Of a stretch of 64,000 nt of DNA, positions 1 through 64,000 are shown piece by piece. Made by a program: the position numbers and the translations under genes. Position 1 is the stretch's first letter. Every line of letters begins with the position of its first letter. This DNA comes from Ruminococcus sp. (GTDB lineage: Bacteria > Bacillota > Clostridia > Oscillospirales > Ruminococcaceae): the NCBI RefSeq assembly GCF_017549005.1, contig NZ_JAFYYT010000007.1, positions 141,247-205,246 of the forward strand, read 5' to 3'. Under the pieces are notes generated by a model. That model saw nothing but the letters and a program-made list of their open reading frames with translations, was not told where the DNA came from and did no database searches.

Positions 1-106
1 ATTTTCCTGCGCCTGTTTCGCCTGTGAAAATATTAAGCTTTTCATTCAGCGGAATGACCGCTTCTCTGATAACAGCAAGGTTGCGGATGTATATTTCTTT
101 TAACAT
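1..106 (-). CDS. recN: DNA repair protein RecN, N-terminal fragment (runs off window)
   Basis: Only the first 35 codons are inside the window. They read as an SMC-like N-terminus (MLKEIYIRNLAVI start, then a Walker A motif GETGAGK at residues 29-35), as in the RecN ATPase of double-strand-break repair. The ATG is at 106, and the ribosome site GAGGAGGT lies inside the last codons of argR just upstream, which fixes the start and implies translational coupling. The order argR-recN after xseA-xseB-ispA-dxs-tlyA-nadK is a classic Firmicute cluster. The rest of the protein lies outside, so catalytic completeness cannot be judged. Confidence 0.9.
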   Translation of the reverse strand, partial: MLKEIYIRNLAVIREAVIPLNEKLNIFTGETGAGK

Positions 107-115
107 TCTGAGCTG

Positions 116-559
116 TTACCTCCTCGGAAAAAGCTCGCTGCGAAATTTCTTTGAGAGCTTCTTTGCGTCTGCTTCACTGCGGACAAGTATGAATATCGTA
201 TCATCGCCTGCTATAGTTCCGACAATGCCCTCATGCTCAACAGAGTCAATGGCAGCGCAGGTTCCCTGCGCCATGCCTGCACGGCATTTGAGGACTATTG
301 TGTTCATTGCATAGTCAACAGAGACTACCGCCTCTTCAAACAGTGACTTCTCGGCTACTGCCGCCGCAGGCAGAGAGTAACGGTAAATTCCGTGCTCGTC
401 CCTCTGTTTTACAAGTGAGAGCTGCTGTATATCACGGGAAAGCGTAGCCTGCGTGGTCTTTATGCCCTTTTCAGCAAGCAGTCTGATAAGGAGCTCCTGC
501 GTGGCAACAGGCTGCTCCGTGATTATTTCGAGTATTGCTTCATGTCTGCGATTTTTCAT
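116..559 (-). CDS. argR: Arginine repressor ArgR
   Basis: A 147-residue protein of the usual ArgR/AhrC length. The N-terminal winged helix-turn-helix (residues ~1-70, with the typical KTTQATLSRDI recognition segment) binds ARG boxes. The C-terminal ~75 residues form the hexamerisation and arginine-binding domain, with the family-typical GTIAGDDTI stretch. It senses L-arginine and controls arginine metabolism. It sits 16 bp after nadK and 9 bp before recN on the same strand, so it is a member of the long operon rather than next to arginine genes, the common arrangement in clostridia. The GGAGA site overlaps the end of the intergenic gap. Confidence 0.96.
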   Translation of the reverse strand: MKNRRHEAILEIITEQPVATQELLIRLLAEKGIKTTQATLSRDIQQLSLVKQRDEHGIYRYSLPAAAVAEKSLFEEAVVSVDYAMNTIVLKCRAGMAQGTCAAIDSVEHEGIVGTIAGDDTIFILVRSEADAKKLSKKFRSELFPRR

Positions 560-575
560 TATCGGACCGCTCTCC

Positions 576-1430
576 TTACTTTATGGGCTTGCACATCTTC
601 TTGCAAAGGGACTCATGGAAAGAATTGCCGATGATATCTATGAAGTTGATATCGTTCTTTCCGCGGCATATCTCTATACTGTCGCCCTTTCTCAGACTTA
701 TGAAATGCTCTCCGTCAACATTTATCACCATGCTGTCATCACGTACTGTCGTATCCTCAAGTCGAAGCTTTCTTCCCGGAGAAAAGAGCGTTGCCCTTGA
801 AAACAGGGAATGTGGGCATATCAGCGTCATTTCAATACATTCAAGGTCAGGCTCGATAACAGGGCCTCCTGCCGACAGGGCGTATGCCGTGGAACCCGAT
901 GGAGTACTGAAAAGAACTCCGTCCGCTCTGTATCTGCCGACAAGGTAATCGTCGGAATATACCTCGAAATCACATATGCGGAAGCTGCCAGAGCGCGCGG
1001 ATACTTCATTGAGCACTGTAGCCGTTATATCACCGTCCTCGCTGTGATATACCACATCAAGGGTCATGCGCTGAGATATGTCGAACTCTCCCGTAGTCAG
1101 AAGACTGAGCTTGTCGAGCTGGTCGGCTTCAAGACCTGCCATAAAGCCGAGAGTTCCCGTATTTATGCCGAGAAGCTTTGTATCGCTGCCGATGAGAAGC
1201 TTCGCACAGCGCAGGATAGTTCCGTCGCCGCCTATTGCAAGCACAACGTCAGCAGTTTTTGCCGACTCCTTGATATCCTCGAACCTGATATGAGGCTTAT
1301 CCGAAAAATCATTCCTGAATATCTCGCTTACCGAGACCTCTATACCGCATTCCGCAAGCACATCGCAGGCCTCGCGGGCGCAGCTGAGCGCATTGGGCTT
1401 CTGAAAATTAGGGTACAATGCTGCCTTCAT
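576..1430 (-). CDS. nadK: NAD kinase
   Basis: 284 residues, typical for ATP/polyphosphate-dependent NAD kinases, which phosphorylate NAD+ to NADP+ in the cytosol. The signature GGDGT is at residues ~67-71 and is followed by the NTGTLGFM motif. Further downstream a TPSGSTAYALSAGGP stretch matches the conserved substrate-binding region. The start at 1430 has an AAGGAG ribosome site overlapping the end of tlyA, so the two genes are tightly coupled. It is part of the asp23-to-recN operon. Nothing unusual was seen. Confidence 0.97.
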   Translation of the reverse strand: MKAALYPNFQKPNALSCAREACDVLAECGIEVSVSEIFRNDFSDKPHIRFEDIKESAKTADVVLAIGGDGTILRCAKLLIGSDTKLLGINTGTLGFMAGLEADQLDKLSLLTTGEFDISQRMTLDVVYHSEDGDITATVLNEVSARSGSFRICDFEVYSDDYLVGRYRADGVLFSTPSGSTAYALSAGGPVIEPDLECIEMTLICPHSLFSRATLFSPGRKLRLEDTTVRDDSMVINVDGEHFISLRKGDSIEICRGKNDINFIDIIGNSFHESLCKKMCKPIK

Positions 1431-1441
1431 AAACGCACTCC

Positions 1442-2227
1442 TTAAAGTTTACTGAATGAGCTGTCTATAAGCTCCTTAAAATCGTGTACTGCAGGTTCTC
1501 CCACTGTTTTGCGCAGCTTGACGAGGTATTCTATGTTGCCGCTGCCGCCGCGCACAGGAGAATATGTATATTTTTCCGTCATAAAGCCTATTGACCGTGC
1601 AAAGCTGTCGATCTCCGAAAGAACGCGCAGATGCACTTTTCTGTCCTTAACTATGCCGTGCTTGCCGATATCGCTCCTGCCTGCCTCGAACTGCGGCTTG
1701 ATGAGCACTGCTGCGGCTGCTCCGTCCGCAAGGAGCTCATATACCTTGGGAAGTATCTTCGTAAGGGATATGAACGAAACATCTACAGATATGAAATCCG
1801 CATTTCCGCCTATGTCCACGGAATCGAGCTCGCGTATGTCAGTTCCTTCCATATTGATGACTCTTGCGTCCCTCCTGAGCTTTTCCGCAAGCTGTCCGTG
1901 TCCGACATCAACAGCGTAGACCTTTGCAGCTCCGCGCTGTAGCATAAAATCGGTAAAGCCGCCTGTTGAAGCTCCTATGTCAAGGCAGGTCATGCCGCTG
2001 AATTCAAGTCCGAATACTTCCGCCGCCTTTTCAAGCTTCAGAGCGCCTCTGCCCACATATGCGTCATTCTCACAGGAAACTATCTCGTCGTCCAACGTTA
2101 CCTCGTCTGAGGGTTTCTTTGACGTTTTTCCGTTGACGGAAACGCTTCCCGAACGTATCATTTCCTTTGCACGTTCGCGGCTCCTTGCAAGTCCCCTTGA
2201 AACGAGCTCTATGTCAAGCCTCGGCAT
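1442..2227 (-). CDS. tlyA: TlyA-family rRNA 2'-O-methyltransferase (S4 + FtsJ-like)
   Basis: About 261 residues from the ATG at 2227. This start has an AGGAG site 8 nt upstream; an upstream in-frame ATG at 2290 lacks one. Residues 1-60 are an S4 RNA-binding domain. A Rossmann methyltransferase fold of the FtsJ/RrmJ type follows, with the SAM motif DIGASTGGFTD near residue 65. TlyA proteins 2'-O-methylate cytidines in 16S/23S rRNA; some members are also called haemolysins, but that role is not supported here. The gene overlaps the 3' end of dxs by 14 bp, consistent with co-translation. Confidence 0.93.
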   Translation of the reverse strand: MPRLDIELVSRGLARSRERAKEMIRSGSVSVNGKTSKKPSDEVTLDDEIVSCENDAYVGRGALKLEKAAEVFGLEFSGMTCLDIGASTGGFTDFMLQRGAAKVYAVDVGHGQLAEKLRRDARVINMEGTDIRELDSVDIGGNADFISVDVSFISLTKILPKVYELLADGAAAAVLIKPQFEAGRSDIGKHGIVKDRKVHLRVLSEIDSFARSIGFMTEKYTYSPVRGGSGNIEYLVKLRKTVGEPAVHDFKELIDSSFSKL

Positions 2228-4094
2228 CGTTTTGTCTCCTGTTTCTGATGTATGAGACCATTTTTCCGCTTGTAAGTCCCAGTTTTTCAAGACATGACTT
2301 CACGGAAGCCTGCTTTACAAAACCGTCGGCTGTCACTCTGCTGTAATCGCCGCAGTAACCGAGTTCGGAGAGCATATCCCCGACTTTTTCGGAAATACTT
2401 CCCTCGCCCATTGACTCCTCGAAGAATACTACTCTCTTATACTGAACTATCTTGCTGCCAAGCTCTCCGTCAAGAGGATGTATCCTTGTGAGCTTGAGTA
2501 TATCGCAGCTTATATCCTCCTTCAGCAGCTTTTTCTGCGCCTTGAAGGCTTCATTATAGAGCCTGCCGTATGTGATGATAAGAGTTTCGCTGCCGCATAC
2601 CTGTTTGAAAAGCCAGTCCTCGGTGATGTCCGACTGGTCAAATTCGACTTTTTCAGCACCGCGGGGATAACGCACCGCAGCAAGTCCTTTATCTTCGTAT
2701 ATCGCCTTTCTCATGCACATTTTCAGTTCCATGTAGCATGAGGGCGAATAAACCACAGTATTCGGTATGGAAGTAAGCATGGGAACATCAAGAAGTCCCT
2801 GATGAGTTTCGCCGTCCTCACCGACTATGCCTGCACGGTCAACTCCGAGAACTACATGAAGCTTTCCGATAGCAACGTCATGTATGAGCTGGTCGTATGA
2901 GCGCTGCAGGAATGTGGAATATACCGCAAAAACAGGTATCATTCCCATAGAAGCAAGTCCTCCCGCGAATGTGACGGCGTGCTGCTCGGCGATACCGACA
3001 TCGAAAAATCTGTCGGGATACTTGAAATGGAAGAACTGAAGTCCCGTACCGTACTTCATAGCGGCAGTTATGGCACAGAGCTTATCGTTTTTGTCGGCAA
3101 GCTTTACAAGCTCCCTGCCAAAAACAGTGGAATAGCTGTCGGCGGCCGCTACCTCGGGATTTCCAGTAGCTATGTCAAACTTAGAGATACCGTGGTATTC
3201 GCCTGGATTCTCCTCAGCAGGGCGATATCCCTTTCCCTTTACGGTCTTGACGTGTATGAAAACAGGCTGATGATAGGACTTCGCCATATGAATTACCTCT
3301 TCGAGCTCCGAAAGGCTGTGGCCGTTAACGGGGCCGAGGTAAATAAAGCCCATATCCTCAAACATCGTACTCTGCTCGAGAATGTTGGATTTTACAGAAT
3401 CCTTTACGTTTTTGATACCCTTTGCCACACTTGTTCCCACAAGAGGTATCTTGCCGAGACCTCTCTCAACAGCACGCTTGGTATTGAGGTACTTCTCCGT
3501 ATTTCTCAGGGAAGTAAGATATTTAGAGAGCGAACCAACGCTCTTGGAAATAGACATATTATTATCGTTAAGGATAACTATAAGATTGCTTCTCCTGTCT
3601 CTTCCGCAGTTATTTATAGCTTCGTAGAACATACCGCCCGTCATTGCTCCGTCGCCGATGACAGCCACCGCATAGTTGTCCTTGCCCTGGAGCTTCATAG
3701 CTTCGGCAATGCCGCAGGCTACTGAAACAGAGGTGCTGCTGTGACCGCTTATGAACGTGTCATGCGGCGATTCCTCGGGCTTGGGGAAACCAGATATTCC
3801 GTTTTCCTGACGCAGCGTGGAAAACTTGTCAAGTCTGCCCGTGAGTATCTTATGGGTATAGGACTGATGTCCCACGTCCCATACTATCTTGTCCTCGGGA
3901 GAGTTGAAATTACGGTGCAGAGCCATTGTGAGCTCCACAGCGCCGAGATTTGACGCAAGATGTCCGCCTGTCTTTGAAACAGTCGAGATAAGAATATTGC
4001 GTATCTCCTTGCAGAGTGCGGAACACTGAGTGAGAGAAAGCTTTTTCAGGTCCTGCGGGAGCTGAAGCTCCTCAAGCCTGACCTTTTCATTCAT
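2214..4094 (-). CDS. dxs: 1-deoxy-D-xylulose-5-phosphate synthase
   Basis: About 626 residues. Condenses pyruvate and glyceraldehyde-3-phosphate to DXP, the first step of the MEP isoprenoid pathway; thiamine-diphosphate dependent. Visible hallmarks are the DVGHQSYTHKILTGR segment, the ThDP motif beginning GDGAMTGG, and a transketolase-type pyrimidine domain with DRAGIVGEDGETHQG. I chose the ATG at 4094 because an AAGGAA site lies 9 nt upstream; the ATG six codons earlier (4112) has no convincing site. It lies next to ispA, so two isoprenoid steps share the operon. Confidence 0.97.
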   Translation of the reverse strand: MNEKVRLEELQLPQDLKKLSLTQCSALCKEIRNILISTVSKTGGHLASNLGAVELTMALHRNFNSPEDKIVWDVGHQSYTHKILTGRLDKFSTLRQENGISGFPKPEESPHDTFISGHSSTSVSVACGIAEAMKLQGKDNYAVAVIGDGAMTGGMFYEAINNCGRDRRSNLIVILNDNNMSISKSVGSLSKYLTSLRNTEKYLNTKRAVERGLGKIPLVGTSVAKGIKNVKDSVKSNILEQSTMFEDMGFIYLGPVNGHSLSELEEVIHMAKSYHQPVFIHVKTVKGKGYRPAEENPGEYHGISKFDIATGNPEVAAADSYSTVFGRELVKLADKNDKLCAITAAMKYGTGLQFFHFKYPDRFFDVGIAEQHAVTFAGGLASMGMIPVFAVYSTFLQRSYDQLIHDVAIGKLHVVLGVDRAGIVGEDGETHQGLLDVPMLTSIPNTVVYSPSCYMELKMCMRKAIYEDKGLAAVRYPRGAEKVEFDQSDITEDWLFKQVCGSETLIITYGRLYNEAFKAQKKLLKEDISCDILKLTRIHPLDGELGSKIVQYKRVVFFEESMGEGSISEKVGDMLSELGYCGDYSRVTADGFVKQASVKSCLEKLGLTSGKMVSYIRNRRQNDAEA

Positions 4095-4150
4095 ACTTGT
4101 ATTTTCCTTCATTTTTTACGAATGCGGAGTATCGTCCGCAGCTCCTTATG

Positions 4151-5041
4151 TTAATTCTTTCTTTTCAGAAGCGTCTCTGTGAGCTCCGTGAGGAATCCGT
4201 CGCTGCCGAATATTTCAAGGCAGCCGAGAGCTTCGTCCGTTACTGCATTAGCGATCTCCTGTGCTTTTTCGACTCCGTAAAGAGTTACAAATGTGGTCTT
4301 GTTTTCCTCCACGTCGCTTCCCACAGGCTTACCGAGCTCCTCAGTCGTACTGGTAACATCAAGAATATCGTCAATTATCTGGAAAGCAAGTCCGAGCTTA
4401 AAGCCGTAATCTGCTGCTGCCTGTATCTTTTTGTCGTCAGCACCTGCACATATGCAGCCCATCATACACGAAACTGCAATGAGCTGTCCTGTCTTGTGTC
4501 TGTACATATTGCGGAGATTTGCCTCATCGACGTCGCTTCTTTCCTCGTTTTCCATGTCGATGACCTGTCCGCCTATCATGCCTTCCCTGCCAACAGCCCT
4601 TGCAAGACATGAGATTATCTTGACCTTCTGCCCGCTGCTGAGCTCCTCTGCATTTGCTATCAGCTCAAATGGGAGAACAGACAGCGCGTCACCTGCCAGG
4701 ATAGCCATAGCCTCTCCGAAAGCCTTGTGACAGGAGGGCTTTCCACGGCGGAAATCATCGTTGTCCATTGCAGGAAGGTCGTCATGGATAAGCGAGAATG
4801 TATGTATCATCTCAATAGCAGCCGCAGGAGCGCAGGCTTTCCTGTAGTCTCCGCCGAGAGCGCTGCAGAAGGCGTAGACAAGCACGGGACGTATCCTCTT
4901 GCCGCCTGCCTCAAGGGAATAATTCATGGCGTCGATAAGATTTTTCTGTGCCGTCATACTGTCCGAATGTGCATTGTATTTTTTGAGGTTACCCTCTGTA
5001 AATTTTATATATTCGCTGAATTGTTCTTTGAAATTACTCAT
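4151..5041 (-). CDS. ispA: Polyprenyl (farnesyl/geranylgeranyl) diphosphate synthase
   Basis: About 296 residues, a trans-isoprenyl diphosphate synthase that condenses IPP with allylic diphosphates. Both Asp-rich motifs are intact: DDLPAMDND (first, DDxxD type) and QIIDDILD (second). The ATG at 5041 carries a GGAG site 9 nt upstream and overlaps the end of xseB by 8 bp; a further in-frame ATG at 5059 is possible but poorly placed. Product chain length cannot be set from sequence by eye; FPP is the usual product of the xse-linked copy. Confidence 0.94.
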   Translation of the reverse strand: MSNFKEQFSEYIKFTEGNLKKYNAHSDSMTAQKNLIDAMNYSLEAGGKRIRPVLVYAFCSALGGDYRKACAPAAAIEMIHTFSLIHDDLPAMDNDDFRRGKPSCHKAFGEAMAILAGDALSVLPFELIANAEELSSGQKVKIISCLARAVGREGMIGGQVIDMENEERSDVDEANLRNMYRHKTGQLIAVSCMMGCICAGADDKKIQAAADYGFKLGLAFQIIDDILDVTSTTEELGKPVGSDVEENKTTFVTLYGVEKAQEIANAVTDEALGCLEIFGSDGFLTELTETLLKRKN

Positions 5042-5234
5042 TTTCTGATTCTCCGCCATCCTCTGTTATCTTTATCTTAGCCTTGTCAAGCTGTTTCCTG
5101 CAGGCTGCCGTGAGCTTAACTCCGTCGCCGTAAAGCTGTACAGCCTTTTCAAGGGGAATATCTCCCTTTTCGAGCTCAGAAACTATCCTGCCGAGCTCGT
5201 TCATATTATCTTCAAATGTAGCTTTTTCCTTCAT
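5034..5234 (-). CDS. xseB: Exodeoxyribonuclease VII small subunit
   Basis: 66 residues, the normal size of XseB, with the family pattern F-E--M-ELGRIVSELEKGDIPLEKAVQLYGDG. It binds the large subunit XseA to form exonuclease VII, which degrades single-stranded DNA in both directions. It lies 4 bp downstream of xseA and overlaps ispA by a few bases. The C-terminus is acidic (EDGGESENE). No anomalies. Confidence 0.95.
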   Translation of the reverse strand: MKEKATFEDNMNELGRIVSELEKGDIPLEKAVQLYGDGVKLTAACRKQLDKAKIKITEDGGESENE

Positions 5235-5238
5235 TTTA

Positions 5239-6429
5239 TCACCATTTATCTTTTATCTCGGCTTCTGCGCCGCCGCTGCCGAAGGTTATCCTTATACTGT
5301 CGCCTTTTTCAAGTTTTCCCGAGGAGTTGAGCAGTTTTTCACCCTTGTATACAAGAGAATAACCTCGAGAAAGCACTTTCAGGGGACTCAGACTGTCAAG
5401 CCTTGCAGCCTTTTCCGCAAGAGCCCTTTCAAGTTTGTCAATATACCTGAGAAGTGCGGTCTCACTGCGCTTTTCAAGCGCTGAAAGCCGCTCCTCCGTG
5501 AGTTTCAGTCGCTTCTCGGGCGACTGCGCCAAAAGCCGCGCATTGAGCGCTGTAAAGCGGTCTGTAGCCTTGTCGAAACAGTTCCCTGCCGCTTTTTCAA
5601 TGCGGCGCTCCATGACCGAGAGCTTCACGTAAAGCAAAGCTATATCCGGAGCTGCAAGCTCTGCCGCCGCCGATGGCGTAGGCGCTCTGAGGTCTGCCAC
5701 AAGGTCGGCTATGGTGAAATCGGTCTCATGACCGACAGCCGATATCACCGGCACTTTGCAGTTGTATATGGCATAAGCCACCTTTTCTGTGTTGAATACA
5801 CTGAGATCTTCGCTGGAACCGCCGCCTCTGCCTACGATTATGACATCGCAGCCTGCCGCCTCTGCTCTGATTATTCCTCTGCACACTGAGTCAGCCGCAG
5901 CTTCTCCCTGAACAAGCGCATTTACGGCATATATCTCACCCAGCGGATAACGCCGCGATAATACATTGATTATATCACGCACAGCCGCTCCGCTGAGAGA
6001 AGTTACTGCGCCTATCTTTTTAGGCATTGAGGGTATAGGTCTTTTATGAGCGGTATCAAATATGCCTTCCTTCTGCAGCTTCTTTTTAAGCTGCTCCAGA
6101 GCAACATTGGCTTTTCCGGCACCCTCGGGGATAATATCATTGACATAGAGCTGATATGCTCCGTCGCGCTCGTAAACGCCTATACTTCCCGAAACTATCA
6201 CGGACATACCGTCCTCGGGCTCGAATTTAAGGCGCATAGCCGAGTTTGCAAACATTACTGCCTTTATGGAGCTCTCACTGTCTTTAAGGGTAAAATATAC
6301 GTGACCGCTGCGGAAATGCTTCACATAGTTGGATATTTCGCCGCGGACCATCACGCCCTGAATGTTCCTGTCGTTCTTTAATACCGAACCGATATATCTG
6401 TTTATCTGTGTAACTGTAATTACAGGCAT
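5239..6429 (-). CDS. xseA: Exodeoxyribonuclease VII large subunit
   Basis: 396 residues. The N-terminal OB-fold (residues ~1-100, with IQGVMVRGEISNYVKHFRSGH) binds single-stranded DNA. The central catalytic domain has the IIVGRGGGSSEDL motif and a nearby AVGHETDFTIAD segment, and a coiled-coil region follows that contacts XseB. It is somewhat shorter than E. coli XseA (~456) but normal for clostridia. The gene begins inside the 3' end of the TsaD-like gene (10-bp overlap) and is followed by xseB after 4 bp. Confidence 0.96.
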   Translation of the reverse strand: MPVITVTQINRYIGSVLKNDRNIQGVMVRGEISNYVKHFRSGHVYFTLKDSESSIKAVMFANSAMRLKFEPEDGMSVIVSGSIGVYERDGAYQLYVNDIIPEGAGKANVALEQLKKKLQKEGIFDTAHKRPIPSMPKKIGAVTSLSGAAVRDIINVLSRRYPLGEIYAVNALVQGEAAADSVCRGIIRAEAAGCDVIIVGRGGGSSEDLSVFNTEKVAYAIYNCKVPVISAVGHETDFTIADLVADLRAPTPSAAAELAAPDIALLYVKLSVMERRIEKAAGNCFDKATDRFTALNARLLAQSPEKRLKLTEERLSALEKRSETALLRYIDKLERALAEKAARLDSLSPLKVLSRGYSLVYKGEKLLNSSGKLEKGDSIRITFGSGGAEAEIKDKW

Positions 6430-7376
6430 GATTTCTCTCCTGTACTCTTCAAATATCCGTATATAGCAACTCCTGCCGCATTGTCGCAGGAGAACTGCGG
6501 CTCTGCGAAGCTTGCCTGCGGAAAGCGGGAAATTATCCTGTCGCGGATAATAACGTCCGACATTACTCCGCCTGCAAAAACAAGGGGAAGCTCACCATAT
6601 TTTTCAACTGCATGAGCTGTCATGGCAATTATTGTCTCGGCAATGAAATCAAGGCAATACTTTGCGATATTCTCAGGCTTTTCGCCGCTTTTCAGCATTG
6701 CGCCGCATTTATTCTCAACTCCGGAGAGACAGCAGCTGCCGTCTTTCAGCACCGGCTTAACCTTAAAACTCTTATCAGCATTGACTGCAAGCCTTTCCAG
6801 CTCTGTGCCGCATGGAAAGTGAAGTCCAAGCATAAGCCCCGTGCGGTCAACAGCCTGTCCTGCTTTCAGGTCGATGGAAGTGCCGACTTCCGTTATCTTC
6901 ATGATACTCTCGCTGTCAGGCTCACATAAAAGACAGTCCGTCGTTCCGCCGCTGACATGAAAGGCGATGAACCGCTCTTTCACAAGCTCAAGCCTGTCCG
7001 CAGAATAAAGAGCCGCAAGGATATGTCCCACCTGATGTGAGGTCGTATACATTTCCGCTCCGGTTACAGCCGCATATGAACGTGCAAATCCCTCGCCGCA
7101 AAGGAAACACGGCATATATGAGCCGTCGATATTGCGGGGTCTTGCTGAAGCGGTGACAACTTCCGGTATGCCTAAGCTGTTCTCGCCGAAAAGCTGCTCT
7201 ATCATGTCCGGGAGCTGCTTTGTATGATGAAAAACAGCGTCGCTCTGACGGAGCCCCAGCTCGCCTTCCTTTACGGGAAGAAGCTTTTTCCGCTGGTATA
7301 TCCTGTTCTCCCCACTTACGTAAACAGCTGCCGAGGTAGTATAATTACTCGTATCAACTCCGAGATATTCAGGCAT
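6420..7376 (-). CDS. TsaD/Kae1-like protein (M22 fold), divergent paralogue
   Basis: 318 residues with the ASKHA/Kae1 fold: N-terminal LGVDTSNYTTSAA, a metal-site-like SHQVGH segment, HVSGGTTD (phosphate loop) and a C-terminal FAGGVMSD. True TsaD transfers the threonylcarbamoyl group to A37 of tRNA and is usually ~335-345 residues with an HMEGH motif. Here the motif reads HQVGH and the protein is shorter, so this is probably the clostridial paralogue found between nusB and xseA rather than the main TsaD. Its job is not established. It overlaps nusB upstream (8 bp) and xseA downstream, so it is translated with them. Confidence 0.8.
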   Translation of the reverse strand: MPEYLGVDTSNYTTSAAVYVSGENRIYQRKKLLPVKEGELGLRQSDAVFHHTKQLPDMIEQLFGENSLGIPEVVTASARPRNIDGSYMPCFLCGEGFARSYAAVTGAEMYTTSHQVGHILAALYSADRLELVKERFIAFHVSGGTTDCLLCEPDSESIMKITEVGTSIDLKAGQAVDRTGLMLGLHFPCGTELERLAVNADKSFKVKPVLKDGSCCLSGVENKCGAMLKSGEKPENIAKYCLDFIAETIIAMTAHAVEKYGELPLVFAGGVMSDVIIRDRIISRFPQASFAEPQFSCDNAAGVAIYGYLKSTGEKSCL

Positions 7377-7785
7377 TTTCTTTGTCTTCCTTCTGGGAAT
7401 CCCTTGAAAAAGCGCCGAGAACGCCGTTTATAAATGCGGTATCCTCCTGATATGTATACATCATGGATAGCTTTATAGCTTCGCTTATAGCCGCATTCAT
7501 AGGAGTATTATCGTCATAAATGGACTCGTACATAGCTATCCTGAGTATTGCGAGATTGAGCTTTGAAATTCTCGAAATGCTTCTTGACTTGCTGTATTTT
7601 GAGATGATACCGTCAAGCTCCTCAGCGTGCTCGAGAGTTCCCTCAACTATTTTCTTTACCTCATCGTTTACGGTTATCTCGTCGATCTCCTCGGCTATCT
7701 CGTAAAGCTCATTTATATCATCATCGCGCAGAAGCTGCTCAAAAACCAGCTTGAATGCGCTGTCTCTAATTTCACGTCTGGTCAT
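7369..7785 (-). CDS. nusB: Transcription antitermination factor NusB
   Basis: 138 residues, all-helical, with the family N-terminus (TRREIRDSAFKLVFEQL) and C-terminal segment ESIYDDNTPMNAAISEAIKL. NusB pairs with NusE/S10 on boxA of nascent rRNA to suppress termination. It starts directly after the GNAT gene (adjacent codons) and overlaps the TsaD-like gene. The Asp23-nusB-xseA neighbourhood is widespread in Clostridia, which supports the call. Confidence 0.95.
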   Translation of the reverse strand: MTRREIRDSAFKLVFEQLLRDDDINELYEIAEEIDEITVNDEVKKIVEGTLEHAEELDGIISKYSKSRSISRISKLNLAILRIAMYESIYDDNTPMNAAISEAIKLSMMYTYQEDTAFINGVLGAFSRDSQKEDKENA

Positions 7786-8235
7786 TTATACTCTCCTTTT
7801 TTCAAAGGAATGATACATGAACACCATGTCGTCTATCCCTTTGAATCCGTTTTTTATATAAAATCTTTCACTTGGCTTGCCTTTTCCCGTCAGAAGCGCC
7901 ATTGCAGCGACGTTTTCTTCTGCAAGCTCGTTCTCCGCATGGGCGAGCACAGCCGAACCCATGCCGCAGTGCTGCAAATCGGGAGCCACGCAGAACTCGT
8001 CTATCACGTATTCGGTGCCGTGCAGATATGTAAGCTTTCTGCCGCACAATACCGCTCTGATAACTCCGCCATCGGCATAAACATAGCCGACTGACTGCGG
8101 TGAGGACATAAGCTCGCTTATCCTCTTTGCTGCAAGCTCAATATCCCAGTTCTCATTCCAGGGCTCTCCCGCAAATGCAGAACGGAAAACCTCTGCCGCG
8201 CCTTCAAGGTCGTCAGCGGTATATCTTCTTATCAT
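7786..8235 (-). CDS. GNAT-family N-acetyltransferase
   Basis: 149 residues with a GNAT fold. The acetyl-CoA-binding motif A appears as DEFCVAPDLQHCGMGSAVL (R/Q-x-x-G-x-G/A type), followed by an RFYIKNGF segment typical of the last strand. The substrate cannot be told from sequence. The ATG overlaps the asp23 stop (ATGA) and the gene abuts nusB, so it is co-translated within the operon. It may modify a small metabolite or a ribosomal protein; I have no basis to choose. Confidence 0.85.
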   Translation of the reverse strand: MIRRYTADDLEGAAEVFRSAFAGEPWNENWDIELAAKRISELMSSPQSVGYVYADGGVIRAVLCGRKLTYLHGTEYVIDEFCVAPDLQHCGMGSAVLAHAENELAEENVAAMALLTGKGKPSERFYIKNGFKGIDDMVFMYHSFEKRRV

Positions 8236-8573
8236 TCAAAAACTACTCCGCTGACTGTTACGTTTACTCTTGCAACAGGAACGCCTGTCATGTTCTGAAC
8301 GTTTTCCTTGACTGCAGTCTGAACCTCCTGTGCAATATTGCAGGCTTTTTCACCGCTCTTTATGATTATTTTCATATCCACAGCCGCAACATCTCCCATC
8401 ATGCTTATCTTGATGGGACCATTCTTTCTGAGCTTGCTCATTTTGCCTACTTCGCCGCCAAGCCCTGCGACTCCCTTAACATCGAGAGCTGCAAGCCTGG
8501 CAATGGCGATTATCACGTCTTCTGATATTTTAAGTCTGCTTGAGACCTGAGGCTTCATGTTTTCAACTTCCAT
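8232..8573 (-). CDS. Asp23/Gls24 family envelope stress protein
   Basis: 113 residues matching the Asp23 (alkaline-shock protein 23 / Gls24) domain, with the pattern ISEDVIIAIARLAALDVKGVAGLGG and a C-terminal GVPVARVNVTVSGVVF. Family members are abundant membrane-associated or cytosolic proteins linked to envelope stress; the molecular action is unclear. It is the first gene of the long minus-strand operon. The start at 8573 has a GGAGGT site 5 nt upstream, and a sigma-A promoter lies ~70 bp upstream. Confidence 0.92.
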   Translation of the reverse strand: MEVENMKPQVSSRLKISEDVIIAIARLAALDVKGVAGLGGEVGKMSKLRKNGPIKISMMGDVAAVDMKIIIKSGEKACNIAQEVQTAVKENVQNMTGVPVARVNVTVSGVVFE

Positions 8574-8642
8574 AGCGGACCTCCGTCGGCGATATTTGAG
8601 TGTATCTTTTAATCAAAACTATGTATACACCCTTACTATTAT

Positions 8643-8671
8643 ATTATACCAAATAATTATTCTCAATTCAA
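8643..8671 (-). promoter_or_regulatory. Sigma-A promoter of the asp23-to-recN operon
   Basis: On the minus strand, TTGAAT (8666-8671) and TATAAT (8643-8648) are separated by 17 bp. Transcription should start near 8636, giving a ~60-nt leader before asp23. The -35 box abuts the stop codon of spoIIIAH, and I see no terminator hairpin for the spoIIIA operon here, so sporulation-time read-through into asp23 is possible. Confidence 0.75.
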
Positions 8672-9223
8672 CTATTTCACCTCAAAAATTCTGATATTTT
8701 CTGCGGCGACCGATGTTTCTCCGAGAATAATCTCCTTTATGGATGCAGCCTGCGCCTTGTCAAGCCCTTCTGTCTTTACGACTACCTTGGCATTTTCGCC
8801 GTCAAGGTATGCAACACAGTCCTGAAATCCCTGTGCTTTTATAAGTGATTCAATAGTTCCCTCGCTCTCAATGAGCTTCGATACCTCGACTGCATCAAGA
8901 GCGTTTACAAGAACTTCGTCTTCTGTGACATCTCCGCCGCCTATCATGGTCTGTAAGGTCTGGACAGCTTCGTCGCGGTCTTTCATTCTGTCCAGCCTTG
9001 CCTGTGCGAAGTAGTCCCCTGCCATCGGCTCGGCTTCCGCATTTACAAATTCTGTCTCGCCGTATCTTACCTCATCCGAGCGGTCATGGAATACTGCTGA
9101 ATCACTTTCCGTGCCAAGCTCGGGAGCTGTTGCGTAGTTTATATATACGGCAACTGCAAGCATAAGTGTAAGACAGGTCATGATTATCTGCTTCTTTCCT
9201 ATTATAAGTGATGGTTTTTTCAT
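8672..9223 (-). CDS. spoIIIAH: Stage III sporulation protein AH
   Basis: 183 residues with a single N-terminal membrane segment (~13-30) and an extracytoplasmic C-terminal domain of the YscJ/FliF ring-building type. In B. subtilis SpoIIIAH on the mother-cell side pairs with forespore SpoIIQ to bridge the two membranes around the engulfed spore. The C-terminal AKVVVKTEGLDKAQAASIKEIILGE-like stretch is typical of the ring motif. GAGGAG site upstream; last gene of the spoIIIA operon. No spoIIQ is visible in the window. Confidence 0.92.
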   Translation of the reverse strand: MKKPSLIIGKKQIIMTCLTLMLAVAVYINYATAPELGTESDSAVFHDRSDEVRYGETEFVNAEAEPMAGDYFAQARLDRMKDRDEAVQTLQTMIGGGDVTEDEVLVNALDAVEVSKLIESEGTIESLIKAQGFQDCVAYLDGENAKVVVKTEGLDKAQAASIKEIILGETSVAAENIRIFEVK

Positions 9224-9235
9224 AATTATTCTCCT

Positions 9236-9763
9236 CTATCTCATTTTTGTAACATAAATTCGTGCAGTCGGCAGGTCAAGAGCCGCCGATACAGCCTTGT
9301 AGAGCTGCTCCCTGACGTAAGGGCTGTCGCCGCCGCTGCATAAAATAACTGCTCCCGTGACCTTAGGGATCTCAACAGACTCGATAAGCGCATTTTTTTC
9401 GCTTCCGCTGCCTATCAGAACATATTTTTCTTCCTCCTCCGTTTTATTGTCACCTTTACTGCGTCTGCCCTCAGTGGCGTAGACATATCTTTCGCTGCTT
9501 TCCGCCGTGATATAAGCCTTTATCTCGCCTGCCCCGTCTATGCTTTCAAGAAAATCCTCGAGTCCCTTTGCCGTGCTCCTGCAATAGTCGCTTACCTCTC
9601 CGAGCCTCTGAGGAGAAGCCCTCTCAGCTTTCGGCGCACTGCTTTTATCAGGCAGCAGAGACGATATCATTATCAGAAGCAGTCCTGCAATACCGCAAAC
9701 GGTCATAAATACAGCCCAGTTCCTGTTCTTTGCAAGCTCTTTAGCTTTTTCAATCAGTTTCAT
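9236..9763 (-). CDS. spoIIIAG: Stage III sporulation protein AG
   Basis: 175 residues: one membrane segment (~18-37) and a soluble domain ending in the family signature VILCSGGDSPYVREQLYKAV followed by TARIYVTKM. SpoIIIAG forms a large secretin-like ring in the mother-cell outer forespore membrane as part of the feeding-tube channel. It overlaps spoIIIAF by 14 bp with a GGAGG site inside that gene, so translation is coupled. Confidence 0.93.
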   Translation of the reverse strand: MKLIEKAKELAKNRNWAVFMTVCGIAGLLLIMISSLLPDKSSAPKAERASPQRLGEVSDYCRSTAKGLEDFLESIDGAGEIKAYITAESSERYVYATEGRRSKGDNKTEEEEKYVLIGSGSEKNALIESVEIPKVTGAVILCSGGDSPYVREQLYKAVSAALDLPTARIYVTKMR

Positions 9764-10226
9764 TTATGACCTCCGTTTCCTGTCCGAGACTTTTGCGGAT
9801 AAGCTCTGCCGCTGCCGCAGGATCTGCCGACCTGACAATGACTCTACTAATATCTATGCTGCCGTCCTCTGAAATATTAACCTCAGTCTGCAATTCTTTT
9901 ACATCTATCCCAGCGGCTTCAAGCTGAGAACAAAGCACGTCAGAAATATTCTCCGCAGCTTTTTCTGCTGCCTCTTTCCTGTATCTGTCAGCTGCCTGAC
10001 TGTAGTCCGAGGCTTCATATTGACTTATTTCGGGAAGTTCAAATTCCATGAACCCCTTTATGACTGCTGAGGCGAATACCACAGCAAAAACGAGCTTCAT
10101 CACAAAAGCTGCCTGTTTTTTCAGTCTTGTACCGTCAGTCACAAATCTCAGCAGAAATATCCCTGCCGAAACATAGCATACGCTCCTGACCGCTGTAAGC
10201 ATATTGTCCGTATCATCACCCCGCAT
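9750..10226 (-). CDS. spoIIIAF: Stage III sporulation protein AF
   Basis: 158 residues with two membrane segments near the N-terminus (~12-30 and ~38-58) and a small extracytoplasmic domain, as in SpoIIIAF. It is a component of the SpoIIIA-SpoIIQ channel needed for late forespore gene expression. The start overlaps the spoIIIAE end by 11 bp; a second in-frame ATG at 10202 is an alternative start, and neither has a strong ribosome site, consistent with coupling. Confidence 0.88.
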   Translation of the reverse strand: MRGDDTDNMLTAVRSVCYVSAGIFLLRFVTDGTRLKKQAAFVMKLVFAVVFASAVIKGFMEFELPEISQYEASDYSQAADRYRKEAAEKAAENISDVLCSQLEAAGIDVKELQTEVNISEDGSIDISRVIVRSADPAAAAELIRKSLGQETEVINETD

Positions 10227-11304
10227 TCCGCAAAAGTATTGCTGTACACAGTATGAACATAAGTCCGTAGCAGATCAGCACGCTCTGAGCAACGGCAAGA
10301 GCAGAATCAAACGATTTCAGCAGCTTTGACATGGAGTCTTCGCCAAAAAGCTCAGCGACAGCAGCTCCCGTCCACATCACAAGGCGGAATATCATTATCT
10401 GTATCACAGGAGGCAGCATAATAAGTATTATCGCAAAGCAGCCAGCAGTTCCTACAGTTCCGCGTATTACTTCAAAGCTGCTTCGTACCGTTGCGTATGC
10501 GTCAGTGACAGCTCCCCCGACTACAGGAACGAGCCCCGATATCATAAAACGTACTGTTTTTGAAGCAGCTCCGTCCGCTTTTCCTGCCAAAGTGCATTTC
10601 AGTGTGACAAATCCCGTAAAAAGCAGCATTGAAGACGTAAGCAGCCACGTTACAGTTTTCTTTATAAGCTGTACCATACCGCTCATATCTGCACCCTTGA
10701 ATACGCTTCCCGTGACTGAAAGCATTGCCGAAGCCGATAAAAGCGGCATAAGAAAGCTCCCCGAAAGCTGTAATATAAGCTCGGAAGCCGCAAGTACCGC
10801 AACATCATACACACCTGCCGTGGCTATACCCCCCGAAACAGCGGTTATCCCTGCAAAAACAGGTATAAAAGCCGTCAAAAATCCGCCGCCAAGCTTCACA
10901 GCTTCGAGAGTACGGGAAAAAGTGCTGAAAACAGGCGGCATAATGACAGCAGCAGCCGTTATGTTGCAAACAGCACTGTACAGCTCCGGGGAATCGTTGA
11001 TAAAGCCGCTCCCTGCGCTTTTCAGCACTGCCGAGACTAAGGCAACAACAATTACAGTTCCCAGGAGTCCTAATACATTTTCCCTGGAAACTCCCGTTTT
11101 TTCCGCAGCTTTTTCCATAATTCCGCTGAAAGTAACATCTTTGATCTCCTCAGAGCCAAGATCAATATCATATTCGCTGAGAACTTCGTCAAGCTGATGA
11201 TTATATTCGTCCTCAGGACTGTTTTCAACTGCATACACCTTTAGCTCGCCGCAAAAGCAGAAAATCACAGCGATTATCAATAATAATTTTGCTATCCTTA
11301 TCAT
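10216..11304 (-). CDS. spoIIIAE: Stage III sporulation protein AE
   Basis: 362 residues, the largest integral membrane protein of the operon: N-terminal signal/anchor, a short acidic extracytoplasmic region with a DEYNHQLDEVLSEYDID-like segment, then at least six hydrophobic helices. The family motif around MISGLVPVVGGAVTDAYATV is present. In B. subtilis it is essential for assembly of the forespore channel. GGTGAG site before the ATG, 7 bp after spoIIIAD. Confidence 0.94.
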   Translation of the reverse strand: MIRIAKLLLIIAVIFCFCGELKVYAVENSPEDEYNHQLDEVLSEYDIDLGSEEIKDVTFSGIMEKAAEKTGVSRENVLGLLGTVIVVALVSAVLKSAGSGFINDSPELYSAVCNITAAAVIMPPVFSTFSRTLEAVKLGGGFLTAFIPVFAGITAVSGGIATAGVYDVAVLAASELILQLSGSFLMPLLSASAMLSVTGSVFKGADMSGMVQLIKKTVTWLLTSSMLLFTGFVTLKCTLAGKADGAASKTVRFMISGLVPVVGGAVTDAYATVRSSFEVIRGTVGTAGCFAIILIMLPPVIQIMIFRLVMWTGAAVAELFGEDSMSKLLKSFDSALAVAQSVLICYGLMFILCTAILLRNAG

Positions 11305-11311
11305 TTCTCAC

Positions 11312-11701
11312 CTATAAAAGCTTGTCTATCAGCCCGATAAAGCCTCTGACTACAGGCAGACTTATAACAACGACCGCCGCCCGTCCCCAAAGCTCCGCAG
11401 CCGCTCCCATTGCGGATTCTCCGCTGTCACGGCACAACTCCGCTGAAATATGAGTGATACAGCATACAGCAAGAGCCTTGAACATTGCAGATATGTAGCT
11501 TTCATTAATACCTGCCGACAAAAATATATCCCTGACCTCGGATACAGGATATTCCAGCATTACCACAGCTCCGATGAACACTGAGGAGCAGACTGCAAGG
11601 GAAAGCACAAGAGAATGTTCGGAGCAGTACTGTTTCAGTATAAGTGAGAGTAGCGCTCCGCCAACACAGAAAACTCCCACAGTAAAGCAATTTCCTACCA
11701 T
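11312..11701 (-). CDS. spoIIIAD: Stage III sporulation protein AD
   Basis: 129 residues, almost wholly hydrophobic (about four membrane helices), matching the position and size of SpoIIIAD. The C-terminal GRAAVVVISLPVVRGFIGLIDKLL is typical. It overlaps spoIIIAC by 7 bp and has no clear ribosome site of its own, so it likely depends on translation of spoIIIAC. Confidence 0.9.
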   Translation of the reverse strand: MVGNCFTVGVFCVGGALLSLILKQYCSEHSLVLSLAVCSSVFIGAVVMLEYPVSEVRDIFLSAGINESYISAMFKALAVCCITHISAELCRDSGESAMGAAAELWGRAAVVVISLPVVRGFIGLIDKLL

Positions 11702-11892
11702 AGTCCGAATACTGTTTTCACCTTGTCGAACAGGTCGCCTATTTCTTCAACGATGACTATGAGCACGACAATCAGTCCTGCAAGAGTGGTCATCATTGCC
11801 TGTTCTTCGCGCTCCGCACGCTTCAGAACAAGATTCAGGACAGCTACGATTATACCTGTTCCTGCAATCTTAAAAATCAGATCAATATTCAT
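11695..11892 (-). CDS. spoIIIAC: Stage III sporulation protein AC
   Basis: 65 residues, two membrane helices, with the very conserved pattern IFKIAGTGIIVAVLNLVLK and EEIGDLFDKVKTVF. SpoIIIAC and AD share a fold and make up part of the channel base. Ribosome site GAGG before the ATG; 9 bp after spoIIIAB. Confidence 0.94.
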   Translation of the reverse strand: MNIDLIFKIAGTGIIVAVLNLVLKRAEREEQAMMTTLAGLIVVLIVIVEEIGDLFDKVKTVFGLW

Positions 11893-11901
11893 TTTTCATC
11901 C

Positions 11902-12405
11902 TCAAATCGCAATTATTCCCACTGTTACACCTGCAAGCAGACCGAGACTTCTGTAAAGTCTGCCCTTTGTTCTGTATTCTGCTTCCCTGAGTTCATAAAG
12001 TTCCTGCGCCCTTGTCTGATATACTGCCAGCGCCCTCAGCTGCCCCTCGCTATCGCTTGTTCCCAGTGAAGCCCCTATTTCAATAAGAAGCGTTTTCTCT
12101 TCTGCTGCAAAACCGGAGCATTTCTGCACAGAAGTACGCCATTTGTCATGGAAATCTCCGTTTTCTTCATAGCTTTCCGGAAGCTCATTCAGAAAAGTCA
12201 GCATACTGAGTTCAGCGGCTTTCAGCCTTGAAACTATACTGTATACTTCAGCCTCACAGCTGCGTATTGAAAACTCGCATATACGAAGCATTCTTCCGAT
12301 CTCAAGACAAATGTCCCCTCTTTTTCTAAGCTTTTCCGAGCTGTTCATTCCGCAGAAGGCTCCGCAAAGAACCATGAGTATGACCGCAGCTGCTCTAACG
12401 TACAT
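11902..12405 (-). CDS. spoIIIAB: Stage III sporulation protein AB
   Basis: 167 residues from the ATG at 12405, the start that puts the membrane segment right at the N-terminus, as in other SpoIIIAB proteins. A longer reading from 12456 would run deep into spoIIIAA and add a charged tail with no family match. The family resembles type II/IV secretion F-type inner-membrane proteins. It ends in a hydrophobic helix (GLLAGVTVGIIAI). Overlaps spoIIIAA by 11 bp. Confidence 0.9.
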   Translation of the reverse strand: MYVRAAAVILMVLCGAFCGMNSSEKLRKRGDICLEIGRMLRICEFSIRSCEAEVYSIVSRLKAAELSMLTFLNELPESYEENGDFHDKWRTSVQKCSGFAAEEKTLLIEIGASLGTSDSEGQLRALAVYQTRAQELYELREAEYRTKGRLYRSLGLLAGVTVGIIAI

Positions 12406-13312
12406 TTCCGAGCCTCTTGATCTCCCTGATCTTTGACGGTGCAGAAGCTCCCTCAAGCAAAACTATACTCCCGAAAAGCCCGCTGTTTACGAGAAAAGTG
12501 ATGTCATCGCGCTTCATAATGTCGCTGTAATTGTCTCCGTGAGCTGTTACCGCAAATTTGACTCCGCAGCCTATGCCTTTCAGGATAGCCTCAGAATCCG
12601 CCATTGAAGATATCTCGTCACAGAAAACGACCTCGGGTGATAAAGTCTTGACAGCCGACATTATACCACCTGAACGGCTCAGGTTTACAATAACATCGGT
12701 CATAGCGCCGATATCGTTCTGCGGCTCGCCTCCGAGCATACAGGCTATTTCATTTCTCTCATCTATCAGGGCTGTTTTGCGGATATTGCCAGTAAGTCGG
12801 CAAAGTTCGCGTAATATCGTGGTCTTTCCTGAGTTCACTCCGCCGCAGATGATGATATTCTGATCGAAAGTTTCAGAAAAAAGCTTACCTGCACAGCCTT
12901 TCACACACCTCGGAATACGGAAGTTGAGTGACGCAAATTCATAGAGTACAGGGCTGTCCGCAGATGAATATACTCCCGAAACTCCGACTCTAACGCCGTT
13001 TTCTACAACAAAAAAGCCTTCTTCCAGCTGTTTTTTGCAGCTGTGTACTGAGAAATGACATAATCTTTCAACAGTTTCCTTTATGGCAAGAGCTCCGACA
13101 TAATAGGCATCATCGGTATATTTCGCGGAAAGCCCGCCCTCCTTCTGCAGATATCTCACTTTATCCGGATAAACGAAATAAACAGGGCCGCCTGCGCGAA
13201 GTCTTACTTCTGTGAGTGCTTCAAGCTCACTCTCCTGCAACGCTGACATCAGACCGCGCATTTTTTCGGGGAGATAACTCAATACAGCCCTGTAGCTTGT
13301 ACTTTCATTCAT
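12395..13312 (-). CDS. spoIIIAA: Stage III sporulation protein AA (secretion-type ATPase)
   Basis: About 305 residues, a cytosolic AAA-like ATPase related to type II/IV secretion ATPases that powers the SpoIIIA complex. Walker A GGVNSGKT lies near residue 160, followed by the ALIDERNEIA (Asp box/Walker B-like) and VVFCDEIS stretches. I picked the ATG at 13312: AAAGGAG is 8 nt upstream, whereas the ATG at 13318 is only 2 nt from it. It is first in the operon, with a sigma-E-like promoter just upstream. Confidence 0.95.
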   Translation of the reverse strand: MNESTSYRAVLSYLPEKMRGLMSALQESELEALTEVRLRAGGPVYFVYPDKVRYLQKEGGLSAKYTDDAYYVGALAIKETVERLCHFSVHSCKKQLEEGFFVVENGVRVGVSGVYSSADSPVLYEFASLNFRIPRCVKGCAGKLFSETFDQNIIICGGVNSGKTTILRELCRLTGNIRKTALIDERNEIACMLGGEPQNDIGAMTDVIVNLSRSGGIMSAVKTLSPEVVFCDEISSMADSEAILKGIGCGVKFAVTAHGDNYSDIMKRDDITFLVNSGLFGSIVLLEGASAPSKIREIKRLGNVR

Positions 13313-13332
13313 TTTCATCACTCCTTTACTTA

Positions 13333-13361
13333 ATATTATGCCCGTAAGATCACTTATAGAA
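13333..13361 (-). promoter_or_regulatory. Possible sigma-E-type promoter of the spoIIIA operon
   Basis: On the minus strand CATAATAT (13333-13340) resembles the mother-cell sigma-E -10 box, and an A/T-rich TTCTATAAG lies ~13 bp upstream where the -35 would be. B. subtilis spoIIIAA is sigma-E dependent, which fits. No good sigma-A promoter is seen here. The match is by eye and weaker than the sigma-A promoters elsewhere in the window. Confidence 0.45.
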
Positions 13362-13362
13362 C

Positions 13363-13412
13363 AAAAAAAGGCGCCTGAGCGCCCATAAAAAACAGCACAC
13401 TTTCGTGTGCTG
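13363..13412 (-). terminator. Tandem rho-independent terminators after the sugar ABC operon
   Basis: Two hairpins in series on the minus strand: an 8-bp stem (13393-13400 with 13405-13412, tetraloop GAAA) followed by a T-run, then a 5-bp GGCGC stem (13370-13374 with 13379-13383) followed by seven Ts. They lie 11 bp after the last permease gene and insulate the spoIIIA promoter. Confidence 0.9.
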
Positions 13413-13422
13413 TTTTCTGAAC

Positions 13423-14322
13423 TCATTCCTTTACACCGCCGAGTGCAACACCGGCAATGATAAATCTTGAAAGAGCTACGTATGCAATTATGATCGGAAT
13501 AATAGAAAGCGCGATTGCAAGGTAGATAGTTCCGTAATCGTTGAACTTATCAGACGACTGGAGTGAAGATACCATCATAGGAAGGGTCTTCTTTGTAAGG
13601 GGTACGTTGATAAGGATCATGTTAGGATTATAGAAGTTGTTCCAGCTTGCGATGAAAGCGAATATAGCCTGAACTGCTATAGCAGGCTTCATCATAGGAA
13701 TTGCAATAGATAAGAAAGTCCTGAACTCGCCGCATCCGTCGATACGAGCTGCCTCTACGATATCCAGTGGGAATGATGACTTCATGTATGACCTCATGAA
13801 GTATACTACCGCAGGAGCTGCAACGGCGGGGATTATCAATGGCCAGTATGTATTTGTAAGCTTGAGGTCTGCCATGAAAGCTACAAATCCGGCAGATGTT
13901 ACCTGCATAGGTACCATCATAACAAGGAGTATTACCGTATAGGATACTTCCTTGAGTTTGAAATCATAAACATGGATTCCGTAAGCAGTAAGCGCTGAAA
14001 AGAATACTGTCAGGAATGTTGAGCAGCAAGTGATGAACAAGCTGTTCTTATAACCATGGAAGATGTTGAAAGCAAACTTGAACGCAGGTTCATTGAGGAC
14101 CTTATTGAAGTTTGATTTCAGATATGTACTCGGTACAAAGCTGAGTCCGTTTGAGATATCCGTATGCGAACGTGTTGCATTTATAATAAGTATATAAATA
14201 GGAAGCAGACAGATTATCGTAAGAATAACGAACCACAGGAAGAGGATTCCCGATTTCAGCTTGATCTTGAGTGTATAATTGTCCTTGGCCTTGCCGTAGA
14301 CAGATTTCATATTATTGCTCAT
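13423..14322 (-). CDS. Carbohydrate ABC transporter permease (MalG family)
   Basis: 299 residues with about six membrane helices. The cytoplasmic EAA loop reads EAARIDGCGEFRTFLSIAIPMMKPA, the contact for the ATPase. Pairs with the upstream MalF-type permease to form the channel for a sugar or oligosaccharide. The ATG overlaps the malF-type stop (ATGA) and uses a GGAGGT site inside that gene. No ATPase gene is in the operon; in Firmicutes a shared MsmK/UgpC-type ATPase often serves several such importers (inference here). Confidence 0.94.
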   Translation of the reverse strand: MSNNMKSVYGKAKDNYTLKIKLKSGILFLWFVILTIICLLPIYILIINATRSHTDISNGLSFVPSTYLKSNFNKVLNEPAFKFAFNIFHGYKNSLFITCCSTFLTVFFSALTAYGIHVYDFKLKEVSYTVILLVMMVPMQVTSAGFVAFMADLKLTNTYWPLIIPAVAAPAVVYFMRSYMKSSFPLDIVEAARIDGCGEFRTFLSIAIPMMKPAIAVQAIFAFIASWNNFYNPNMILINVPLTKKTLPMMVSSLQSSDKFNDYGTIYLAIALSIIPIIIAYVALSRFIIAGVALGGVKE

Positions 14323-15377
14323 AATCTGATACCTCCAAACTGCCTGCTTTCAAGCTTAGCTTCTTTAGCAGCCTTCTTACGCATCTTCTTCTTAGCGATC
14401 TCGTCCTTGTCACGTGTCATATAGAACGCGATAAGACCGAGTGTAAGAGTTACGAAGAAGAGAAGTACCGAAGCGGCACCTGCATAGCCCATCTTGTTTT
14501 CGTTAGCCTGAGCATGGAAGTACTGATAGATCATAACCGCAACTGTCTTGATATGATCTCTTACGTTCATATCCTTATTATAAAGGAACGGGATATCGAA
14601 CATCTGGAGACCGCCTATCATGGAAGTGATAAGTGTATAAGCCATGATCGGGGTCAGAAGAGGCAGAGTGATCTTTCTGAACACCTGTCCCGAGCTTGCA
14701 CCGTCGATGCTTGCAGCCTCGAACAGTGATGGGTTGATACCCTGGATACCTGACATGAGCATGATCATGGTATTACCGAACCACATCCATGTCTGGATAA
14801 ACATGATCACTATACGCGACTCCCACTTGCCCTCAACAAGCTTTACAGTGTCGTAAAGTCCCTGACCGATAACGTCCTTGGAGACTATACCGAACTTGTG
14901 AAGAATGAGGTTGACGGCACCCGGGTTTGTTTCCGACTGTCCGCAGAGCTGGAGGAAAAGAACAGCTACAGAAGCAGCAGTAATGATATTTGGAAGATAC
15001 ATTACTACCTTGAAGAAGCCCTTTCCGGGGATCTTTAACTGAGCTTCCGTAAACCATACAGCCAACGAAAGTGAAAGTGCGAGCTGTGGGATAAAGTTAC
15101 CTATCCACAGGATAAAGGTGTTACCGAGACACCTGAAGAAGCTTTCGTGGATAACACGGACTTTACGTCCCTCACCGCCGAAAAGGATATCCTTATAGTT
15201 CTGTAATCCCATCCACTCAGCGACATCCTTGCCGTTGCCGTGGAAGCTTACAATAAAGGTATTGATCAGCGGCCATAACTGGAAAAAGAAATAAACAAGA
15301 AAAAACGGTAAAATAAAGAAATAGCCATACTTAGCGTAGCTTACAGACTTTATCCGTCTATGCGCGTTAGATGACAT
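14319..15377 (-). CDS. Carbohydrate ABC transporter permease (MalF family)
   Basis: About 352 residues, six to seven membrane helices, with the EAA-type loop FEAASIDGASSGQVFRKITLPLL. The ATG at 15377 has a GAGAGGG site at good spacing; a GTG three codons upstream is the only alternative. The C-terminal ~35 residues are very basic (KKKMRKKAAKEAK), an extension I cannot assign. It follows the binding protein after ~100 bp that hold a 12-bp perfect hairpin, a usual way to keep the binding protein more abundant than the permeases. Confidence 0.93.
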   Translation of the reverse strand: MSSNAHRRIKSVSYAKYGYFFILPFFLVYFFFQLWPLINTFIVSFHGNGKDVAEWMGLQNYKDILFGGEGRKVRVIHESFFRCLGNTFILWIGNFIPQLALSLSLAVWFTEAQLKIPGKGFFKVVMYLPNIITAASVAVLFLQLCGQSETNPGAVNLILHKFGIVSKDVIGQGLYDTVKLVEGKWESRIVIMFIQTWMWFGNTMIMLMSGIQGINPSLFEAASIDGASSGQVFRKITLPLLTPIMAYTLITSMIGGLQMFDIPFLYNKDMNVRDHIKTVAVMIYQYFHAQANENKMGYAGAASVLLFFVTLTLGLIAFYMTRDKDEIAKKKMRKKAAKEAKLESRQFGGIRL

Positions 15378-15415
15378 AAAACACACCCTCTCGAATTAGT
15401 ATAAACAAATATAGA

Positions 15416-15443
15416 CCTACGGAATACATAAGTATTCCGTAGG
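15416..15443 (-). terminator. Intra-operon hairpin between binding protein and permeases
   Basis: A perfect 12-bp inverted repeat (15416-15427 with 15432-15443) with a 4-nt loop. On the minus strand the stem is followed by an A/T-rich but not pure-T tract, so it is more likely an mRNA-stabilising or partial-termination hairpin than a full terminator. Confidence 0.75.
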
Positions 15444-15479
15444 CATATTTATTACGTTGCTCTGTTAATTAATCAGAGA

Positions 15480-16916
15480 TTAGTCAACATCGAGATCAGG
15501 TGCAGCCTCAGCAGCCTTGTCGAGGAACTCTTCAACAGTTTCTTCCCAAGTTGCGCCGCCATCAAGGTACTTGTCCTTAACAGCGTTCTGGAAGCAGCCC
15601 TTAAGTGTTGAGTCGTAAGGTGTGATAAGGCCATTGAAGTTGATCTTCTTAGCGTTGTCAGCAAGAGCCTTGAAGTAGTTCTGGTTATCAACGAAGATAC
15701 CGCTGATATCCTGGTTGAATACTGTATCGCTTGAGATAAGCTCATCCATAACCTTTGAGTTGTTTACATATTCAGGCTTCTTAACAGCGTAATCCTTCAT
15801 AGCCGCTTCGTCAGATGTAGCTGAGAGGATAAGAGCCTTAGCCTCTTCCTTATTGTCAGTTGCAGAGTTAACAACCATCCATGTACCGCCCCAGTAGTAA
15901 GGAACAGGTCCCTGGCATACTGCCCACTTGCCGTATTGCTCGCCGCCTACGCCGCCAACAGCGTCCATGAAGAAGTTACCGAAGCCCCATGTAGAAACGA
16001 AGTAACCCATGCAGTTTCCTGTAACACCGGCAGCCTTCCACTCGTCAGACCACTGAGTATTCTTTGTGATACCGCCGCAGTCCCAGAGAGCCTTAGCTGT
16101 CTTAGCAAAGTCTTCACATGAAGCGTCGATCTCTACCTTGTTATCCTTAACCCAAGGAGTTGTACGTCCGCAAGCATATGCCTGCCAGAGACCGCCGAGT
16201 GTATCAGCAAGTGCAACGCCCTTGTTTGTCTTCTCAGAAACTTCCTGAGCAGCAGCAACGAACTTATCCCAGCTGCCGATCTTGTCCTGCATCTCCTCAG
16301 GTGTCTTAACGCCAAGGTACTCTTCAGCGAGGTCAGCTCTGTAAGCAAATCCGCCTGCAGCAGCCTGCCATGAGATACCTACACGCTTGCCAGCGTTTGC
16401 ACCAGCTGTAGCCTTACCGATATCGTCTGTGTAGCTGTAGATGTTCGGGAATGCATCGTCGCCGATTCCGAGATCCTCGAGAGCCATTGTTCTTGAATCA
16501 TCGTTGATATACTTGAGAGCCCAGTCAGCCTCGCAGAAGTAAACGTCGAGATCCTCATTGTTGTTGAACATCTGGTCGTACTTCTCAGCAGCCTGTCCTC
16601 CGCCTGTACCCATATCGATGAAGTGTACGCCGTCAACCTTGTCATCAGCGAGGTCGCCTACGATTGTATCGAAGCTGAGGCCCTTCCACTGAGCGATGAG
16701 GTAAGGAGCGTCATCGTGGTTCCAAGCAGCAACTGTGAATACCTTCTCATCCTTCTTGTCTGCTTCAGTAGTCTTCTCACCGTCGTCTACCTTTGCAGCA
16801 GTTGTTGTCTGAGCGTCGTTGCCCTTGTCATCTTTCTTCTCACCGCAGCTTGCGAGTGATGTAGCAGCCATTGCGAGTGTAGCCACTAAAGCTAATGTTC
16901 TCTTAAGTGTGTTCAT
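15480..16916 (-). CDS. Extracellular sugar-binding lipoprotein of ABC importer
   Basis: 478 residues. An N-terminal lipoprotein signal ends in a lipobox LASC with Cys24 as the lipidated residue. An acidic, Thr-rich linker (~25-55) follows, then a family-1 type solute-binding domain. Anchored outside the membrane, it would hand a sugar to the two permeases downstream. Codon choice is highly biased (many AAG, CTT, GCA codons), which suggests strong expression. The substrate cannot be told by eye; a plant-fibre oligosaccharide would suit the host. AAGGAGG site; long 5' leader with its own promoter at ~17.3 kb. Confidence 0.93.
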   Translation of the reverse strand: MNTLKRTLALVATLAMAATSLASCGEKKDDKGNDAQTTTAAKVDDGEKTTEADKKDEKVFTVAAWNHDDAPYLIAQWKGLSFDTIVGDLADDKVDGVHFIDMGTGGGQAAEKYDQMFNNNEDLDVYFCEADWALKYINDDSRTMALEDLGIGDDAFPNIYSYTDDIGKATAGANAGKRVGISWQAAAGGFAYRADLAEEYLGVKTPEEMQDKIGSWDKFVAAAQEVSEKTNKGVALADTLGGLWQAYACGRTTPWVKDNKVEIDASCEDFAKTAKALWDCGGITKNTQWSDEWKAAGVTGNCMGYFVSTWGFGNFFMDAVGGVGGEQYGKWAVCQGPVPYYWGGTWMVVNSATDNKEEAKALILSATSDEAAMKDYAVKKPEYVNNSKVMDELISSDTVFNQDISGIFVDNQNYFKALADNAKKINFNGLITPYDSTLKGCFQNAVKDKYLDGGATWEETVEEFLDKAAEAAPDLDVD

Positions 16917-17288
16917 TAGAATTTTCCTCCTTAAATATCTATATTATACATTTTCGTATAATATTTGCGTTAACAATCCTTTGCGGTATCATCGCGGTAA
17001 CTATCTGTCCGATGATTGTCCTCACCGCCGACGACCTGCAACCGTTATGCATACCCCCTGCTTCTGTTCATTGAAGCTTTACCCGAGACTTTAGTCTCAT
17101 TATTTATCTGCATTGCAATTTCCTCCGGAGCTTTTTTCAAAAGGTCTCATCTGAAGGCTGATGTCCCCCGCCCGCATTCATAAGCGCCTGAGAAAAAATA
17201 TTTCCGAAGCCACAGTCTGCTGCTCATTTTGTAATGATTTTTATCATTTTCATATGTCAGTATATGACTGTGCAACAATTGCTCTTGC
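16917..17288 (-). ncRNA. Long structured 5' leader of the sugar ABC operon (candidate cis-regulatory RNA)
   Basis: The promoter predicts a leader of about 370 nt. Visible structure includes a 7-bp stem ATCATCG/CGATGAT (about 17014-16986) enclosed by GCGGT/ACCGC and, further out, ACAATC/GATTGT, followed by a 9-bp ATATTATAC/GTATAATAT hairpin ending ~14 nt before the ribosome site. GCGGT can also pair with an ACCGC inside the hairpin loop, so alternative folds exist. I could not match it to a known riboswitch class. It could equally be an RNA stabiliser. Confidence 0.4.
17045..17113 (-). CDS. Possible 22-residue leader ORF upstream of the binding protein
   Basis: Within the ~370-nt leader of the binding-protein gene, an ATG at 17113 is preceded by a GGAGGA site at 7-nt spacing and opens a 22-codon frame (MQINNETKVSGKASMNRSRGYA). 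A short hairpin with GAGAC/GTCTC arms lies in its coding part. It may be a leader peptide, a small protein, or chance. The ribosome site is as good as those of real genes here; conservation is unknown. Confidence 0.35.
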   Translation of the reverse strand: MQINNETKVSGKASMNRSRGYA

Positions 17289-17295
17289 AGTTACA

Positions 17296-17324
17296 AATAT
17301 ACCGTATTTTGCGATTAAAGTCAA
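17296..17324 (-). promoter_or_regulatory. Sigma-A promoter of the sugar ABC operon
   Basis: On the minus strand TTGACT (17319-17324), 17 bp, TATATT (17296-17301). The start would be near 17288, far from the coding region. The remaining ~240 bp up to the protease stop codon at 17567 hold no gene I can support; an AAACGTTT palindrome at 17551-17558 could be an operator but is unproven. Confidence 0.7.
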
Positions 17325-17566
17325 TCCTTTGTATCGTTTCTTAATCTTCTTTAAACACATTGTACACTTTCAACACAGCGTTTTTGGAAGTTTTCACATA
17401 AATACGGGCTGTAATATCGAAAAGTTACAAATTGGTAAAAGCATTTTAGACACTTATTACACAATTTACTGCTCATTCTTTTATACCTATTGCCTAACGG
17501 ATACAAAAGAAAGTGCTTCGGGCAGTTAATTTTTGACAATAAAATCAAACAAACGTTTCGTTGCCG

Positions 17567-20500
17567 CTAGTTAACTTTGTTGACTGATTTTTGTGAATAA
17601 ATTACAAGTATCGCCGCAGCGTCTACAGCGTCAATAATGCCGTTATTATTCGTATCAGCGTATTTTCGCCTTTCATCGGGTATCTCTCCCTCTTTGCCTG
17701 TCGAAACAGCCGCATAATGCCTGAGGACCCTTGCCGCATCTACTGCGTCAACATAGCCGTCAGCGTTCACATCTCCCGTCTCATTCTCTACAGGCGGTAT
17801 ATACAGGGACTGTGATGCAAATGAGGAATCAGTAGCCGAATAGCGTATATAGCAGCCTTTCGACCTGTCTACTACCCTGCTCGACTTGTATTCCATACCG
17901 ATGAGCCTGCTTACCTGCTCCTCAGTCACGCCGCTTCTTTGTGCCATAAGCCCGGTAAATTCCTCAGCGCTGTAGCCGTAGTCCTCGGCAAGTGCTTCAA
18001 GAGCCATCTGCGGAACATATCCCTCATAGGTTACCTCGCAGTCGTATACGCCGTTATATGTGTACCTTCCGTCGCTTACCCTGGAAATATCGTTGATATC
18101 GGGTTTTATTCCAAGAGCCTTCGGTATCTCGAACTTTACAGGCTCGCTTTCAAACTTTCCCCCGCCGCCTCTGACTATAAGTGTAAAGGTCTCGCCTGGG
18201 ATCACATTGATATAACAGAGCCCGAAGGTATCGGGATCGACAGTATCACCCGATATCAGCCTGCCCTTTGCCTTAACAAGATCCATAAGCTGTCCGTGCT
18301 CTATCATCAGCTCTGCCCTTTCGGCAGCTTCTGCATCGAGCGGACCTATTGCCTCGCTTCTGAAATTAATGGAAATATTGGAAATATCATACCTCTCAGG
18401 CACCTGTACGGGTATCTCCACGCCGTTCTTTATGGCTGTGAGCTCCATGCCTGCATAATCGAGAACTTTGTCCATAACGGAAAGTTCCTTTCCGTCGGGA
18501 GCGATTATCTTATCGGCAATAGAGGAGCTGATCACGCCTTTTTCCTCATCAAAGCCGATAAGCGCCCTGTTTACATGGAACGTTACCGTATTTTCAAGGA
18601 CGTTTTCACCCGATAGCTTGATAACAATATCGGTAGTGCCGAACTGTACGGGCACACTTTCTATCCATTCTCCACTTTTATACTTCTTTCCGCCGTATTC
18701 TGCGTCATATACCGTACCAAGACATAAGGAGAGCTTTTCCGTGCTTGTCGGGATATAAATACTGAACTCCTTCTCGGAAATACGCTCCGCATAGCGCAGG
18801 ATACCGTTGTTCCTGTACGCCGTGGGGATATATCCTATCCAGTTGAACTCCGCGGTTTTCGGATAAAAACTGCGCTTTGAAAAAGCTTTTGCCCCCTCAC
18901 ATTCGCATATCGCACTGATAGTTGTATTTCCGTTTATTGCAAACGGCTCTTTGTACGCCTCTGCTTCACCGCCGTCCTTGAAACAGCGGATATTCTCAGA
19001 ACTGCCTCCGTAGGAAATGCTCACCTTTTCGTCCAGCGGAACAGCTCCGCCATGATGCGAGAAGTTAACCTTGCCGACAGGATCGGTATATGCTTTTAAA
19101 GTAAGATTTCCCAGTCTTATTTTAAGGTCGCCTTTTGCAAAGGTCTCCTTGTAGTTTTTCTCGCTTTCGGCTGCTTTTTCGAGAAGTTCCGTATCAGTTT
19201 CCTCAAGTCCGTCGTAAAGCTGCTCAATAAAGGAGTCAAGCAGATCCTGCTTTTCTTCCTCGCTCAAAGTCACATCTTCATCAGTTACGTCGTTCCATTC
19301 CTTGCCGTCAGTGCTGAAAAAGCTCTGATTCTCGCCTGTATATTCCTTTATTTTCGAGTCCTTTGTGTAGGAGCTGAGGTCATAGTACTTCTCGTCGCTC
19401 TCCCTGACGTAAAGACTGCTTTCCAGCGGCAGTACAAAAGGAGAATCTTCACAGAAAAGCTTCACGACTACTGCAAATTTCTCGTTTTTGTCAAGGATAA
19501 CAGGCTTTTCAAGGTCAAGTGTAAAAAATCCCGTATTATCACATCTGCCTTTAGTGACCTCCGAAGCCTTTCCCGAAGACGGATCAGTTCCGTCGGTCAG
19601 ATCCGTATATATGGTTATTTCATAATCAGTTCCCGCATTATAGATATATGTGCCGACCGCGCTGAGCTGTTCATCTCTTTCAGCTGTAAAAATATCAGCC
19701 ATATATGACGGTCCCTCTTCCTCGGGAGTATCATACGCCGAAAGCGTCTGTATCGGAATAAAACTGTCATACTGATAGATATTTTCGTGCCCGTCTGCGT
19801 CGTCAAGCTCAAAAACCGCGAAATCCTCAAGGGATCTGTCATAGTAGGATATCCATATATAGCCGTCCTCACCGTCATTTGTTCCCCAGCTGTTCTTGCA
19901 CAGCCATGCGCCGTTTCCGTCGGGAGAGTTGCGGAACTTATCCGCCGGGAATGTATCGTCCCAGCCGACTACAGTCACAGCATGATTGGCAAAACGGGGC
20001 TTGCGCTTTGAATTCGAGGTGCTGTACTCTCCGTTCCAGTTGCGCTTTTTGTCGGACATATAGGAAACATCGACTGCGTTTCCCTTGTATACAAAGCCCT
20101 TTATCATGTTATTTATGTCGCCGAAGTTCTCTCTGTCCTTATCGTAATCAAAGCTGTAGGCATTTCTCATATGATAGTCGGACTGCCTCTGCATATGGTC
20201 GACCTCCGACGTATTATCGAAGAACCTGGTATTTGCATACGGAAGTCTGCTCTCATTGACAGGTCCTATCCACTGTGACCAGGCATTGGATACCATTCTC
20301 GAGTTGCCGCCCTCGCCGATAACGTCCTCAACGGCAGTTGAAGCAGAATACAGCTGATCAAATCCGTAATAGGGGTAATAAGCCGTGTGCAGCTCAGAAA
20401 GGTCGATATAAGGGACTTCCGACAAAAGACTGGTCTCCGCGCTTGCGATTGCGGCATGAGCCCAGCAGGTACCGTATGTGCCCTGAGATTTCACCGACGT

Positions 20501-20809
20501 TGAACCATAGACCGTTCTCATATCAAAGCTTTCGGGGAAAGAAACGCTGTCAGGCGCAGTTTTCTTATATGACGGACAAACCGCTCCGTAAGCCGCCATT
20601 GGTTCAAATTTACTGCCGTCGCCGCCTACGCATTTGAGCACAGGCATTGACAAAGAGCCGGACTGCGACTGCAAAGAAGCTCTTTTACGTCCGCTTTCAC
20701 CGAGTTCCAAGCCTTTTAACTCTGCCGCAAAAGCAGAAAACGGTACAGAAGCCGCTGCAATGACAAAAGCTGCAGCCGCAGCCGTAAATTTTCCTGTCGG
20801 ATTTCCCAT
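17567..20809 (-). CDS. Secreted papain-like (C1) cysteine protease with C-terminal dockerin
   Basis: About 1080 residues. A signal peptide (~1-29) is followed by a C1A peptidase domain with GTYGTCWAHA (catalytic Cys ~115), NHAVTVVGWDD (His) and CKNSWGTNDGEDGY (Asn). A lectin-like/beta-sandwich region, a segment resembling a chitobiase C-terminal beta-domain, and further unassigned modules follow. The end is a type I dockerin with two Ca-binding repeats (DVNADGYVDAVDAARVL and DTNNNGIIDAVDAAAIL). The start at 20809 has a GGGAGAGA site. It should be exported and docked on a cellulosome or cell-surface scaffold, perhaps to process proteins or attack plant or microbial proteins; that role is inferred. 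Confidence 0.9.
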   Translation of the reverse strand: MGNPTGKFTAAAAAFVIAAASVPFSAFAAELKGLELGESGRKRASLQSQSGSLSMPVLKCVGGDGSKFEPMAAYGAVCPSYKKTAPDSVSFPESFDMRTVYGSTSVKSQGTYGTCWAHAAIASAETSLLSEVPYIDLSELHTAYYPYYGFDQLYSASTAVEDVIGEGGNSRMVSNAWSQWIGPVNESRLPYANTRFFDNTSEVDHMQRQSDYHMRNAYSFDYDKDRENFGDINNMIKGFVYKGNAVDVSYMSDKKRNWNGEYSTSNSKRKPRFANHAVTVVGWDDTFPADKFRNSPDGNGAWLCKNSWGTNDGEDGYIWISYYDRSLEDFAVFELDDADGHENIYQYDSFIPIQTLSAYDTPEEEGPSYMADIFTAERDEQLSAVGTYIYNAGTDYEITIYTDLTDGTDPSSGKASEVTKGRCDNTGFFTLDLEKPVILDKNEKFAVVVKLFCEDSPFVLPLESSLYVRESDEKYYDLSSYTKDSKIKEYTGENQSFFSTDGKEWNDVTDEDVTLSEEEKQDLLDSFIEQLYDGLEETDTELLEKAAESEKNYKETFAKGDLKIRLGNLTLKAYTDPVGKVNFSHHGGAVPLDEKVSISYGGSSENIRCFKDGGEAEAYKEPFAINGNTTISAICECEGAKAFSKRSFYPKTAEFNWIGYIPTAYRNNGILRYAERISEKEFSIYIPTSTEKLSLCLGTVYDAEYGGKKYKSGEWIESVPVQFGTTDIVIKLSGENVLENTVTFHVNRALIGFDEEKGVISSSIADKIIAPDGKELSVMDKVLDYAGMELTAIKNGVEIPVQVPERYDISNISINFRSEAIGPLDAEAAERAELMIEHGQLMDLVKAKGRLISGDTVDPDTFGLCYINVIPGETFTLIVRGGGGKFESEPVKFEIPKALGIKPDINDISRVSDGRYTYNGVYDCEVTYEGYVPQMALEALAEDYGYSAEEFTGLMAQRSGVTEEQVSRLIGMEYKSSRVVDRSKGCYIRYSATDSSFASQSLYIPPVENETGDVNADGYVDAVDAARVLRHYAAVSTGKEGEIPDERRKYADTNNNGIIDAVDAAAILVIYSQKSVNKVN

Positions 20810-20859
20810 ATTATCTCTCCCTTCACCATCTCCCGCACTTCCGAGGAAAATACAAGTCA

Positions 20860-20888
20860 ATTATACCACAAAAGCCTGTTTTTGTAAA
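20860..20888 (-). promoter_or_regulatory. Sigma-A promoter of the dockerin protease
   Basis: TTTACA (20883-20888), 17 bp, TATAAT (20860-20865) on the minus strand, immediately downstream of the terminator of the preceding gene. The protease is therefore transcribed alone. Confidence 0.8.
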
Positions 20889-20926
20889 GAAAAAAAGTGC
20901 CTTTGAAACAATATCCAAAGGCACTT
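20889..20926 (-). terminator. Rho-independent terminator after the TIM-barrel/acyl-CoA-synthetase gene
   Basis: An 11-bp stem (20895-20905 with 20916-20926) and, on the minus strand, a run of Ts. It lies 17 bp after the fusion gene's stop codon. Confidence 0.92.
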
Positions 20927-20942
20927 TACATATTAACTGATA

Positions 20943-23471
20943 TTATGCTGTAACTATGCTGTCAGCCTTGTGAAGCTTGAGCTTTTCAACAGCCTGTTCT
21001 CTCATCTTGTATTTGAGTATCTTGCCAGCCGCATTCATTGGGAAACCGTCAACGAAATCAACATATCTCGGACACTTGTGCTTTGCCATACGTGCGAGAC
21101 AGAAGTCCTTGATCTCCTTTTCAGTAGCAGTTTCGCCGTCCTGAAGAATGATACACGCCATTATCTCCTCGCCGTAGTCCTCATCGGGAACGCCGATGAC
21201 CTGTACGTCCTTTACCTTTGGATATGTATAGAGGAAGTCCTCGATCTCCTTGGGGTAGATATTCTCGCCGCCGCGGATTATCATATCCTTGATACGTCCT
21301 GTTATCTTGAAATAACCATCCTCGGAGCGGCGTCTTGCAAGGTCTCCTGTGTGGAGCCAGCCCTCGCTGTCGATAGCTGCGGCTGTAGCCTCAGGCATTT
21401 TATAGTAGCCCTTCATGATATTGTAGCCTCTTGCAACGAACTCGCCGTCAACATCGTCTGGGAGGTCTTCATTGGTCTCGGGATCAACTATCTTGCACTC
21501 AACGCCGAAGATAGGTCCGCCGACTGTATTTACGCGCTGTTCCAGTGAGTCGGTAGTCTTGCTCATAGTTGTTGCGGGAGAAGCCTCGGTCTGTCCGTAA
21601 GTGATGCAGATCTCGCTCATATGCATTTTTTCGATGACCTCTTCCATAGTCTTTATCGGACACGGAGAGCCTGCCATGATACCCGTTCTCATATACGAGA
21701 AGTCGGTGCTGTCAAAGTCCTTGTGACCGAGCATAGCGATGAACATAGTCGGTACGCCGTGGAAACAGGTTATCTTCTCCTGATTTATGCAGGCAAGTCC
21801 CTTTCTTGGTGAGAAACGGGTTATAGGCGACATGGTCGTACCATGCGTCATGGACGCAGTCATAGCCAGAACCATGCCGAAGCAGTGGAACATAGGCACC
21901 TGTATCATCATGCGGTCTGCTGTGGAAAGATCCATGCAGTCTCCGATTGCCTTGCCGTTGTTTACTACATTATAGTGTGTGAGCATTACACCCTTCGGGA
22001 AACCTGTAGTTCCCGAGGTGTACTGCATATTTGCAACATCGTGGATATCAATTGTCTTTCTGACGCGCTCTACCTCGCTGTACGGAACGTTCTTCGAGAG
22101 CTCGACAGCCTCCTCCCATGTGAAGCAGCCGTTATTCTTTGAATCAATGGTGATAACGTTCTTGAGGTAAGGAAGTCTTGCGGAATTGAGCTTGCCTGCC
22201 TCGCAGGTCTCAAGCTCGGGGCAGAGCTCCTTGATGATATCAACGTATTTAATATCCTTGATACCGTCTATCATTACAAGAGTCATGGTATCGGACTGTC
22301 TCAGCAGATACTCAGCCTCATGGATACGGTATTCTGTGTTCATAGTTACAAGAACTGCGCCTATCTTTGTGGTCGCCCAGAAAGTGATGTACCACTGAGG
22401 AACGTTTGTAGCCCATATAGCAACATGGTCGCCCTTCTTTACGCCCATTGCAAGAAGCGAACGCGCAAAGCTGTCCACATCGTCACGGAATTCGGGATAG
22501 GTCCTTGTATAATCGAGCTCGGTATAGCGGAAAGCGTACTGATTCGGGAACTGCTCGCATATACGGTCGAGTATGTCTGGGAATGTATAGTTGAGGATAC
22601 GCTCCTTCGGCCACGGATACTGTCCGTCACCTCTCATATTGGTCTGAAGCGGGTGCTTGTGCTTTTTCTTGTAAGGAGCCATATACTCGGCAAACTGTGG
22701 TATAACGATACCTGCATCACTGAGGTCGCGTGCCCAGCGCTTTACCCATTCAAGGGAGATATAGCCGTTGTAGTTGATAGTGTCAAGAGCTTCTATCATA
22801 GCCTTTACGGGAATATCACCGGTGCCCATGATACGGTACTCGACCGTGCCGTCCTCGCGCATAACACTGTCCTTGACCTGTATGTACTTTATGTACTCGC
22901 CGAGATTAGCCACCGTAGTTTCGGGAGCTTCACCGTGATAGCGGTAGGGATGGTGCATATCCCACAAAGCTGCTACCTTGCGGCTCTTCACCTCGTCAAG
23001 AAGCTTTGCAAGACGTGCAGTATCGGAATAAACGCCGTTTGTCTCGACAAGAAGTGTAACATTGTACTCCTCGGCAATTGGAACAAGCTTTTTCAGAGCC
23101 TCTGCAACGTACTCGTCATCGACCTCGTCCACAGGATCGGGAGTAAGGTCAGCGAGTATCCTTATATATGAAGCGCCAAGCTTGCCTGCAAGCCTGGCAT
23201 ATGCCTTTATCTCGTTTTCAGCTTCCTGGTACTTGTCCTTGAATTTAAGGCAGGCGCCTGAAGAAAGACATGGTATCTCAAGTCCGAGAGACTGAAGCTT
23301 AGCAATAGTGGCAGGTAGCTGAGCCTCGGTAAAAGGCTGAGCCTTGACAGAGAATATCTCGTTACCGAGTCCTCTGATCTCAATTCCGTCAAATTTGAAA
23401 TCCTTTGCCATTGAATAAATGTCTGTCCACGACCATTCCGGACAAGCAAGTGTTGAAAATCCAATTTTCAA
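20943..23471 (-). CDS. Fusion: sugar-phosphate isomerase/epimerase-like TIM barrel + acyl-CoA synthetase
   Basis: About 842 residues. Residues ~1-275 form a xylose-isomerase-like TIM barrel (AP-endonuclease-2 family) with metal-ligand-like segments VETNG, WDMHHP and LEWVKR. Residues ~290-842 are a complete ANL adenylating enzyme: P-loop YTSGTTGFPKGVMLTH, TYGQTEASPA, GWLHTGDLA, GRIKDMIIRGGENIYPKEIE and NAAGKILK (catalytic Lys), closest to fatty/carboxylic-acid-CoA ligases. I favour a TTG start at 23471: AAGGA lies 9 nt upstream and the product begins MKIGFSTLACPEW, whereas the ATG at 23480 touches the AAGGA. Substrate unknown. Confidence 0.88.
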   Translation of the reverse strand: MKIGFSTLACPEWSWTDIYSMAKDFKFDGIEIRGLGNEIFSVKAQPFTEAQLPATIAKLQSLGLEIPCLSSGACLKFKDKYQEAENEIKAYARLAGKLGASYIRILADLTPDPVDEVDDEYVAEALKKLVPIAEEYNVTLLVETNGVYSDTARLAKLLDEVKSRKVAALWDMHHPYRYHGEAPETTVANLGEYIKYIQVKDSVMREDGTVEYRIMGTGDIPVKAMIEALDTINYNGYISLEWVKRWARDLSDAGIVIPQFAEYMAPYKKKHKHPLQTNMRGDGQYPWPKERILNYTFPDILDRICEQFPNQYAFRYTELDYTRTYPEFRDDVDSFARSLLAMGVKKGDHVAIWATNVPQWYITFWATTKIGAVLVTMNTEYRIHEAEYLLRQSDTMTLVMIDGIKDIKYVDIIKELCPELETCEAGKLNSARLPYLKNVITIDSKNNGCFTWEEAVELSKNVPYSEVERVRKTIDIHDVANMQYTSGTTGFPKGVMLTHYNVVNNGKAIGDCMDLSTADRMMIQVPMFHCFGMVLAMTASMTHGTTMSPITRFSPRKGLACINQEKITCFHGVPTMFIAMLGHKDFDSTDFSYMRTGIMAGSPCPIKTMEEVIEKMHMSEICITYGQTEASPATTMSKTTDSLEQRVNTVGGPIFGVECKIVDPETNEDLPDDVDGEFVARGYNIMKGYYKMPEATAAAIDSEGWLHTGDLARRRSEDGYFKITGRIKDMIIRGGENIYPKEIEDFLYTYPKVKDVQVIGVPDEDYGEEIMACIILQDGETATEKEIKDFCLARMAKHKCPRYVDFVDGFPMNAAGKILKYKMREQAVEKLKLHKADSIVTA

Positions 23472-23476
23472 AATAA

Positions 23477-23695
23477 TCATTCCTTTTCATTATTGGTATT
23501 GCTACGTTTCAAATCATCAGTCTCGACCTGAAGTTCTTCAGCGCTGTAATCCTTTCTGTCAAAGCCCGAAGATGTCATATATGCCTCCGCCTGCTTCTTT
23601 GTGCGAAAGCGGCGGGCAAATTTACTGTTATATACCGAAAATCTCGGAGAAACCACAAACATTTCCTCTGGGATATGCCTTATGACCCATTTCAC
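23477..23695 (-). CDS. Small basic hypothetical protein
   Basis: 72 residues, not recognised. Starts with GTG at 23695 behind a GGAGGGAG site; the ATG two bases upstream is followed at once by a stop and so cannot be the start. N-terminal half is basic with aromatic residues (RHIPEEMFVVSPRFSVYNSKF), then KKQAEAYMTSSGFDRKDY and an acidic/polar tail. Its stop overlaps the start region of the fusion gene, so the two are translationally linked. Possibly a small DNA- or RNA-binding or partner protein; no evidence beyond charge and context. Confidence 0.6.
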   Translation of the reverse strand: MKWVIRHIPEEMFVVSPRFSVYNSKFARRFRTKKQAEAYMTSSGFDRKDYSAEELQVETDDLKRSNTNNEKE

Positions 23696-23711
23696 ATAAG
23701 CTCCCTCCCTG

Positions 23712-24470
23712 TCAGAAAAGCTTGTAATACAATACTCCGAACCATTCTCTCACCCAATAAGTCGGCAGCAGGTACCACGCTGTCCTCGCCGAGATATTAT
23801 GGGACTCTATTCCGGTTTTCTCAGCCAAGATGTCAGCTCTCAGCTGATGGAACCCGTCCGTCACTATAGTTATGTCCGCAGGAAGTCCGTTTTCGTCAAT
23901 GATCTTCTTTGAAAAGCTGAGGTTTTCCTCGGTATTCACGGACTTGTCCTCCATGTAGATACGCTCCGGAGCTATACCGTTACCCACGAGCCAGTCCCTC
24001 ATGCACTGAGCCTCGCTTATGGATTCGTCCTCGCCCTTGCCTCCCGAAACGACGACCTTTACGCTTTCATGTCCGGAAAGGTAATCATACGCGGCTTTAA
24101 GCCTGCGTGAGAGCATAAGGCTTGGTGCTCCGTCCCTTACCTGACAGCCAAGAACGACCAGCGTTGTATTCTCATTCTTCGGCCTGTCATTTGCAGCTTT
24201 TATCATAAATACGCTTATAACAGCGGCAGTTACCACGGAAACAGCTGCAACACCCCCGACAACTCCGACCAGGAGCTTTCCAAGAGGCTTTTCCCAGCAG
24301 CGTCCGACAAATATACTGAACCTGTTCCAGAACAGCAGTATCAGTACCATAAGCGCTGAAACTGCCATTCCAATGCCGTTGCCTATATTTATTATATTCC
24401 TCGATACAGGCAGCAGAAAGAGCATGAACAATCCGAAAAATGCGGCGGCAGAGATACATCTTGCAGCCAT
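23712..24470 (-). CDS. YdcF/SanA-like DUF218 membrane protein
   Basis: 252 residues: three N-terminal membrane helices (~5-25, 33-52, 67-90) and a DUF218 domain (~105-250) with LVVLGCQVRDGAPSLMLSRRL, VVVSGGKGEDESISEA and ITIVTDGFHQLRA. Relatives (SanA, ElyC, YdcF) act in cell-envelope biogenesis, with ElyC linked to lipid-carrier and peptidoglycan metabolism; the chemistry is not settled. The ATG abuts the PHP gene's stop codon, and an AAGGAAG site lies inside that gene. Confidence 0.88.
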   Translation of the reverse strand: MAARCISAAAFFGLFMLFLLPVSRNIINIGNGIGMAVSALMVLILLFWNRFSIFVGRCWEKPLGKLLVGVVGGVAAVSVVTAAVISVFMIKAANDRPKNENTTLVVLGCQVRDGAPSLMLSRRLKAAYDYLSGHESVKVVVSGGKGEDESISEAQCMRDWLVGNGIAPERIYMEDKSVNTEENLSFSKKIIDENGLPADITIVTDGFHQLRADILAEKTGIESHNISARTAWYLLPTYWVREWFGVLYYKLF

Positions 24471-25316
24471 TTATGCTTCCTTGCTCCTTAAAGCGGCAAG
24501 CTTCAGTATCCTGTCAAGGTTTTCCTTTGTAGTTGTCTCGCTGCCGAGATGTGTCGGAACTTTATTGTACAGTCCGTGGAAGTCCGAACCGCCCGTTTCG
24601 ATAAGATCATATTTCTTTGCTATCGCCTGAAGCTTCTTGCGGCACTTTGCGTCCGCTGAGAAATGTCCTACCTCGACGCCGTCTATCTTGCCGTTCTTTG
24701 CAAGCTCCTCAAGGAGTTCAAGGTTATCGTACTGTGCAGGGTGAGCCATGACGGCAACTCCTCTTGCAGTACGTATCAGATCAACGACAAAATTAACGTC
24801 GGGATACTCTCTTTCCACGTAACATGAACCATTTTCAGGGTTGAAAAGCTCGCGGTCGAGCTCCCCGTAAAATTCAAGCGCATAGCCGTAGTCTATGAGC
24901 GCACGCATGATATGCTGCTTGAAAATGCTCTTTGAAGCAGTTGTGCGCTTTAATATGCTTTCCTGGGTGATAGGGTATTTCGCCATGACCTTTTCGATCA
25001 TTTCCTTCGAGCATTCCTTCCTTATCTCGCAGGATTTGAGACAAAGCCCTTCTAGTCGGTTGGGCTTTGACGGTGCATAGCAAAGAATATGCACCTTGCT
25101 GTTTCTTTCCTTGTCCCACGCTGAGAGCTCAACGCCGTGAAGTATCTTTATACCTGCGCGGTCGCCGAGTACATCGGCTCTTGAAAAAGACGCCATAGTA
25201 TCGTGATCGGTTATTGACAGCCAGTCAATGTTCATTCGCTTCGCCTGAGCAATTACATCCTCAATACCAAGCGAGCCGTCGGAAAGCGTGGTGTGACAGT
25301 GCAGATCGCAAATCAT
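24471..25316 (-). CDS. PHP-domain phosphoesterase (RNase AM / 3',5'-nucleotide phosphatase type)
   Basis: 281 residues with PHP motifs: DLHCHTTLSDG at the N-terminus, SITDHDTM, a VMAHPAQ segment and GSDFHG near the C-terminus, supplying the His/Asp metal ligands. Matches the YciV/TrpH group, which hydrolyses 3'-phosphoadenosine 5'-phosphate and short 5'-phosphorylated RNAs. It is the first gene of a four-gene operon (PHP, YdcF-like, small protein, TIM-barrel/ligase fusion). Confidence 0.9.
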   Translation of the reverse strand: MICDLHCHTTLSDGSLGIEDVIAQAKRMNIDWLSITDHDTMASFSRADVLGDRAGIKILHGVELSAWDKERNSKVHILCYAPSKPNRLEGLCLKSCEIRKECSKEMIEKVMAKYPITQESILKRTTASKSIFKQHIMRALIDYGYALEFYGELDRELFNPENGSCYVEREYPDVNFVVDLIRTARGVAVMAHPAQYDNLELLEELAKNGKIDGVEVGHFSADAKCRKKLQAIAKKYDLIETGGSDFHGLYNKVPTHLGSETTTKENLDRILKLAALRSKEA

Positions 25317-25435
25317 ACAGTACCTTCTTTCGCCGCCTAAAACGCGGCAGGATATTAATAAAATAGTATTGGTGAAACGCTTCTTTCAGAACATATTTGC
25401 AGCTTTTTGCTGCAACAGTCATAATAACGCTAATA

Positions 25436-25464
25436 ATTATATCACAAATCATTTAAAATTTCAA
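25436..25464 (-). promoter_or_regulatory. Sigma-A promoter of the PHP-YdcF-fusion operon
   Basis: TTGAAA (25459-25464), 17 bp, TATAAT (25436-25441) on the minus strand, with a ~110-nt leader. The leader holds two small hairpins (TGCAGC/GCTGCA and GCCGC/GCGGC), the second ~10 nt before the start region. Confidence 0.75.
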
Positions 25465-25532
25465 GCTTTTTCACTAATTTTTACATTATTATCATTTTTA
25501 ATATAAAGAAGTATACCGAAAAACCTACTATT

Positions 25533-26357
25533 TTACTGGAGTTTTGCGTAAAGCTCGCTCTTTCTGAAACCTGTCTCTTTTGCCACCGCCTTGCAGGCGT
25601 CCGTTGGCTTCTCGCCCATGCTTATGAGCTTATTGACCTGCTCCATGGCCTGCTCGACAGTTATATCACCGCCGCTGTTTTCCTGCGCTCCCTCGAGTAC
25701 GAGCACGAACTCGCCCTTCGGCTCGTTTTCGCTGTAATAAGCCACAGCCTCGGAAAGAGTGAGCCTTAGGACTTCCTCATGAATCTTTGTGAGCTCGCGG
25801 CAGAGGGATATTCTGCGTTCTCCGCCGAAAAAACCGGCAAGGTCGGAGAGAGTGGTTTTCAGCTTGTGGGGAGCTTCATAGAATACCATTACCGCCGTTT
25901 CGCCGCGAAGCCTTTCAAGGCGCTCGCTTCGCTCCTTTTTCGGGACAGGCAGGAAGCCTTCAAAGGTAAATCGGCGCGTACTCAGCCCGGATACGGCAAC
26001 TGCCGAAACAACGGCACTCGGTCCGGGGACTACCCTTATGTCGATATTGTTCTCGGCGCATAGCTTCACGAGAACTTCTCCCGGATCAGAGATACAGGGC
26101 ATACCTGCGTCGGTAACGATACCGCAGCTCTCCCCTGCAAGAAGCCTGTCTATTATGCGCTGTGCATCGGCTTTTGAGCTGTGCTCATGAAAGCTGACGA
26201 GCTGCTTCTTTATCTCAAAGCGATTGAGCAGCTTCAGCGTGACTCTCGTATCCTCCGCGCATATGAAATCCACAGCTTTCAGCGTGTCGAGCTGTCTTAT
26301 GGTTATATCGTCAAGATTGCCTATCGGAGTTCCGATAACATAAAAAATACCGCTCAT
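25533..26357 (-). CDS. rsmI: 16S rRNA (cytidine1402-2'-O)-methyltransferase
   Basis: 274 residues, tetrapyrrole-methylase fold. Conserved FYVIGTPIGNLDDITIRQL at the N-terminus, ICAEDTRVT, SFHEHS and TDAGMPCISDPG are all present. RsmI uses SAM to 2'-O-methylate C1402 in the ribosomal decoding centre. Overlaps the trmN6-like gene by 4 bp (ATGA type). This trmN6-rsmI pairing is frequent in Firmicutes. Confidence 0.96.
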   Translation of the reverse strand: MSGIFYVIGTPIGNLDDITIRQLDTLKAVDFICAEDTRVTLKLLNRFEIKKQLVSFHEHSSKADAQRIIDRLLAGESCGIVTDAGMPCISDPGEVLVKLCAENNIDIRVVPGPSAVVSAVAVSGLSTRRFTFEGFLPVPKKERSERLERLRGETAVMVFYEAPHKLKTTLSDLAGFFGGERRISLCRELTKIHEEVLRLTLSEAVAYYSENEPKGEFVLVLEGAQENSGGDITVEQAMEQVNKLISMGEKPTDACKAVAKETGFRKSELYAKLQ

Positions 26358-27076
26358 ACCTGCTCCTTTCCCGTGTCATATATCTTTTGCAGCTCCTCGG
26401 AAAAACCGTTCTCGCTGCGTATGTAGAGCTGCGGTTCGACCTTCATAAAGGGCTTGGAGCCTTTTTTGCCCTCTATCAGGAAAAGCCACGGAGCTTCATC
26501 GGAGTTTTTGGACACGAAGCGCAGCCTTTTAGGCTCGATATCATGGCTTTTCATGGCTAATATCACGTCGCTTAGGCGCTCGGGACGGTTGCATACGCAT
26601 AGCCTGCCGCCGAATTTCAGCAGCTTCTGAGCCGCCGCGCATACGTCGTCAATGGTGCAGAGTATCTCGTGACGGGCTATTTTCTGAGCTGTGATAACGC
26701 TCTGAAAGCCTGCATTGTTCACCTTATACGGCGGATTGCAGGTCACAAGGTCAAGCTGCCCGAGCGGAGCGCCCTCCCAAAGCTCTTTCAGGTCGGCACA
26801 TACAGGAACTATGCCCGTGGTCTCACTTTTTTCCAGTCCGAGACGGAGCTGCTCTACAGCGCCCTCCTGTATATCCACCGCGTATGTGACCTGCGGCGGC
26901 ATTTTCTTCTGCATGATAAGCGGTATTATGCCGCAGCCCGTACCTAAGTCGCATACCTTGTCCTTTGCACGGTACTGCGAGAAGTCCGCCAGCAGAAATG
27001 CGTCCGTTCCGAAGCGGTGGTCGCTGCTGGCGCAGACGTATATCTTATCCGTAAGCTTTTCGTATTTATATTCCAT
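26354..27076 (-). CDS. tRNA1(Val) A37 N6-methyltransferase (TrmN6-like)
   Basis: 240 residues, class I methyltransferase. SAM motif CDLGTGCGIIPL and the N6-adenine catalytic motif NPPY (LVTCNPPYKVN) are clear. The nearest well-known family is YfiC/TrmN6, which modifies A37 of tRNA-Val; Firmicute members next to rsmI are usually given this name, but the target is inferred. AAAGGGAA site; starts 1 bp before the preceding gene's stop region. Confidence 0.88.
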   Translation of the reverse strand: MEYKYEKLTDKIYVCASSDHRFGTDAFLLADFSQYRAKDKVCDLGTGCGIIPLIMQKKMPPQVTYAVDIQEGAVEQLRLGLEKSETTGIVPVCADLKELWEGAPLGQLDLVTCNPPYKVNNAGFQSVITAQKIARHEILCTIDDVCAAAQKLLKFGGRLCVCNRPERLSDVILAMKSHDIEPKRLRFVSKNSDEAPWLFLIEGKKGSKPFMKVEPQLYIRSENGFSEELQKIYDTGKEQV

Positions 27077-27077
27077 T

Positions 27078-27485
27078 TTATTTCCCTTTTAGTTTTTCTG
27101 CATTCAGATAATTGGCATTGGCAGGTATGAACACGTTATTTATGTAACAGCGGAAATCATGAGAAATATGTCTGCCGAAGCACTGCCATGCCTCACTGTT
27201 GTCCGTAAGATACTCAAGAACAGACACTTCCACGGCGTTTACAACATCTTCATCGCCGTTTCGCCACATTTCCCCGATCACTTCACAGTAAAGCCTTATC
27301 ATTTCATGCTCTTTATCGGCTTTCAGCAGTTCTGTCAATGGAATATTGATCATTTCGCCGACCAAAACGTGCAGCAGTACCTCTCCGTACATTTCCATAT
27401 GCCCGGAATAAAGTCTTTTGCCATCCGGCAGCCTTTCCGCCAGCATTTTTGCACAGTCATTTTTGTCGAGTTGCAAAACGTTCAT
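27078..27485 (-). CDS. Hypothetical protein, all-helical
   Basis: 135 residues, not recognised. It appears mainly alpha-helical and mildly acidic, with a Trp/Tyr-rich centre (IRLYCEVIGEMWRNGDEDVV) and a C-terminal SHDFRCYINNVFIPAN stretch; no signal peptide or membrane segment. AAGG site upstream. It sits between trmN6-like and the hydrolase-GNAT fusion in the same direction, so it may be part of the operon. Perhaps an immunity-type or regulatory protein, but there is no evidence for this. Confidence 0.65.
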   Translation of the reverse strand: MNVLQLDKNDCAKMLAERLPDGKRLYSGHMEMYGEVLLHVLVGEMINIPLTELLKADKEHEMIRLYCEVIGEMWRNGDEDVVNAVEVSVLEYLTDNSEAWQCFGRHISHDFRCYINNVFIPANANYLNAEKLKGK

Positions 27486-27527
27486 TCTGCCTTTTTCCTA
27501 TCATATCAAATATTCATAAATAAACAA

Positions 27528-28541
27528 TTATCTTCTCATCATTACAAGATATTCTGTAGTTCCTTCTTCCAATTTCCTGTTGTCTGTGAGATGGAAACCA
27601 TGAGCTTCATAGAAACGTATGGCATCAGTATTCTTTTCAATTGTCCAAAGGAAACTTACAGGATAGTTTTCTTTGGCATATTCTATTAATTCCGAGCCTG
27701 TTCCCTGCCCCTGAAAGAAAAGATCAACATACAATTCAACGATCTCTTCTTTATCAATGCGGATAAGTCCTTTTATTATTCCGTCATCATACAGGAACAT
27801 ATTGTTAAGAAATCCGTTTGCAATGTACTTTTCAGCCACAGAAAGCACCTGAAGTTCACCAAACGAGTACACATCGTCCTTAAATATTGAACGATACTTC
27901 ATTCGTTTTGCAAAAACAAGTATCTCCGCAATACGCGAAACGTCTTCTTCTGCCGCTCTTCTGATGATATGAGTCTTTTTAGTCTTAATACTTTTCAGCT
28001 CATATCTGTTATTCTGTATCATTTCAATTGCTTCCGCAATAGAAACGCAGTTTGCATACCTGTTTTTCCACATGAACTCGTTGTAATAGCGGTAGGTCTG
28101 TTCTGCCGTCATATGATCGTTATCAAATGTGGAATTGCAGTATTCGGGAACTATCACCTCGAAGCCGTGCTCAAAGCCGCATTTCACAGCGGCGTCTATG
28201 CAGTAATCCGTCTGCAGGCCCGTGATTATGAGCCTTTTCACAGCTTTTCCTCTCAGAAATTCAAGCAGTCCGCTGTCACGGAACGGGCTGTTCACGGACT
28301 TATCAAAGATACGCTCGCCTGCTTCGGGAGCAAAATCCCTGCACACATCAAAGCCCTCATTCCCCCTGGAAAGGGGCTGCCCCTCGCCGTCATCATGACG
28401 GACATAGATGACTTCGGTGCCGTTTTTGCGCGATTCCGCTATTAATCTGCGGACATTCCCTATGTATTTATCAAAAGCATAGAGCTTTTCGTTTGTTATG
28501 AGCTCCTGCGCGTCTATAACAAGAAGTGCGGTTTTCGTCAT
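27528..28541 (-). CDS. Fusion: isochorismatase-like cysteine hydrolase + GNAT acetyltransferase
   Basis: About 337 residues. Residues ~1-180 are an isochorismatase-family hydrolase: TALLVIDAQ (catalytic Asp), a Lys in KSVNSPF, and ITGLQTDYCIDAAV with the nucleophilic Cys. Residues ~195-337 are a GNAT with VDLFFQGQGTGSELI as the acetyl-CoA loop. Start at 28541 overlaps the mnmA stop (ATGA) and uses the GGAGGT site in mnmA. The hydrolase relatives act on nicotinamide, ureido compounds or similar amides; the actual substrate is unknown. A join of these two activities is unusual. Confidence 0.85.
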   Translation of the reverse strand: MTKTALLVIDAQELITNEKLYAFDKYIGNVRRLIAESRKNGTEVIYVRHDDGEGQPLSRGNEGFDVCRDFAPEAGERIFDKSVNSPFRDSGLLEFLRGKAVKRLIITGLQTDYCIDAAVKCGFEHGFEVIVPEYCNSTFDNDHMTAEQTYRYYNEFMWKNRYANCVSIAEAIEMIQNNRYELKSIKTKKTHIIRRAAEEDVSRIAEILVFAKRMKYRSIFKDDVYSFGELQVLSVAEKYIANGFLNNMFLYDDGIIKGLIRIDKEEIVELYVDLFFQGQGTGSELIEYAKENYPVSFLWTIEKNTDAIRFYEAHGFHLTDNRKLEEGTTEYLVMMRR

Positions 28542-29614
28542 TTTATAGTACCTCCGCCGACTACGACATCGCCGTCGTACAGCACTACAGCCTGACCGCA
28601 TGTTACCGCCCTCTGCGGCTCATCAAACTCCACTCTGTACTCGCCGTTCCCGATATATGACACAACAGCAGGCTGTTCCTTCTGACTGTATCGGGTCTTT
28701 GCCGTAACTCCCATGGGCTCTTCCAGCTTTTCAACGGAAATAAGATTGAAATCGTCGGCAATAAGGCTTTTTGTGTATAGGTCGGCTTCATTGCCGATAG
28801 TGACAGTATTTGCTTCGGTGTCCTTCTTTACAACATATGCAGGGTGTCCGAGAGCAATGCCCAGCCCCTTGCGCTGACCGATGGTGTAGTTGATGATGCC
28901 CTTATGCTCTCCGAGAACGTTTCCGTCCATATCCACGAATTTGCCGCACAGCGTATCGCAGCCCGTAAACCTGCGGATAAATGCAGCGTAATCACCGTCC
29001 GGCACAAAGCATATATCCTGACTGTCGGGCTTGTTGGAGTTAACAAGCCCTGCCTCCTCAGCAAGCTCTCTCACCTGAGTTTTTTCCAGTCCGCCCAGCG
29101 GAAACAGTGTATGCGCGAGCTGCTCCTGAGTTAGAGAATAAAGCACATATGTCTGATCCTTGCTGCGGTCTTTGGAGCGTTTCAGCAGATAACGCCCTGA
29201 TTTTCCATCGTATTCCACCACCGCATAATGTCCGGTTGCGATATAGTCATAGCCGAGCTCCTGCGCCCTGCGCAGCATTTTGTCGAACTTCACATGACGG
29301 TTGCACTCGATACATGGATTGGGAGTTCTTCCGCAAAGATAGCTGTCCGCAAACTGCTTCATAACGTGCTCGCGGAAGTTGTCGCGGAAGTTGAAAACTA
29401 TATGCTCAAAGCCCAGTCTGTATGCAACGCTCCTTGCGTCCTCCACATCGGAAAGCGCACAGCAGGTCCTGCCTTCTTTCTGCGCTTCGGAGATATCCTC
29501 GTCGGAAAAGAGCTTGAGAGTAACTCCCATTACCTCATAGCCGCTCCTGCGGAGCAGCATTGCAGCTACGGAGCTGTCAACTCCGCCGCTCATACCAACC
29601 ATAACCTTTTTCAT
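28538..29614 (-). CDS. mnmA: tRNA-specific 2-thiouridylase MnmA
   Basis: 358 residues. PP-loop motif GMSGGVDSSVAAMLL at the N-terminus, the catalytic Cys pair (NPCIECN with Cys near 102 and QDICFVPDGD with Cys near 200) and the C-terminal beta-barrel. Makes the s2U34 modification of tRNA for Lys, Glu and Gln. Spaced 42 bp from the HAD gene upstream; that gap holds a GGCGGA/TCCGCC hairpin. Confidence 0.97.
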   Translation of the reverse strand: MKKVMVGMSGGVDSSVAAMLLRRSGYEVMGVTLKLFSDEDISEAQKEGRTCCALSDVEDARSVAYRLGFEHIVFNFRDNFREHVMKQFADSYLCGRTPNPCIECNRHVKFDKMLRRAQELGYDYIATGHYAVVEYDGKSGRYLLKRSKDRSKDQTYVLYSLTQEQLAHTLFPLGGLEKTQVRELAEEAGLVNSNKPDSQDICFVPDGDYAAFIRRFTGCDTLCGKFVDMDGNVLGEHKGIINYTIGQRKGLGIALGHPAYVVKKDTEANTVTIGNEADLYTKSLIADDFNLISVEKLEEPMGVTAKTRYSQKEQPAVVSYIGNGEYRVEFDEPQRAVTCGQAVVLYDGDVVVGGGTIK

Positions 29615-29656
29615 TTATCTGCTCCTCCCGAAAGTTCAAAGGCGGACTGCTCCGCC

Positions 29657-30304
29657 TCAGACAATGTCAATTATCTCGCCGATATTATTTACGTAATAGT
29701 CAGAAAGCTCGATTATACGGCTTTTATCGGCTTCCGCCACGCTGTCGTAAACACCGCATACGGTAAAGCCTGCAGCTTTAGCCGTTTCTATGCAGTGGAG
29801 CGAATCCTCCACCACAAGCACTTCTTCAGGTGCGGCTCCGAAGCGCTCTGCACCGCCGATGAAGATATCGGGAAAATTCTTCCCTGCAGGATATTCCACA
29901 TCAGTGAGCAGAAAACGGAAGCGCTCATAAACTCCGCAGCGCCTCAGTGCAGCCTCCGCAAGCCTTTTGTATGTAGCCGTTGCTATACCGTATGGTACGC
30001 CGCGGCTGTCAAGAGCGTCAAGAAGCTCCGTTACATGAGGCTTCAGAGGTATCTGCTTCTCATAGCGCTCCCTGACCATATCCTCGATACGCCATATAAC
30101 GTACTCTTTCGTACATTTCAGCCCGAATCTGTCGATAAAGTACTGCGACGACTCGTCAACAGTCATTTTCTTCACAACGTCCGAGACCTCGGGCGGCGGA
30201 TCGGTTATTCCGTTTTCTATGAGAAATTCGCAGTCAATGCTGCTCCATACGGTCATGGAGTCGAGCAGAGTGCCGTCAAGATCAAAAATTATTCCCTTTA
30301 TCAT
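29657..30304 (-). CDS. HAD-superfamily hydrolase (beta-phosphoglucomutase/phosphatase type)
   Basis: 215 residues. HAD motifs: FDLDGTLLDS at the N-terminus with the nucleophilic Asp, IATATY (motif II), and VVEDSLHCIETAKAAGF (motif III/IV). The helical cap places it in subfamily IA, the group of phosphoglycolate phosphatases and beta-phosphoglucomutases. The substrate cannot be decided. 14 bp after tmcAL. Confidence 0.9.
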   Translation of the reverse strand: MIKGIIFDLDGTLLDSMTVWSSIDCEFLIENGITDPPPEVSDVVKKMTVDESSQYFIDRFGLKCTKEYVIWRIEDMVRERYEKQIPLKPHVTELLDALDSRGVPYGIATATYKRLAEAALRRCGVYERFRFLLTDVEYPAGKNFPDIFIGGAERFGAAPEEVLVVEDSLHCIETAKAAGFTVCGVYDSVAEADKSRIIELSDYYVNNIGEIIDIV

Positions 30305-30318
30305 TTATTCTCCCGTTT

Positions 30319-31512
30319 TTATTCCATATCTATCATTATTTTTGCCCTGTAGTCCTTTTCAGCGGAGGTCACTGTCTCAAGGGCGAGCCCGTAAATATCG
30401 GAGGCTCTTATCTCAAGCTCCGCAAAACGCTCCGCAGTATCGCTGAGCTGCGAAAGCTTTGCGATTGACGAAGCAAACGGTATCTTTGCCCTGTCCTTTG
30501 CACGGGCAAGTACTTCCCTGCCCCTCTCGTTGAAAGCAAGTATCCTGCCGTAGGGCGGAAGCTGCTTCATGTCCTCCTTGGTCACGCCGATGAGAAGGTC
30601 AAGCATTATGCGTCTTATCCGCGCCATAGTGTATCTCTTCGTCTTAACGGTAAACAGCAGCTCGTCTATTGAACCTACCATTCTTGCGCCGTATATCCTG
30701 TGCTCGAGCCCCTGCCCCACATCGCAGATACGCTCTATTTCCTCAATCGTACTGCTTCTCAGCTTATAGAGCATTACACGCTCCAGTCTGCTGAGTGAAG
30801 CAATCTCACCCTTTGATACAGCCGTTTTTACCGCCTGTGCCCACTCGGGCGTGGTGAACTCGTCCACGGGAACTCCCCGATCTATCATATCGCGTAGATT
30901 TGAAGCGCTGGCAAAGCCGTTTTCTGTTTCCGTACTGTCATGATGAGCGTTTACGCGCTTTACGGTGAAAGGCTTCATATCAGAGCTGAACTTCTTCAAT
31001 GCGCGGAGATATTCCACAGCAAGAGTATTGTTCGGCTCTGCAATTATCGCCGCTGATTCTGCATCATAGCCGTTTACAACGGAGTTGAGAGCTCTCGGGT
31101 ATGTATAGCCCTTTTCCATTATGCTTTTTATCTCTTCTGCGTGAGTTACAGCCGCAGTATCCACAGTTTCCATAGCTTTCAGCAGCTTTTCCGCGCCGCC
31201 GCATTCGCTGCCGAACGACAGCTCGTCAACAGCTCCGAGAGAATCGAGAAGATACACTGCGCCCGAAGCGAAGTTTTCCGCGGAGGCAAGGCAATACTGC
31301 ACGGGAAGCTCTATAACGAGATCCGCACCTGAACGTACTGCGAGACGGGCTCTTTCAAGCTTGTCTATAACCGCAACGTCGCCGCGCTGAACGAAATTGC
31401 CGCTCATTACCGCAACAACGTGTGTAGCTCCGTTTTCACGGGTCTTTCTGATATGGAAAAGATGTCCGTTATGGAATGGATTATACTCGCAAACTATACC
31501 GCTGACTTTCAT
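30319..31512 (-). CDS. tmcAL: tRNA(Met) cytidine acetate ligase TmcAL
   Basis: About 397 residues from the ATG at 31512, which has a GGAGAGG site; the upstream in-frame start at 31539 has none. N-terminal nucleotidyltransferase domain with VCEYNPFHNGHLFHI (HxGH-type signature) and VMSGNFVQRGD. TmcAL activates acetate with ATP and makes N4-acetylcytidine at the wobble position of elongator tRNA-Met. It stands divergent from ackA, so a consumer and a producer of acetate share an intergenic region. Confidence 0.95.
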   Translation of the reverse strand: MKVSGIVCEYNPFHNGHLFHIRKTRENGATHVVAVMSGNFVQRGDVAVIDKLERARLAVRSGADLVIELPVQYCLASAENFASGAVYLLDSLGAVDELSFGSECGGAEKLLKAMETVDTAAVTHAEEIKSIMEKGYTYPRALNSVVNGYDAESAAIIAEPNNTLAVEYLRALKKFSSDMKPFTVKRVNAHHDSTETENGFASASNLRDMIDRGVPVDEFTTPEWAQAVKTAVSKGEIASLSRLERVMLYKLRSSTIEEIERICDVGQGLEHRIYGARMVGSIDELLFTVKTKRYTMARIRRIMLDLLIGVTKEDMKQLPPYGRILAFNERGREVLARAKDRAKIPFASSIAKLSQLSDTAERFAELEIRASDIYGLALETVTSAEKDYRAKIMIDME

Positions 31513-31705
31513 TTTACTACCTCTCCTGTCAAATTTCAATGATTTGGACTGATTTTTTATTTCCTCTACATATTATTTATGGATTTTTCATCTGTTTTGG
31601 GCGATTTGTTAAACGAAAACCTCATTTTTTGCTGTATCCGAAGCATAAAATGCTCATTTTTCACCTTATCCTGCCCGTTTATTACCACCTTTTCAAAAAA
31701 AATAC

Positions 31706-31733
31706 TTGCATTTTTCCAAAAATAGTATATAAT
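31706..31733 (+). promoter_or_regulatory. Sigma-A promoter of ackA
   Basis: TTGCAT (31706-31711), 16 bp, TATAAT (31728-31733), with the start of transcription ~30 nt before the ATG. The preceding ~190 bp up to tmcAL are A/T-rich and hold no gene; I could not place a tmcAL promoter there with confidence. Confidence 0.75.
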
Positions 31734-31771
31734 AATATATGCAAAATATTTTTTGAAAGGAATTTTAATAT

Positions 31772-32971
31772 ATGATCATCTTAGTTGTTAATGCGGGAAG
31801 CTCTTCCCTCAAGTATCAGCTCATCGATATGAGTGACGAAAGCGTTATCGCAAAGGGTAACTGCGACCGTATCGGTATCGACGGACATATCAGCCACAAG
31901 ACTGCCGACGGCAGAAAGCTCGATGAGGACTGTGCATTCCCTACTCACACAGAAGCTTTCATGAAGCTCGTTGAGTGTCTCACAAAGGGCGACGCAAAGG
32001 TTATTGACAGTATGGACGCTATTTCTGCTGTTGGTCACAGAATAGTACAGGGCGCAGACGTTTTCGACAAGTCTGTACTCGTTACCGATGAAGTTATTGA
32101 TAAGATAGACGAGCTCCGCGAGCTTGCTCCCGTACATAATCACGCTCATGCCCTCGCTCTCAGAGCCTGCAAGAGCGTTATCCCCGCAAACGTACCTCAG
32201 GTAGTTGTATTCGATACAGCATTCCATCAGACAATGCCTCCCAAGGCTTTCATGTTCGGTCTCCCATACGAGGACTACGAGAAGCTCCACGTAAGAAAGT
32301 ACGGCTTCCACGGCACATCTCACAGATTCGTATCCAAGGCTCTTGCTGAAGCTATGGGCAAGGATGTTAAGGATCTCAAGATAGTTTCATGTCACCTCGG
32401 AAACGGTTCTTCCATCACAGCTGTTGACGGCGGCAAGTCAGTAGATACATCTATGGGCTTCACACCTCTCGACGGTGTAGTTATGGGTACAAGAACAGGT
32501 TCTGTAGATCCTTCTGCCGTTACATTCGTAGCTGACAAGCACGGCTTTACTCCTTCGCAGATGAGCGAATACATGAACAAGAAGTCAGGCTTCCTCGGAG
32601 TATCAGGCGTTGGCTCTGATAACAGAGACATTCAGGAGGCTGCAAACAACGGCAACAAGAAGGCACAGCTCGTTTCAGATATGCTCGCATACGAGATCCA
32701 GAAGTACATCGGCGCATATGCTGCTGCAATGAACGGTATCGACGCTGTCCTCTTCACAGGCGGTATCGGCGAGAACTCATGGGAAGTAAGAGAGCAGGTT
32801 TGCCAGAACATGGATTACTTCGGAATCAAGATCGACGAGGCTCTCAACCGCACTATCAGAGGCAAGCTCACAAAGATCTCCACACCTGATTCAAAGATCG
32901 AGGTATGGATCGTTCCTACAAACGAAGAACTCCTCATCGCAAGAGATACACTTGCTCTTATTTCCAAGTAA
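31772..32971 (+). CDS. ackA: Acetate kinase
   Basis: 399 residues, full length. NAGSSSLKYQL at the N-terminus, VSCHLGNGSSI and TGGIGENSWEVRE motifs of the ASKHA fold are present. Converts acetyl-phosphate plus ADP to acetate plus ATP, the main ATP-yielding fermentation step. No pta is adjacent. The codon use is strongly biased (CTC, AAG, GAC), as in highly expressed genes, and it has its own promoter and terminator. Confidence 0.98.
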   Translation: MIILVVNAGSSSLKYQLIDMSDESVIAKGNCDRIGIDGHISHKTADGRKLDEDCAFPTHTEAFMKLVECLTKGDAKVIDSMDAISAVGHRIVQGADVFDKSVLVTDEVIDKIDELRELAPVHNHAHALALRACKSVIPANVPQVVVFDTAFHQTMPPKAFMFGLPYEDYEKLHVRKYGFHGTSHRFVSKALAEAMGKDVKDLKIVSCHLGNGSSITAVDGGKSVDTSMGFTPLDGVVMGTRTGSVDPSAVTFVADKHGFTPSQMSEYMNKKSGFLGVSGVGSDNRDIQEAANNGNKKAQLVSDMLAYEIQKYIGAYAAAMNGIDAVLFTGGIGENSWEVREQVCQNMDYFGIKIDEALNRTIRGKLTKISTPDSKIEVWIVPTNEELLIARDTLALISK

Positions 32972-33003
32972 TTATATCACATATTTCTTTATAAAGCAAC
33001 AAA

Positions 33004-33031
33004 AACCTGCACTAAACTGTGCAGGTTTTCT
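33004..33031 (+). terminator. Terminator of ackA
   Basis: 9-bp stem (33004-33012 with 33019-33027), 6-nt loop, followed by TTCTT. Located ~30 bp after the ackA stop. Confidence 0.85.
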
Positions 33032-33044
33032 TATATATCATGAT

Positions 33045-33072
33045 AAAAAGGCGTTCGAAATGAACGCCTTTT
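33045..33072 (-). terminator. Terminator of the DUF3737 gene (works on both strands)
   Basis: 11-bp stem (33046-33056 with 33062-33072) with a 5-nt loop and A/T tracts on both sides. It ends 5 bp before the stop codon of the minus-strand DUF3737 gene and also backs up the ackA terminator. Confidence 0.88.
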
Positions 33073-33077
33073 GGTAA

Positions 33078-33938
33078 TTATATGCTTTGTCTCACGAGCT
33101 CGTCGTGACAGATTATCGTTGTACACGTCGGGTCTACTTTATCCTGCTCGAGGATAACAACTCCGATAGAATCGGCTTTGATGATTCCGCCGCGCGGATT
33201 TCTCACACTGTCGATATTTCCGATTATCTCAGCATTAACTACAGAATACTCAAATGCAAAGGAAGTATTCGGGAGCTTGCAGTTCTTCATCATAAGATTG
33301 TCTATGTAACACATTCCTTCACGGCTCTCAACGGTGCAGTTGATAAGCGATACATTTTTTGAATTCCAGCCGAAGCACTTGCCCTTTATAGTGGAATTGT
33401 AAATAACTATATTCTCACTGTTCCAGAAAGCGTCACGGCAGTCAATAACAGAATCGCGCACTGTTACGTTTTTTACTCCGTCGAAAGCGTATGCGCCCAC
33501 AAGTTCAAGACCGCATATCTCCATACCGTCGCAGTCCATAGCGAAATAATCGCCGTTTACCTTGACTCTGTCAATGCGGACATTGTTGCACTTCCACAGT
33601 ACCTCATCGCCGTTGGGAAAGCTCACATTTCTTAGGCTTATACCGTGGCAGCGGCGGAAACACTTGGGCGCTTCAACGATGATATCATCGGCGCTTACGT
33701 CCTTTGAGTACCATATAGCGGCACGTCCGTCCTCAGTCATCATGCAGTTTTTCAGCTTAATCATATCGCTGTGCCACAGTGGGAACTTGCAGGAAAAAGT
33801 GCTGTCCTCAAGTCTTATGTAGCTGCTGCGTTTGAGAGGCGCTTCTCCGTAACCGAAGGAAGTTCCGCCTATTTTGAGTCCGTTTGCCTGGTAAAGAGCT
33901 CTTTCCCCCGAAAAATGCTCATTATGGATCTCTTTCAT
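33078..33938 (-). CDS. DUF3737 family protein, predicted right-handed beta-helix
   Basis: About 286 residues. Repeated short strands of the pectate-lyase-like type (SYIRLEDSTFSC, NCMMTEDGRAAIWYSKD, NVSLINCTVES, NLMMKNCKLPN) indicate a parallel beta-helix. The family is widespread in gut Firmicutes and has no known function; no catalytic residues are obvious and there is no signal peptide, so it is likely cytosolic. The ATG at 33938 has a GGAG site 8 nt upstream; a GTG at 33947 is less well placed. Confidence 0.88.
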   Translation of the reverse strand: MKEIHNEHFSGERALYQANGLKIGGTSFGYGEAPLKRSSYIRLEDSTFSCKFPLWHSDMIKLKNCMMTEDGRAAIWYSKDVSADDIIVEAPKCFRRCHGISLRNVSFPNGDEVLWKCNNVRIDRVKVNGDYFAMDCDGMEICGLELVGAYAFDGVKNVTVRDSVIDCRDAFWNSENIVIYNSTIKGKCFGWNSKNVSLINCTVESREGMCYIDNLMMKNCKLPNTSFAFEYSVVNAEIIGNIDSVRNPRGGIIKADSIGVVILEQDKVDPTCTTIICHDELVRQSI

Positions 33939-33998
33939 AAATCTCACTCCTTATTCTATATCATTAAGACATTAAAATATCTAATGACCTCATATTGT

Positions 33999-34027
33999 AT
34001 TATATCATACATTTTGTCTAAAAGCAA
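33999..34027 (-). promoter_or_regulatory. Sigma-A promoter of the DUF3737 gene
   Basis: TTGCTT (34022-34027), 17 bp, TATAAT (33999-34004) on the minus strand. Between promoter and start, an imperfect palindrome at 33962-33986 (CATTAAGAC...ATCTAATG) could be an operator. Confidence 0.7.
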
Positions 34028-34127
34028 CATTAAATCTAAAAATAAAACTTAACTAATTGTGAATGGCGCAAAAGAGCTAACAATAACGTTTTTGTTTTAC
34101 ATTTTTATTTTCCTTGTCATGCAACAC

Positions 34128-34156
34128 TTTACATATGCTCTCCGTATGTGTATAAT
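34128..34156 (+). promoter_or_regulatory. Sigma-A promoter of the ECF sigma gene
   Basis: TTTACA (34128-34133), 17 bp, TATAAT (34151-34156). The start would be about 45 nt upstream of the ATG. A TGCAACAC just upstream could also serve an ECF-type -35, which would allow autoregulation; that is a guess. Confidence 0.75.
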
Positions 34157-34205
34157 GAAAGCAGAACGTATACGCAAAGCTTTTCCGCAAGGGGGAGGTG
34201 GGACG

Positions 34206-34760
34206 ATGAATGAAAAAGAGATAAAAAACGCCATGCAGAGGTCGAAAAGCGACGGCTTCCGCGTAATGTTCGACGAATACTGGAGCTATGCTTACACTAT
34301 CGTGTACAATACTCTCCGCGGCGTGGCAAGCCGCAGCGATATCGAGGACTGCACAGCTGATGTTCTCAGCGACGTGGCTCTCAGCTACAATGCCGAACGC
34401 GAAGGCTCCCTCAAGGCATATATAGGAACTTCCGCCAAACGTCGGGCAATAGACATGAAACGCTCTCTTTCATCGAAGAAAAAAGTTCCCATTGACGATG
34501 AAAACTCTCCCGAGTTCCCCTCAGACGTCGATCTCGAAGCAAAAGCTGAAAGCTCCAGCATATCGGCTATACTGCTAAATAAGATCGAAGAGCTGGGCGA
34601 GCCCGACTCCTCGATAATCATACAGAAGTATTTCTACGACAGGAACTCCGCCGAGACCGCAAGGATACTCGGAATGAATCCCATAACCGTTAGGAGCAGA
34701 CTCCGCAGAGCTCTGAAAAAGCTGAAAGCAGCCCTTACGGATATGGATATCACACTGTAA
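34206..34760 (+). CDS. ECF-type RNA polymerase sigma factor
   Basis: 184 residues from the ATG at 34206, which follows a GGGGAGGTGGG site. Region 2 (~15-80: MFDEYWSYAYTIVYNTLRG ... DIEDCTADVLSDVALSY) and region 4 (~130-180: SAETARILGMNPITVRSRLRRALKKLK, a helix-turn-helix) are both present, joined by an acidic linker. Lacks sigma regions 1 and 3, as ECF factors do. It is followed after 12 bp by a membrane protein that probably controls it. Target promoters are unknown. Confidence 0.92.
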   Translation: MNEKEIKNAMQRSKSDGFRVMFDEYWSYAYTIVYNTLRGVASRSDIEDCTADVLSDVALSYNAEREGSLKAYIGTSAKRRAIDMKRSLSSKKKVPIDDENSPEFPSDVDLEAKAESSSISAILLNKIEELGEPDSSIIIQKYFYDRNSAETARILGMNPITVRSRLRRALKKLKAALTDMDITL

Positions 34761-34772
34761 AGGAGGATAATT

Positions 34773-36548
34773 ATGAAAAAGAGCATTTCAGATATACTGC
34801 ATAACGCCGATGACAAGACCATTGAGCGCATTGCAGGAAAAAAACAGGCTGCCGACAGCAGTACTTCCGAGCGTATTTACAATAAGTGCCTTTCACGAAT
34901 CGATTCCGATTATGAACAGGTCGAGCTCATGAAGGCTGAGCCTGTACGCAGAGCTCCAAGGTTCTATCCGGTGCTTGCTGTTATGTGCTGTCTTGTGATA
35001 ATAGGCGGAAGTATGGCTGTATTGCTTAAAACGAAAGAAAATATGACTCTGCCGACAGATGATTCTCAGGACGTTTTGGCTACGGTAACAGCCAAAGCAC
35101 AGGCAACTATTTCAGAAAATGAGCATTCATCTTCCGAAACCACCGTTGTCACGACAGCTTCTGACAGTAAAAACGGAAAAGATACGGAAAATTCCGAAAC
35201 AAAAACAACTGTGACTAAAGCCTCGGCAAAAAGCGATCTAACGCGCCCAACCGTAAAGGCAGGTCCGGGAGCGTATTTTACAAACACAACAAAAACCACA
35301 GCTGCAAAAACTGATACAACCAAAAAGACCACCAAAGCAAATACAACTACCCACGTAACTACTGAAAACCCGTACATCGCCCAGCCAAAGGCAAAGATAA
35401 TGACAACAAAGGATATCATTGCACTTTCCGCAAAGAAGGACGACCTGACATGGTCGGATTTCGAGGAGTACAACTACACGGACATCGGTTCGGGACTCTA
35501 TATATGGCAGTTCTGCACAAATGAAGGCTATACTCTCAAAGTGGGCGGAGGCGATCTCTCGGAAAAGCCCATTTATATCAAGCTTTTCAGAGATTCTACG
35601 GGAGAAAGCATTGATATCCGCAGCAATAATGTTGAGGAATTTTTAAACGCGGCACAGGTGCCTGTTTCTATAATGCAGGTTCTCCGCGATAAACTGATGT
35701 GTGGAGACTCACTCCATCCTGACGGTATAAAAAGCATTGAGGTGTCAAGCACAGCCTTGTCAAATATCACTCCCGAAAAGCTTACATACGATCAGATAAA
35801 GGAGATATGCCCGCTTATCGAAAATATCAGGCTTATCGCAAAAGGCGGCAATTATGCTTCGTCGAGCATGAACTACACAAACATTGTAATAACGGCTAAT
35901 AACGGAAGAACGGTTAAGCTCGGCATCAAGGGAGCGGATTTCGGCATTAACGACTTTGACAGCTATGAGGTAGAATCCAAAGGACTGAAAGCCCTGAATG
36001 ATTATGCGTTATCTGTCCTGCAAAATACAGTAAAGCCCGTAAAAATCGATGTAAGCGGTGATTCCGTTTATTGCTGGCGTAATTTCTGGAACTCAGCAGA
36101 TAGGTATAATTACGGAAACTTTTCTGAAAAGAGAATAATTTCTGCATTCCCCGATGTTGTTTTCAGCTGGAAAGGACATGAGTACACTATTTCTGTTGAG
36201 AAGAACGGAACACAAATAACTTCGATCAGTGGAATGCCGGTGTGGAACGCCTATTTCACAGATATCAACGGCGACGGTTCTCCAGAGCTTTGTATGACAG
36301 TTTCATTCGGCAGCGGCATCATTGATGAACACATAATCGTATACGACCTGCGAAACGAAAAGGAATATACTCTTTGGGACAGAATGGAATACGATTACAT
36401 TCTTTTCATGGAAAACAATGAATTGTTTGTCCGTAAAACCGACTATGAAAGCGTTTCAAACAGCAACTGGGCAGAAAATATGAGTATGGGCGAAAATGGC
36501 AGGCTCAGAATAGAGAACGATAAGCTTGTATTCGTTCCCGTTTCATAA
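34773..36548 (+). CDS. Single-pass membrane protein with Thr-rich linker, likely partner of the ECF sigma factor
   Basis: 591 residues. A cytosolic N-terminal ~65 residues, one membrane helix (~69-90), a long low-complexity Ser/Thr/Lys region (~105-205, runs such as TTKTTAAKTDTTKKTTK), then a ~380-residue outside domain of unknown fold. The C-terminal part contains YFTDINGDGSPELCMTVSFGSG, an FG-GAP/EF-like calcium loop. No zinc-binding anti-sigma motif (HxxxCxxC) is seen. Gene order and topology suggest an anti-sigma/sensor akin in layout to RsgI proteins of cellulolytic clostridia, though the N-terminus is not RsgI-like by eye. Confidence 0.7.
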   Translation: MKKSISDILHNADDKTIERIAGKKQAADSSTSERIYNKCLSRIDSDYEQVELMKAEPVRRAPRFYPVLAVMCCLVIIGGSMAVLLKTKENMTLPTDDSQDVLATVTAKAQATISENEHSSSETTVVTTASDSKNGKDTENSETKTTVTKASAKSDLTRPTVKAGPGAYFTNTTKTTAAKTDTTKKTTKANTTTHVTTENPYIAQPKAKIMTTKDIIALSAKKDDLTWSDFEEYNYTDIGSGLYIWQFCTNEGYTLKVGGGDLSEKPIYIKLFRDSTGESIDIRSNNVEEFLNAAQVPVSIMQVLRDKLMCGDSLHPDGIKSIEVSSTALSNITPEKLTYDQIKEICPLIENIRLIAKGGNYASSSMNYTNIVITANNGRTVKLGIKGADFGINDFDSYEVESKGLKALNDYALSVLQNTVKPVKIDVSGDSVYCWRNFWNSADRYNYGNFSEKRIISAFPDVVFSWKGHEYTISVEKNGTQITSISGMPVWNAYFTDINGDGSPELCMTVSFGSGIIDEHIIVYDLRNEKEYTLWDRMEYDYILFMENNELFVRKTDYESVSNSNWAENMSMGENGRLRIENDKLVFVPVS

Positions 36549-36566
36549 GACAGTATAAGCTGCAGA

Positions 36567-36594
36567 AAAGCTCCGCACTATGCGGAGCTTTCCT
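36567..36594 (+). terminator. Terminator of the ECF sigma operon
   Basis: 11-bp stem (36567-36577 with 36581-36591) with a 3-nt loop and a short T-tract, 18 bp after the stop codon. Confidence 0.8.
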
Positions 36595-36656
36595 GTTATG
36601 ATCATTAAGGGGCTGAAACTTTCTGTGTTCTCACATTTATGTTATATCTTTATCCC

Positions 36657-36752
36657 TCATTCATGAGAAGTCGAAACTTGTGCATAGTAAGCAAGGATAT
36701 TGGAAGCGTCAACTGCGTCTACCATTTCGTCGCCATTGAAGTCCGCAGCTCT
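36657..36752 (-). pseudogene. Orphan half-dockerin relic
   Basis: A minus-strand frame ending in TGA at 36657 reads RAADFNGDEMVDAVDASNI and then LAYYAQVSTSHE, a clear second dockerin repeat (compare DTNNNGIIDAVDAAAIL in the protease at 17.6 kb). Upstream the frame continues open but turns into A/T-rich sequence without dockerin or enzyme similarity, and there is no start site. It is most simply the 3' scrap of a deleted cellulosomal gene. It lies in the otherwise empty 340 bp between the ECF operon and the next gene. Confidence 0.75.
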
Positions 36753-36830
36753 CTGCGTATAAAGCATAGGTATTTGGACATTGAAAATATGAATTTTCTG
36801 TAAACTATTCAGAAGATGTAAAAGTATGCA

Positions 36831-36859
36831 TTTACTTTTTCATTTGCAAGCTTTATAAT
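36831..36859 (+). promoter_or_regulatory. Sigma-A promoter of the 207-residue unknown
   Basis: TTTACT (36831-36836), 17 bp, TATAAT (36854-36859), with transcription starting ~20 nt before the ATG. Confidence 0.72.
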
Positions 36860-36888
36860 ATTTTTAAGATAAACGAAGGCGGTGAATT

Positions 36889-37512
36889 ATGAATACTCTT
36901 GAGATCAAAACCATTACGACGTCAAAAGGCTATGAAAACGATGTTTTTCTAATAGATAAAAAGCCGCTCCACGAATATCTCCGCAGAGCTGACAGTGAGC
37001 TTTCCGACGGACTTGCAATTACGTGGAACGGTGAATTTGAAAACGACGGCGACGCCCGTTTCATGCGTTTCCTGTTGCAAAAAGACAAGCTGAACCTGCC
37101 GATACTGTCCTGTCCCGAGGATATGGATTTTTCCTGCACAGTAATAGTCGCAGACATGGAAAAGACTGAAAACACCGTCAAATGGAAGCGTATCGGCAGA
37201 GTAAACCACTCGGTCGAGAGCCATAAGGAACAAAAAGAGCATGGTATCGTCTTTGTTGACACATTCTCCGACGATGACTGGATAACTTACAGAGACGCCG
37301 CTTTTCTTGAAGTTGACAGCTATGAATGGCGCGAATGGATCTCTGCAAACTGGTCGGAGGAGCTCTATCGCAGACATATCAACTACACTTTCCCCTGCTA
37401 TCAGAACGAGGAAAATATCGACTGGCTATCAGAGTGCAGCTGGTGCTTTGACAGGAAAGAATACGAAAAAATCGCGTCATCATGCAGACCACGCCGGGTA
37501 ATGGATAAATAA
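36889..37512 (+). CDS. Hypothetical cytosolic protein
   Basis: 207 residues, not recognised. No signal peptide or membrane helix. Acidic overall and rich in Trp, Asp and Glu, with VFVDTFSDDDWITYRDAAF and a Trp-rich C-terminal part containing three Cys. The site is AAGGCGG, 5-6 nt before the ATG. It stands alone between its own promoter and a terminator, beside the dockerin relic, which suggests a locally rearranged or acquired segment. Base composition is near that of its neighbours. It could be an immunity-type protein, but nothing direct says so. Confidence 0.7.
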   Translation: MNTLEIKTITTSKGYENDVFLIDKKPLHEYLRRADSELSDGLAITWNGEFENDGDARFMRFLLQKDKLNLPILSCPEDMDFSCTVIVADMEKTENTVKWKRIGRVNHSVESHKEQKEHGIVFVDTFSDDDWITYRDAAFLEVDSYEWREWISANWSEELYRRHINYTFPCYQNEENIDWLSECSWCFDRKEYEKIASSCRPRRVMDK

Positions 37513-37551
37513 AAAAACAGCCATAAAGGAACAATTGCTCCTTTATGGCTG
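37511..37551. terminator. Bidirectional terminator between the unknown and the SPFH gene
   Basis: 13-bp stem (37518-37530 with 37539-37551) and 8-nt loop. On the minus strand seven Ts follow the stem, so it ends the SPFH/NfeD operon best; it lies right after the plus-strand stop as well. Confidence 0.88.
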
Positions 37552-37571
37552 CTTCTGTTATAATAAGTTTA

Positions 37572-38552
37572 TTACTTTGCGCTGCGATTATCGTTCTCAA
37601 CGATAGCCTTGAGACCAGTTGCAAGTCCTGCAAGTCCCTGTATCTCGCTCGGGATAATGATCTTTGTAGCCTTGCCGTCAGCTGCCTTTGCAAAGGATTC
37701 AAGCGACTTGAGCTGGATAACTCTGTCGTTAGGATTAGCATTGTTCAGCTTTACGATACTTTCAGCAAGCGCCTCCTGTACCATTTCGATAGCCTTTGCT
37801 TCACCGGTAGCCTCGAGTATCTTCTGCTCTCTTACAGCGTCGGCTCTGAGAACCATTGCCTGCTTCTCAGCCTCTGCTTCGAGGATCTGAGCTTCCTTCT
37901 TAGCCTGTGCGCGGAGTATCTGAGACTCCTTTTCACCTTCCGCAACGAGGATCTGAGACTTCTTGTCACCCTCTGCCTGAAGTATCTTCTCACGGCGCTC
38001 ACGCTCAGCCTTCATCTGCTTCTCCATAGCGTCCTGGATCTCACGGGGAGGAAGAATATTCTTGAGCTCTACGCGGTTTACCTTGATACCCCAGCGGTCT
38101 GTAGCCTGATCAAGGATAGAAGTGATCTTTGTATTGATGACGTCTCTTGAAGTAAGAGTTGCGTCGAGTTCCATTTCACCGATGATGTTACGGAGAGTTG
38201 TTGCCGAAAGGTTTTCGATGGCTGCGAGAGGTCTTTCAACACCGTAGATGTACTGCTTTGCGTCAGTAACCTGATAGAACACAACAGTATCTATCTGCAT
38301 TGTAACGTTATCCTTTGTGATAACAGGCTGCGGCTTGAAGTCTACGACCTTTTCCTTGAGTGATACCTTGCCTGCGATCCTGTCGATGAAAGGAACGAGG
38401 ATATGAAGTCCTGTCTCCCATTCAGCGTGGAACGAACCAAGTCGCTCAATAACGAAAACGTGTGCCTGAGGAACTATCCTGAAGCATCTGATGATGATGA
38501 AAAGTAAGAAGATTATAACCAAGAAAACAATAAATACGCCCGGATTATCCAT
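37572..38552 (-). CDS. SPFH-domain (stomatin/QmcA-like) membrane protein
   Basis: 326 residues: an N-terminal membrane helix (~6-25), an SPFH/band-7 domain (~28-210, VPQAHVFVIERLGSFHAEWETGLHILVPF) and a long Ala/Glu/Lys coiled coil (~205-285) with repeats such as AEGEKESQILRAQAKKEAQ. Oligomerises into membrane scaffolds linked to proteolysis and microdomains. Together with the NfeD-like gene just upstream it forms the conserved stomatin-NfeD pair. Confidence 0.93.
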   Translation of the reverse strand: MDNPGVFIVFLVIIFLLFIIIRCFRIVPQAHVFVIERLGSFHAEWETGLHILVPFIDRIAGKVSLKEKVVDFKPQPVITKDNVTMQIDTVVFYQVTDAKQYIYGVERPLAAIENLSATTLRNIIGEMELDATLTSRDVINTKITSILDQATDRWGIKVNRVELKNILPPREIQDAMEKQMKAERERREKILQAEGDKKSQILVAEGEKESQILRAQAKKEAQILEAEAEKQAMVLRADAVREQKILEATGEAKAIEMVQEALAESIVKLNNANPNDRVIQLKSLESFAKAADGKATKIIIPSEIQGLAGLATGLKAIVENDNRSAK

Positions 38553-38591
38553 TTTTAAGTACCTCCAAATAAAATAAATAGCGATATGTAA

Positions 38592-39026
38592 TTACTTTTC
38601 GGGAGCAACAAGCAATTTTGCACCCATGACCTTTTTTACGATAACGACAGTCCCTTCTGGTATGACCTCGTTCTCGTTTTCGGGAACAGCACTCCAGTTT
38701 ACCCCGCTTAAAGTGACTCGTCCCGTACCTTTGTCACAGTTTATTTCTTCAATAACTGTGGCGTGCCTGCCGACGTCAAGATCGGCATTTGTGGCAACTG
38801 CCCTGCTTTTCTTCCGCTTTTTTATAAGCGGCAGGCTCATGATAAGGAATACAGTCGAAGCAGCTATGAATACCCCCAGCTGCTCGATCCATGACAGCTC
38901 GAAGAAATAGGTCATAAGCAGCGTTACAAGCGCGCCTGCCGCAAACCATATGGATACGAGCTGTATCGTCAGTACCTCTGCGATCACAAAAGCGACAACA
39001 GCCAATGCCCAGAACAGTATCTCCAT
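38592..39026 (-). CDS. NfeD-like membrane protein
   Basis: 144 residues from the ATG at 39026 (AAAGGGGG site 8 nt upstream). Three hydrophobic helices in the first ~75 residues, then an OB-fold with DVGRHATVIEEI and GRVTLSGVNWSAVPENENEVIPEGTVVIVKKVMGAKLLV. This is the short NfeD form without the protease domain; it works with the adjacent SPFH protein. Confidence 0.92.
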   Translation of the reverse strand: MEILFWALAVVAFVIAEVLTIQLVSIWFAAGALVTLLMTYFFELSWIEQLGVFIAASTVFLIMSLPLIKKRKKSRAVATNADLDVGRHATVIEEINCDKGTGRVTLSGVNWSAVPENENEVIPEGTVVIVKKVMGAKLLVAPEK

Positions 39027-39074
39027 GGCGAGACCCCCTTTCTGCAATATTTGTAGTAATCCCTACATAAGAAC

Positions 39075-39103
39075 ATTATATCATCAAAGTATGAACTTTT
39101 CAA
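39075..39103 (-). promoter_or_regulatory. Sigma-A promoter of the NfeD-SPFH operon
   Basis: TTGAAA (39098-39103), 17 bp, TATAAT (39075-39080) on the minus strand, ~40 nt of leader. The ~180 bp between here and the sigG stop codon show no gene or clear terminator. Confidence 0.78.
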
Positions 39104-39287
39104 GTATGAGCGGCAATATTTCGGCAAATTTTTTTATACGGAAAGTACTGTTTCCGAGACTTGTTAACAGTTTGTAAATAAACAGGATATTCAGGCTGCT
39201 CCTCTTAACGGAAAAGCGGGCTACCGTGCCGTAAACTTACGTTACAAACAAAATAACCTGTGAATCCGCCAAAGGAGTGCACCCCCT

Positions 39288-40061
39288 TCATATACTGTTT
39301 TTAATCCTGCTAATGGCTCCTTTTTCCAGCCGCGAGACCTGCGCCTGTGATATGCCTATCTCACCGGCGACCTCCATCTGCGTTTTCCCGCAGAAAAACC
39401 TGAGATAGAGGATATTCCTCTCGCGCTCGTCGAGGTCGCGGATAGCGTCGCGTATGGCAAGCTCGTCCATTCTGCTCTCAACGTCGTTCATATCGCTGAC
39501 CTGATCCATGATATACAGCGTATCCTCGGAATCGGAATAGACAGGCTCGTAAAGCGAAACAGGGTCGCTTATGCTCTCGAGGGCTATGACAACGTCGGAG
39601 CGTTTTTCATTTATTTCCTTTGCGATCTCCTCCGTATTCGGCTCGCGGCAAAGCGAGACCGTAAGTCTCTCCTTTGCCTGTATGGCTTTGTAAGCGAGGT
39701 CGCGCAGTGAACGGCTCACCTTTACATGGCTGTTGTCGCGGAGATAGCGTCTGAGCTCGCCGCTTATCATTGGTACGCAGTATGTCGAGAAGCGGACTTC
39801 CTTTGAAAGGTCAAAATTGTTTATCGCCTTGATAAGCCCGATAACGCCTATCTGAAACAGGTCGTCTATGTCCTCTCCCCTGCCTGTAAACCTCTGTATG
39901 ACGCTGAGGACCAGCCTGAGATTGCCGTTTATCAGCTTGTCACGGGCAGCCTTGCTGCCTGTTGCGCGTATTTCTTTCAGTAAGGCTATTTTTTCCTCTT
40001 CCTTCAGTACCTCCAGCTCCGACGTATTTATCCCTGCAATTACCACTTTATTATATGCCAT
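39288..40061 (-). CDS. sigG: Sporulation sigma factor SigG
   Basis: About 257 residues from the ATG at 40061 (GGAGG site 7 nt upstream). The SigG/SigF-type N-terminus (NKVVIAGINTSELEVLKEEEK) is followed by region 2 (NGNLRLVLSVIQRFTGRGEDIDDLFQIG), region 3 and region 4 (GKTQMEVAGEIGISQAQVSRLEKGA). SigG directs late forespore transcription, after the SpoIIIA channel is built. It usually follows spoIIGA-sigE in Firmicutes, but here it stands apart from them. Confidence 0.93.
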   Translation of the reverse strand: MAYNKVVIAGINTSELEVLKEEEKIALLKEIRATGSKAARDKLINGNLRLVLSVIQRFTGRGEDIDDLFQIGVIGLIKAINNFDLSKEVRFSTYCVPMISGELRRYLRDNSHVKVSRSLRDLAYKAIQAKERLTVSLCREPNTEEIAKEINEKRSDVVIALESISDPVSLYEPVYSDSEDTLYIMDQVSDMNDVESRMDELAIRDAIRDLDERERNILYLRFFCGKTQMEVAGEIGISQAQVSRLEKGAISRIKNSI

Positions 40062-40137
40062 GATATATCCTCCGCGTTGAATTACAAGGATATTATTGCC
40101 GCTGAGCTGCGCGGTAAACACAGGGAATAAATGGTAT

Positions 40138-40166
40138 AAAAAAAGAGCAGCTCACGGCTGCTCTTT
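40138..40166 (-). terminator. Terminator after the 131-residue unknown
   Basis: 10-bp stem (40142-40151 with 40157-40166) followed on the minus strand by seven Ts. Its 5' arm touches the stop codon of the unknown gene; it separates that gene from sigG. Confidence 0.88.
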
Positions 40167-40561
40167 CACACTATCAACGGGAGCTTTGTCCCGTGTTTTT
40201 TATTGAACTTGATTATATATGTCCTATTGAACGCTGAAACGGCTTTTTTGTCGCTCAGATACTCTTTTTCAGGGAGAGCCTGCAAAATATCGGCTATATC
40301 ATATGCAGATCCCGTGCTGCCGTCGTGGAGAGCTTTCCGCAGCTCCTTTAGTGAAGCAAGCACAAAGGCAGTTTCCGCGTTAGGAACGCACTCCCTGACT
40401 TCAAGCTCCCTGTTCAGCAGACCGGATATAACGTAAACGGCTTCTTCCATAGGGATACTGCCTTCGGTCATATCTGCAAGGGCGTCGGCAGCTTTCACAG
40501 CTTCCGCAGAACCGGCATTCGCCCTGATAAATACGGCTGTAAGCCTTATAATATCTGTCAT
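40166..40561 (-). CDS. Hypothetical helical protein
   Basis: 131 residues from the ATG at 40561; not recognised. All-helical by composition, with MTEGSIPMEEAVYVISGLLNRELEV and a basic C-terminus (RTYIIKFNKKHGTKLPLIV). No signal or membrane segment. A longer reading from 40606 would run into pdxK, so the shorter start is preferred. 5 bp after the pyridoxal kinase gene and followed by a terminator, so it is the last gene of that operon. Confidence 0.65.
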   Translation of the reverse strand: MTDIIRLTAVFIRANAGSAEAVKAADALADMTEGSIPMEEAVYVISGLLNRELEVRECVPNAETAFVLASLKELRKALHDGSTGSAYDIADILQALPEKEYLSDKKAVSAFNRTYIIKFNKKHGTKLPLIV

Positions 40562-40566
40562 GGCGC

Positions 40567-41418
40567 TTATTTCTCCCTGACGTAGCCTATGAGCTTTCCG
40601 AGGCATAGCTCAAAACAGCTTCCGTACCACGTTTCTTCAAGCTCGGGTACCGTGGCTTCGATACAGTCGAGAGTAAACTTCACGGCTATGTCAAGGCATT
40701 GCTGCAGTCCCATACCGAGAGCGCAGGCTCCCGTAAATACGCTGCTGAAAATATCTCCCGTACCGTGAAAACGATAATTCACATTCTTGTCGAAGGAGAA
40801 GTAAAACTCGTCCTTTTCGGAGTCGTAAGCGGCAGCTCCCTGTTTTTCGTCGTCATAATGAACGCCTGTTATCACCGGAACTTTGCAGCCGAGAGCGGCA
40901 AGTCTACGTAAAACGTCCTTGACGTAATCCTCGTCATAGACCTCAGTATACGGAATACCAAGGAGAAATGAGACTTCCGTCATATTCGGAATAATAAAAT
41001 CTGCTTTCGCACAGAGCTTCTTCATTTTTTCCACAAAATCAGCGGTAAAGCCTGCATAAAGCTTTCCTGCGTCGCCAAGAACGGGATCGACGATTATCAC
41101 GTTGTCAGATCTGCCGAAGTCGTTGAAAAAGTCGGAAACTATCTCCACCTGCTCGGGCGAACCGAGATAGCCCGTGTAAAGCGCGTCGAATTTAAGCTCC
41201 ATGCTTTTCCAGTGCTTTGCAATGGCAGGGATATCGCTGGTGAGGTCGCGGAAAGTGTAATCCTTAAAGCCCTCGCCGGTGTGAGTCGAGAGAACTGCTG
41301 TGGGAATTACCGCCGTTTCTATCCCCATTGCCGAAATTATCGGCAGAGCCACTGTCAGCGAGCATTTCCCGAAACATGATATGTCCTGTATCGTTACGAT
41401 TTTTTTCATTATCATCAT
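40567..41418 (-). CDS. Pyridoxal/pyridoxamine kinase (PdxY/PdxK type)
   Basis: 283 residues, ribokinase-like fold: DISCFGKCSLTVALPIISAMG at the N-terminus, VIVDPVLGDAGKLYAG, and the C-terminal phosphate loop HGTGDIFSSVFTGA (with the catalytic Asp). Phosphorylates B6 vitamers to make PLP precursors. Three in-frame ATGs lie close together (41418, 41415, 41409) with only a weak ribosome site, so the exact start is uncertain. Divergent from an AraC regulator, which may control it. Confidence 0.9.
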   Translation of the reverse strand: MMIMKKIVTIQDISCFGKCSLTVALPIISAMGIETAVIPTAVLSTHTGEGFKDYTFRDLTSDIPAIAKHWKSMELKFDALYTGYLGSPEQVEIVSDFFNDFGRSDNVIIVDPVLGDAGKLYAGFTADFVEKMKKLCAKADFIIPNMTEVSFLLGIPYTEVYDEDYVKDVLRRLAALGCKVPVITGVHYDDEKQGAAAYDSEKDEFYFSFDKNVNYRFHGTGDIFSSVFTGACALGMGLQQCLDIAVKFTLDCIEATVPELEETWYGSCFELCLGKLIGYVREK

Positions 41419-41448
41419 TCTTTCAAAAATAATGTTTATCAGCTTTTA

Positions 41449-41477
41449 ATTATACAGCAAACAGGCTTTTTTGTCAA
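41449..41477 (-). promoter_or_regulatory. Consensus sigma-A promoter of the pyridoxal kinase gene
   Basis: TTGACA (41472-41477), 17 bp, TATAAT (41449-41454) on the minus strand, a full consensus match. It lies ~105 bp back-to-back from the AraC promoter. Confidence 0.85.
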
Positions 41478-41580
41478 CAAGTATAGAAGTATCGTGCTGT
41501 ACACTTCCATCGTTAATCATTATATTGTAATAAATATGTCATTAAATTGCTTGAAATATCATAAAATTACTATAAACAGT

Positions 41581-41609
41581 TTGACACCTTTGTGCTATCA
41601 TGTTAGAAT
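41581..41609 (+). promoter_or_regulatory. Sigma-A promoter of the AraC-family gene
   Basis: TTGACA (41581-41586), 17 bp, TAGAAT (41604-41609), giving a ~40-nt leader. Confidence 0.83.
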
Positions 41610-41653
41610 ACAAACAGAGATTTTTACTGCCGGTTATCAGGAGGAGCGGTTTT

Positions 41654-42457
41654 ATGAGGATAGAAAATATTACTTCAGATCATAAAAGAGAGCGTATTTT
41701 CAGCTTTGAACGCAGAGAGGGCGCAGGCTTATGGCTGCTGCTCGTTGTCAAGGCAAAGGCTGTATTCACTATCGGCGAAAAGGAGATCCCCTCTCCCGAG
41801 CATTCTTTCGTTATGCTCACTCCAGAACAGCCTTTCAGCTATCGGAGCGATGATATAAGCTTTATCGAGGACAGTATCAGCTTTATCCCCACTTCCGAGG
41901 AGATACAACTCATAAACGACCTCAGCATACCGCTCAACAAGGTCGTTCCTGCCGCCGATCTTTCACAGATGTCGTCGCTTATCCAAAGCATGAGCCTTGA
42001 ATACTACTCCACAAACAAAAACAGGGAGGAGTCCGTTGACCTCTATTTCAGGCTGCTTCTCCGAAAGCTGAACGAGAGCGTTTCTGATCTCAGAAGATTC
42101 AACACCGTCCATGAGGGACTTTACGTGGAGAAGCTCCTATGGCTCCGCGAAAGCATTTACCGCTGGCCGTCAAGGTCATGGACCATCGACGAAATGGCAG
42201 CGGATATATCCCTCAGCCGCTCAAGATTACAGCACCTCTACTCCGAGACCTTCGGTGTCAGCATATCAAAGGATATCATCAACAGCCGCCTTGACAAGGC
42301 TGCGGAGCTCCTTAAAAAGCCCGAGTATTCCATAAATAAGGTGGCAGAGCTGGTCGGATATCCAAACGCTTCGTATTTCAACAGGCAGTTCAAGAACGGT
42401 CTCGGCATGACGCCTACGGAATTCCGCAGGGAATGGCAGGAAAAAGAGGCCATATAA
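41654..42457 (+). CDS. AraC-family transcriptional regulator
   Basis: About 267 residues from the ATG at 41654, 9 nt after a GAGGAG site; the longer reading from 41600 would start inside the promoter. N-terminal ~130 residues form a cupin-like sensing domain, and the C-terminal ~100 residues carry the double helix-turn-helix (TIDEMAADISLSRSRLQHLYSETFGVS ... INKVAELVGYPNASYFNRQFKNGLGMTPTEFRR). Ligand unknown. It is divergent from the pyridoxal kinase gene, its likeliest neighbour target. Confidence 0.92.
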   Translation: MRIENITSDHKRERIFSFERREGAGLWLLLVVKAKAVFTIGEKEIPSPEHSFVMLTPEQPFSYRSDDISFIEDSISFIPTSEEIQLINDLSIPLNKVVPAADLSQMSSLIQSMSLEYYSTNKNREESVDLYFRLLLRKLNESVSDLRRFNTVHEGLYVEKLLWLRESIYRWPSRSWTIDEMAADISLSRSRLQHLYSETFGVSISKDIINSRLDKAAELLKKPEYSINKVAELVGYPNASYFNRQFKNGLGMTPTEFRREWQEKEAI

Positions 42458-42468
42458 TACAAATGCAC

Positions 42469-42499
42469 AATCCCCTTGCTTTCGGCAGGGGGATTTTTC
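42469..42499 (+). terminator. Terminator of the AraC-family gene
   Basis: 11-bp stem with one G-T pair (42469-42479 with 42485-42495) and a T-run. Confidence 0.88.
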
Positions 42500-42555
42500 A
42501 GTTTATGCAGCAGCGCCGAAACTATGAAAAAAATGAAAATCTCTGTCTTTTCCTA

Positions 42556-42584
42556 TTGCAATTGTTTGGATATTGTTGTATAAT
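42556..42584 (+). promoter_or_regulatory. Sigma-A promoter of the MBOAT-FkbH-ACP operon
   Basis: TTGCAA (42556-42561), 17 bp, TATAAT (42579-42584), then a ~130-nt A/T-rich leader before the first gene. I see no strong structure in that leader. Confidence 0.75.
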
Positions 42585-42723
42585 TAATATAATAGCATAA
42601 AATATGCTTTTATAAAAATCAGATAACAAAAATATATAAAATTTATGATTTTTATTGCTGCGACTGCTTTTACGCGGTAAACAAACAGATATATAAACAA
42701 ATGCAGCAAGGCGGTAGAACAAA

Positions 42724-44124
42724 ATGGTATTTTCGAGACTATTCTTCATATATATTTTTCTCCCTGTCTGCCTGTTGTGCTATGCACTGGCAAGAGGGAC
42801 CAAACATAAAAATACGGTGTTGATCATTTTCTCGCTGATTTTTTATGCCTGGGGCGAGCCCGTTTATATTTTCCTTATGCTGGCAACAGCCGTAGTCAAC
42901 TACGCTGCTGCGCTTTTCATCGGAAAGTATCAGGGCAGGGCCGGAGATACTGCCGCGACTGTTACCGCTGTGGTATACGACCTTCTCATGCTCGGCGTAT
43001 TCAAATACAGCGGCTTTATCGTGGAAAATATCAACGCCCTTTTTTCATGCTCATTGCCTGTCCCAGATATAAGGCTGCCTATAGGTATCAGCTTTTACAC
43101 CTTCCAGACCATTTCGTACATTATCGACTGTCACTGGGAAAAGGTAAAGCCACAGAAGAGCTTCAAGAACTTTCTGCTCTTCCTCACGCTATTCCCTCAG
43201 CTCATCGCAGGTCCTATCGTAAGATACAGCTCCATTGAAAAGGAGATAAACGAGCGTACCATTCTGATGAGCGACGTTTCATACGGTCTGAACAGAGTTG
43301 CCCTCGGTCTTGCGAAAAAAGTCCTGCTTGCAGACCAGCTCAGCCTTATAGCTGAAAGTTTTCTCGGCAATATAGGCGGCTCGACCATGCTTGGAGCATG
43401 GTACGGCGCCATAGCATACGGAATGCAGATATATTTTGACTTTTCGGGATATTCCGATATTGCTATCGGTCTTGGACGCGTTTTCGGCTTCCACTTTTAC
43501 GAAAACTTCGATCATCCTTTTATGTGCAAAGACATTACGGAGTTCTGGCAGCGCTGGCATATCTCCCTCGGAACCTTTTTCCGTGATTATCTCCTCTACA
43601 TACCAATATTCGGCAAGCGCAGAAAATACGGCGGACTCTTCCTCGTATGGCTCTGTACCGGCATATGGCACGGTGCAAGCTGGAACTATGTCATCTGGGG
43701 TCTTTACTACGGGCTTTTCATTTTCATCGAGCTGCTTATCGGAAAGAAAAAGATGAAAAAGGTACCTGTTTTCATACGCCACATCTACAGCAAGTTCGTT
43801 ATAATCATCGGCTTTGCCATATTCTACTTCGAGGATCTCGGAAAGCTCGGAACATTCTTCAGGACAGCTTTCGGCTTCGGAAAAAACGGCTTTGTCGCAG
43901 TACAGGACAAGATATCCTTGGTAAACAACATCTTCCTTATCGCTGTGGCGGTCATCTGCTGTTTCCCGCTTATACGCACCATAAAGAATGTTACGGACAA
44001 GCGTTTTGCCGCAAAAGCTACTATCTCCTCGGCAGCTGCCGTTGTTTCCGCACTGCTGCTGGTGATAACGAGCATCGTGCTTGTTGACGCGACTACTTCC
44101 CCATTCCTTTATTACCAATTCTGA
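42724..44124 (+). CDS. MBOAT-family membrane O-acyltransferase (AlgI/DltB-like)
   Basis: 466 residues with about eleven hydrophobic helices. Conserved segments of the AlgI/DltB branch are present: PIGISFYTFQTISYIIDC, LFPQLIAGPIVRY, ITEFWQRWHISLGTFFRDYL and the catalytic-His region CTGIWHGASWNYVIWGLYYG. Such enzymes move an acyl group across the membrane onto an outside polymer (alginate, teichoic acid, peptidoglycan). First of five tightly packed genes with a DHHW protein, an FkbH-like loader and a carrier protein, so the donor is probably carrier-bound. The acceptor is unknown. The AAGGCGG site is 8-9 nt upstream. Confidence 0.93.
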   Translation: MVFSRLFFIYIFLPVCLLCYALARGTKHKNTVLIIFSLIFYAWGEPVYIFLMLATAVVNYAAALFIGKYQGRAGDTAATVTAVVYDLLMLGVFKYSGFIVENINALFSCSLPVPDIRLPIGISFYTFQTISYIIDCHWEKVKPQKSFKNFLLFLTLFPQLIAGPIVRYSSIEKEINERTILMSDVSYGLNRVALGLAKKVLLADQLSLIAESFLGNIGGSTMLGAWYGAIAYGMQIYFDFSGYSDIAIGLGRVFGFHFYENFDHPFMCKDITEFWQRWHISLGTFFRDYLLYIPIFGKRRKYGGLFLVWLCTGIWHGASWNYVIWGLYYGLFIFIELLIGKKKMKKVPVFIRHIYSKFVIIIGFAIFYFEDLGKLGTFFRTAFGFGKNGFVAVQDKISLVNNIFLIAVAVICCFPLIRTIKNVTDKRFAAKATISSAAAVVSALLLVITSIVLVDATTSPFLYYQF

Positions 44125-44139
44125 CAAGAGGAACACATA

Positions 44140-45615
44140 ATGAGCAAGAACACAAAGAACACGGACGGAGAAAAAGAAAAAAACAGCTCCGCAGAGACAA
44201 ACAGACGTCCAGAACCTGCTATTTCCATAGAGGCCTCGGACCGTCAGGGAACTTCCATAGACATTCCCATAAAAGCAAAAAAACTGAAAAAACAGCAGCG
44301 CAAAAAAGCTATGAACCGCATTTCACTTGCAAATATACTGCTTATCAGCGCTGTTTTTGCAGGCGGATTCGTATATGTAACGCTTCTGCCACATGAGACA
44401 AAAGCTGACGACGAGAACCGTTTACTGACAAAATTCCCGAAATTCAGCGTAAAATCCTATACAAGCGGTGATTTCACAGATGGTATCGCGGATTATTTCG
44501 ATGATACTGTCCACGCAAGGGCCGATATAAAAGAATTCATCGCCGATATGCTCATGCCGCTCAAGGGCATGAAATACGGCGGCGAAAAAGCCGAGCTCTA
44601 CGGCAGCGGCTTTGAAAAGCCCGCAGCTGCTGCAACAACGACCGCTGCAACAACGGCGTCAGTCCGCACTCTTACAACTATTGCCGTAGAGCAGCCGACA
44701 ACCACTGTGACCGAGCCTGAAGAAGATAAAACTGCCGACGGAGAGCTCACGAACAATATCCTGATCGTAAACAAGCGCGGTGTTAACCTCTACGGCGGCG
44801 CATGGGGCTCTGAACAGGAATATGCCTCATATCTCAATGCCTATAAGGAAGCTCTCCCGAATGTGAATATCTATTCAATGGTGCTCCCTACCGCAAGCTC
44901 TTTCTATCTCCCCGACGAGTACAAAAACCTCGCTCAGAGTGAAAAAGAGGACTTTGACAGGATAGAAGCCGCTCTCGGCAACGTTATGTCCGTAGACGCA
45001 TACACGGCTCTTGAAGCACACAAGGACGAGCCCATTTACTCGCGCACCGACCATCACTGGCAGCCCCTCGGCGCTTATTATGCCGCACAGCAGTTTGCTC
45101 TGACGGCAGGAGTGCCTTTTCCCGATATCTCTGAGTACGAAAAGGTGACTCTCCCGGGCTATGTGGGAACTCTCTATATGTACACGCAGAGCGCGACTCT
45201 GCTGAATAATCCCGAGGATTTCGTATACTACAAACCAAGGACAAACGTCAGCGTGACGCAGTATGATACTCATTTCGGAAATCCCGTTGCCGCCGACCTG
45301 CTCCTTGACCCGTCACAGATGCCGAATTCGGGATACTATATGGTATTCGGCGGCGATGAAAGAATCGTCCATGTGAACACCGAATGCAGGAACGGAAGAA
45401 CTCTTGTGATCTTCAAGGACAGCTACGGAAACGCTCTGCTTCCCATGCTTACAAGCTCGTTTGAGCACATTTACCTCTGCGACATCAGGTATTTCGACCT
45501 CAATGCCGCCGATTTCATCAGGAACGTTCAGGCTACCGACCTGCTGTTCTCAATGTGCTCCTTCTCGGCAGTCGGCGTGAACCGCTACAATATCTACAAT
45601 AATCTCATAAAATAG
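44140..45615 (+). CDS. DHHW-family (AlgJ/AlgX/DltD-like) secreted partner of the MBOAT enzyme
   Basis: 491 residues: a ~60-residue basic cytosolic tail, one membrane helix (~64-84), a short Ala/Thr-rich linker (~165-200), and an outside SGNH-like domain. Key motifs are YSRTDHHWQPLGAYYA (DHHW, giving the Asp/His pair) and FKDSYGNALLPML (catalytic Ser region). In alginate and PatB/DltD-type systems such proteins complete acyl transfer outside. 15 bp after the MBOAT gene and 8 bp before the FkbH-like gene, so all three are one unit. Confidence 0.9.
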   Translation: MSKNTKNTDGEKEKNSSAETNRRPEPAISIEASDRQGTSIDIPIKAKKLKKQQRKKAMNRISLANILLISAVFAGGFVYVTLLPHETKADDENRLLTKFPKFSVKSYTSGDFTDGIADYFDDTVHARADIKEFIADMLMPLKGMKYGGEKAELYGSGFEKPAAAATTTAATTASVRTLTTIAVEQPTTTVTEPEEDKTADGELTNNILIVNKRGVNLYGGAWGSEQEYASYLNAYKEALPNVNIYSMVLPTASSFYLPDEYKNLAQSEKEDFDRIEAALGNVMSVDAYTALEAHKDEPIYSRTDHHWQPLGAYYAAQQFALTAGVPFPDISEYEKVTLPGYVGTLYMYTQSATLLNNPEDFVYYKPRTNVSVTQYDTHFGNPVAADLLLDPSQMPNSGYYMVFGGDERIVHVNTECRNGRTLVIFKDSYGNALLPMLTSSFEHIYLCDIRYFDLNAADFIRNVQATDLLFSMCSFSAVGVNRYNIYNNLIK

Positions 45616-45623
45616 GAGAAAAA

Positions 45624-47429
45624 ATGAAAGAACTCTGCTTTCCTTTTGACAGTCAGAATATACTGCGCCGCAGACCTGCCCTCAGAAAGCAGCTCCTGTC
45701 TGACGGAACAGTACGTATAAAAAAGAAAATTGCCGTACTTGGAGGCTCGACTACCGATCATGCAGTTGCCGCCCTGGAGCTTTTTCTGCTCAATTTCGGC
45801 ATAGAGCCCGAGTTTTACCAGTCTGAGTACAATAAATTCTATGAAGACGCCGTTTTCGGCAATCCTGAACTTGAAAGCTTTGCCCCCGACGTCATATATA
45901 TCCACACCACCTCGCGCAATCTCACAAAGCTCCCCGCCGGTCCTGCTGTAAGACCCGAACAGGTCGAAAGGGACCTCAATGAACAGTTCGCGTATTTCCG
46001 TCAGGTGTGGGAAAGTCTTATGCAGCGCTTCAACTGCCCCATAATACAGAACAATTTCGAGCTACCGCTTTTCAGGCATACGGGAAGCTACGACTGTTGG
46101 GGAAATACCGGCCACGCAGCGTTCATTGAGAGACTCAACGTTATGCTCTCGGACTATGCGCGTTCGGTAAACGGTCTGTATATACATGATATCAACTATC
46201 TTTCCGCTGTCTGCGGACTAACAAACTGGCACGACACGGAGGCATGGTATCTTTACAAATATGCTATGAGCACTGCTGTTATCCCCGACCTTGCATACAG
46301 TCTTGCCTGCATTATCAAGTCACTGTACGGAAAGAACCACAAGGTCATAGACCTTGACCTCGATAATACTCTATGGGGTGGAGTCATAGGTGATGACGGT
46401 CAGGACGGTATCGAGATAGGCCCCGAGACCGCTGTGGGACAGTCTTTCACGGAGTTTCAGAGCTTTATCAGAGGCTATAAGGATTATGGCGTGCTCCTTG
46501 CAATATGCTCCAAAAATGACGAAGAAAACGCTCTTTCGGGACTTGAACACCCGAGCAGCGTACTGAAAAAGTCGGATTTCGTATCCATAAAGGCAAACTG
46601 GGAGCCAAAGGACCGTAATATTGCCGAATCGGCTCAGGAGCTCAATCTCGGACCTGACAGCTTCGTATTCATAGACGATAATCCTGCGGAATGCGCTATC
46701 GTTGAAGGACAGCTCCCGATGGTGCAGACCATTCATTCAAGCAGCGTCCATGACGCTATGTATAAGCTTACACGAGGCGGATATTTCGAGGTGACTTCGG
46801 TCTCGGACGACGACCTGCGCCGCTCGGAGATGTACGCTGCCAACGCTCAGAGAGCTGCTCAGATGAAGAGCTTCGGCAGCTATGCGGACTACCTCGCAAG
46901 CCTTGAAATGAACGCTGTTATATGCGGTTTCAAACCTGTTTACATACAGCGTATCACTCAGCTCATCAATAAGAGCAACCAGTTCAACCTTACCACTCGC
47001 CGCTACACCGAGAATGAGATACAGGAGGTCAGTCAGAGCTCCGGCCATATCTGCCTTTGCGGAAAGCTTCTCGATAAATTCGGCGATAACGGCATTGTTT
47101 CCGTGGTTATCGGCAGGATAGACGGCGATATCCTCCATATGGAGCTGTGGCTCATGAGCTGCCGTGTCCTCAAAAGAGATATGGAACTTGCAATGCTTGA
47201 CGAGCTTGTGCGTCATGCAAAGGAAAAAGGTATAAGAACTATAAAGGGGTATTACTATAAAACCCCGAAAAACAGCATGGTAGCCGGGCTTTACGGCACT
47301 CTCGGCTTTACGCCCGATGAGAAGCATGAAAACGGCGATTCTGTATGGCATTTAGACCTTGAAGGATACCAAAACAGGAATAAAGTCATAAAAATTCTTG
47401 AAAAGGAGAACGAAGATGAACACAAATGA
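45624..47429 (+). CDS. FkbH-like HAD-IIIC protein (carrier-protein loading of a three-carbon unit)
   Basis: 601 residues. An N-terminal SGNH-like domain (~30-215; IAVLGGSTTDH) is followed by a HAD-IIIC phosphatase domain whose nucleophile motif DLDLDNTLW has Asp245/Asp247, and VFIDDNPAE further on. The C-terminal ~200 residues form a GNAT-like domain (SNQFNLTTRRYTENEI ... MSCRVLKRDMELAML). Characterised FkbH-type enzymes take 1,3-bisphosphoglycerate, remove phosphate and load the glyceryl unit on an acyl carrier protein for polyketide or other pathways. The next gene is a carrier protein, overlapping by 14 bp. No polyketide synthase is present, so the unit probably goes to the MBOAT enzyme (inference). 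Confidence 0.9.
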   Translation: MKELCFPFDSQNILRRRPALRKQLLSDGTVRIKKKIAVLGGSTTDHAVAALELFLLNFGIEPEFYQSEYNKFYEDAVFGNPELESFAPDVIYIHTTSRNLTKLPAGPAVRPEQVERDLNEQFAYFRQVWESLMQRFNCPIIQNNFELPLFRHTGSYDCWGNTGHAAFIERLNVMLSDYARSVNGLYIHDINYLSAVCGLTNWHDTEAWYLYKYAMSTAVIPDLAYSLACIIKSLYGKNHKVIDLDLDNTLWGGVIGDDGQDGIEIGPETAVGQSFTEFQSFIRGYKDYGVLLAICSKNDEENALSGLEHPSSVLKKSDFVSIKANWEPKDRNIAESAQELNLGPDSFVFIDDNPAECAIVEGQLPMVQTIHSSSVHDAMYKLTRGGYFEVTSVSDDDLRRSEMYAANAQRAAQMKSFGSYADYLASLEMNAVICGFKPVYIQRITQLINKSNQFNLTTRRYTENEIQEVSQSSGHICLCGKLLDKFGDNGIVSVVIGRIDGDILHMELWLMSCRVLKRDMELAMLDELVRHAKEKGIRTIKGYYYKTPKNSMVAGLYGTLGFTPDEKHENGDSVWHLDLEGYQNRNKVIKILEKENEDEHK

Positions 47430-47658
47430 AATAATCCCGCGCCTTAACGAAGTTTTCAGGGATGTATTCGATGACAGGACTATATCCGTTAGCGAAAGAA
47501 CAACCGCTGACGATATCGAAGACTGGGACAGTCTTGCTCATATCAATCTTGTTGCGGCTGTGGAAAACGAATTCGGTCTGCGTTTCAAGATGAGAGAGGT
47601 CTCATCAATGAAAAATGTGGGCGACATGATAAACATAATATCCGAAAGAGGCAGATGA
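47416..47658 (+). CDS. Acyl carrier protein
   Basis: 80 residues, four-helix carrier fold with the phosphopantetheine motif DWDSLAHINL (Ser39). The ATG at 47416 has an AAAGGAG site and overlaps the FkbH-like gene by 14 bp; the stop overlaps the next start (ATGA). Not next to fatty-acid genes, so it is a dedicated carrier for this operon, likely charged by the FkbH-like enzyme. Confidence 0.93.
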   Translation: MNTNEIIPRLNEVFRDVFDDRTISVSERTTADDIEDWDSLAHINLVAAVENEFGLRFKMREVSSMKNVGDMINIISERGR

Positions 47659-48494
47659 TGTCAAAAAAGCTGAAAAAGCGGCTCATTATTGCCGCGGTAC
47701 TGCTGATCCTGTCTGCTCTTTCCGCATGGGGCTTTACCATGAAAACCATCATATATAACGTGAAAACGGACAAGCTTGACGAAAGTATCAGGATAGTTTT
47801 CATATCAGACCTTCATAACTGCTTTTACGGCGACACAAAGCAGTCAAAGCTCATACGTGAAGTTAAGAACAGCTCCCCCGATATAGTAGTTTTCGGCGGC
47901 GACGTTATCGACGCATACGGCGGTACGAAGTACGCCCTGCACCTTATCTCAGAACTCAGCAAAGAGTATCCCTGTGTTTATACTCCAGGAAATCACGAAG
48001 AAATGCGCGACGATAAGGAAGAGTTTTACGAAGAAGTACGTAAGCTCTGTCCCTTACTTCTCGGAGAATACAGGGAAATAAGCGTAAAAGGGCAGGATAT
48101 ACGTATCTACGGCGCTCTTGACGATACAGCCTGGGGAAAGAAAAGAACTCAGCTCGAGGAGTGCTTCGATACTCTCGACGACAGCTGTTACAATATACTT
48201 TTAGCGCATCAGCCCGAGCAGATAGACAGCTACCGAAACAGCGGCACTGGCAGGCAATTCGACCTTATCCTTTCGGGACACGCCCACGGCGGTCAGTGGA
48301 GACTGCCCAAACTACTGGATCAGGGGCTGTATGCTCCGGATCAGGGCATACTTCCCGATTATACAACGGGTATGTATGAATACGGCAGTACGACGCATAT
48401 CATCAGCCGCGGACTCGCAAGACCACTGCGGATGATATTCATTCCCCGTATCTTCAATCGTCCCGAGCTTTCGGTAATTACTATAGGGCAATAA
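47655..48494 (+). CDS. Membrane-anchored metallophosphoesterase (YkuE-like)
   Basis: 279 residues: a membrane helix (~9-28) then a calcineurin-like domain with all metal motifs: ISDLHN, GGDVID, GNHE and GHAHGGQ. Two adjacent ATGs (47655, 47658) are possible starts. Related YkuE/LpxG-type enzymes hydrolyse lipid or nucleotide pyrophosphates at the membrane. As last gene of the acyl-transfer operon, it may act on a lipid-linked intermediate, but may just be a passenger. Confidence 0.88.
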   Translation: MMSKKLKKRLIIAAVLLILSALSAWGFTMKTIIYNVKTDKLDESIRIVFISDLHNCFYGDTKQSKLIREVKNSSPDIVVFGGDVIDAYGGTKYALHLISELSKEYPCVYTPGNHEEMRDDKEEFYEEVRKLCPLLLGEYREISVKGQDIRIYGALDDTAWGKKRTQLEECFDTLDDSCYNILLAHQPEQIDSYRNSGTGRQFDLILSGHAHGGQWRLPKLLDQGLYAPDQGILPDYTTGMYEYGSTTHIISRGLARPLRMIFIPRIFNRPELSVITIGQ

Positions 48495-48535
48495 TTATTT
48501 GGTATACACAGAAAAAGTCTGTGCGAAAAAAATAC

Positions 48536-48564
48536 TTGTAATTTCATATCATTAATGGTATAAT
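48536..48564 (+). promoter_or_regulatory. Sigma-A promoter of rlmB
   Basis: TTGTAA (48536-48541), 17 bp, TATAAT (48559-48564). It opens a second plus-strand unit after the acyl-transfer operon; leader ~80 nt. Confidence 0.78.
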
Positions 48565-48625
48565 GAAAATATCGTTTCCTTTCCGGAAATATGCAGTAAA
48601 CTGAAATATACAGAACAAAAGGAGC

Positions 48626-48649
48626 ATGGGCGCTTCGTGCCCGCTGTAA
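48626..48649 (+). CDS. Possible 7-codon upstream ORF in the rlmB leader
   Basis: An ATG right after AAAAGGAG begins a 7-codon frame (MGASCPL) that stops 3 nt before the rlmB ATG. Inside it a 6-bp hairpin GGGCGC/GTGCCC (48628-48642) forms. The only ribosome site for rlmB is this AAAAGGAG, ~27 nt upstream, so either the hairpin folds to bring it near or the short frame is read first. Weak but suggestive. Confidence 0.3.
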   Translation: MGASCPL

Positions 48650-48652
48650 GAT

Positions 48653-49411
48653 ATGGAAAAAGATAAAAATACTACCGAAAAGTCCGCAAACCTCATATGC
48701 GGCAGAAATCCCGTCATCGAGGCGCTTAAATCGGGCGCTAACATAGATACTGTCTATATAAACGGAAACGGCGGAAGTCTCGGCGTTATCCGAAAGCTTG
48801 CCAAGGACAGGGGCGTCGTAGTCAAGGACGCAGACGACAAGAAGCTTTCAAGGCTTTCCGACGGCGCTTCTCATCAGGGAGTCGTTGCAGAGGGTGCCTG
48901 CGGCGAATATGTCACCGTTGAGGATATACTTGAGGTTTCCCGCAAAAAAGGTACCAAGCCCTTTATCATCATCTGCGACGAAATAGAGGATCCCCACAAC
49001 CTCGGTGCTATAATCCGTACTGCCGAGACATCGGGAGCAGACGGCGTTATCATACCGAAACGCAGGAGCGCTTCCCTTAATTCCACGGTATTCAAGACCT
49101 CAGCAGGTGCGGCGAGCTATGTTCCCGTGGCAAGAGTGTCAAATCTCGCTTCGTGCATCGACACTCTCAAGGATAACGGCGTCTGGATATACGGTACGGA
49201 CGCTTCGGGAGCCGACTACACCGCGACAGACTTCACAGGCGGAGTTGCTCTTGTCATAGGCTCCGAAGGCTTCGGTATGAGCCAGCTCGTTCAGAAAAAA
49301 TGCGATTTTATGATAAAACTTCCGATGCTCGGAAAAATAAATTCACTCAATGCTTCCGTTGCGGCAGGCATCTTCATGTATGAAGTGCTCCGCCAGCGCC
49401 AGAAGCCCTAA
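48653..49411 (+). CDS. rlmB: 23S rRNA (guanosine2251-2'-O)-methyltransferase RlmB-type (TrmH family)
   Basis: 252 residues: N-terminal L30-like RNA-binding part with LICGRNPVIEAL and a SPOUT domain with DEIEDPHNLGAIIRTAETSGADGVI, VIGSEGFGMSQLV and LNASVAAGIFMYEVLRQR, the knot motifs. Methylates G2251 in the 23S P-loop in E. coli; close relatives of the same fold act on other sites, so the position is inferred. Followed after 14 bp by the pseudo-P-type ATPase gene. Confidence 0.92.
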   Translation: MEKDKNTTEKSANLICGRNPVIEALKSGANIDTVYINGNGGSLGVIRKLAKDRGVVVKDADDKKLSRLSDGASHQGVVAEGACGEYVTVEDILEVSRKKGTKPFIIICDEIEDPHNLGAIIRTAETSGADGVIIPKRRSASLNSTVFKTSAGAASYVPVARVSNLASCIDTLKDNGVWIYGTDASGADYTATDFTGGVALVIGSEGFGMSQLVQKKCDFMIKLPMLGKINSLNASVAAGIFMYEVLRQRQKP

Positions 49412-49425
49412 ATAAGGAGATAACC

Positions 49426-51951
49426 ATGTCGGATCAGAAACCATCGCTCGAGGATATTCTGGACGAATATTCTCCGGACAGCAAGGATCTCAGGGCGGCA
49501 GGCAGGGTAGATACTCAGAAAATACTCAATTCCACTGTCGAATCCCCCGATATCATAGAGAAAGCTAAGTCCAGACCACCTATTTCACATGAAAAATCAG
49601 CATTATTCGATAATGCTCTCAGAAATCCCAATCCGGCAGATGAGACCAAGCCTGCTGATATCGCGCGGCATAAGATAGCTGTTGTAAGCTCTGACGCAAT
49701 CAGTGAGATACAGTCAAATCCGCAGAGGAAAAACATCCCGTCAGGCACTATAACTCCTGTTCAGATGACTCCCGATGAAGCCCCTAAAATAAGGCGCATG
49801 AGCGAGTCCACCCGTGCCAAGGAGATGGAAAACAAGAAGAACAAGAAAAAACGCCGCGGCAAGGATAACGACTATACCTACGCAAAGGAAACTCCCGACG
49901 GAGAGTATATGTACACTCCTCCCGAGTTCAAAAGGAAAAAGCGCAGCCGCATACAGATAATCAACGAGGCGGAAAGTCCCGAGGGAAAGAAACAGATAAC
50001 CGATATCGTCCCCTCGCCTGCCGCTGTTGAGGCTGCAAAGCCCGTTGAGCCTGCGCCCCGTGCGGAGCTCACAAGCATCAATCTCAGTGAAAAGGCTGAT
50101 ATCGACGCAGGACAGCTCGACGTTCACATCACTCAGGAAGCCGACGAGTTCATGTCGGTGCACTCCAAGAACAAGCGTACAAAAAGGATAGTCGATTTCA
50201 ACTATTACGGCGACGTTGAGGACGTGGGAAGAGATATCTACGAGCTGAAAAGCACTATCTCCGTAAGAGTGGTGATACTCGCGATGACAGCTTTCCTCAG
50301 TCTTTTCATCACTCTTGCAAATCAGTTCGATCTGCCTATAATAGACGCTTTCAGTATGTCGCATATCAAGACATACCTCACGGTACATCTCGTTCTCGGA
50401 GCTGTTTCCATACTTTCGTCCATGGCGGTAATAACAAAGGGAATACGGAAGCTTTTCACCATGAAAGCTGACAGCGACTCAATGACGGCAGTCACGGCTC
50501 TGTCCTGTCTTATAGCCATAATCCCAGCTTTTCTCAGTCCAGAGCTCATCAGGACGGAAAACATACACATTTATATGCCCGTGGGAATACTTGCGCTTTT
50601 CATCAATTCTATCGGAAAGCTGCTCATAATCAGGCGAGCGGCGCGGAATTTCCGCTTTGTTTCCAAGAATTTCGACCGTCACGGCATTACCTATGTCACT
50701 GACGAGGACCGTGCGGAACGCATTACAAGAGGCACTCTCGGCGACTTCCCTATCCTCGCTTCAATGCGTAAGACGGACTTCCTCACGGACTTCCTGAGAT
50801 ACACCTATTCCTCGGATATGACCGATGATTTCTGCAAAAAGGCTTCACCCATATGCCTTATTGCTTCAATAGCTGTATCGTTTTTCCTGACACTGTTCTG
50901 CAAGGGCAATTTATTCACACTGGATTCCGCAGCGTTCGGATTTTCAATATTCAGCATGATAATCTGCGCTACGTCCTGTATCGCTATGCCTTTCGTTGTA
51001 AATATCCCCCTTGAAAACGTTTCCAAAAGCGCCATCAAGAATAAGGGAATTATGCTGGGTTATCAGAGCGTTGACGACTTCTATGATACAAATTCCATAC
51101 TTATCGACGCAAATACCCTCTTCCCCGAAGGTACTGTCAGACTTGACGGTATAAAGGTATTCTCCAACACAAAGCTTGACGAAGCCTTTCTTGAAGCCGC
51201 AAGCCTTACTTCCACAGCAGGAAGCATAATGTCCCAGCTTTTCAGCGACGTTATCGCAGGCAGGAACGGTTCGCTCTACCCTATCGAGAACTACTCATAT
51301 GAAGAGGGCATGGGTATGTGCGGCTGGATAAACAACAAGCGCGTGCTTTTCGGAAACCGCGATCTCATGACCAGCCACAATATCGAGGGCGTTCCCACGA
51401 AGTCACAGGAAGCCGAGTCGGTAGACGCCGGAAAGGAAGCTCTTTACCTGTCTATTTCAGGAAATCTCGCGGCTATGTTCGTTGTTGACATCGTTGCTGA
51501 CAGATATGTAAAGCGCTGGGCAAAAAAGCTCTGCAAAAACAAGATCTATACGTTCATAAAGTGCATAGACCCCTGCATTACCGTGAAAAAGCTCAACAAG
51601 CTCTTCGGTATACCCGAGGAAATGGCAAGGATAATCCCCAAGAAGCACCACGAGGACTTCTATGAGGAGACAAAGAAAGCAGTTCGTCTGAGCGCTTCAA
51701 TGGCTACAACAGGAAAGTTCTCATCGCTTGCGGAGCTTCTCATCGGCACGAAAGTCGTGCATTTTTCCGCTATAATCGGACTTATTCTGCAAACAGCGTC
51801 AATACTTCTCGGATTTGTGCTCTGTATGCTGCTGATACTCTCAAAGGCGTTCAGATACAACTACGTTTATATGTCGGCTACAGCCCTCACGGTCTATAAC
51901 CTGGCGTGGACAGTACTTACATATATCGCTGTGAAATTCAAGAAAACATGA
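49426..51951 (+). CDS. Degenerate P-type-ATPase-like membrane protein (catalytic motifs lost)
   Basis: 841 residues. Residues 1-270 are a polar, basic cytosolic region; about eight helices follow (four at ~275-400, two at ~465-525, two at the C-terminus), the heavy-metal P-type layout. Where an ATPase would have CPC, DKTGT, TGDN and GDGxND, this protein has ICATSCIAMP, DANTLFPEG (Asp561), CIDP (713-716) and no match. The N-domain stretch GMCGWINNKRVLFGNRDLM still follows the P1B pattern. It therefore cannot be a normal ion pump; a structural, sensing or nucleotide-binding role is more likely. It sits between rlmB and an LCP ligase gene. Confidence 0.75.
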   Translation: MSDQKPSLEDILDEYSPDSKDLRAAGRVDTQKILNSTVESPDIIEKAKSRPPISHEKSALFDNALRNPNPADETKPADIARHKIAVVSSDAISEIQSNPQRKNIPSGTITPVQMTPDEAPKIRRMSESTRAKEMENKKNKKKRRGKDNDYTYAKETPDGEYMYTPPEFKRKKRSRIQIINEAESPEGKKQITDIVPSPAAVEAAKPVEPAPRAELTSINLSEKADIDAGQLDVHITQEADEFMSVHSKNKRTKRIVDFNYYGDVEDVGRDIYELKSTISVRVVILAMTAFLSLFITLANQFDLPIIDAFSMSHIKTYLTVHLVLGAVSILSSMAVITKGIRKLFTMKADSDSMTAVTALSCLIAIIPAFLSPELIRTENIHIYMPVGILALFINSIGKLLIIRRAARNFRFVSKNFDRHGITYVTDEDRAERITRGTLGDFPILASMRKTDFLTDFLRYTYSSDMTDDFCKKASPICLIASIAVSFFLTLFCKGNLFTLDSAAFGFSIFSMIICATSCIAMPFVVNIPLENVSKSAIKNKGIMLGYQSVDDFYDTNSILIDANTLFPEGTVRLDGIKVFSNTKLDEAFLEAASLTSTAGSIMSQLFSDVIAGRNGSLYPIENYSYEEGMGMCGWINNKRVLFGNRDLMTSHNIEGVPTKSQEAESVDAGKEALYLSISGNLAAMFVVDIVADRYVKRWAKKLCKNKIYTFIKCIDPCITVKKLNKLFGIPEEMARIIPKKHHEDFYEETKKAVRLSASMATTGKFSSLAELLIGTKVVHFSAIIGLILQTASILLGFVLCMLLILSKAFRYNYVYMSATALTVYNLAWTVLTYIAVKFKKT

Positions 51952-51957
51952 CATAAC

Positions 51958-51989
51958 AAGAACCTGTATCACTGATGGTACAGGTTCTT
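51958..51989 (+). terminator. Hairpin between the pseudo-P-type ATPase and LCP genes
   Basis: Perfect 11-bp stem (51958-51968 with 51979-51989) with a 10-nt loop. It lacks a T-run on the plus strand, so it may be a partial terminator or an mRNA-processing/stability hairpin; the LCP gene begins ~22 bp on. Confidence 0.7.
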
Positions 51990-52011
51990 AAAGCATAGAA
52001 AGGAGCTCATT

Positions 52012-53439
52012 ATGCCACACAGATATAACGGCAGAGATGAAAACAACATTCCTAACACAGACAATGAAGAAACAATGCTCATATCGGGAGTTCCCGATGA
52101 ACATGAGGAAGAAAGACGCGAACTGCCGCCGCTCAGACGAGTCAACAGACGTGTTCCCCGGCAGAATACACAGCAAAGACGGGAATATGCTCCCGCTCAG
52201 GAGGAAAAGCCTGTGTATTCGCAGTCTCAGCTGCCGCCGCAGTTTCCCCATTCTTCCGCTCCTCCGCCGCCTGTTCGCCACGATGACAGCGACGGGGATT
52301 ACTATGACTATAACTCTCAGCCGCCTGAGAATTACAGCGGAACGGGACATTCAGCTCCCGCGCCTGCACCGTTACCGTCTGCTCCCCCTCCTGCTCACCA
52401 CAGACAGACGGACAGAAAAAAGCAAAGACCTGCACCGGAAGCCCCTCAGGAGCAGCCGAAGCCAAAGAAAAAGAAGCATCATAAATCCCTGCTCAGAAGA
52501 ATTGTCGGCAGAGTATTCAAAGTAGTCCTTGTTCTGTTCCTTCTTGTGTTCGGAGTTTATTCATGCACCTCCGTCAGCCTCATAAGAAAGGTTAATCAGG
52601 TACCCTCTGAAAGGCGCAGTCACTATGCCAGCGATGTCGGCAGAGGTCACGTAAGAAGTGTTCTTGTCATCGGTACAGACGGCAGAAGCGCCGAGGAACG
52701 CGGACGTTCCGATTCGATGATACTCGTTTCCATGAACAGCAAGACCAATGAGATCATCATGACATCTTTCATGCGCGACAGCTATGTTGAGATCCCCGAT
52801 AACGGCTGGGATAAGCTGAATGCAGCGTATGCATACGGCGGTCCCGATCTTCTTATGGACACTATCGAATACAATTTCGACGTCCGCATAGACGACTATG
52901 TATCCGTGGATTTTGCCTCATTCGTGTCGGTAGTTGACGCTGTGGGCGGAATAGATATCGAAGTTTCCGACGCAGAAGCCGAGCAGATAAACATAATCCT
53001 TATCTCCGAAGTGAACGAGCTCATGGGCGACGACAGGAACTCCGATCTCCTCAGCGGCGGCGGAAAGCTTCACCTCAACGGAAAACAGGCTCTCTCCTAC
53101 TCGCGTATAAGGAATGTCGGAAACAACGACTTCGAGCGCACTGAGCGTCAGCGCAGGGTAATGTCACTTATCTTCGCAAAACTAAAGTCCTTCAAGCCGT
53201 CAATGTTCAAGAATCTTGCCTCAGACGTTATACCTGACGTAAGCACAAATATGACCGAACTTGAAATGTATCTTCTCTCGCTGAGAGTCCCCGTTGCTGC
53301 AGGATATGAGACAAAACAGATACAGATACCTGCCGAGGGCACATACTACGGAGATGATGTTGACGTAGGAAGCGTTCTTCAGGTCGACAGAAATGCAAAT
53401 ATAGACGTCATTGATAAGGAAGTATTCTCAAAAGGATAA
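52012..53439 (+). CDS. LytR-CpsA-Psr (LCP) family cell-wall glycopolymer ligase
   Basis: 475 residues. An unusually long cytosolic N-terminus (~165 residues), rich in Pro, Gln and Arg, a membrane helix (~170-190), then the LCP domain with VLVIGTDGRSAEERGRSDSMILVS, MTSFMRDSYVEIP, KLNAAYAYGG and the Arg-rich HLNGKQALSYSRIRN motif. LCP enzymes transfer teichoic acids or capsule polymers from undecaprenyl lipid to peptidoglycan. AAAGGAG site. Proximity to the acyl-transfer operon (3.5 kb) suggests a shared wall-polymer theme, only an inference. Confidence 0.93.
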   Translation: MPHRYNGRDENNIPNTDNEETMLISGVPDEHEEERRELPPLRRVNRRVPRQNTQQRREYAPAQEEKPVYSQSQLPPQFPHSSAPPPPVRHDDSDGDYYDYNSQPPENYSGTGHSAPAPAPLPSAPPPAHHRQTDRKKQRPAPEAPQEQPKPKKKKHHKSLLRRIVGRVFKVVLVLFLLVFGVYSCTSVSLIRKVNQVPSERRSHYASDVGRGHVRSVLVIGTDGRSAEERGRSDSMILVSMNSKTNEIIMTSFMRDSYVEIPDNGWDKLNAAYAYGGPDLLMDTIEYNFDVRIDDYVSVDFASFVSVVDAVGGIDIEVSDAEAEQINIILISEVNELMGDDRNSDLLSGGGKLHLNGKQALSYSRIRNVGNNDFERTERQRRVMSLIFAKLKSFKPSMFKNLASDVIPDVSTNMTELEMYLLSLRVPVAAGYETKQIQIPAEGTYYGDDVDVGSVLQVDRNANIDVIDKEVFSKG

Positions 53440-53443
53440 CAAA

Positions 53444-53747
53444 AAGCCCTCTCTTATGTGTGATACGCATAGAGAAGTATATGTGAAAATTTATTGAGGA
53501 AAACCCTTTTGAAAAAGGGTTCTTCCTCAAACTCCTTTCCTAAAACTTCCAGCTTAAATTTTTCCAAACAGGACGCCCGACATAATAAAAACGCCCTCTG
53601 TATATCTTACAGGGGGCGTCCTGTTTGGAAAAATTTGGGTTAAAAGTCTTTGGAAGGGGGGGCGGGGGAGAACCTTTCCTCAGAAAGGTTTCCCCCGATA
53701 AGTCCCATATATACTTCTTTACGAGTATCGCACATACGAGAGGGCTT
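53444..53747. repeat. Palindromic repeat element, copy 1 (long form), in the loop of a bidirectional terminator
   Basis: The 312 bp between convergent genes are one nested palindrome. Outer arms (53444-53460 with 53731-53747, one mismatch) resemble a terminator stem. Inside lie arm B (~53454-53535) and, inverted, arm A (53671-53737); arm A is nearly identical over 67 bp to 60591-60657 (three differences). In the centre a perfect 23-bp inverted repeat (53556-53578 with 53614-53636) is present that copy 2 lacks. No ORF or transposase is encoded. Confidence 0.8.
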
Positions 53748-53751
53748 AATT

Positions 53752-55026
53752 TTATTCAGCTAAAAGCTTTTCGGCAGCCGCTATCTTTACGCAGATCACG
53801 AAGAGTTCCATTGCCTTTTCGAGGTCCTCTATCGGAGGATATGTGGGAGCGATCCTGATATTCTTGTCGTCAGGGTCCTTTCCGTAAGGGAAAGTTGCGC
53901 CTGCGCCTGTGAGAGTTACTCCTGCCTCGCTGCAGAGCTGAACTATCCTCTTTGCACAGCCGTCAGGAGCGTTGAATGATATAAAGTATCCGCCCTTAGG
54001 ATCTGTCCAGCTTCCGATACCGAGAGGAGCTATCTCCTTTTCCAGCTTATCACAGACAAGTCTGAATTTCGGAGCAATTATTGCCATATGCTTCTTCATG
54101 TGAGCGAGCATATTGTCAAAAGTACCGAAGAACTTGACGTGACGGAGCTGATTCATCTTGTCGTGGCTGATAATGCTTATGCCGAGGAACTTCTTGAGCT
54201 CGTCGATATTCTTCTTGCTTCCGCCCATTACGGCAACGCCTGCGCCCGGGAAAGTTATCTTTGAAGTCGAGCCGAAAACGTAAACTATGTCTTCATTTCC
54301 GACTTTTTTAGCTTCGTCGAGGATATTGAGTATGTACTTCGGGTCGTCTGTAAGGTGGTGGATGCAGTATGCGTTATCCCAGAAGATACGGAAGTCCTTT
54401 GCGGCAGGCTTGAGAGCTGCAAAACGCTTTACAGTCTCATCGCTGTAGCAGATACCGTCAGGATTTGAATACTGAGGTACGCACCATATGCCCTTGATGG
54501 ACTCATCGTTCTTTACGAGCTCCTCTATCATGTCCATATCGGGACCTGTGGGAGTCATAGGGATATTTATCATCTCAATGTCAAAGAACTGAGTTACCTT
54601 GAAGTGTCTGTCATAGCCGGGAACAGGGCAAAGGAACTTAACCTTACCGCACTGAGACCACGGCTTGCTGCCGAGAATGCCCTTGTTGTAAGCGCACTGA
54701 ACAGCAAAAAACATTGCATTAAGGCTCGAATTGCCGAAAATGATTATCTCGTCCGTGCCAACACCTATCATCTCCGAAAAGAACTTCTTAGCCTCGGGGA
54801 TACCGTCAGGCACACCGTAATTGCGGACATCTGCGCCGCATTCACTCATAAAATCCCCGTCGTCAAAAACTTTAAGCATATCAACAGTCAGTTCAAGCTG
54901 CTGCTTGCAGGGGTTTCCTCTTGCCATATTAAGGCAGAGCCCTTTGCTCCTGAATTCGCCGTAAAGCTTTTCGTTTTCGCTCTTGAATGCGCTGAGCTCC
55001 TCTTTTGTCATCTGAGATAACATCAT
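53752..55026 (-). CDS. Aspartate aminotransferase-type PLP enzyme (class I, subgroup Id)
   Basis: About 424 residues. PLP-lysine in FGSTSKITFPGAG, aspartate partner in FWDNAYCIHHL, and an NPDGI segment. The divergence from standard AspC fits the group Id/PF12897 family that makes aspartate from oxaloacetate and glutamate. Start choice is among GTG 55041 and ATGs 55026/55023; the GGAG site favours the ATG pair. Monocistronic, ended by the palindromic repeat region. Confidence 0.9.
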   Translation of the reverse strand: MMLSQMTKEELSAFKSENEKLYGEFRSKGLCLNMARGNPCKQQLELTVDMLKVFDDGDFMSECGADVRNYGVPDGIPEAKKFFSEMIGVGTDEIIIFGNSSLNAMFFAVQCAYNKGILGSKPWSQCGKVKFLCPVPGYDRHFKVTQFFDIEMINIPMTPTGPDMDMIEELVKNDESIKGIWCVPQYSNPDGICYSDETVKRFAALKPAAKDFRIFWDNAYCIHHLTDDPKYILNILDEAKKVGNEDIVYVFGSTSKITFPGAGVAVMGGSKKNIDELKKFLGISIISHDKMNQLRHVKFFGTFDNMLAHMKKHMAIIAPKFRLVCDKLEKEIAPLGIGSWTDPKGGYFISFNAPDGCAKRIVQLCSEAGVTLTGAGATFPYGKDPDDKNIRIAPTYPPIEDLEKAMELFVICVKIAAAEKLLAE

Positions 55027-55090
55027 TTCTCCGAATCTCACCTTTCAAATATTATTAAGCGCTGAAAACAGCACAAAATCTCCAAATAAA

Positions 55091-55119
55091 AGTATAACAC
55101 AGCATAGCCCCATTTTCAA
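55091..55119 (-). promoter_or_regulatory. Sigma-A promoter of the aminotransferase gene
   Basis: TTGAAA (55114-55119), 17 bp, TATACT (55091-55096) on the minus strand. Confidence 0.75.
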
Positions 55120-55267
55120 GTGACAATATAACAAATTATATAGCAAGAAAACTATTTTTTTTAGTGCTTAAAGCACTAACGCCTATATATAGCGATATTC
55201 TCATTTGGAATAGCAATTTTTACTAAAAAAACCTTGTTAATTTTAGATGAATATTGAGTGAAAAGGA

Positions 55268-55296
55268 TTGACATTTTAGGCGATTTTGTGTATAAT
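55268..55296 (+). promoter_or_regulatory. Consensus sigma-A promoter of the dockerin transglutaminase
   Basis: TTGACA (55268-55273), 17 bp, TATAAT (55291-55296), full consensus. About 100 bp upstream a 17-bp near-palindrome (TAGTGCTT-A-AAGCACTA, 55162-55178) could be an operator. The rest of the ~310-bp gap shows nothing else. Confidence 0.82.
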
Positions 55297-55355
55297 AGAT
55301 TTATAGAAAAAAACATGGGGAATTGGAATCAAATGCTACTTTAGGAGGGCTATGT

Positions 55356-56687
55356 ATGAAAAAATTGATCACATCGACAATTTCAATCGTGACATCAGCC
55401 GCTGTATTGATGTGCTCGGGGCTTTGCTCGGCTTTTGCGGCAAACGAAGAGCCTGATTATTTTGATTCCGAATCTGCAGAGGTATATCTCAGCGACCTTG
55501 ATTCTTTCAGTATCGACCTGAGCAGTCAGCCGAAGATACTTTCAAACTTCAAGGACGGCTTCTATAATTACGGCGACACACTTGATGGCAACAATCTTGC
55601 CGTGTACAATGCATTGATGAAGCTTGACGAACCGACTGACCAGCCTTTTAACGTCAAGCTCACCAGATCTGTATCAATAAAGCTCGATGAGCGCGACCCT
55701 TCCAAGTTCACGGAGAAGGATACCGAAACATACCAGGAGGCTCTTTTCACAAACTGCAAGCCCGGTATCGACTGCGCTCTCTTCGACCGTCCCGAACTTT
55801 ACTGGATAGACCCGTCGAATTTAGCTATATCCGTGGGTTCCGACACAACTATAACCCGTGATTTCTTTGCAGGCGGATATACTGTAAAGATACGCTCGCT
55901 GACTATAGTTCCGTCATGGCTCGAGGGCTTCAAATCCCGTGAAAACGCTGTTGAATACGGAAAGCTTCTTGATGAAGCTCTTGAAAAAGTCCCTGTAACA
56001 GGCGCAAACAGGTACGAAGTGCTCAAGAATATACATGATTATATATCAAAATTCACATATTACGACCTGGAGGCAAAGTTCAGCAGCTCCGCTGTAGGCG
56101 CCCTTGTTGAACCCGGCGTTGTGTGCGAGGGCTATTCCGAAGCTTTCAAGATCATCTGCGACAGGCTCGATATCCCATGCGTATGCGTATTCGGAAACCT
56201 CATCGAGGAGGACAACGCAGGTCATATGTGGAATTACGTACAGATGGAAGACGGAAAATGGTACGGAATGGACGTAACATGGGACGATCTCGACGGTGCA
56301 GGCGGAAGAGAAGTTAAATACGAGTACTTCCTGAAGGGCTCCAAAAACTTCTACATAAAGCATACACCCGTTACCGATTACAAGATAACTCAGCTAGTTT
56401 ATCCCGAAATCTCGGAGAAGGACTTCGATCCTGCATTCTATTCGATTACCTCATCGACAACGACCACGACTGCTTCAGTTTCCGTTGTGACCACTACTAC
56501 TACAACGCAGCCGCCTAAGTCCGCAGAGGGCGACCTCAACCGTGACGGCGACGTAAACGTTGCAGACCTTGTGTACTGTCAGGGCTCAGTCCTCGCAAAG
56601 ATAAAGCCGCAGTACTCCTGCGACGTTAACGAGGACGGCGTGGCTGATGTATTTGATATAATTTACATGAGAAAACTGCTTATCTGA
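55356..56687 (+). CDS. Secreted transglutaminase-like protein with C-terminal dockerin
   Basis: About 443 residues from the ATG at 55356 (AGGAGGG site). A signal peptide (~1-29) is followed by an unassigned region, a transglutaminase/papain-like core with Cys257 (VVCEGYSEAF), His290 (GHMWNY) and Asp306 (GMDVTWDD), a Thr-rich linker (~375-395), and a dockerin with DLNRDGDVNVADLVY and DVNEDGVADVFDIIY repeats. Exported and scaffold-bound by inference. The core could act as a protease or crosslinking/transamidating enzyme; such domains are often proteases in bacteria. Confidence 0.9.
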   Translation: MKKLITSTISIVTSAAVLMCSGLCSAFAANEEPDYFDSESAEVYLSDLDSFSIDLSSQPKILSNFKDGFYNYGDTLDGNNLAVYNALMKLDEPTDQPFNVKLTRSVSIKLDERDPSKFTEKDTETYQEALFTNCKPGIDCALFDRPELYWIDPSNLAISVGSDTTITRDFFAGGYTVKIRSLTIVPSWLEGFKSRENAVEYGKLLDEALEKVPVTGANRYEVLKNIHDYISKFTYYDLEAKFSSSAVGALVEPGVVCEGYSEAFKIICDRLDIPCVCVFGNLIEEDNAGHMWNYVQMEDGKWYGMDVTWDDLDGAGGREVKYEYFLKGSKNFYIKHTPVTDYKITQLVYPEISEKDFDPAFYSITSSTTTTTASVSVVTTTTTTQPPKSAEGDLNRDGDVNVADLVYCQGSVLAKIKPQYSCDVNEDGVADVFDIIYMRKLLI

Positions 56688-56718
56688 CCATTCAGATTTA
56701 ATCTTTATTCCTTTCAAA

Positions 56719-56760
56719 CGGCAAAAAGCTCCTGAAAACAGGAGCTTTTGCCGTTTTTTT
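56719..56760 (+). terminator. Terminator of the dockerin transglutaminase gene
   Basis: 14-bp GC/A-rich stem with a one-base bulge (56719-56733 with 56740-56753) followed by seven Ts. Confidence 0.92.
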
Positions 56761-56872
56761 ATATGAGTCTTCGCCTTTTGACTGCCCTTCCCTTTTGCGA
56801 TTATCTTATAATCTATAAGTAAAGATTTTATTATTGTTTATAGTAATATATGCTATATTCACATTATATCTA

Positions 56873-56901
56873 TTGACAAAAAAAGTATATTATGTTAGAA
56901 T
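56873..56901 (+). promoter_or_regulatory. Sigma-A promoter of the GGDEF/EAL gene
   Basis: TTGACA (56873-56878), 17 bp, TAGAAT (56896-56901). Confidence 0.8.
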
Positions 56902-56946
56902 TATTTAGAAATGTTTTTTAACACATTTCTAAGGGGGGGGTATGAT

Positions 56947-58935
56947 ATGAGCGCAATTCTGAAATCTCTTGGCTTTGAGAAACACAGTCCCTATGTCCGC
57001 GATTACTTCGACAATGTAAATATGCGAAAAAGCATTTATATGTCGTCAATTATCATCGTGCTCGAAGTATGGATGATAATCCGTATGACACGGACTATCT
57101 TCCGCGAACATCTCCAAAGCAATTTCTGGCACTATTTTGAAAAATATTATGTAAACTACATCGTCCTGCTCACTACAGGCTGCATAATGCTTTTCTGTGC
57201 AATACAATTCCTGCGTGGAAAACTCAAATGCCGCAATGTCATTGTCATCACAAAATGTGTATTCATGGTCATTTGTATAGTTTTCGGCATAAAAGTCTCC
57301 CTTAATGATTACGAAAAGGGCGAACAGATACTCACATTCATTACAATGGAGCTGTTCTCACTGTGCCTGCTTACATGGCGTCCCTATGCAGCTTTTCTGA
57401 TATCGGGCGTATCATTCCTGTATCTGTACTTTCAGATGGATCAGATGGTGGCTGTAAACACTATGGTCAACATAAAAAAAATGGTCATCGCCAATACGAC
57501 TGATACAGGAGTTACGGAAGCTACAAAGATCAATTTCTTCTTTATGTGGATATCAACTATCATGGTCTGCATAGCAAATTACAACGGCATCAGGATACAG
57601 GCGCTGAAAGCCGGGAATTTGCAGGAGATAAACACCTATCTCTCGAAGCTCTCCGTTGAGGACGACCTTACGGGAATACATAATATGTTCTATTTCCGCA
57701 ATGAAGCCGAAAAGCTCCTCAATTACGTCACAACCGACAAGGAAAATATCGTTTTCCTCTTCTTTGACATTGAAAACTTCAAGTCCTACAACGAAAAATA
57801 CGGATTTCATGCAGGAAACGATCTGCTGATAAAGATAGCTCACATGATAGACGACTCCTTCAAGGGCTCGCTGGTCTCAAGGTTTTCCGACGACCATTTC
57901 GTTGTTCTCACCAGCTATGAGGGCTCAAAGAACACTATCGGTCAGATCTCGGGAGAAATAAAGAAGCTCCAGAAGGAAGTCCACCTTGAGCTCAAATGCG
58001 GCGCTTATAAGCCTGTAGGCGACGAAGCCGACGTAAGCTTAGCCTGTGACCGTGCTCGTTTCGCCTGCAACAGCATTAAGAAACACTACGACCGCACTTT
58101 CAGAATGTACGACAAGACCCTCGAGGACAGGTTCCAGCTCAAGCATTATATCGTCAACAATATCGACACTGCTATCGAAAACGGTTACATACAGGTGTAT
58201 TATCAGCCTATCGTTCTCACTGAAAACAGCGAAATATGCGGACTTGAAGCACTTGCACGGTGGCAGGATCCAAATTACGGACTGCTCTCCCCCGGTCTTT
58301 TCATTGAGATACTCGAGGAGTACCGTCAGATACACAAGCTCGACCAGTGCATAATAGAGTCGGTTTGCAGGGATTATCGCGATTCTGTAGATAATAACAA
58401 GCCTTTTGTTCCCGTATCACTGAATTTCTCGAGACTTGACTTTGAGCTTTGCGATATCGTGGGATTCCTGTGCGAAACTGTTGAAAAATATAAAGTCCCA
58501 AAGGAATTTATTGATATTGAGGTCACCGAAAGCGCCCTTACAGACCAGCAGGAATTCCTGCCGTCTGCTATCAAGAGGCTCCGCGAATTTGGCTACAAGG
58601 TATGGCTGGACGACTTCGGAAGCGGCTATTCTTCGCTGAACGTCCTGAAGGATTATCAGTTTGATGTCCTAAAGATAGATATGAAGTTCCTTTCGGGCTT
58701 CAGCAGCAACGAAAAGACAAGACCTATACTTGAAAATATAGTAAGTCTTTCAAAACAGCTCAAAATGCTCTCTCTTACCGAGGGTGTGGAAACAAAGGAA
58801 CAGTTTGATTTCCTCGCATCTATCGGCTGTAACCGCGCTCAGGGCTACCTGTTCAGCAAGCCCGTGCCTATTGAAATCCTGAGAGAAAAGATTAAAAAAA
58901 AAGAGCTGAAAGTATCAGACCAATACAGTAATTGA
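56947..58935 (+). CDS. Membrane GGDEF/EAL protein, probable c-di-GMP phosphodiesterase
   Basis: About 662 residues from the ATG at 56947, after a run of eight Gs that acts as ribosome site. Six or so membrane helices (~30-220), a GGDEF domain (~235-385) and an EAL domain (~400-650). The GGDEF site is degenerate (FSDDHF), so no cyclase activity is expected, while EAL residues are all present: GLEALARW, SLNFSR, IEVTES, DDFGSGYSS, LKIDMKF, EGVET. Likely degrades c-di-GMP, affecting attachment to fibre. Sits between two cellulosomal genes. Confidence 0.9.
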   Translation: MSAILKSLGFEKHSPYVRDYFDNVNMRKSIYMSSIIIVLEVWMIIRMTRTIFREHLQSNFWHYFEKYYVNYIVLLTTGCIMLFCAIQFLRGKLKCRNVIVITKCVFMVICIVFGIKVSLNDYEKGEQILTFITMELFSLCLLTWRPYAAFLISGVSFLYLYFQMDQMVAVNTMVNIKKMVIANTTDTGVTEATKINFFFMWISTIMVCIANYNGIRIQALKAGNLQEINTYLSKLSVEDDLTGIHNMFYFRNEAEKLLNYVTTDKENIVFLFFDIENFKSYNEKYGFHAGNDLLIKIAHMIDDSFKGSLVSRFSDDHFVVLTSYEGSKNTIGQISGEIKKLQKEVHLELKCGAYKPVGDEADVSLACDRARFACNSIKKHYDRTFRMYDKTLEDRFQLKHYIVNNIDTAIENGYIQVYYQPIVLTENSEICGLEALARWQDPNYGLLSPGLFIEILEEYRQIHKLDQCIIESVCRDYRDSVDNNKPFVPVSLNFSRLDFELCDIVGFLCETVEKYKVPKEFIDIEVTESALTDQQEFLPSAIKRLREFGYKVWLDDFGSGYSSLNVLKDYQFDVLKIDMKFLSGFSSNEKTRPILENIVSLSKQLKMLSLTEGVETKEQFDFLASIGCNRAQGYLFSKPVPIEILREKIKKKELKVSDQYSN

Positions 58936-58948
58936 ATAATCCTTCGTT

Positions 58949-58975
58949 GGTGCGGCTAATGCCGCACCGTTTTTT
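58949..58975 (+). terminator. Terminator of the GGDEF/EAL gene
   Basis: 8-bp stem (58949-58956 with 58961-58968), loop TAAT, followed by GTTTTTTG. Confidence 0.9.
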
Positions 58976-59058
58976 GCACTTTAAGTGTACAATTTCACTT
59001 TTATTTCTTAATAATAGCAATTTCAATACCTATTTTATTTAAATATATCAAAATCATG

Positions 59059-59087
59059 TTGCACTTTCGTGCTGAATGTGCTATAAT
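59059..59087 (+). promoter_or_regulatory. Sigma-A promoter of the GH5 cellulase gene
   Basis: TTGCAC (59059-59064), 17 bp, TATAAT (59082-59087), ~50-nt leader. Confidence 0.8.
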
Positions 59088-59142
59088 AGCATTGGGTAAC
59101 AGTTTCGTTTTTATGGGATATTATAATTACGGAGGAATTTCT

Positions 59143-60573
59143 ATGAAAAAACAGGTCATAAGCACTGTTCTTGCTCTCATGCTTGTAACCGAGCCCTATG
59201 CGCTGCAGCAGAACAGCCTTTCAAACGCCGCCGGTAACGAGATGCGCGATATGACGACTATGGAGATAGTCCGCGATATGGGGATCGGCATCAACCTCGG
59301 AAACACAATGGAAGCCTGCGGTGACTGGATAGCCGACGTTGACAAGCAGTGGGGCGACGGTATCCTCACAGTGGAGGAGTACGAAACCGCATGGGGCAGT
59401 CCTGTTATCACAAGGGAAATGATACAGGGCATGGCTGACGAGGGCTTCGGAGTTGTCCGTGTTCCCGTTGCATGGTCCAACCTCATGGAAGACGACTACA
59501 AGATAAACAAGGATCTTGACGCAAGAGTCCATGAGATCGTCGACTGGGTCATCGACTGCGATATGTACTGTATCATCAATATCCACTGGGATAACGGCTG
59601 GGTAAACACATTCCCTGACAATAAGGACGAATGCATGACACGATATGAGACCATGTGGACTCAGATAGCCGACAGCTTCAAGGAGTACGGCGACAGGCTC
59701 ATGTTTGAATCGCAGAATGAGGAGCTCGGCTGGGAAAAGATATGGAATCCGTGGGGCAGCACCGACGGAAAGGCGGAGTCCTACGCACTTGTAAACGAGA
59801 TCAATCAGAAATTCGTTGATGTTGTCCGCAAATCAGGTGGAAATAATCCAAAGCGTCATCTGCTGATATCGGGATATAATACGGGATTTGACCGCACCTG
59901 CGATCCGCTTTTCAAAATGCCGGATGATCCGGCACAGCGCATGGCGGTATCAGTTCATTACTACACTCCTGCCGGATTCGCTATACTCGAGGACGAGGAC
60001 GCCGACTGGGCAAAGGCTCGTCCAACGTGGGGAACCGATGCGGACTACAAGGAACTTTACGAAAACATGGATATGATGAAAAAGGGCTATGTCGATAAGG
60101 GTATCCCCGTTATCATCGGCGAGTACGGCTGCCCCTCAAAGGGCAAGAAGGCCGATTCCGTCAGACTTTTCCTCAGCTCCGTGTGCAAAGCTGCCTATGA
60201 GCGACAGCTCTGCCCTGTTTTGTGGTCAACTCCGGGCGGACACTATGACCGTGAAAAATGCCAGATGGCAGATCAGGAGCTGAAAAAGCTTTTCAATGAT
60301 ATTTCTGGCTTCAAGCCAAAGGAAACGACAACAACAACAACTACTACAATAACTACAACCACAACTACCTCTGCAACAACAACCGAAAAACTGCCTCTCA
60401 GGGGAGATGTTAATCAGGACGGCTCTTTAACTGTCGCCGACCTTGTAGCACTTCAGCAGTTCATTCTCGGAAACGGACAGCTTGAAGCCTGGAAAGCCGC
60501 AGATGTCTGCGAGGATAAGATAATAGATATCTTTGATGTTATCGCTATCAGGAAACTTCTCATAAACATTTAA
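59143..60573 (+). CDS. Secreted GH5 endoglucanase with C-terminal dockerin
   Basis: About 476 residues from the ATG at 59143 (GGAGGA site). Signal peptide, then a GH5 barrel (~35-390): GINLGNTMEACGDW, GFGVVRVPVAWSN, the acid/base ESQNEELGW (Glu193) and nucleophile IIGEYGCPSKG (Glu327). A pure Thr/Ile linker (~395-418) leads to a dockerin (DVNQDGSLTVADLVALQ and DVCEDKIIDIFDVIAIR). Hydrolyses beta-1,4-glucans; subfamily 4 resemblance is by eye. It is convergent with the GH43 gene across the second palindromic repeat. Confidence 0.93.
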   Translation: MKKQVISTVLALMLVTEPYALQQNSLSNAAGNEMRDMTTMEIVRDMGIGINLGNTMEACGDWIADVDKQWGDGILTVEEYETAWGSPVITREMIQGMADEGFGVVRVPVAWSNLMEDDYKINKDLDARVHEIVDWVIDCDMYCIINIHWDNGWVNTFPDNKDECMTRYETMWTQIADSFKEYGDRLMFESQNEELGWEKIWNPWGSTDGKAESYALVNEINQKFVDVVRKSGGNNPKRHLLISGYNTGFDRTCDPLFKMPDDPAQRMAVSVHYYTPAGFAILEDEDADWAKARPTWGTDADYKELYENMDMMKKGYVDKGIPVIIGEYGCPSKGKKADSVRLFLSSVCKAAYERQLCPVLWSTPGGHYDREKCQMADQELKKLFNDISGFKPKETTTTTTTTITTTTTTSATTTEKLPLRGDVNQDGSLTVADLVALQQFILGNGQLEAWKAADVCEDKIIDIFDVIAIRKLLINI

Positions 60574-60723
60574 TTGAAAAAGCTTCACTTATATGTGTGG
60601 TACTCGTAAAGAAGTATATATGGGACTTATCGGGGGAAACCTTTCTGAGGAAAGGTTTTCCTCAATAAACTCTCACAAATATTTCTCTATGCGTATCACA
60701 CACAAGGTGAAGCTTTTTCAATT
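60572..60723. repeat. Palindromic repeat element, copy 2 (short form), in a bidirectional terminator
   Basis: Outer arms form a perfect 17-bp stem (60572-60588 with 60707-60723) with A and T tracts, i.e. a bidirectional terminator between the convergent GH5 and GH43 genes. Its ~118-nt loop holds arm A (60591-60657) and inverted arm B (~60660-60703), related to copy 1 at 53.5 kb but in the opposite direction. The outer stem differs from that of copy 1, as if the element had inserted in two different terminators. Confidence 0.8.
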
Positions 60724-60724
60724 A

Positions 60725-63616
60725 TTATCCTACTACGACTTTAGCCGTTATATTTTTATTGTTTCCGGCAAGCTCCGCTTCGCTGCCAAGATTGATGACA
60801 GGAGCGCCGTTTCCGTCAAAGGCTACACGCTTTATACGCGTATGCCTGCAAGGGTCGTAAAGGGGATCCTTGTTGTAAGTTCCGCAATTTCCCGATGAAT
60901 GGGAATCAGGCCTTGCATGATAAACTATCAGCAGATTGCCGAGCTCGTCCCTCACAAAGCTGTTGTGTCCCGGACCTGCACAGCCCTTTACATCGGCAGT
61001 CGACAAAACAGGACTGCTGAGCTTTTTCCAGCTCTTCGTATTCATAAGGTCGGAGTTTATATCGGCTTCAAGCCTGCCTACGCAGTACTCCGAGCCTGTT
61101 CCCGAAGCAGAGAAGAAAACGTATACCTTATCTTCTGTTTTCAGTACTGCCGCGCCCTCATTTACGCGGTTATTCACAAGCTCCCAGTCATACTCCGGCT
61201 TTGTAAGGAGAATGGGCTCAGAAATCAGCTTCCAGGGCTGTGACGGGTCTATCTCAGCCATAAAAAGTGAGGAATCCCCCTTTATCTCAGCCCATATCAC
61301 GTAATGTCTGCCGTTGTTCTCAAAATAGGTCATATCCAGCGAAAAGTTAGCAAATGAGGAACTGTCGCCTGCTGAAGCCTGCATTTGTCCGCATTCCGTC
61401 CAGTTTCCCGTGTACGGGTCTCCGTCACATTTCAGCACATAGGGACGTATCGCCCATATATCGCTGCTTGCTCCAGCTGCAAAGAACATATACCAGCTGC
61501 CGCCGATATAATGCATTTCGGGAGCCCATATATGCTTGGCAAGCATGCCGCTGGAATGTGCTTTCCATATAGTCTTTTCCTCCGCCGAGGCAAGTCCCCG
61601 GACAGTGCTGCTGCGCCTGAGGATTATGCGGTCGTAGCCCTTGTCAACGCTGCCGTATGCAGGATATGAAGCCGTAAAATAGTAATAGCCGTTGCCGCCG
61701 TCCACTATATATGGGTCGGCTCTTTCTTTTATGAAAGGGTCGGGATAAAGCTCGGAACTGGACTTTACAGTACCGCTGACGCTGTAAACTCCTGCCTTTG
61801 ATGTGTCTATACGCGATATATCAGAGCTGTTCCAGTCCACACTCATATCGCATACTCCGCCGCCTGTATACTCTGCTGCGACAGTATCCGGCATATCAAT
61901 GCTGCTCCCCACGTTCACATTTACTACAGGAGCTCTCATTCTCGTATTTATTGGTGAAAGTCCCTCAGAAGGATAAGCGTTTATGAGTGCCGTGTACTGG
62001 TCGCCGTTTATGGGTATAACATAGCCGTGACGAGGCGTAAAGTTGAAGCTGTAGCTGCTCCTGCTGATTGTTTTGAAGTTCACAAGGTCTGTAGTTTCCT
62101 GCATTACGTAATATCCGTCCCCGTAAGCGTCGGACATCATGAGCCATTTGTCGGTTCCGATAAGATTGTAGATATTTGGTCCCTCAACGCCGATATCCCC
62201 CTCCGAGACCTGCTTTATCTCGCTGTAGGGACCGCTTGCGTGGTCGGACGTGGCAAGATATATGCGCTTATTGGTCTCATTCTTGTAGTACATATAGTAC
62301 TTTCCGTTCACGAATATTATATCGGAGTCGATAGCGTCGTTGCCGTTCTTTGGCGCAAACAGCAGCTGCGGCTCTGTATCAAGCTTCTTCATGTCTCTGC
62401 TGTATGCATAGTACATGATAGTCCTGTCATCACGTCCCGGGACTCTCGCTGCAAAATATATCATATACGCGCCCTTTTCGGCATCGTATATCGCCTGCGG
62501 AGCCCATGCGCGGTCAGCGCCCTGCATATTTGAGTACTTGTTGGCTATCTCGATACTCGTTTCATCGAACCAGTGTACAAGATCGGTAGACTTTGCACTG
62601 AGGAGGTTGCGGTTGCTGTTCCAGCCGAGAGATGACTTCATATCCGTAGCGAGCATATAGTAGAAGCCGTCCTCGCCCTTGAATATATACGGGTCGCGGA
62701 GACACTCCGTGCCGACTCCCGATTTCCATACTGCCCTGCCGCCGTTCAAAGCCTTGAAATTGTAGCCGTCAGTGCTTACTGCATATGAAAGGCGCTCCTG
62801 TTCGGGAGAATTACCGAGGAAGTAGGCGAAAAGATATGCAACATCAGGTTTTTCTGTGGAAATTATGCTGTAAGTTTCGATATTAACATCGTTTCCTGCA
62901 ACAAAACTCGTCAGGAGCACAAGATCGGAAGTATTTACTGCTCCGTCACCGTTCATATCCGCAACTGATGTCATAGTATCATCAAAGCCGCTGATGACTC
63001 CGCGCTGCATTATTATACGGTCATAAATATCAGTCTTTCCGTCAAAATTCAGGTCGCCGCGGACAAATTTAAAGTCGCCGCCAACAGGTCGAATATAGAA
63101 TTTCTGTCCCTCGCCTGCCCAGTAGTCCCACTGATCTATATTTGCGCCGTTATCATAGCTTATATCGTAAACGTCAAGAGCAGCATTTCCCGAGCACTCC
63201 GCTGTGATATAATATGCGTCATCGGTGCGGTGGAGAATGAAGTGCTGAGCCGCCGTGTCCCTGTACTCCGAAAGAAAGATGTTGTTGCCGTTTGTGGAGT
63301 CGCCGTTCTCAACGGTCAGCGCCCTGCTTCTGTCAGCTCCCGAGAGAATGCAGCATTTTCCGTTCCCTGCACTCTCAATATGCCATATCTGCGAGCTGTC
63401 GCCCTTTTTCTCCCACTGCTGAACATTTCCGTCGCTTGCAGCCGTTATATACTTGCCGCTGAGACGTACCATGATAGTATAGTCTGCTCCGCTTATGACC
63501 TCGCCGTAGCTGTCGGCAAAGTCAGCGGCAACTTCCGCACGGGCAGTCACAGGACAGGCAGCAATGACCAATGCCGCCGTGCTTGCAGCTGCAAGCACTT
63601 TTTTCAGTCTGTTCAT
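60725..63616 (-). CDS. Secreted double-GH43 glycosidase with ricin-type CBM and internal dockerin
   Basis: 963 residues: signal peptide (~1-27), ricin-B/CBM13-like module (~40-175; QQWEKKGDSSQIWHI), dockerin (~185-245; DLNFDGKTDIYDRIIM and DMNGDGAVNTSDLVLL), first five-bladed GH43-like domain (~255-555; CLRDPYIFKGEDGFYYMLAT), a small Ig-like/Big_4 domain (~560-612), and a second GH43 domain (~615-960; RADPYIVDGGNGYYYFTA, HIWAPEMHYIGGSWYMFF). GH43 enzymes cleave arabinose or xylose linkages in hemicellulose. The dockerin is internal rather than C-terminal. A weak AGG site precedes the start. Confidence 0.9.
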   Translation of the reverse strand: MNRLKKVLAAASTAALVIAACPVTARAEVAADFADSYGEVISGADYTIMVRLSGKYITAASDGNVQQWEKKGDSSQIWHIESAGNGKCCILSGADRSRALTVENGDSTNGNNIFLSEYRDTAAQHFILHRTDDAYYITAECSGNAALDVYDISYDNGANIDQWDYWAGEGQKFYIRPVGGDFKFVRGDLNFDGKTDIYDRIIMQRGVISGFDDTMTSVADMNGDGAVNTSDLVLLTSFVAGNDVNIETYSIISTEKPDVAYLFAYFLGNSPEQERLSYAVSTDGYNFKALNGGRAVWKSGVGTECLRDPYIFKGEDGFYYMLATDMKSSLGWNSNRNLLSAKSTDLVHWFDETSIEIANKYSNMQGADRAWAPQAIYDAEKGAYMIYFAARVPGRDDRTIMYYAYSRDMKKLDTEPQLLFAPKNGNDAIDSDIIFVNGKYYMYYKNETNKRIYLATSDHASGPYSEIKQVSEGDIGVEGPNIYNLIGTDKWLMMSDAYGDGYYVMQETTDLVNFKTISRSSYSFNFTPRHGYVIPINGDQYTALINAYPSEGLSPINTRMRAPVVNVNVGSSIDMPDTVAAEYTGGGVCDMSVDWNSSDISRIDTSKAGVYSVSGTVKSSSELYPDPFIKERADPYIVDGGNGYYYFTASYPAYGSVDKGYDRIILRRSSTVRGLASAEEKTIWKAHSSGMLAKHIWAPEMHYIGGSWYMFFAAGASSDIWAIRPYVLKCDGDPYTGNWTECGQMQASAGDSSSFANFSLDMTYFENNGRHYVIWAEIKGDSSLFMAEIDPSQPWKLISEPILLTKPEYDWELVNNRVNEGAAVLKTEDKVYVFFSASGTGSEYCVGRLEADINSDLMNTKSWKKLSSPVLSTADVKGCAGPGHNSFVRDELGNLLIVYHARPDSHSSGNCGTYNKDPLYDPCRHTRIKRVAFDGNGAPVINLGSEAELAGNNKNITAKVVVG

Positions 63617-63689
63617 TCCTAAAACCTCTTTTCATTATGATATGTTTCTGTATATACGAACACTTTTCGTTCCGAATTATTCTAAGAAC

Positions 63690-63718
63690 ATTTTACCCGA
63701 TTTTCTCCTAAAAATCAA
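63690..63718 (-). promoter_or_regulatory. Sigma-A promoter of the double-GH43 gene
   Basis: TTGATT (63713-63718), 17 bp, TAAAAT (63690-63695) on the minus strand. Confidence 0.65.
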
Positions 63719-63751
63719 TAGTTTTTTGTGCTTATTCATATCTTTTGACAC

Positions 63752-63785
63752 AAAAAGCTCCGACCTGATCAAGTCGGAGCTTTTT
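63752..63785. terminator. Bidirectional-looking terminator before the GH43 gene
   Basis: 13-bp perfect stem (63752-63764 with 63773-63785) with A and T tracts at its ends. It ends the minus-strand gene that enters from the right edge. Confidence 0.92.
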
Positions 63786-63795
63786 ACATTAAATT

Positions 63796-64000
63796 TTACT
63801 TTATGAGACCAATGCCCCAGATAGTGAAGCTGCCGCTTCCTGTGATGGAAACGTCAAGATCTCCCGTTGTATCCTGATAGTAGCCAAGCTCTGCGTCAGG
63901 ACCGCCCCATGTGTACTGCTTGTTGCCGTTTACCTTTGTGGTCTTGCCGTTTACAGTAACATTTATGCTGCCCATTCCGTTGCTGTTAGCCTTGAATACG
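63796..64000 (-). CDS. C-terminal fragment of a probably secreted carbohydrate-active protein (runs off window)
   Basis: The last 68 codons of a minus-strand gene, stop TAA at 63796. The text (VFKANSNGMGSINVTVNGK ... KQYTWGGPDAELGYYQDTTG ... SGSFTIWGIGLIK) is beta-rich with Trp/Gly, like a carbohydrate-binding or sugar-contacting module at the end of a plant-fibre enzyme. The family cannot be named from this fragment. Codon bias (AAC, GGC, ACA) suggests good expression. The body of the gene lies outside. Confidence 0.7.
   Translation of the reverse strand, partial: VFKANSNGMGSINVTVNGKTTKVNGNKQYTWGGPDAELGYYQDTTGDLDVSITGSGSFTIWGIGLIK

Follow-up and report, generated by a model that had tools for sequence, protein, structure and literature searches.

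The window, a stretch of 64,000 nucleotides from a Ruminococcus sp. genome, holds five open reading frames between positions 42724 and 48494, all on the forward strand. They encode an MBOAT protein, a DHHW protein, an FkbH-type enzyme, an acyl carrier protein (ACP) and a phosphoesterase, in that order (Table 1). The successive intergenic spacings are 15, 8, -14 and -4 bp. ORF and family scans confirmed these genes, coordinates and spacings as given in an earlier note on this DNA, and the DLDLDNTLW motif of FkbH with its two aspartates and the serine of the ACP were both present as it had described. In the ORF list, the ACP reading frame begins at a TTG codon at 47398, upstream of the ATG. The hairpin and the promoter-like sites flanking the run provide weak evidence compatible with a single five-gene transcription unit; 13 promoter-like sites were found against a shuffle mean of 9.0, and 6 terminator-like sites against a shuffle mean of 5.6.

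Table 1. Features of the five-gene run and its boundaries, in window positions.
Feature	Position	Strand	Basis
Terminator-like hairpin downstream of the preceding AraC gene, operon boundary	42469..42495	+	consensus match only
Sigma-70-like promoter TTGCAA-17-TATAAT, 5' of the MBOAT gene	42556..42584	+	consensus match only
MBOAT O-acyltransferase, 466 aa, His316 (WHG)	42724..44124	+	ORF, family match, alignment
Acyl-shuttle hexapeptide FLYYQF, Tyr463, at the MBOAT C-terminus	44104..44121	+	FXYXXF motif of DltX/PatA
DHHW protein, 491 aa, predicted PatB1/AlgJ-type SGNH transferase	44140..45615	+	ORF, family, structure matches
TDHHW block V, Asp304 and His306 of the triad	45046..45060	+	alignment, PatB1 motif comparison
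Predicted nucleophile Ser428, KDS block I	45421..45423	+	alignment, PatB1 motif comparison
Predicted FkbH-type ACP loader, 601 aa	45624..47429	+	family match, sequence motifs, structure model
HAD catalytic Asp245-Leu-Asp247 of FkbH	46356..46364	+	motif, alignment
Cys513 in the GNAT-like domain of FkbH, candidate acyl-enzyme residue	47160..47162	+	alignment; role inferred
Stand-alone ACP, 80 aa from ATG	47416..47658	+	ORF, family match
Phosphopantetheine attachment Ser39 (WDSL) of the ACP	47530..47532	+	motif, alignment
Calcineurin-type (YaeI-like) phosphoesterase, 279 aa, hydrophobic N-terminus	47655..48494	+	ORF, family match
Promoter-like site 5' of spoU, downstream operon boundary	48536..48564	+	consensus match only

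The FkbH protein scored 285.8 bits against TIGR01686 (cut-off 146.65) and also matched FkbH_N and HAD-IIIC. This score, the HAD aspartate pair and the adjoining stand-alone ACP together characterise it as an FkbH-type loader. It comprises an SGNH-like N-domain (residues 33-235), a HAD phosphatase domain (238-389) and a GNAT-like C-domain (430-582). D245, D247 and C513 were conserved in 120/120 aligned relatives, and the aspartate pair and the cysteine were retained too in 14 more distant FkbH proteins of unassigned pathway. The predicted structure was of moderate confidence (mean pLDDT 77.7, pTM 0.54, 11 sequences). When the model was searched with VIA-align, no structure among the 50 rows covered all three domains and only 3slr covered more than one (residues 7-393). 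The homologue Tmn16 loads a glyceryl unit from 1,3-bisphosphoglycerate on ACPs in vitro, as excerpts of PMC3625739 describe. The ACP of the run matched PP-binding barely above the cut-off (21.1 bits against 20.8), and its S39 was present in all 114 alignment rows. There was no DltC model among the 12 ACP models that it matched in an NCBIfam scan (E up to 1), and a search of the PDB with the ACP profile matched 21 chains, none of them named DltC.

The MBOAT protein scored 86 bits against PF03062 (cut-off 27) and 153.7 bits against the DltB equivalog TIGR04091, below the cut-off of 375. On these profile scores it is DltB-related in sequence while falling under the DltB cut-off. Its C-terminal shuttle motif is a key detail that the earlier note did not contain. 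In DltX and PatA it is the tyrosine of FXYXXF to which the acyl group is attached, according to excerpts of PMC12148441. His316 and Tyr463 were invariant in the 12/12 aligned MBOAT proteins, and a tyrosine stood at the fourth place from the C-terminus in 78/80 and 28/28 MBOATs. The MBOAT of locus L119, which lies in an FkbH-ACP run, lacks WHG. Since the MBOAT protein has its own shuttle motif, a separate DltX would not be needed.

The DHHW protein scored 138 bits against PF14286 (cut-off 25) and 37 bits against ALGX, and DltD was absent from its Pfam matches (E up to 1). Its solved-structure matches were PatB1 of Bacillus cereus and, weakly, AlgJ. The KDS, DXRY and TDHHW blocks, described for PatB1 in the part of PMC9487903 that was available, were kept at 90-100% in a 73-row alignment; block II reads DIRY (Asp448-Arg450-Tyr451). 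By eye, the hydrophobicity of about residues 62-84 suggests a membrane anchor at the N-terminus. The profile score and motif blocks place the protein in the DHHW (PatB1) family, and on this comparison it belongs with the circularly permuted SGNH enzymes of the PatB1 type and not with DltD. The earlier note had set it in the place of DltD; the extracellular transferase role that this implied is supported, but the type of enzyme is that of PatB1. The MBOAT histidine and FXYXXF tyrosine, paired with an SGNH protein carrying a Ser-His-Asp triad, are what is expected of an MBOAT/SGNH acyltransferase.

We then considered how far the gene set is shared. In the class sample, a same-strand MBOAT gene lay within 7 kb of 23/26 high-scoring FkbH genes, versus 2/14 lower-scoring, more distant ones (Fisher p 6e-6; a short contig carried one of the 14). 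The expectation by chance, a rough figure from MBOAT density, was ~0.47 of 26, and chance co-location of the two genes was rejected. An ACP lay within 3 kb of FkbH in 26/26 class loci and 73/80 named loci. The order MBOAT-DHHW-FkbH-ACP was kept in 12/12 genus loci with room, and in 10 of these the interval from MBOAT to spoU consisted of the core four genes plus the phosphoesterase; one locus, L038, has other genes in place of spoU. The earlier note had reasoned that a strain-specific gene order, or separation of FkbH and MBOAT in relatives, would speak against it; the linkage in genus and class argues otherwise. FkbH, ACP and MBOAT stay joined in two gene orders, of which one includes DHHW and the other does not.

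The linkage has exceptions. A same-strand MBOAT within 7 kb was missing in 3/26 class loci and in 8/46 well-flanked named loci; three of these eight (L068, L100 and L113) were also without an ACP within 3 kb. At L085, FkbH adjoins MBOAT and no ACP was found in the sequence stretch searched. Three genomes were checked from among the class and order genomes in which FkbH has no adjacent MBOAT (G001, G692 and G718), and each carried a 54-68% identical MBOAT elsewhere. FkbH itself is patchy, being found in 25/60 relatives searched, own genome included. The gene set occurs in records under the names Ruminococcus, Lachnospiraceae, Oscillospiraceae and further Clostridia, and gut and rumen are the source of many of these. 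The core gene set is thus widespread in gut Clostridia and is no strain quirk.

The phosphoesterase (57.5 bits against Metallophos, cut-off 21.5) does not belong to this core, although the earlier note had counted it as a fifth part of the system. It was present in 10/12 genus loci with room (split in two pieces in L036) and additionally in L043, and missing from L034 and L042. It was recognised in only 2/80 named loci (L053 and L055, both labelled Ruminococcus) and in 0/40 class loci. The phosphoesterase is therefore accessory.

Characterised FkbH enzymes are known to act in secondary-metabolite pathways of the tetronate or methoxymalonyl type. The portion of PMC7489565 that was available describes both uses, and FkbH with its ACP might likewise make a glycerate-derived block for a secondary metabolite. 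As in the tetronate and methoxymalonyl glycerate genes (Tmn16/Tmn7a; FkbH and ACP), an FkbH-type loader adjoins a stand-alone ACP. Unlike those genes, the operon has no ketosynthase (KS) nearby, and the likely acceptor is a membrane MBOAT/SGNH pair. With the two KS proteins of the genome as the basis of a search profile, a KS was found in 0/136 loci (L047-L050 lay outside the scan), and the two KS matches themselves are on contigs C41 and C7, whereas the window is on C52. A polyketide or tetronate locus was rejected on these counts, the earlier statement that no polyketide synthase lies nearby was borne out, and a role in secondary metabolism is very improbable.

A classical Dlt system was also rejected. 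The best own-genome match to DltA (TIGR01734) reached 124 bits against a cut-off of 559.85, in a genome that is 93.8% complete; DltB was below its cut-off and neither DltC nor DltD was matched. As in Dlt (excerpts of PMC12148441), a carrier protein would be the acyl donor to the MBOAT, with an acyl-tyrosine shuttle motif and an SGNH protein that completes the transfer. Unlike Dlt, the operon has FkbH where Dlt has the DltA ligase, its ACP matches no DltC model, its shuttle tyrosine is fused to the MBOAT rather than carried on a separate DltX, and it has the permuted DHHW enzyme where Dlt has DltD. An MBOAT with FXYXXF at its C-terminus, paired with a distinct SGNH protein, is shared with PatA1/PatB1, PatA/PatB and AlgI/AlgJ/AlgX, as far as the same excerpts go, and the DHHW motif blocks are those of PatB1 (PMC9487903, in part). 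The Pat and Alg systems have no carrier and are taken to use acyl-CoA, which the excerpts report as shown for PatA (PMC12148441), whereas the operon encodes an ACP and a loader. Of the Dlt-like system proposed earlier, the carrier-fed logic is supported; judged by its sequence relationships, the operon is a hybrid, neither Dlt nor a plain acetyl-CoA PatA/PatB system.

These resemblances could also mean that the MBOAT-DHHW pair carries out ordinary O-acetylation from acetyl-CoA in the manner of PatA1/PatB1, with FkbH and ACP merely co-transcribed and serving another pathway. The PatB1 and weak AlgJ matches, the retained motif blocks and a shuttle motif that, as in PatA, is part of the MBOAT itself (PMC12148441, in part) would fit this. 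MBOAT/DHHW pairs without FkbH exist, namely PatA1/PatB1 and a second pair in the own genome on contig C33, so the pair could use acetyl-CoA. Against this, FkbH and MBOAT are linked far above chance in both gene orders, and none of the loci scanned has a KS to use the ACP. We regard simple acetylation as improbable.

In the second architecture, FkbH-ACP is joined to an MBOAT without DHHW, partly together with acyl-tailoring enzymes. Among 80 named loci, the FkbH gene runs included a MaoC dehydratase cluster in 11, a split transketolase in 7, an SDR in 6, and an aldo-keto reductase and a glyoxalase-fold protein in 3 each, with one representative scanned per cluster to identify it. The final group in such loci therefore need not be glyceryl. 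A candidate partner cluster comprised 12 proteins in 12/80 loci. Its L072 member had a weak SGNH-type Pfam match (25 bits, below cut-off), no Pfam family was found for the five other members scanned (L079, L102, L106, L112 and L114), and in the six aligned members a G-x-S was invariant, with an Asp and a His further along the sequence. A clear GDSL protein formed a separate cluster in 4/80 loci. Since the SGNH reading of the candidate partner is based on this weak match and motif, an SGNH partner is not established for every second-architecture locus.

FkbH-ACP might feed the MBOAT/SGNH pair with a lactyl, pyruvyl or other derivative of glyceryl-ACP, or with an acyl group from another enzyme. 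The tailoring genes around FkbH in the named loci point that way, as does an AMP-ligase behind the ACP in one genus. A phmmer search with the five ligase matches of the own genome as queries found 12 AMP-ligase ORFs in 136 loci, and only 4 of them (L073, L148, L149 and L150; three genomes of one genus and a locus with an identical FkbH) lay close downstream of the ACP, at 276-399 bp on the same strand; a ligase as general ACP loader was rejected. Window-type runs have no tailoring clusters (12/12 genus loci with room), and for the operon a group other than glyceryl is rather unlikely.

We consider it probable that the FkbH-loaded ACP feeds an MBOAT/SGNH envelope acylation, in which glyceryl from 1,3-bisphosphoglycerate would be passed to an exported polymer. 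The core of the earlier proposal, loading of the ACP by FkbH and transfer of the acyl group to a surface polymer by the MBOAT and an extracellular transferase, is supported by the conserved linkage in two gene orders, the invariant catalytic residues and the lack of DltA and of a nearby KS. From the genes, families, residues and linkage observed, we infer the catalytic steps, the glyceryl identity and the polymer as follows. FkbH would bind 1,3-bisphosphoglycerate, and its HAD domain (Asp245/Asp247) would remove a phosphate. The acyl group would pass to Cys513 of the GNAT-like domain and on to the phosphopantetheine on Ser39 of the ACP, giving glyceryl-ACP. At the cytoplasmic face, the MBOAT (His316) would accept the group from the ACP and hand it on to Tyr463 in the shuttle motif at its C-terminus. 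From there it would reach the serine of the DHHW protein (Ser428-His306-Asp304, Arg450), which would esterify the exported polymer; a secondary cell wall polysaccharide is the most likely candidate. In the Bacillus cereus group, PatA1/PatB1 carry out O-acetylation of secondary cell wall polysaccharide. A limited search of open-access full texts found no description of the gene set; FkbH, MBOAT and ACP were found together in one aeruginosin review.

More broadly, we lean towards a class of envelope acylation with FkbH-loaded carriers across gut Clostridia, in which glyceryl-ACP made from 1,3-bisphosphoglycerate is used directly or remodelled (dehydratase, reductases, split transketolase) and MBOAT/SGNH pairs attach the hydroxy-acyl group as an ester to surface polymers. 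The operon predicts a mass shift of the ACP, acylation of Tyr463 and base-labile glycerate on a wall polymer. If true, a glyceryl ester or a derivative would be added to the envelopes of gut commensals, Dlt would not be the sole carrier-fed system and acyl-CoA not the sole other donor. The operon predicts a second carrier-fed branch, through which an intermediate of glycolysis would be linked to the chemistry of the cell surface.

The operon matches the description in the earlier note, with five genes on a single strand separated by gaps of 15, 8, -14 and -4 bp. Its gene assignments also held: MBOAT, DHHW, FkbH, ACP and phosphoesterase all scored above the Pfam/NCBIfam library cut-offs, the ACP (PP-binding family) barely so. 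The FkbH product also carries FkbH_N and HAD-IIIC domains, and the phosphoesterase is of the calcineurin type. The window lies on contig C52, and the genome measures 3.33 Mb. Among the best 80 of at least 594 candidates, the closest named FkbH comes from Ruminococcus flavefaciens 007c (76% identity), which makes a Ruminococcus the likely source. A hairpin and two promoter-like sites are consistent with a five-gene unit, consensus scans being weak evidence.

Features of the window, its genome and a related locus
Feature	Location	Strand	Remark
Five-gene operon	window 42724-48494	+	
LCP-family gene	window 52012-53439	+	a few genes 3' of the operon
Papain-like protease, 1097 aa	window 17567-20860	-	lectin-like and dockerin domains; dockerins fit a cellulosome-bearing Ruminococcus
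Fusion protein, 845 aa	window 20943-23480	-	xylose-isomerase-like TIM barrel and AMP-binding acyl ligase
Further MBOAT (L051)	contig C49:48070-48669		beside a GDSL lipase-like gene; ends FMYFRF
Further MBOAT (L052)	contig C33:25457-26257		beside a DHHW gene
Split transketolase	locus L087 10800-12548		N- and C-halves in two genes
Terminator-like hairpin	3' of upstream AraC gene		consensus scan
Promoter-like site	5' of MBOAT gene		consensus scan
Promoter-like site	5' of spoU		consensus scan

A class-wide survey served as a control for the linkage of FkbH with MBOAT and ACP genes. Among 393 genomes drawn from the class (completeness ≥90%), FkbH was matched at E ≤1e-60 in 48, including the window's own, and MBOAT at E ≤1e-8 in 260. 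All 26 high-scoring full-length FkbH loci (~900-1000 bits, the window's own left out) were compared with 14 of 16 lower-scoring stand-alone FkbH loci; partial FkbH genes, and FkbH domains embedded in reading frames >700 aa, were excluded. A same-strand MBOAT lay within 7 kb in 23 of the 26 high-scoring loci versus 2 of the 14 lower-scoring loci (Fisher p 6e-6); among those 14, one sits on a contig of just 5.3 kb. MBOAT counts and genome sizes gave a chance expectation of ~0.47 of 26 loci, a rough figure with at most 5 candidates scored per genome. An ACP lay within 3 kb of FkbH in 26/26 and 12/14 loci, respectively. The FkbH tree (FastTree, with a warning that long branches meet) placed the 107 window-type rows apart from the remaining 14, a split with local support of 100%. 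The two lower-scoring loci with an MBOAT, L169 and L170, form a branch of their own with L171 inside the 14, and these three are the top-scoring of that set.

Three high-scoring loci had no MBOAT on the same strand within 7 kb. In L157 the MBOAT is on the opposite strand, whereas L143 and L163 each contain FkbH, ACP and a pair of DHHW genes with no MBOAT near. An MBOAT 54-68% identical to the window's is encoded elsewhere in the genomes of L143 and L163 and in a further exception, genome G001. The distant MBOAT is adjoined by a DHHW gene in G001 and by a weakly similar one in genome G692. Genome G054 was ruled out as an MBOAT-less exception, having an MBOAT and a DHHW gene just upstream.

Within the genus, FkbH relatives were found in 25 of the 60 relatives searched, including the window's own genome. 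Wider stretches were examined at 20 of 27 FkbH-matched places and at two MBOAT places of the own genome, giving 12 same-genus loci (L031-L042) with room on either side. The order MBOAT-DHHW-FkbH-ACP was kept in all 12, the ACP of L035 being observed in a separate stretch (L011), and the phosphoesterase was found in 10. Downstream, spoU and an LCP-family gene were present in 11 of the 12 (all except L038). LCP (LytR-CpsA-Psr) proteins are a wall-polymer attachment family; the downstream gene may hint at which polymer is modified, or its position may reflect simple synteny, as may the whole spoU/LCP neighbourhood.

The 80 named loci, the best of at least 594 confirmed candidates in an FkbH-alignment search, are labelled Ruminococcus, Lachnospiraceae, Oscillospiraceae/Ruminococcaceae or just Clostridia, with one Alphaproteobacteria. 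The last (L127) is a 4.8 kb MAG contig, perhaps mis-binned, with FkbH, ACP and MBOAT and a MaoC-SDR protein between. The same-strand gene run around FkbH contained an ACP in 74, an MBOAT in 59 and a DHHW gene in 36 of the 80, counts that include loci at contig ends. Where at least 7 kb was available on each side, a same-strand MBOAT lay within 7 kb in 38 of 46 loci; three of the other eight (L068, L100, L113) also had no ACP within 3 kb.

Two architectures were distinguished. Architecture A, the window type, comprises MBOAT, DHHW (sometimes in several copies), FkbH and ACP; in 37 named loci a DHHW gene and FkbH are no more than 3 kb apart. Tandem DHHW genes or gene pieces, at least two per locus, precede FkbH in L103, L104, L111, L115, L120, L121, L143 and L163, and some of those in L143 and L163 have lipoprotein-like starts. 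Such arrays suggest that one carrier feeds several extracellular transferases. In architecture B (30 named loci), an MBOAT is near FkbH without DHHW, mostly in the order FkbH, ACP, MBOAT. A further anchored SGNH-like protein occurred in 12 of the 80 runs and a GDSL protein in 4. Accessory clusters, identified from one or two members each, included MaoC dehydratase (11 runs), split transketolase (7), SDR (6), a 202-aa HAD protein (6), aldo-keto reductase (3) and a glyoxalase-fold protein (3). The split-transketolase loci (L087, L093, L100, L102, L110, L114, L130) also have a MaoC dehydratase in six cases and an aldo-keto reductase in three; these enzymes possibly serve a sugar pathway or remodel the acyl group on its carrier. 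In L089, L095, L101, L118, L122, L131, L160 and L166, FkbH-ACP-MBOAT is followed by the 202-aa HAD-type protein; no SGNH gene was recognised in these runs, and their MBOATs end FIYARI or FIYATI, not FXYXXF. Close homologues of the window's 845-aa fusion lie directly 3' of FkbH-ACP in L073, L148, L149 and L150.

The presumed functional residues were strongly conserved. FkbH Asp245, Asp247 and Cys513 were kept in all 120 relatives (121-row alignment) and ACP Ser39 in 114 of 114 rows. In the DHHW protein (73 rows), Asp304, His306, Ser428, Asp448 and Arg450 were conserved at 97-100% and Tyr451 at 90%, all within KDS, DXRY and TDHHW blocks. These blocks are known from PatB1, in which the triad consists of their Ser, His and Asp, and Arg contributes the oxyanion hole (PMC9487903). 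By sequence, the solved structures nearest to the DHHW protein are 4nzk, an uncharacterised protein from Eubacterium siraeum according to PMC9487903, and PatB1, with AlgJ weakly similar.

The nearest solved structure to the window MBOAT was DltB, but the window protein scores under the DltB model cut-off. His316 and Tyr463 were invariant in a diverse set (n=12), and the window protein ends FLYYQF, a feature absent from the earlier note. Among 80 MBOATs >420 aa in the loci examined, some of them outside the FkbH run, 71 end in the acyl-shuttle motif FXYXXF and 78 have Tyr at that position; of the two without it, one is a fragment cut by the edge of its locus and the other is L052, a distant paralogue in the window's genome. 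WHG was present in 78 of 80, being absent from L052 and from L119, whose gene belongs to an FkbH run. The Tyr is present in all 28 MBOATs of the class set, 17 of which have the full FXYXXF ending. Because its MBOAT carries the C-terminal shuttle motif, the window operon combines the carrier protein it shares with Dlt and the fused shuttle it shares with PatA. The single parts are already known; no description of the FkbH/ACP and MBOAT/SGNH combination turned up in direct searches of open-access full texts or among the papers listed by broader ones.

Carrier-fed MBOAT/SGNH acylation in general is likely, and glyceryl is probably the group delivered in window-type loci. The tailoring enzymes of some B loci suggest a change to the group while it is still on the carrier, ahead of export; we speculate that glyceryl-ACP is converted there by dehydration and reduction to lactyl-ACP. 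The window operon, filed here as a variant of MBOAT/SGNH acylation and not as a Dlt system, would most likely esterify an exported polymer with glyceryl groups. The least supported step of this proposal is the nature of that polymer, for which membership of the DHHW family suggests a secondary cell wall polysaccharide.
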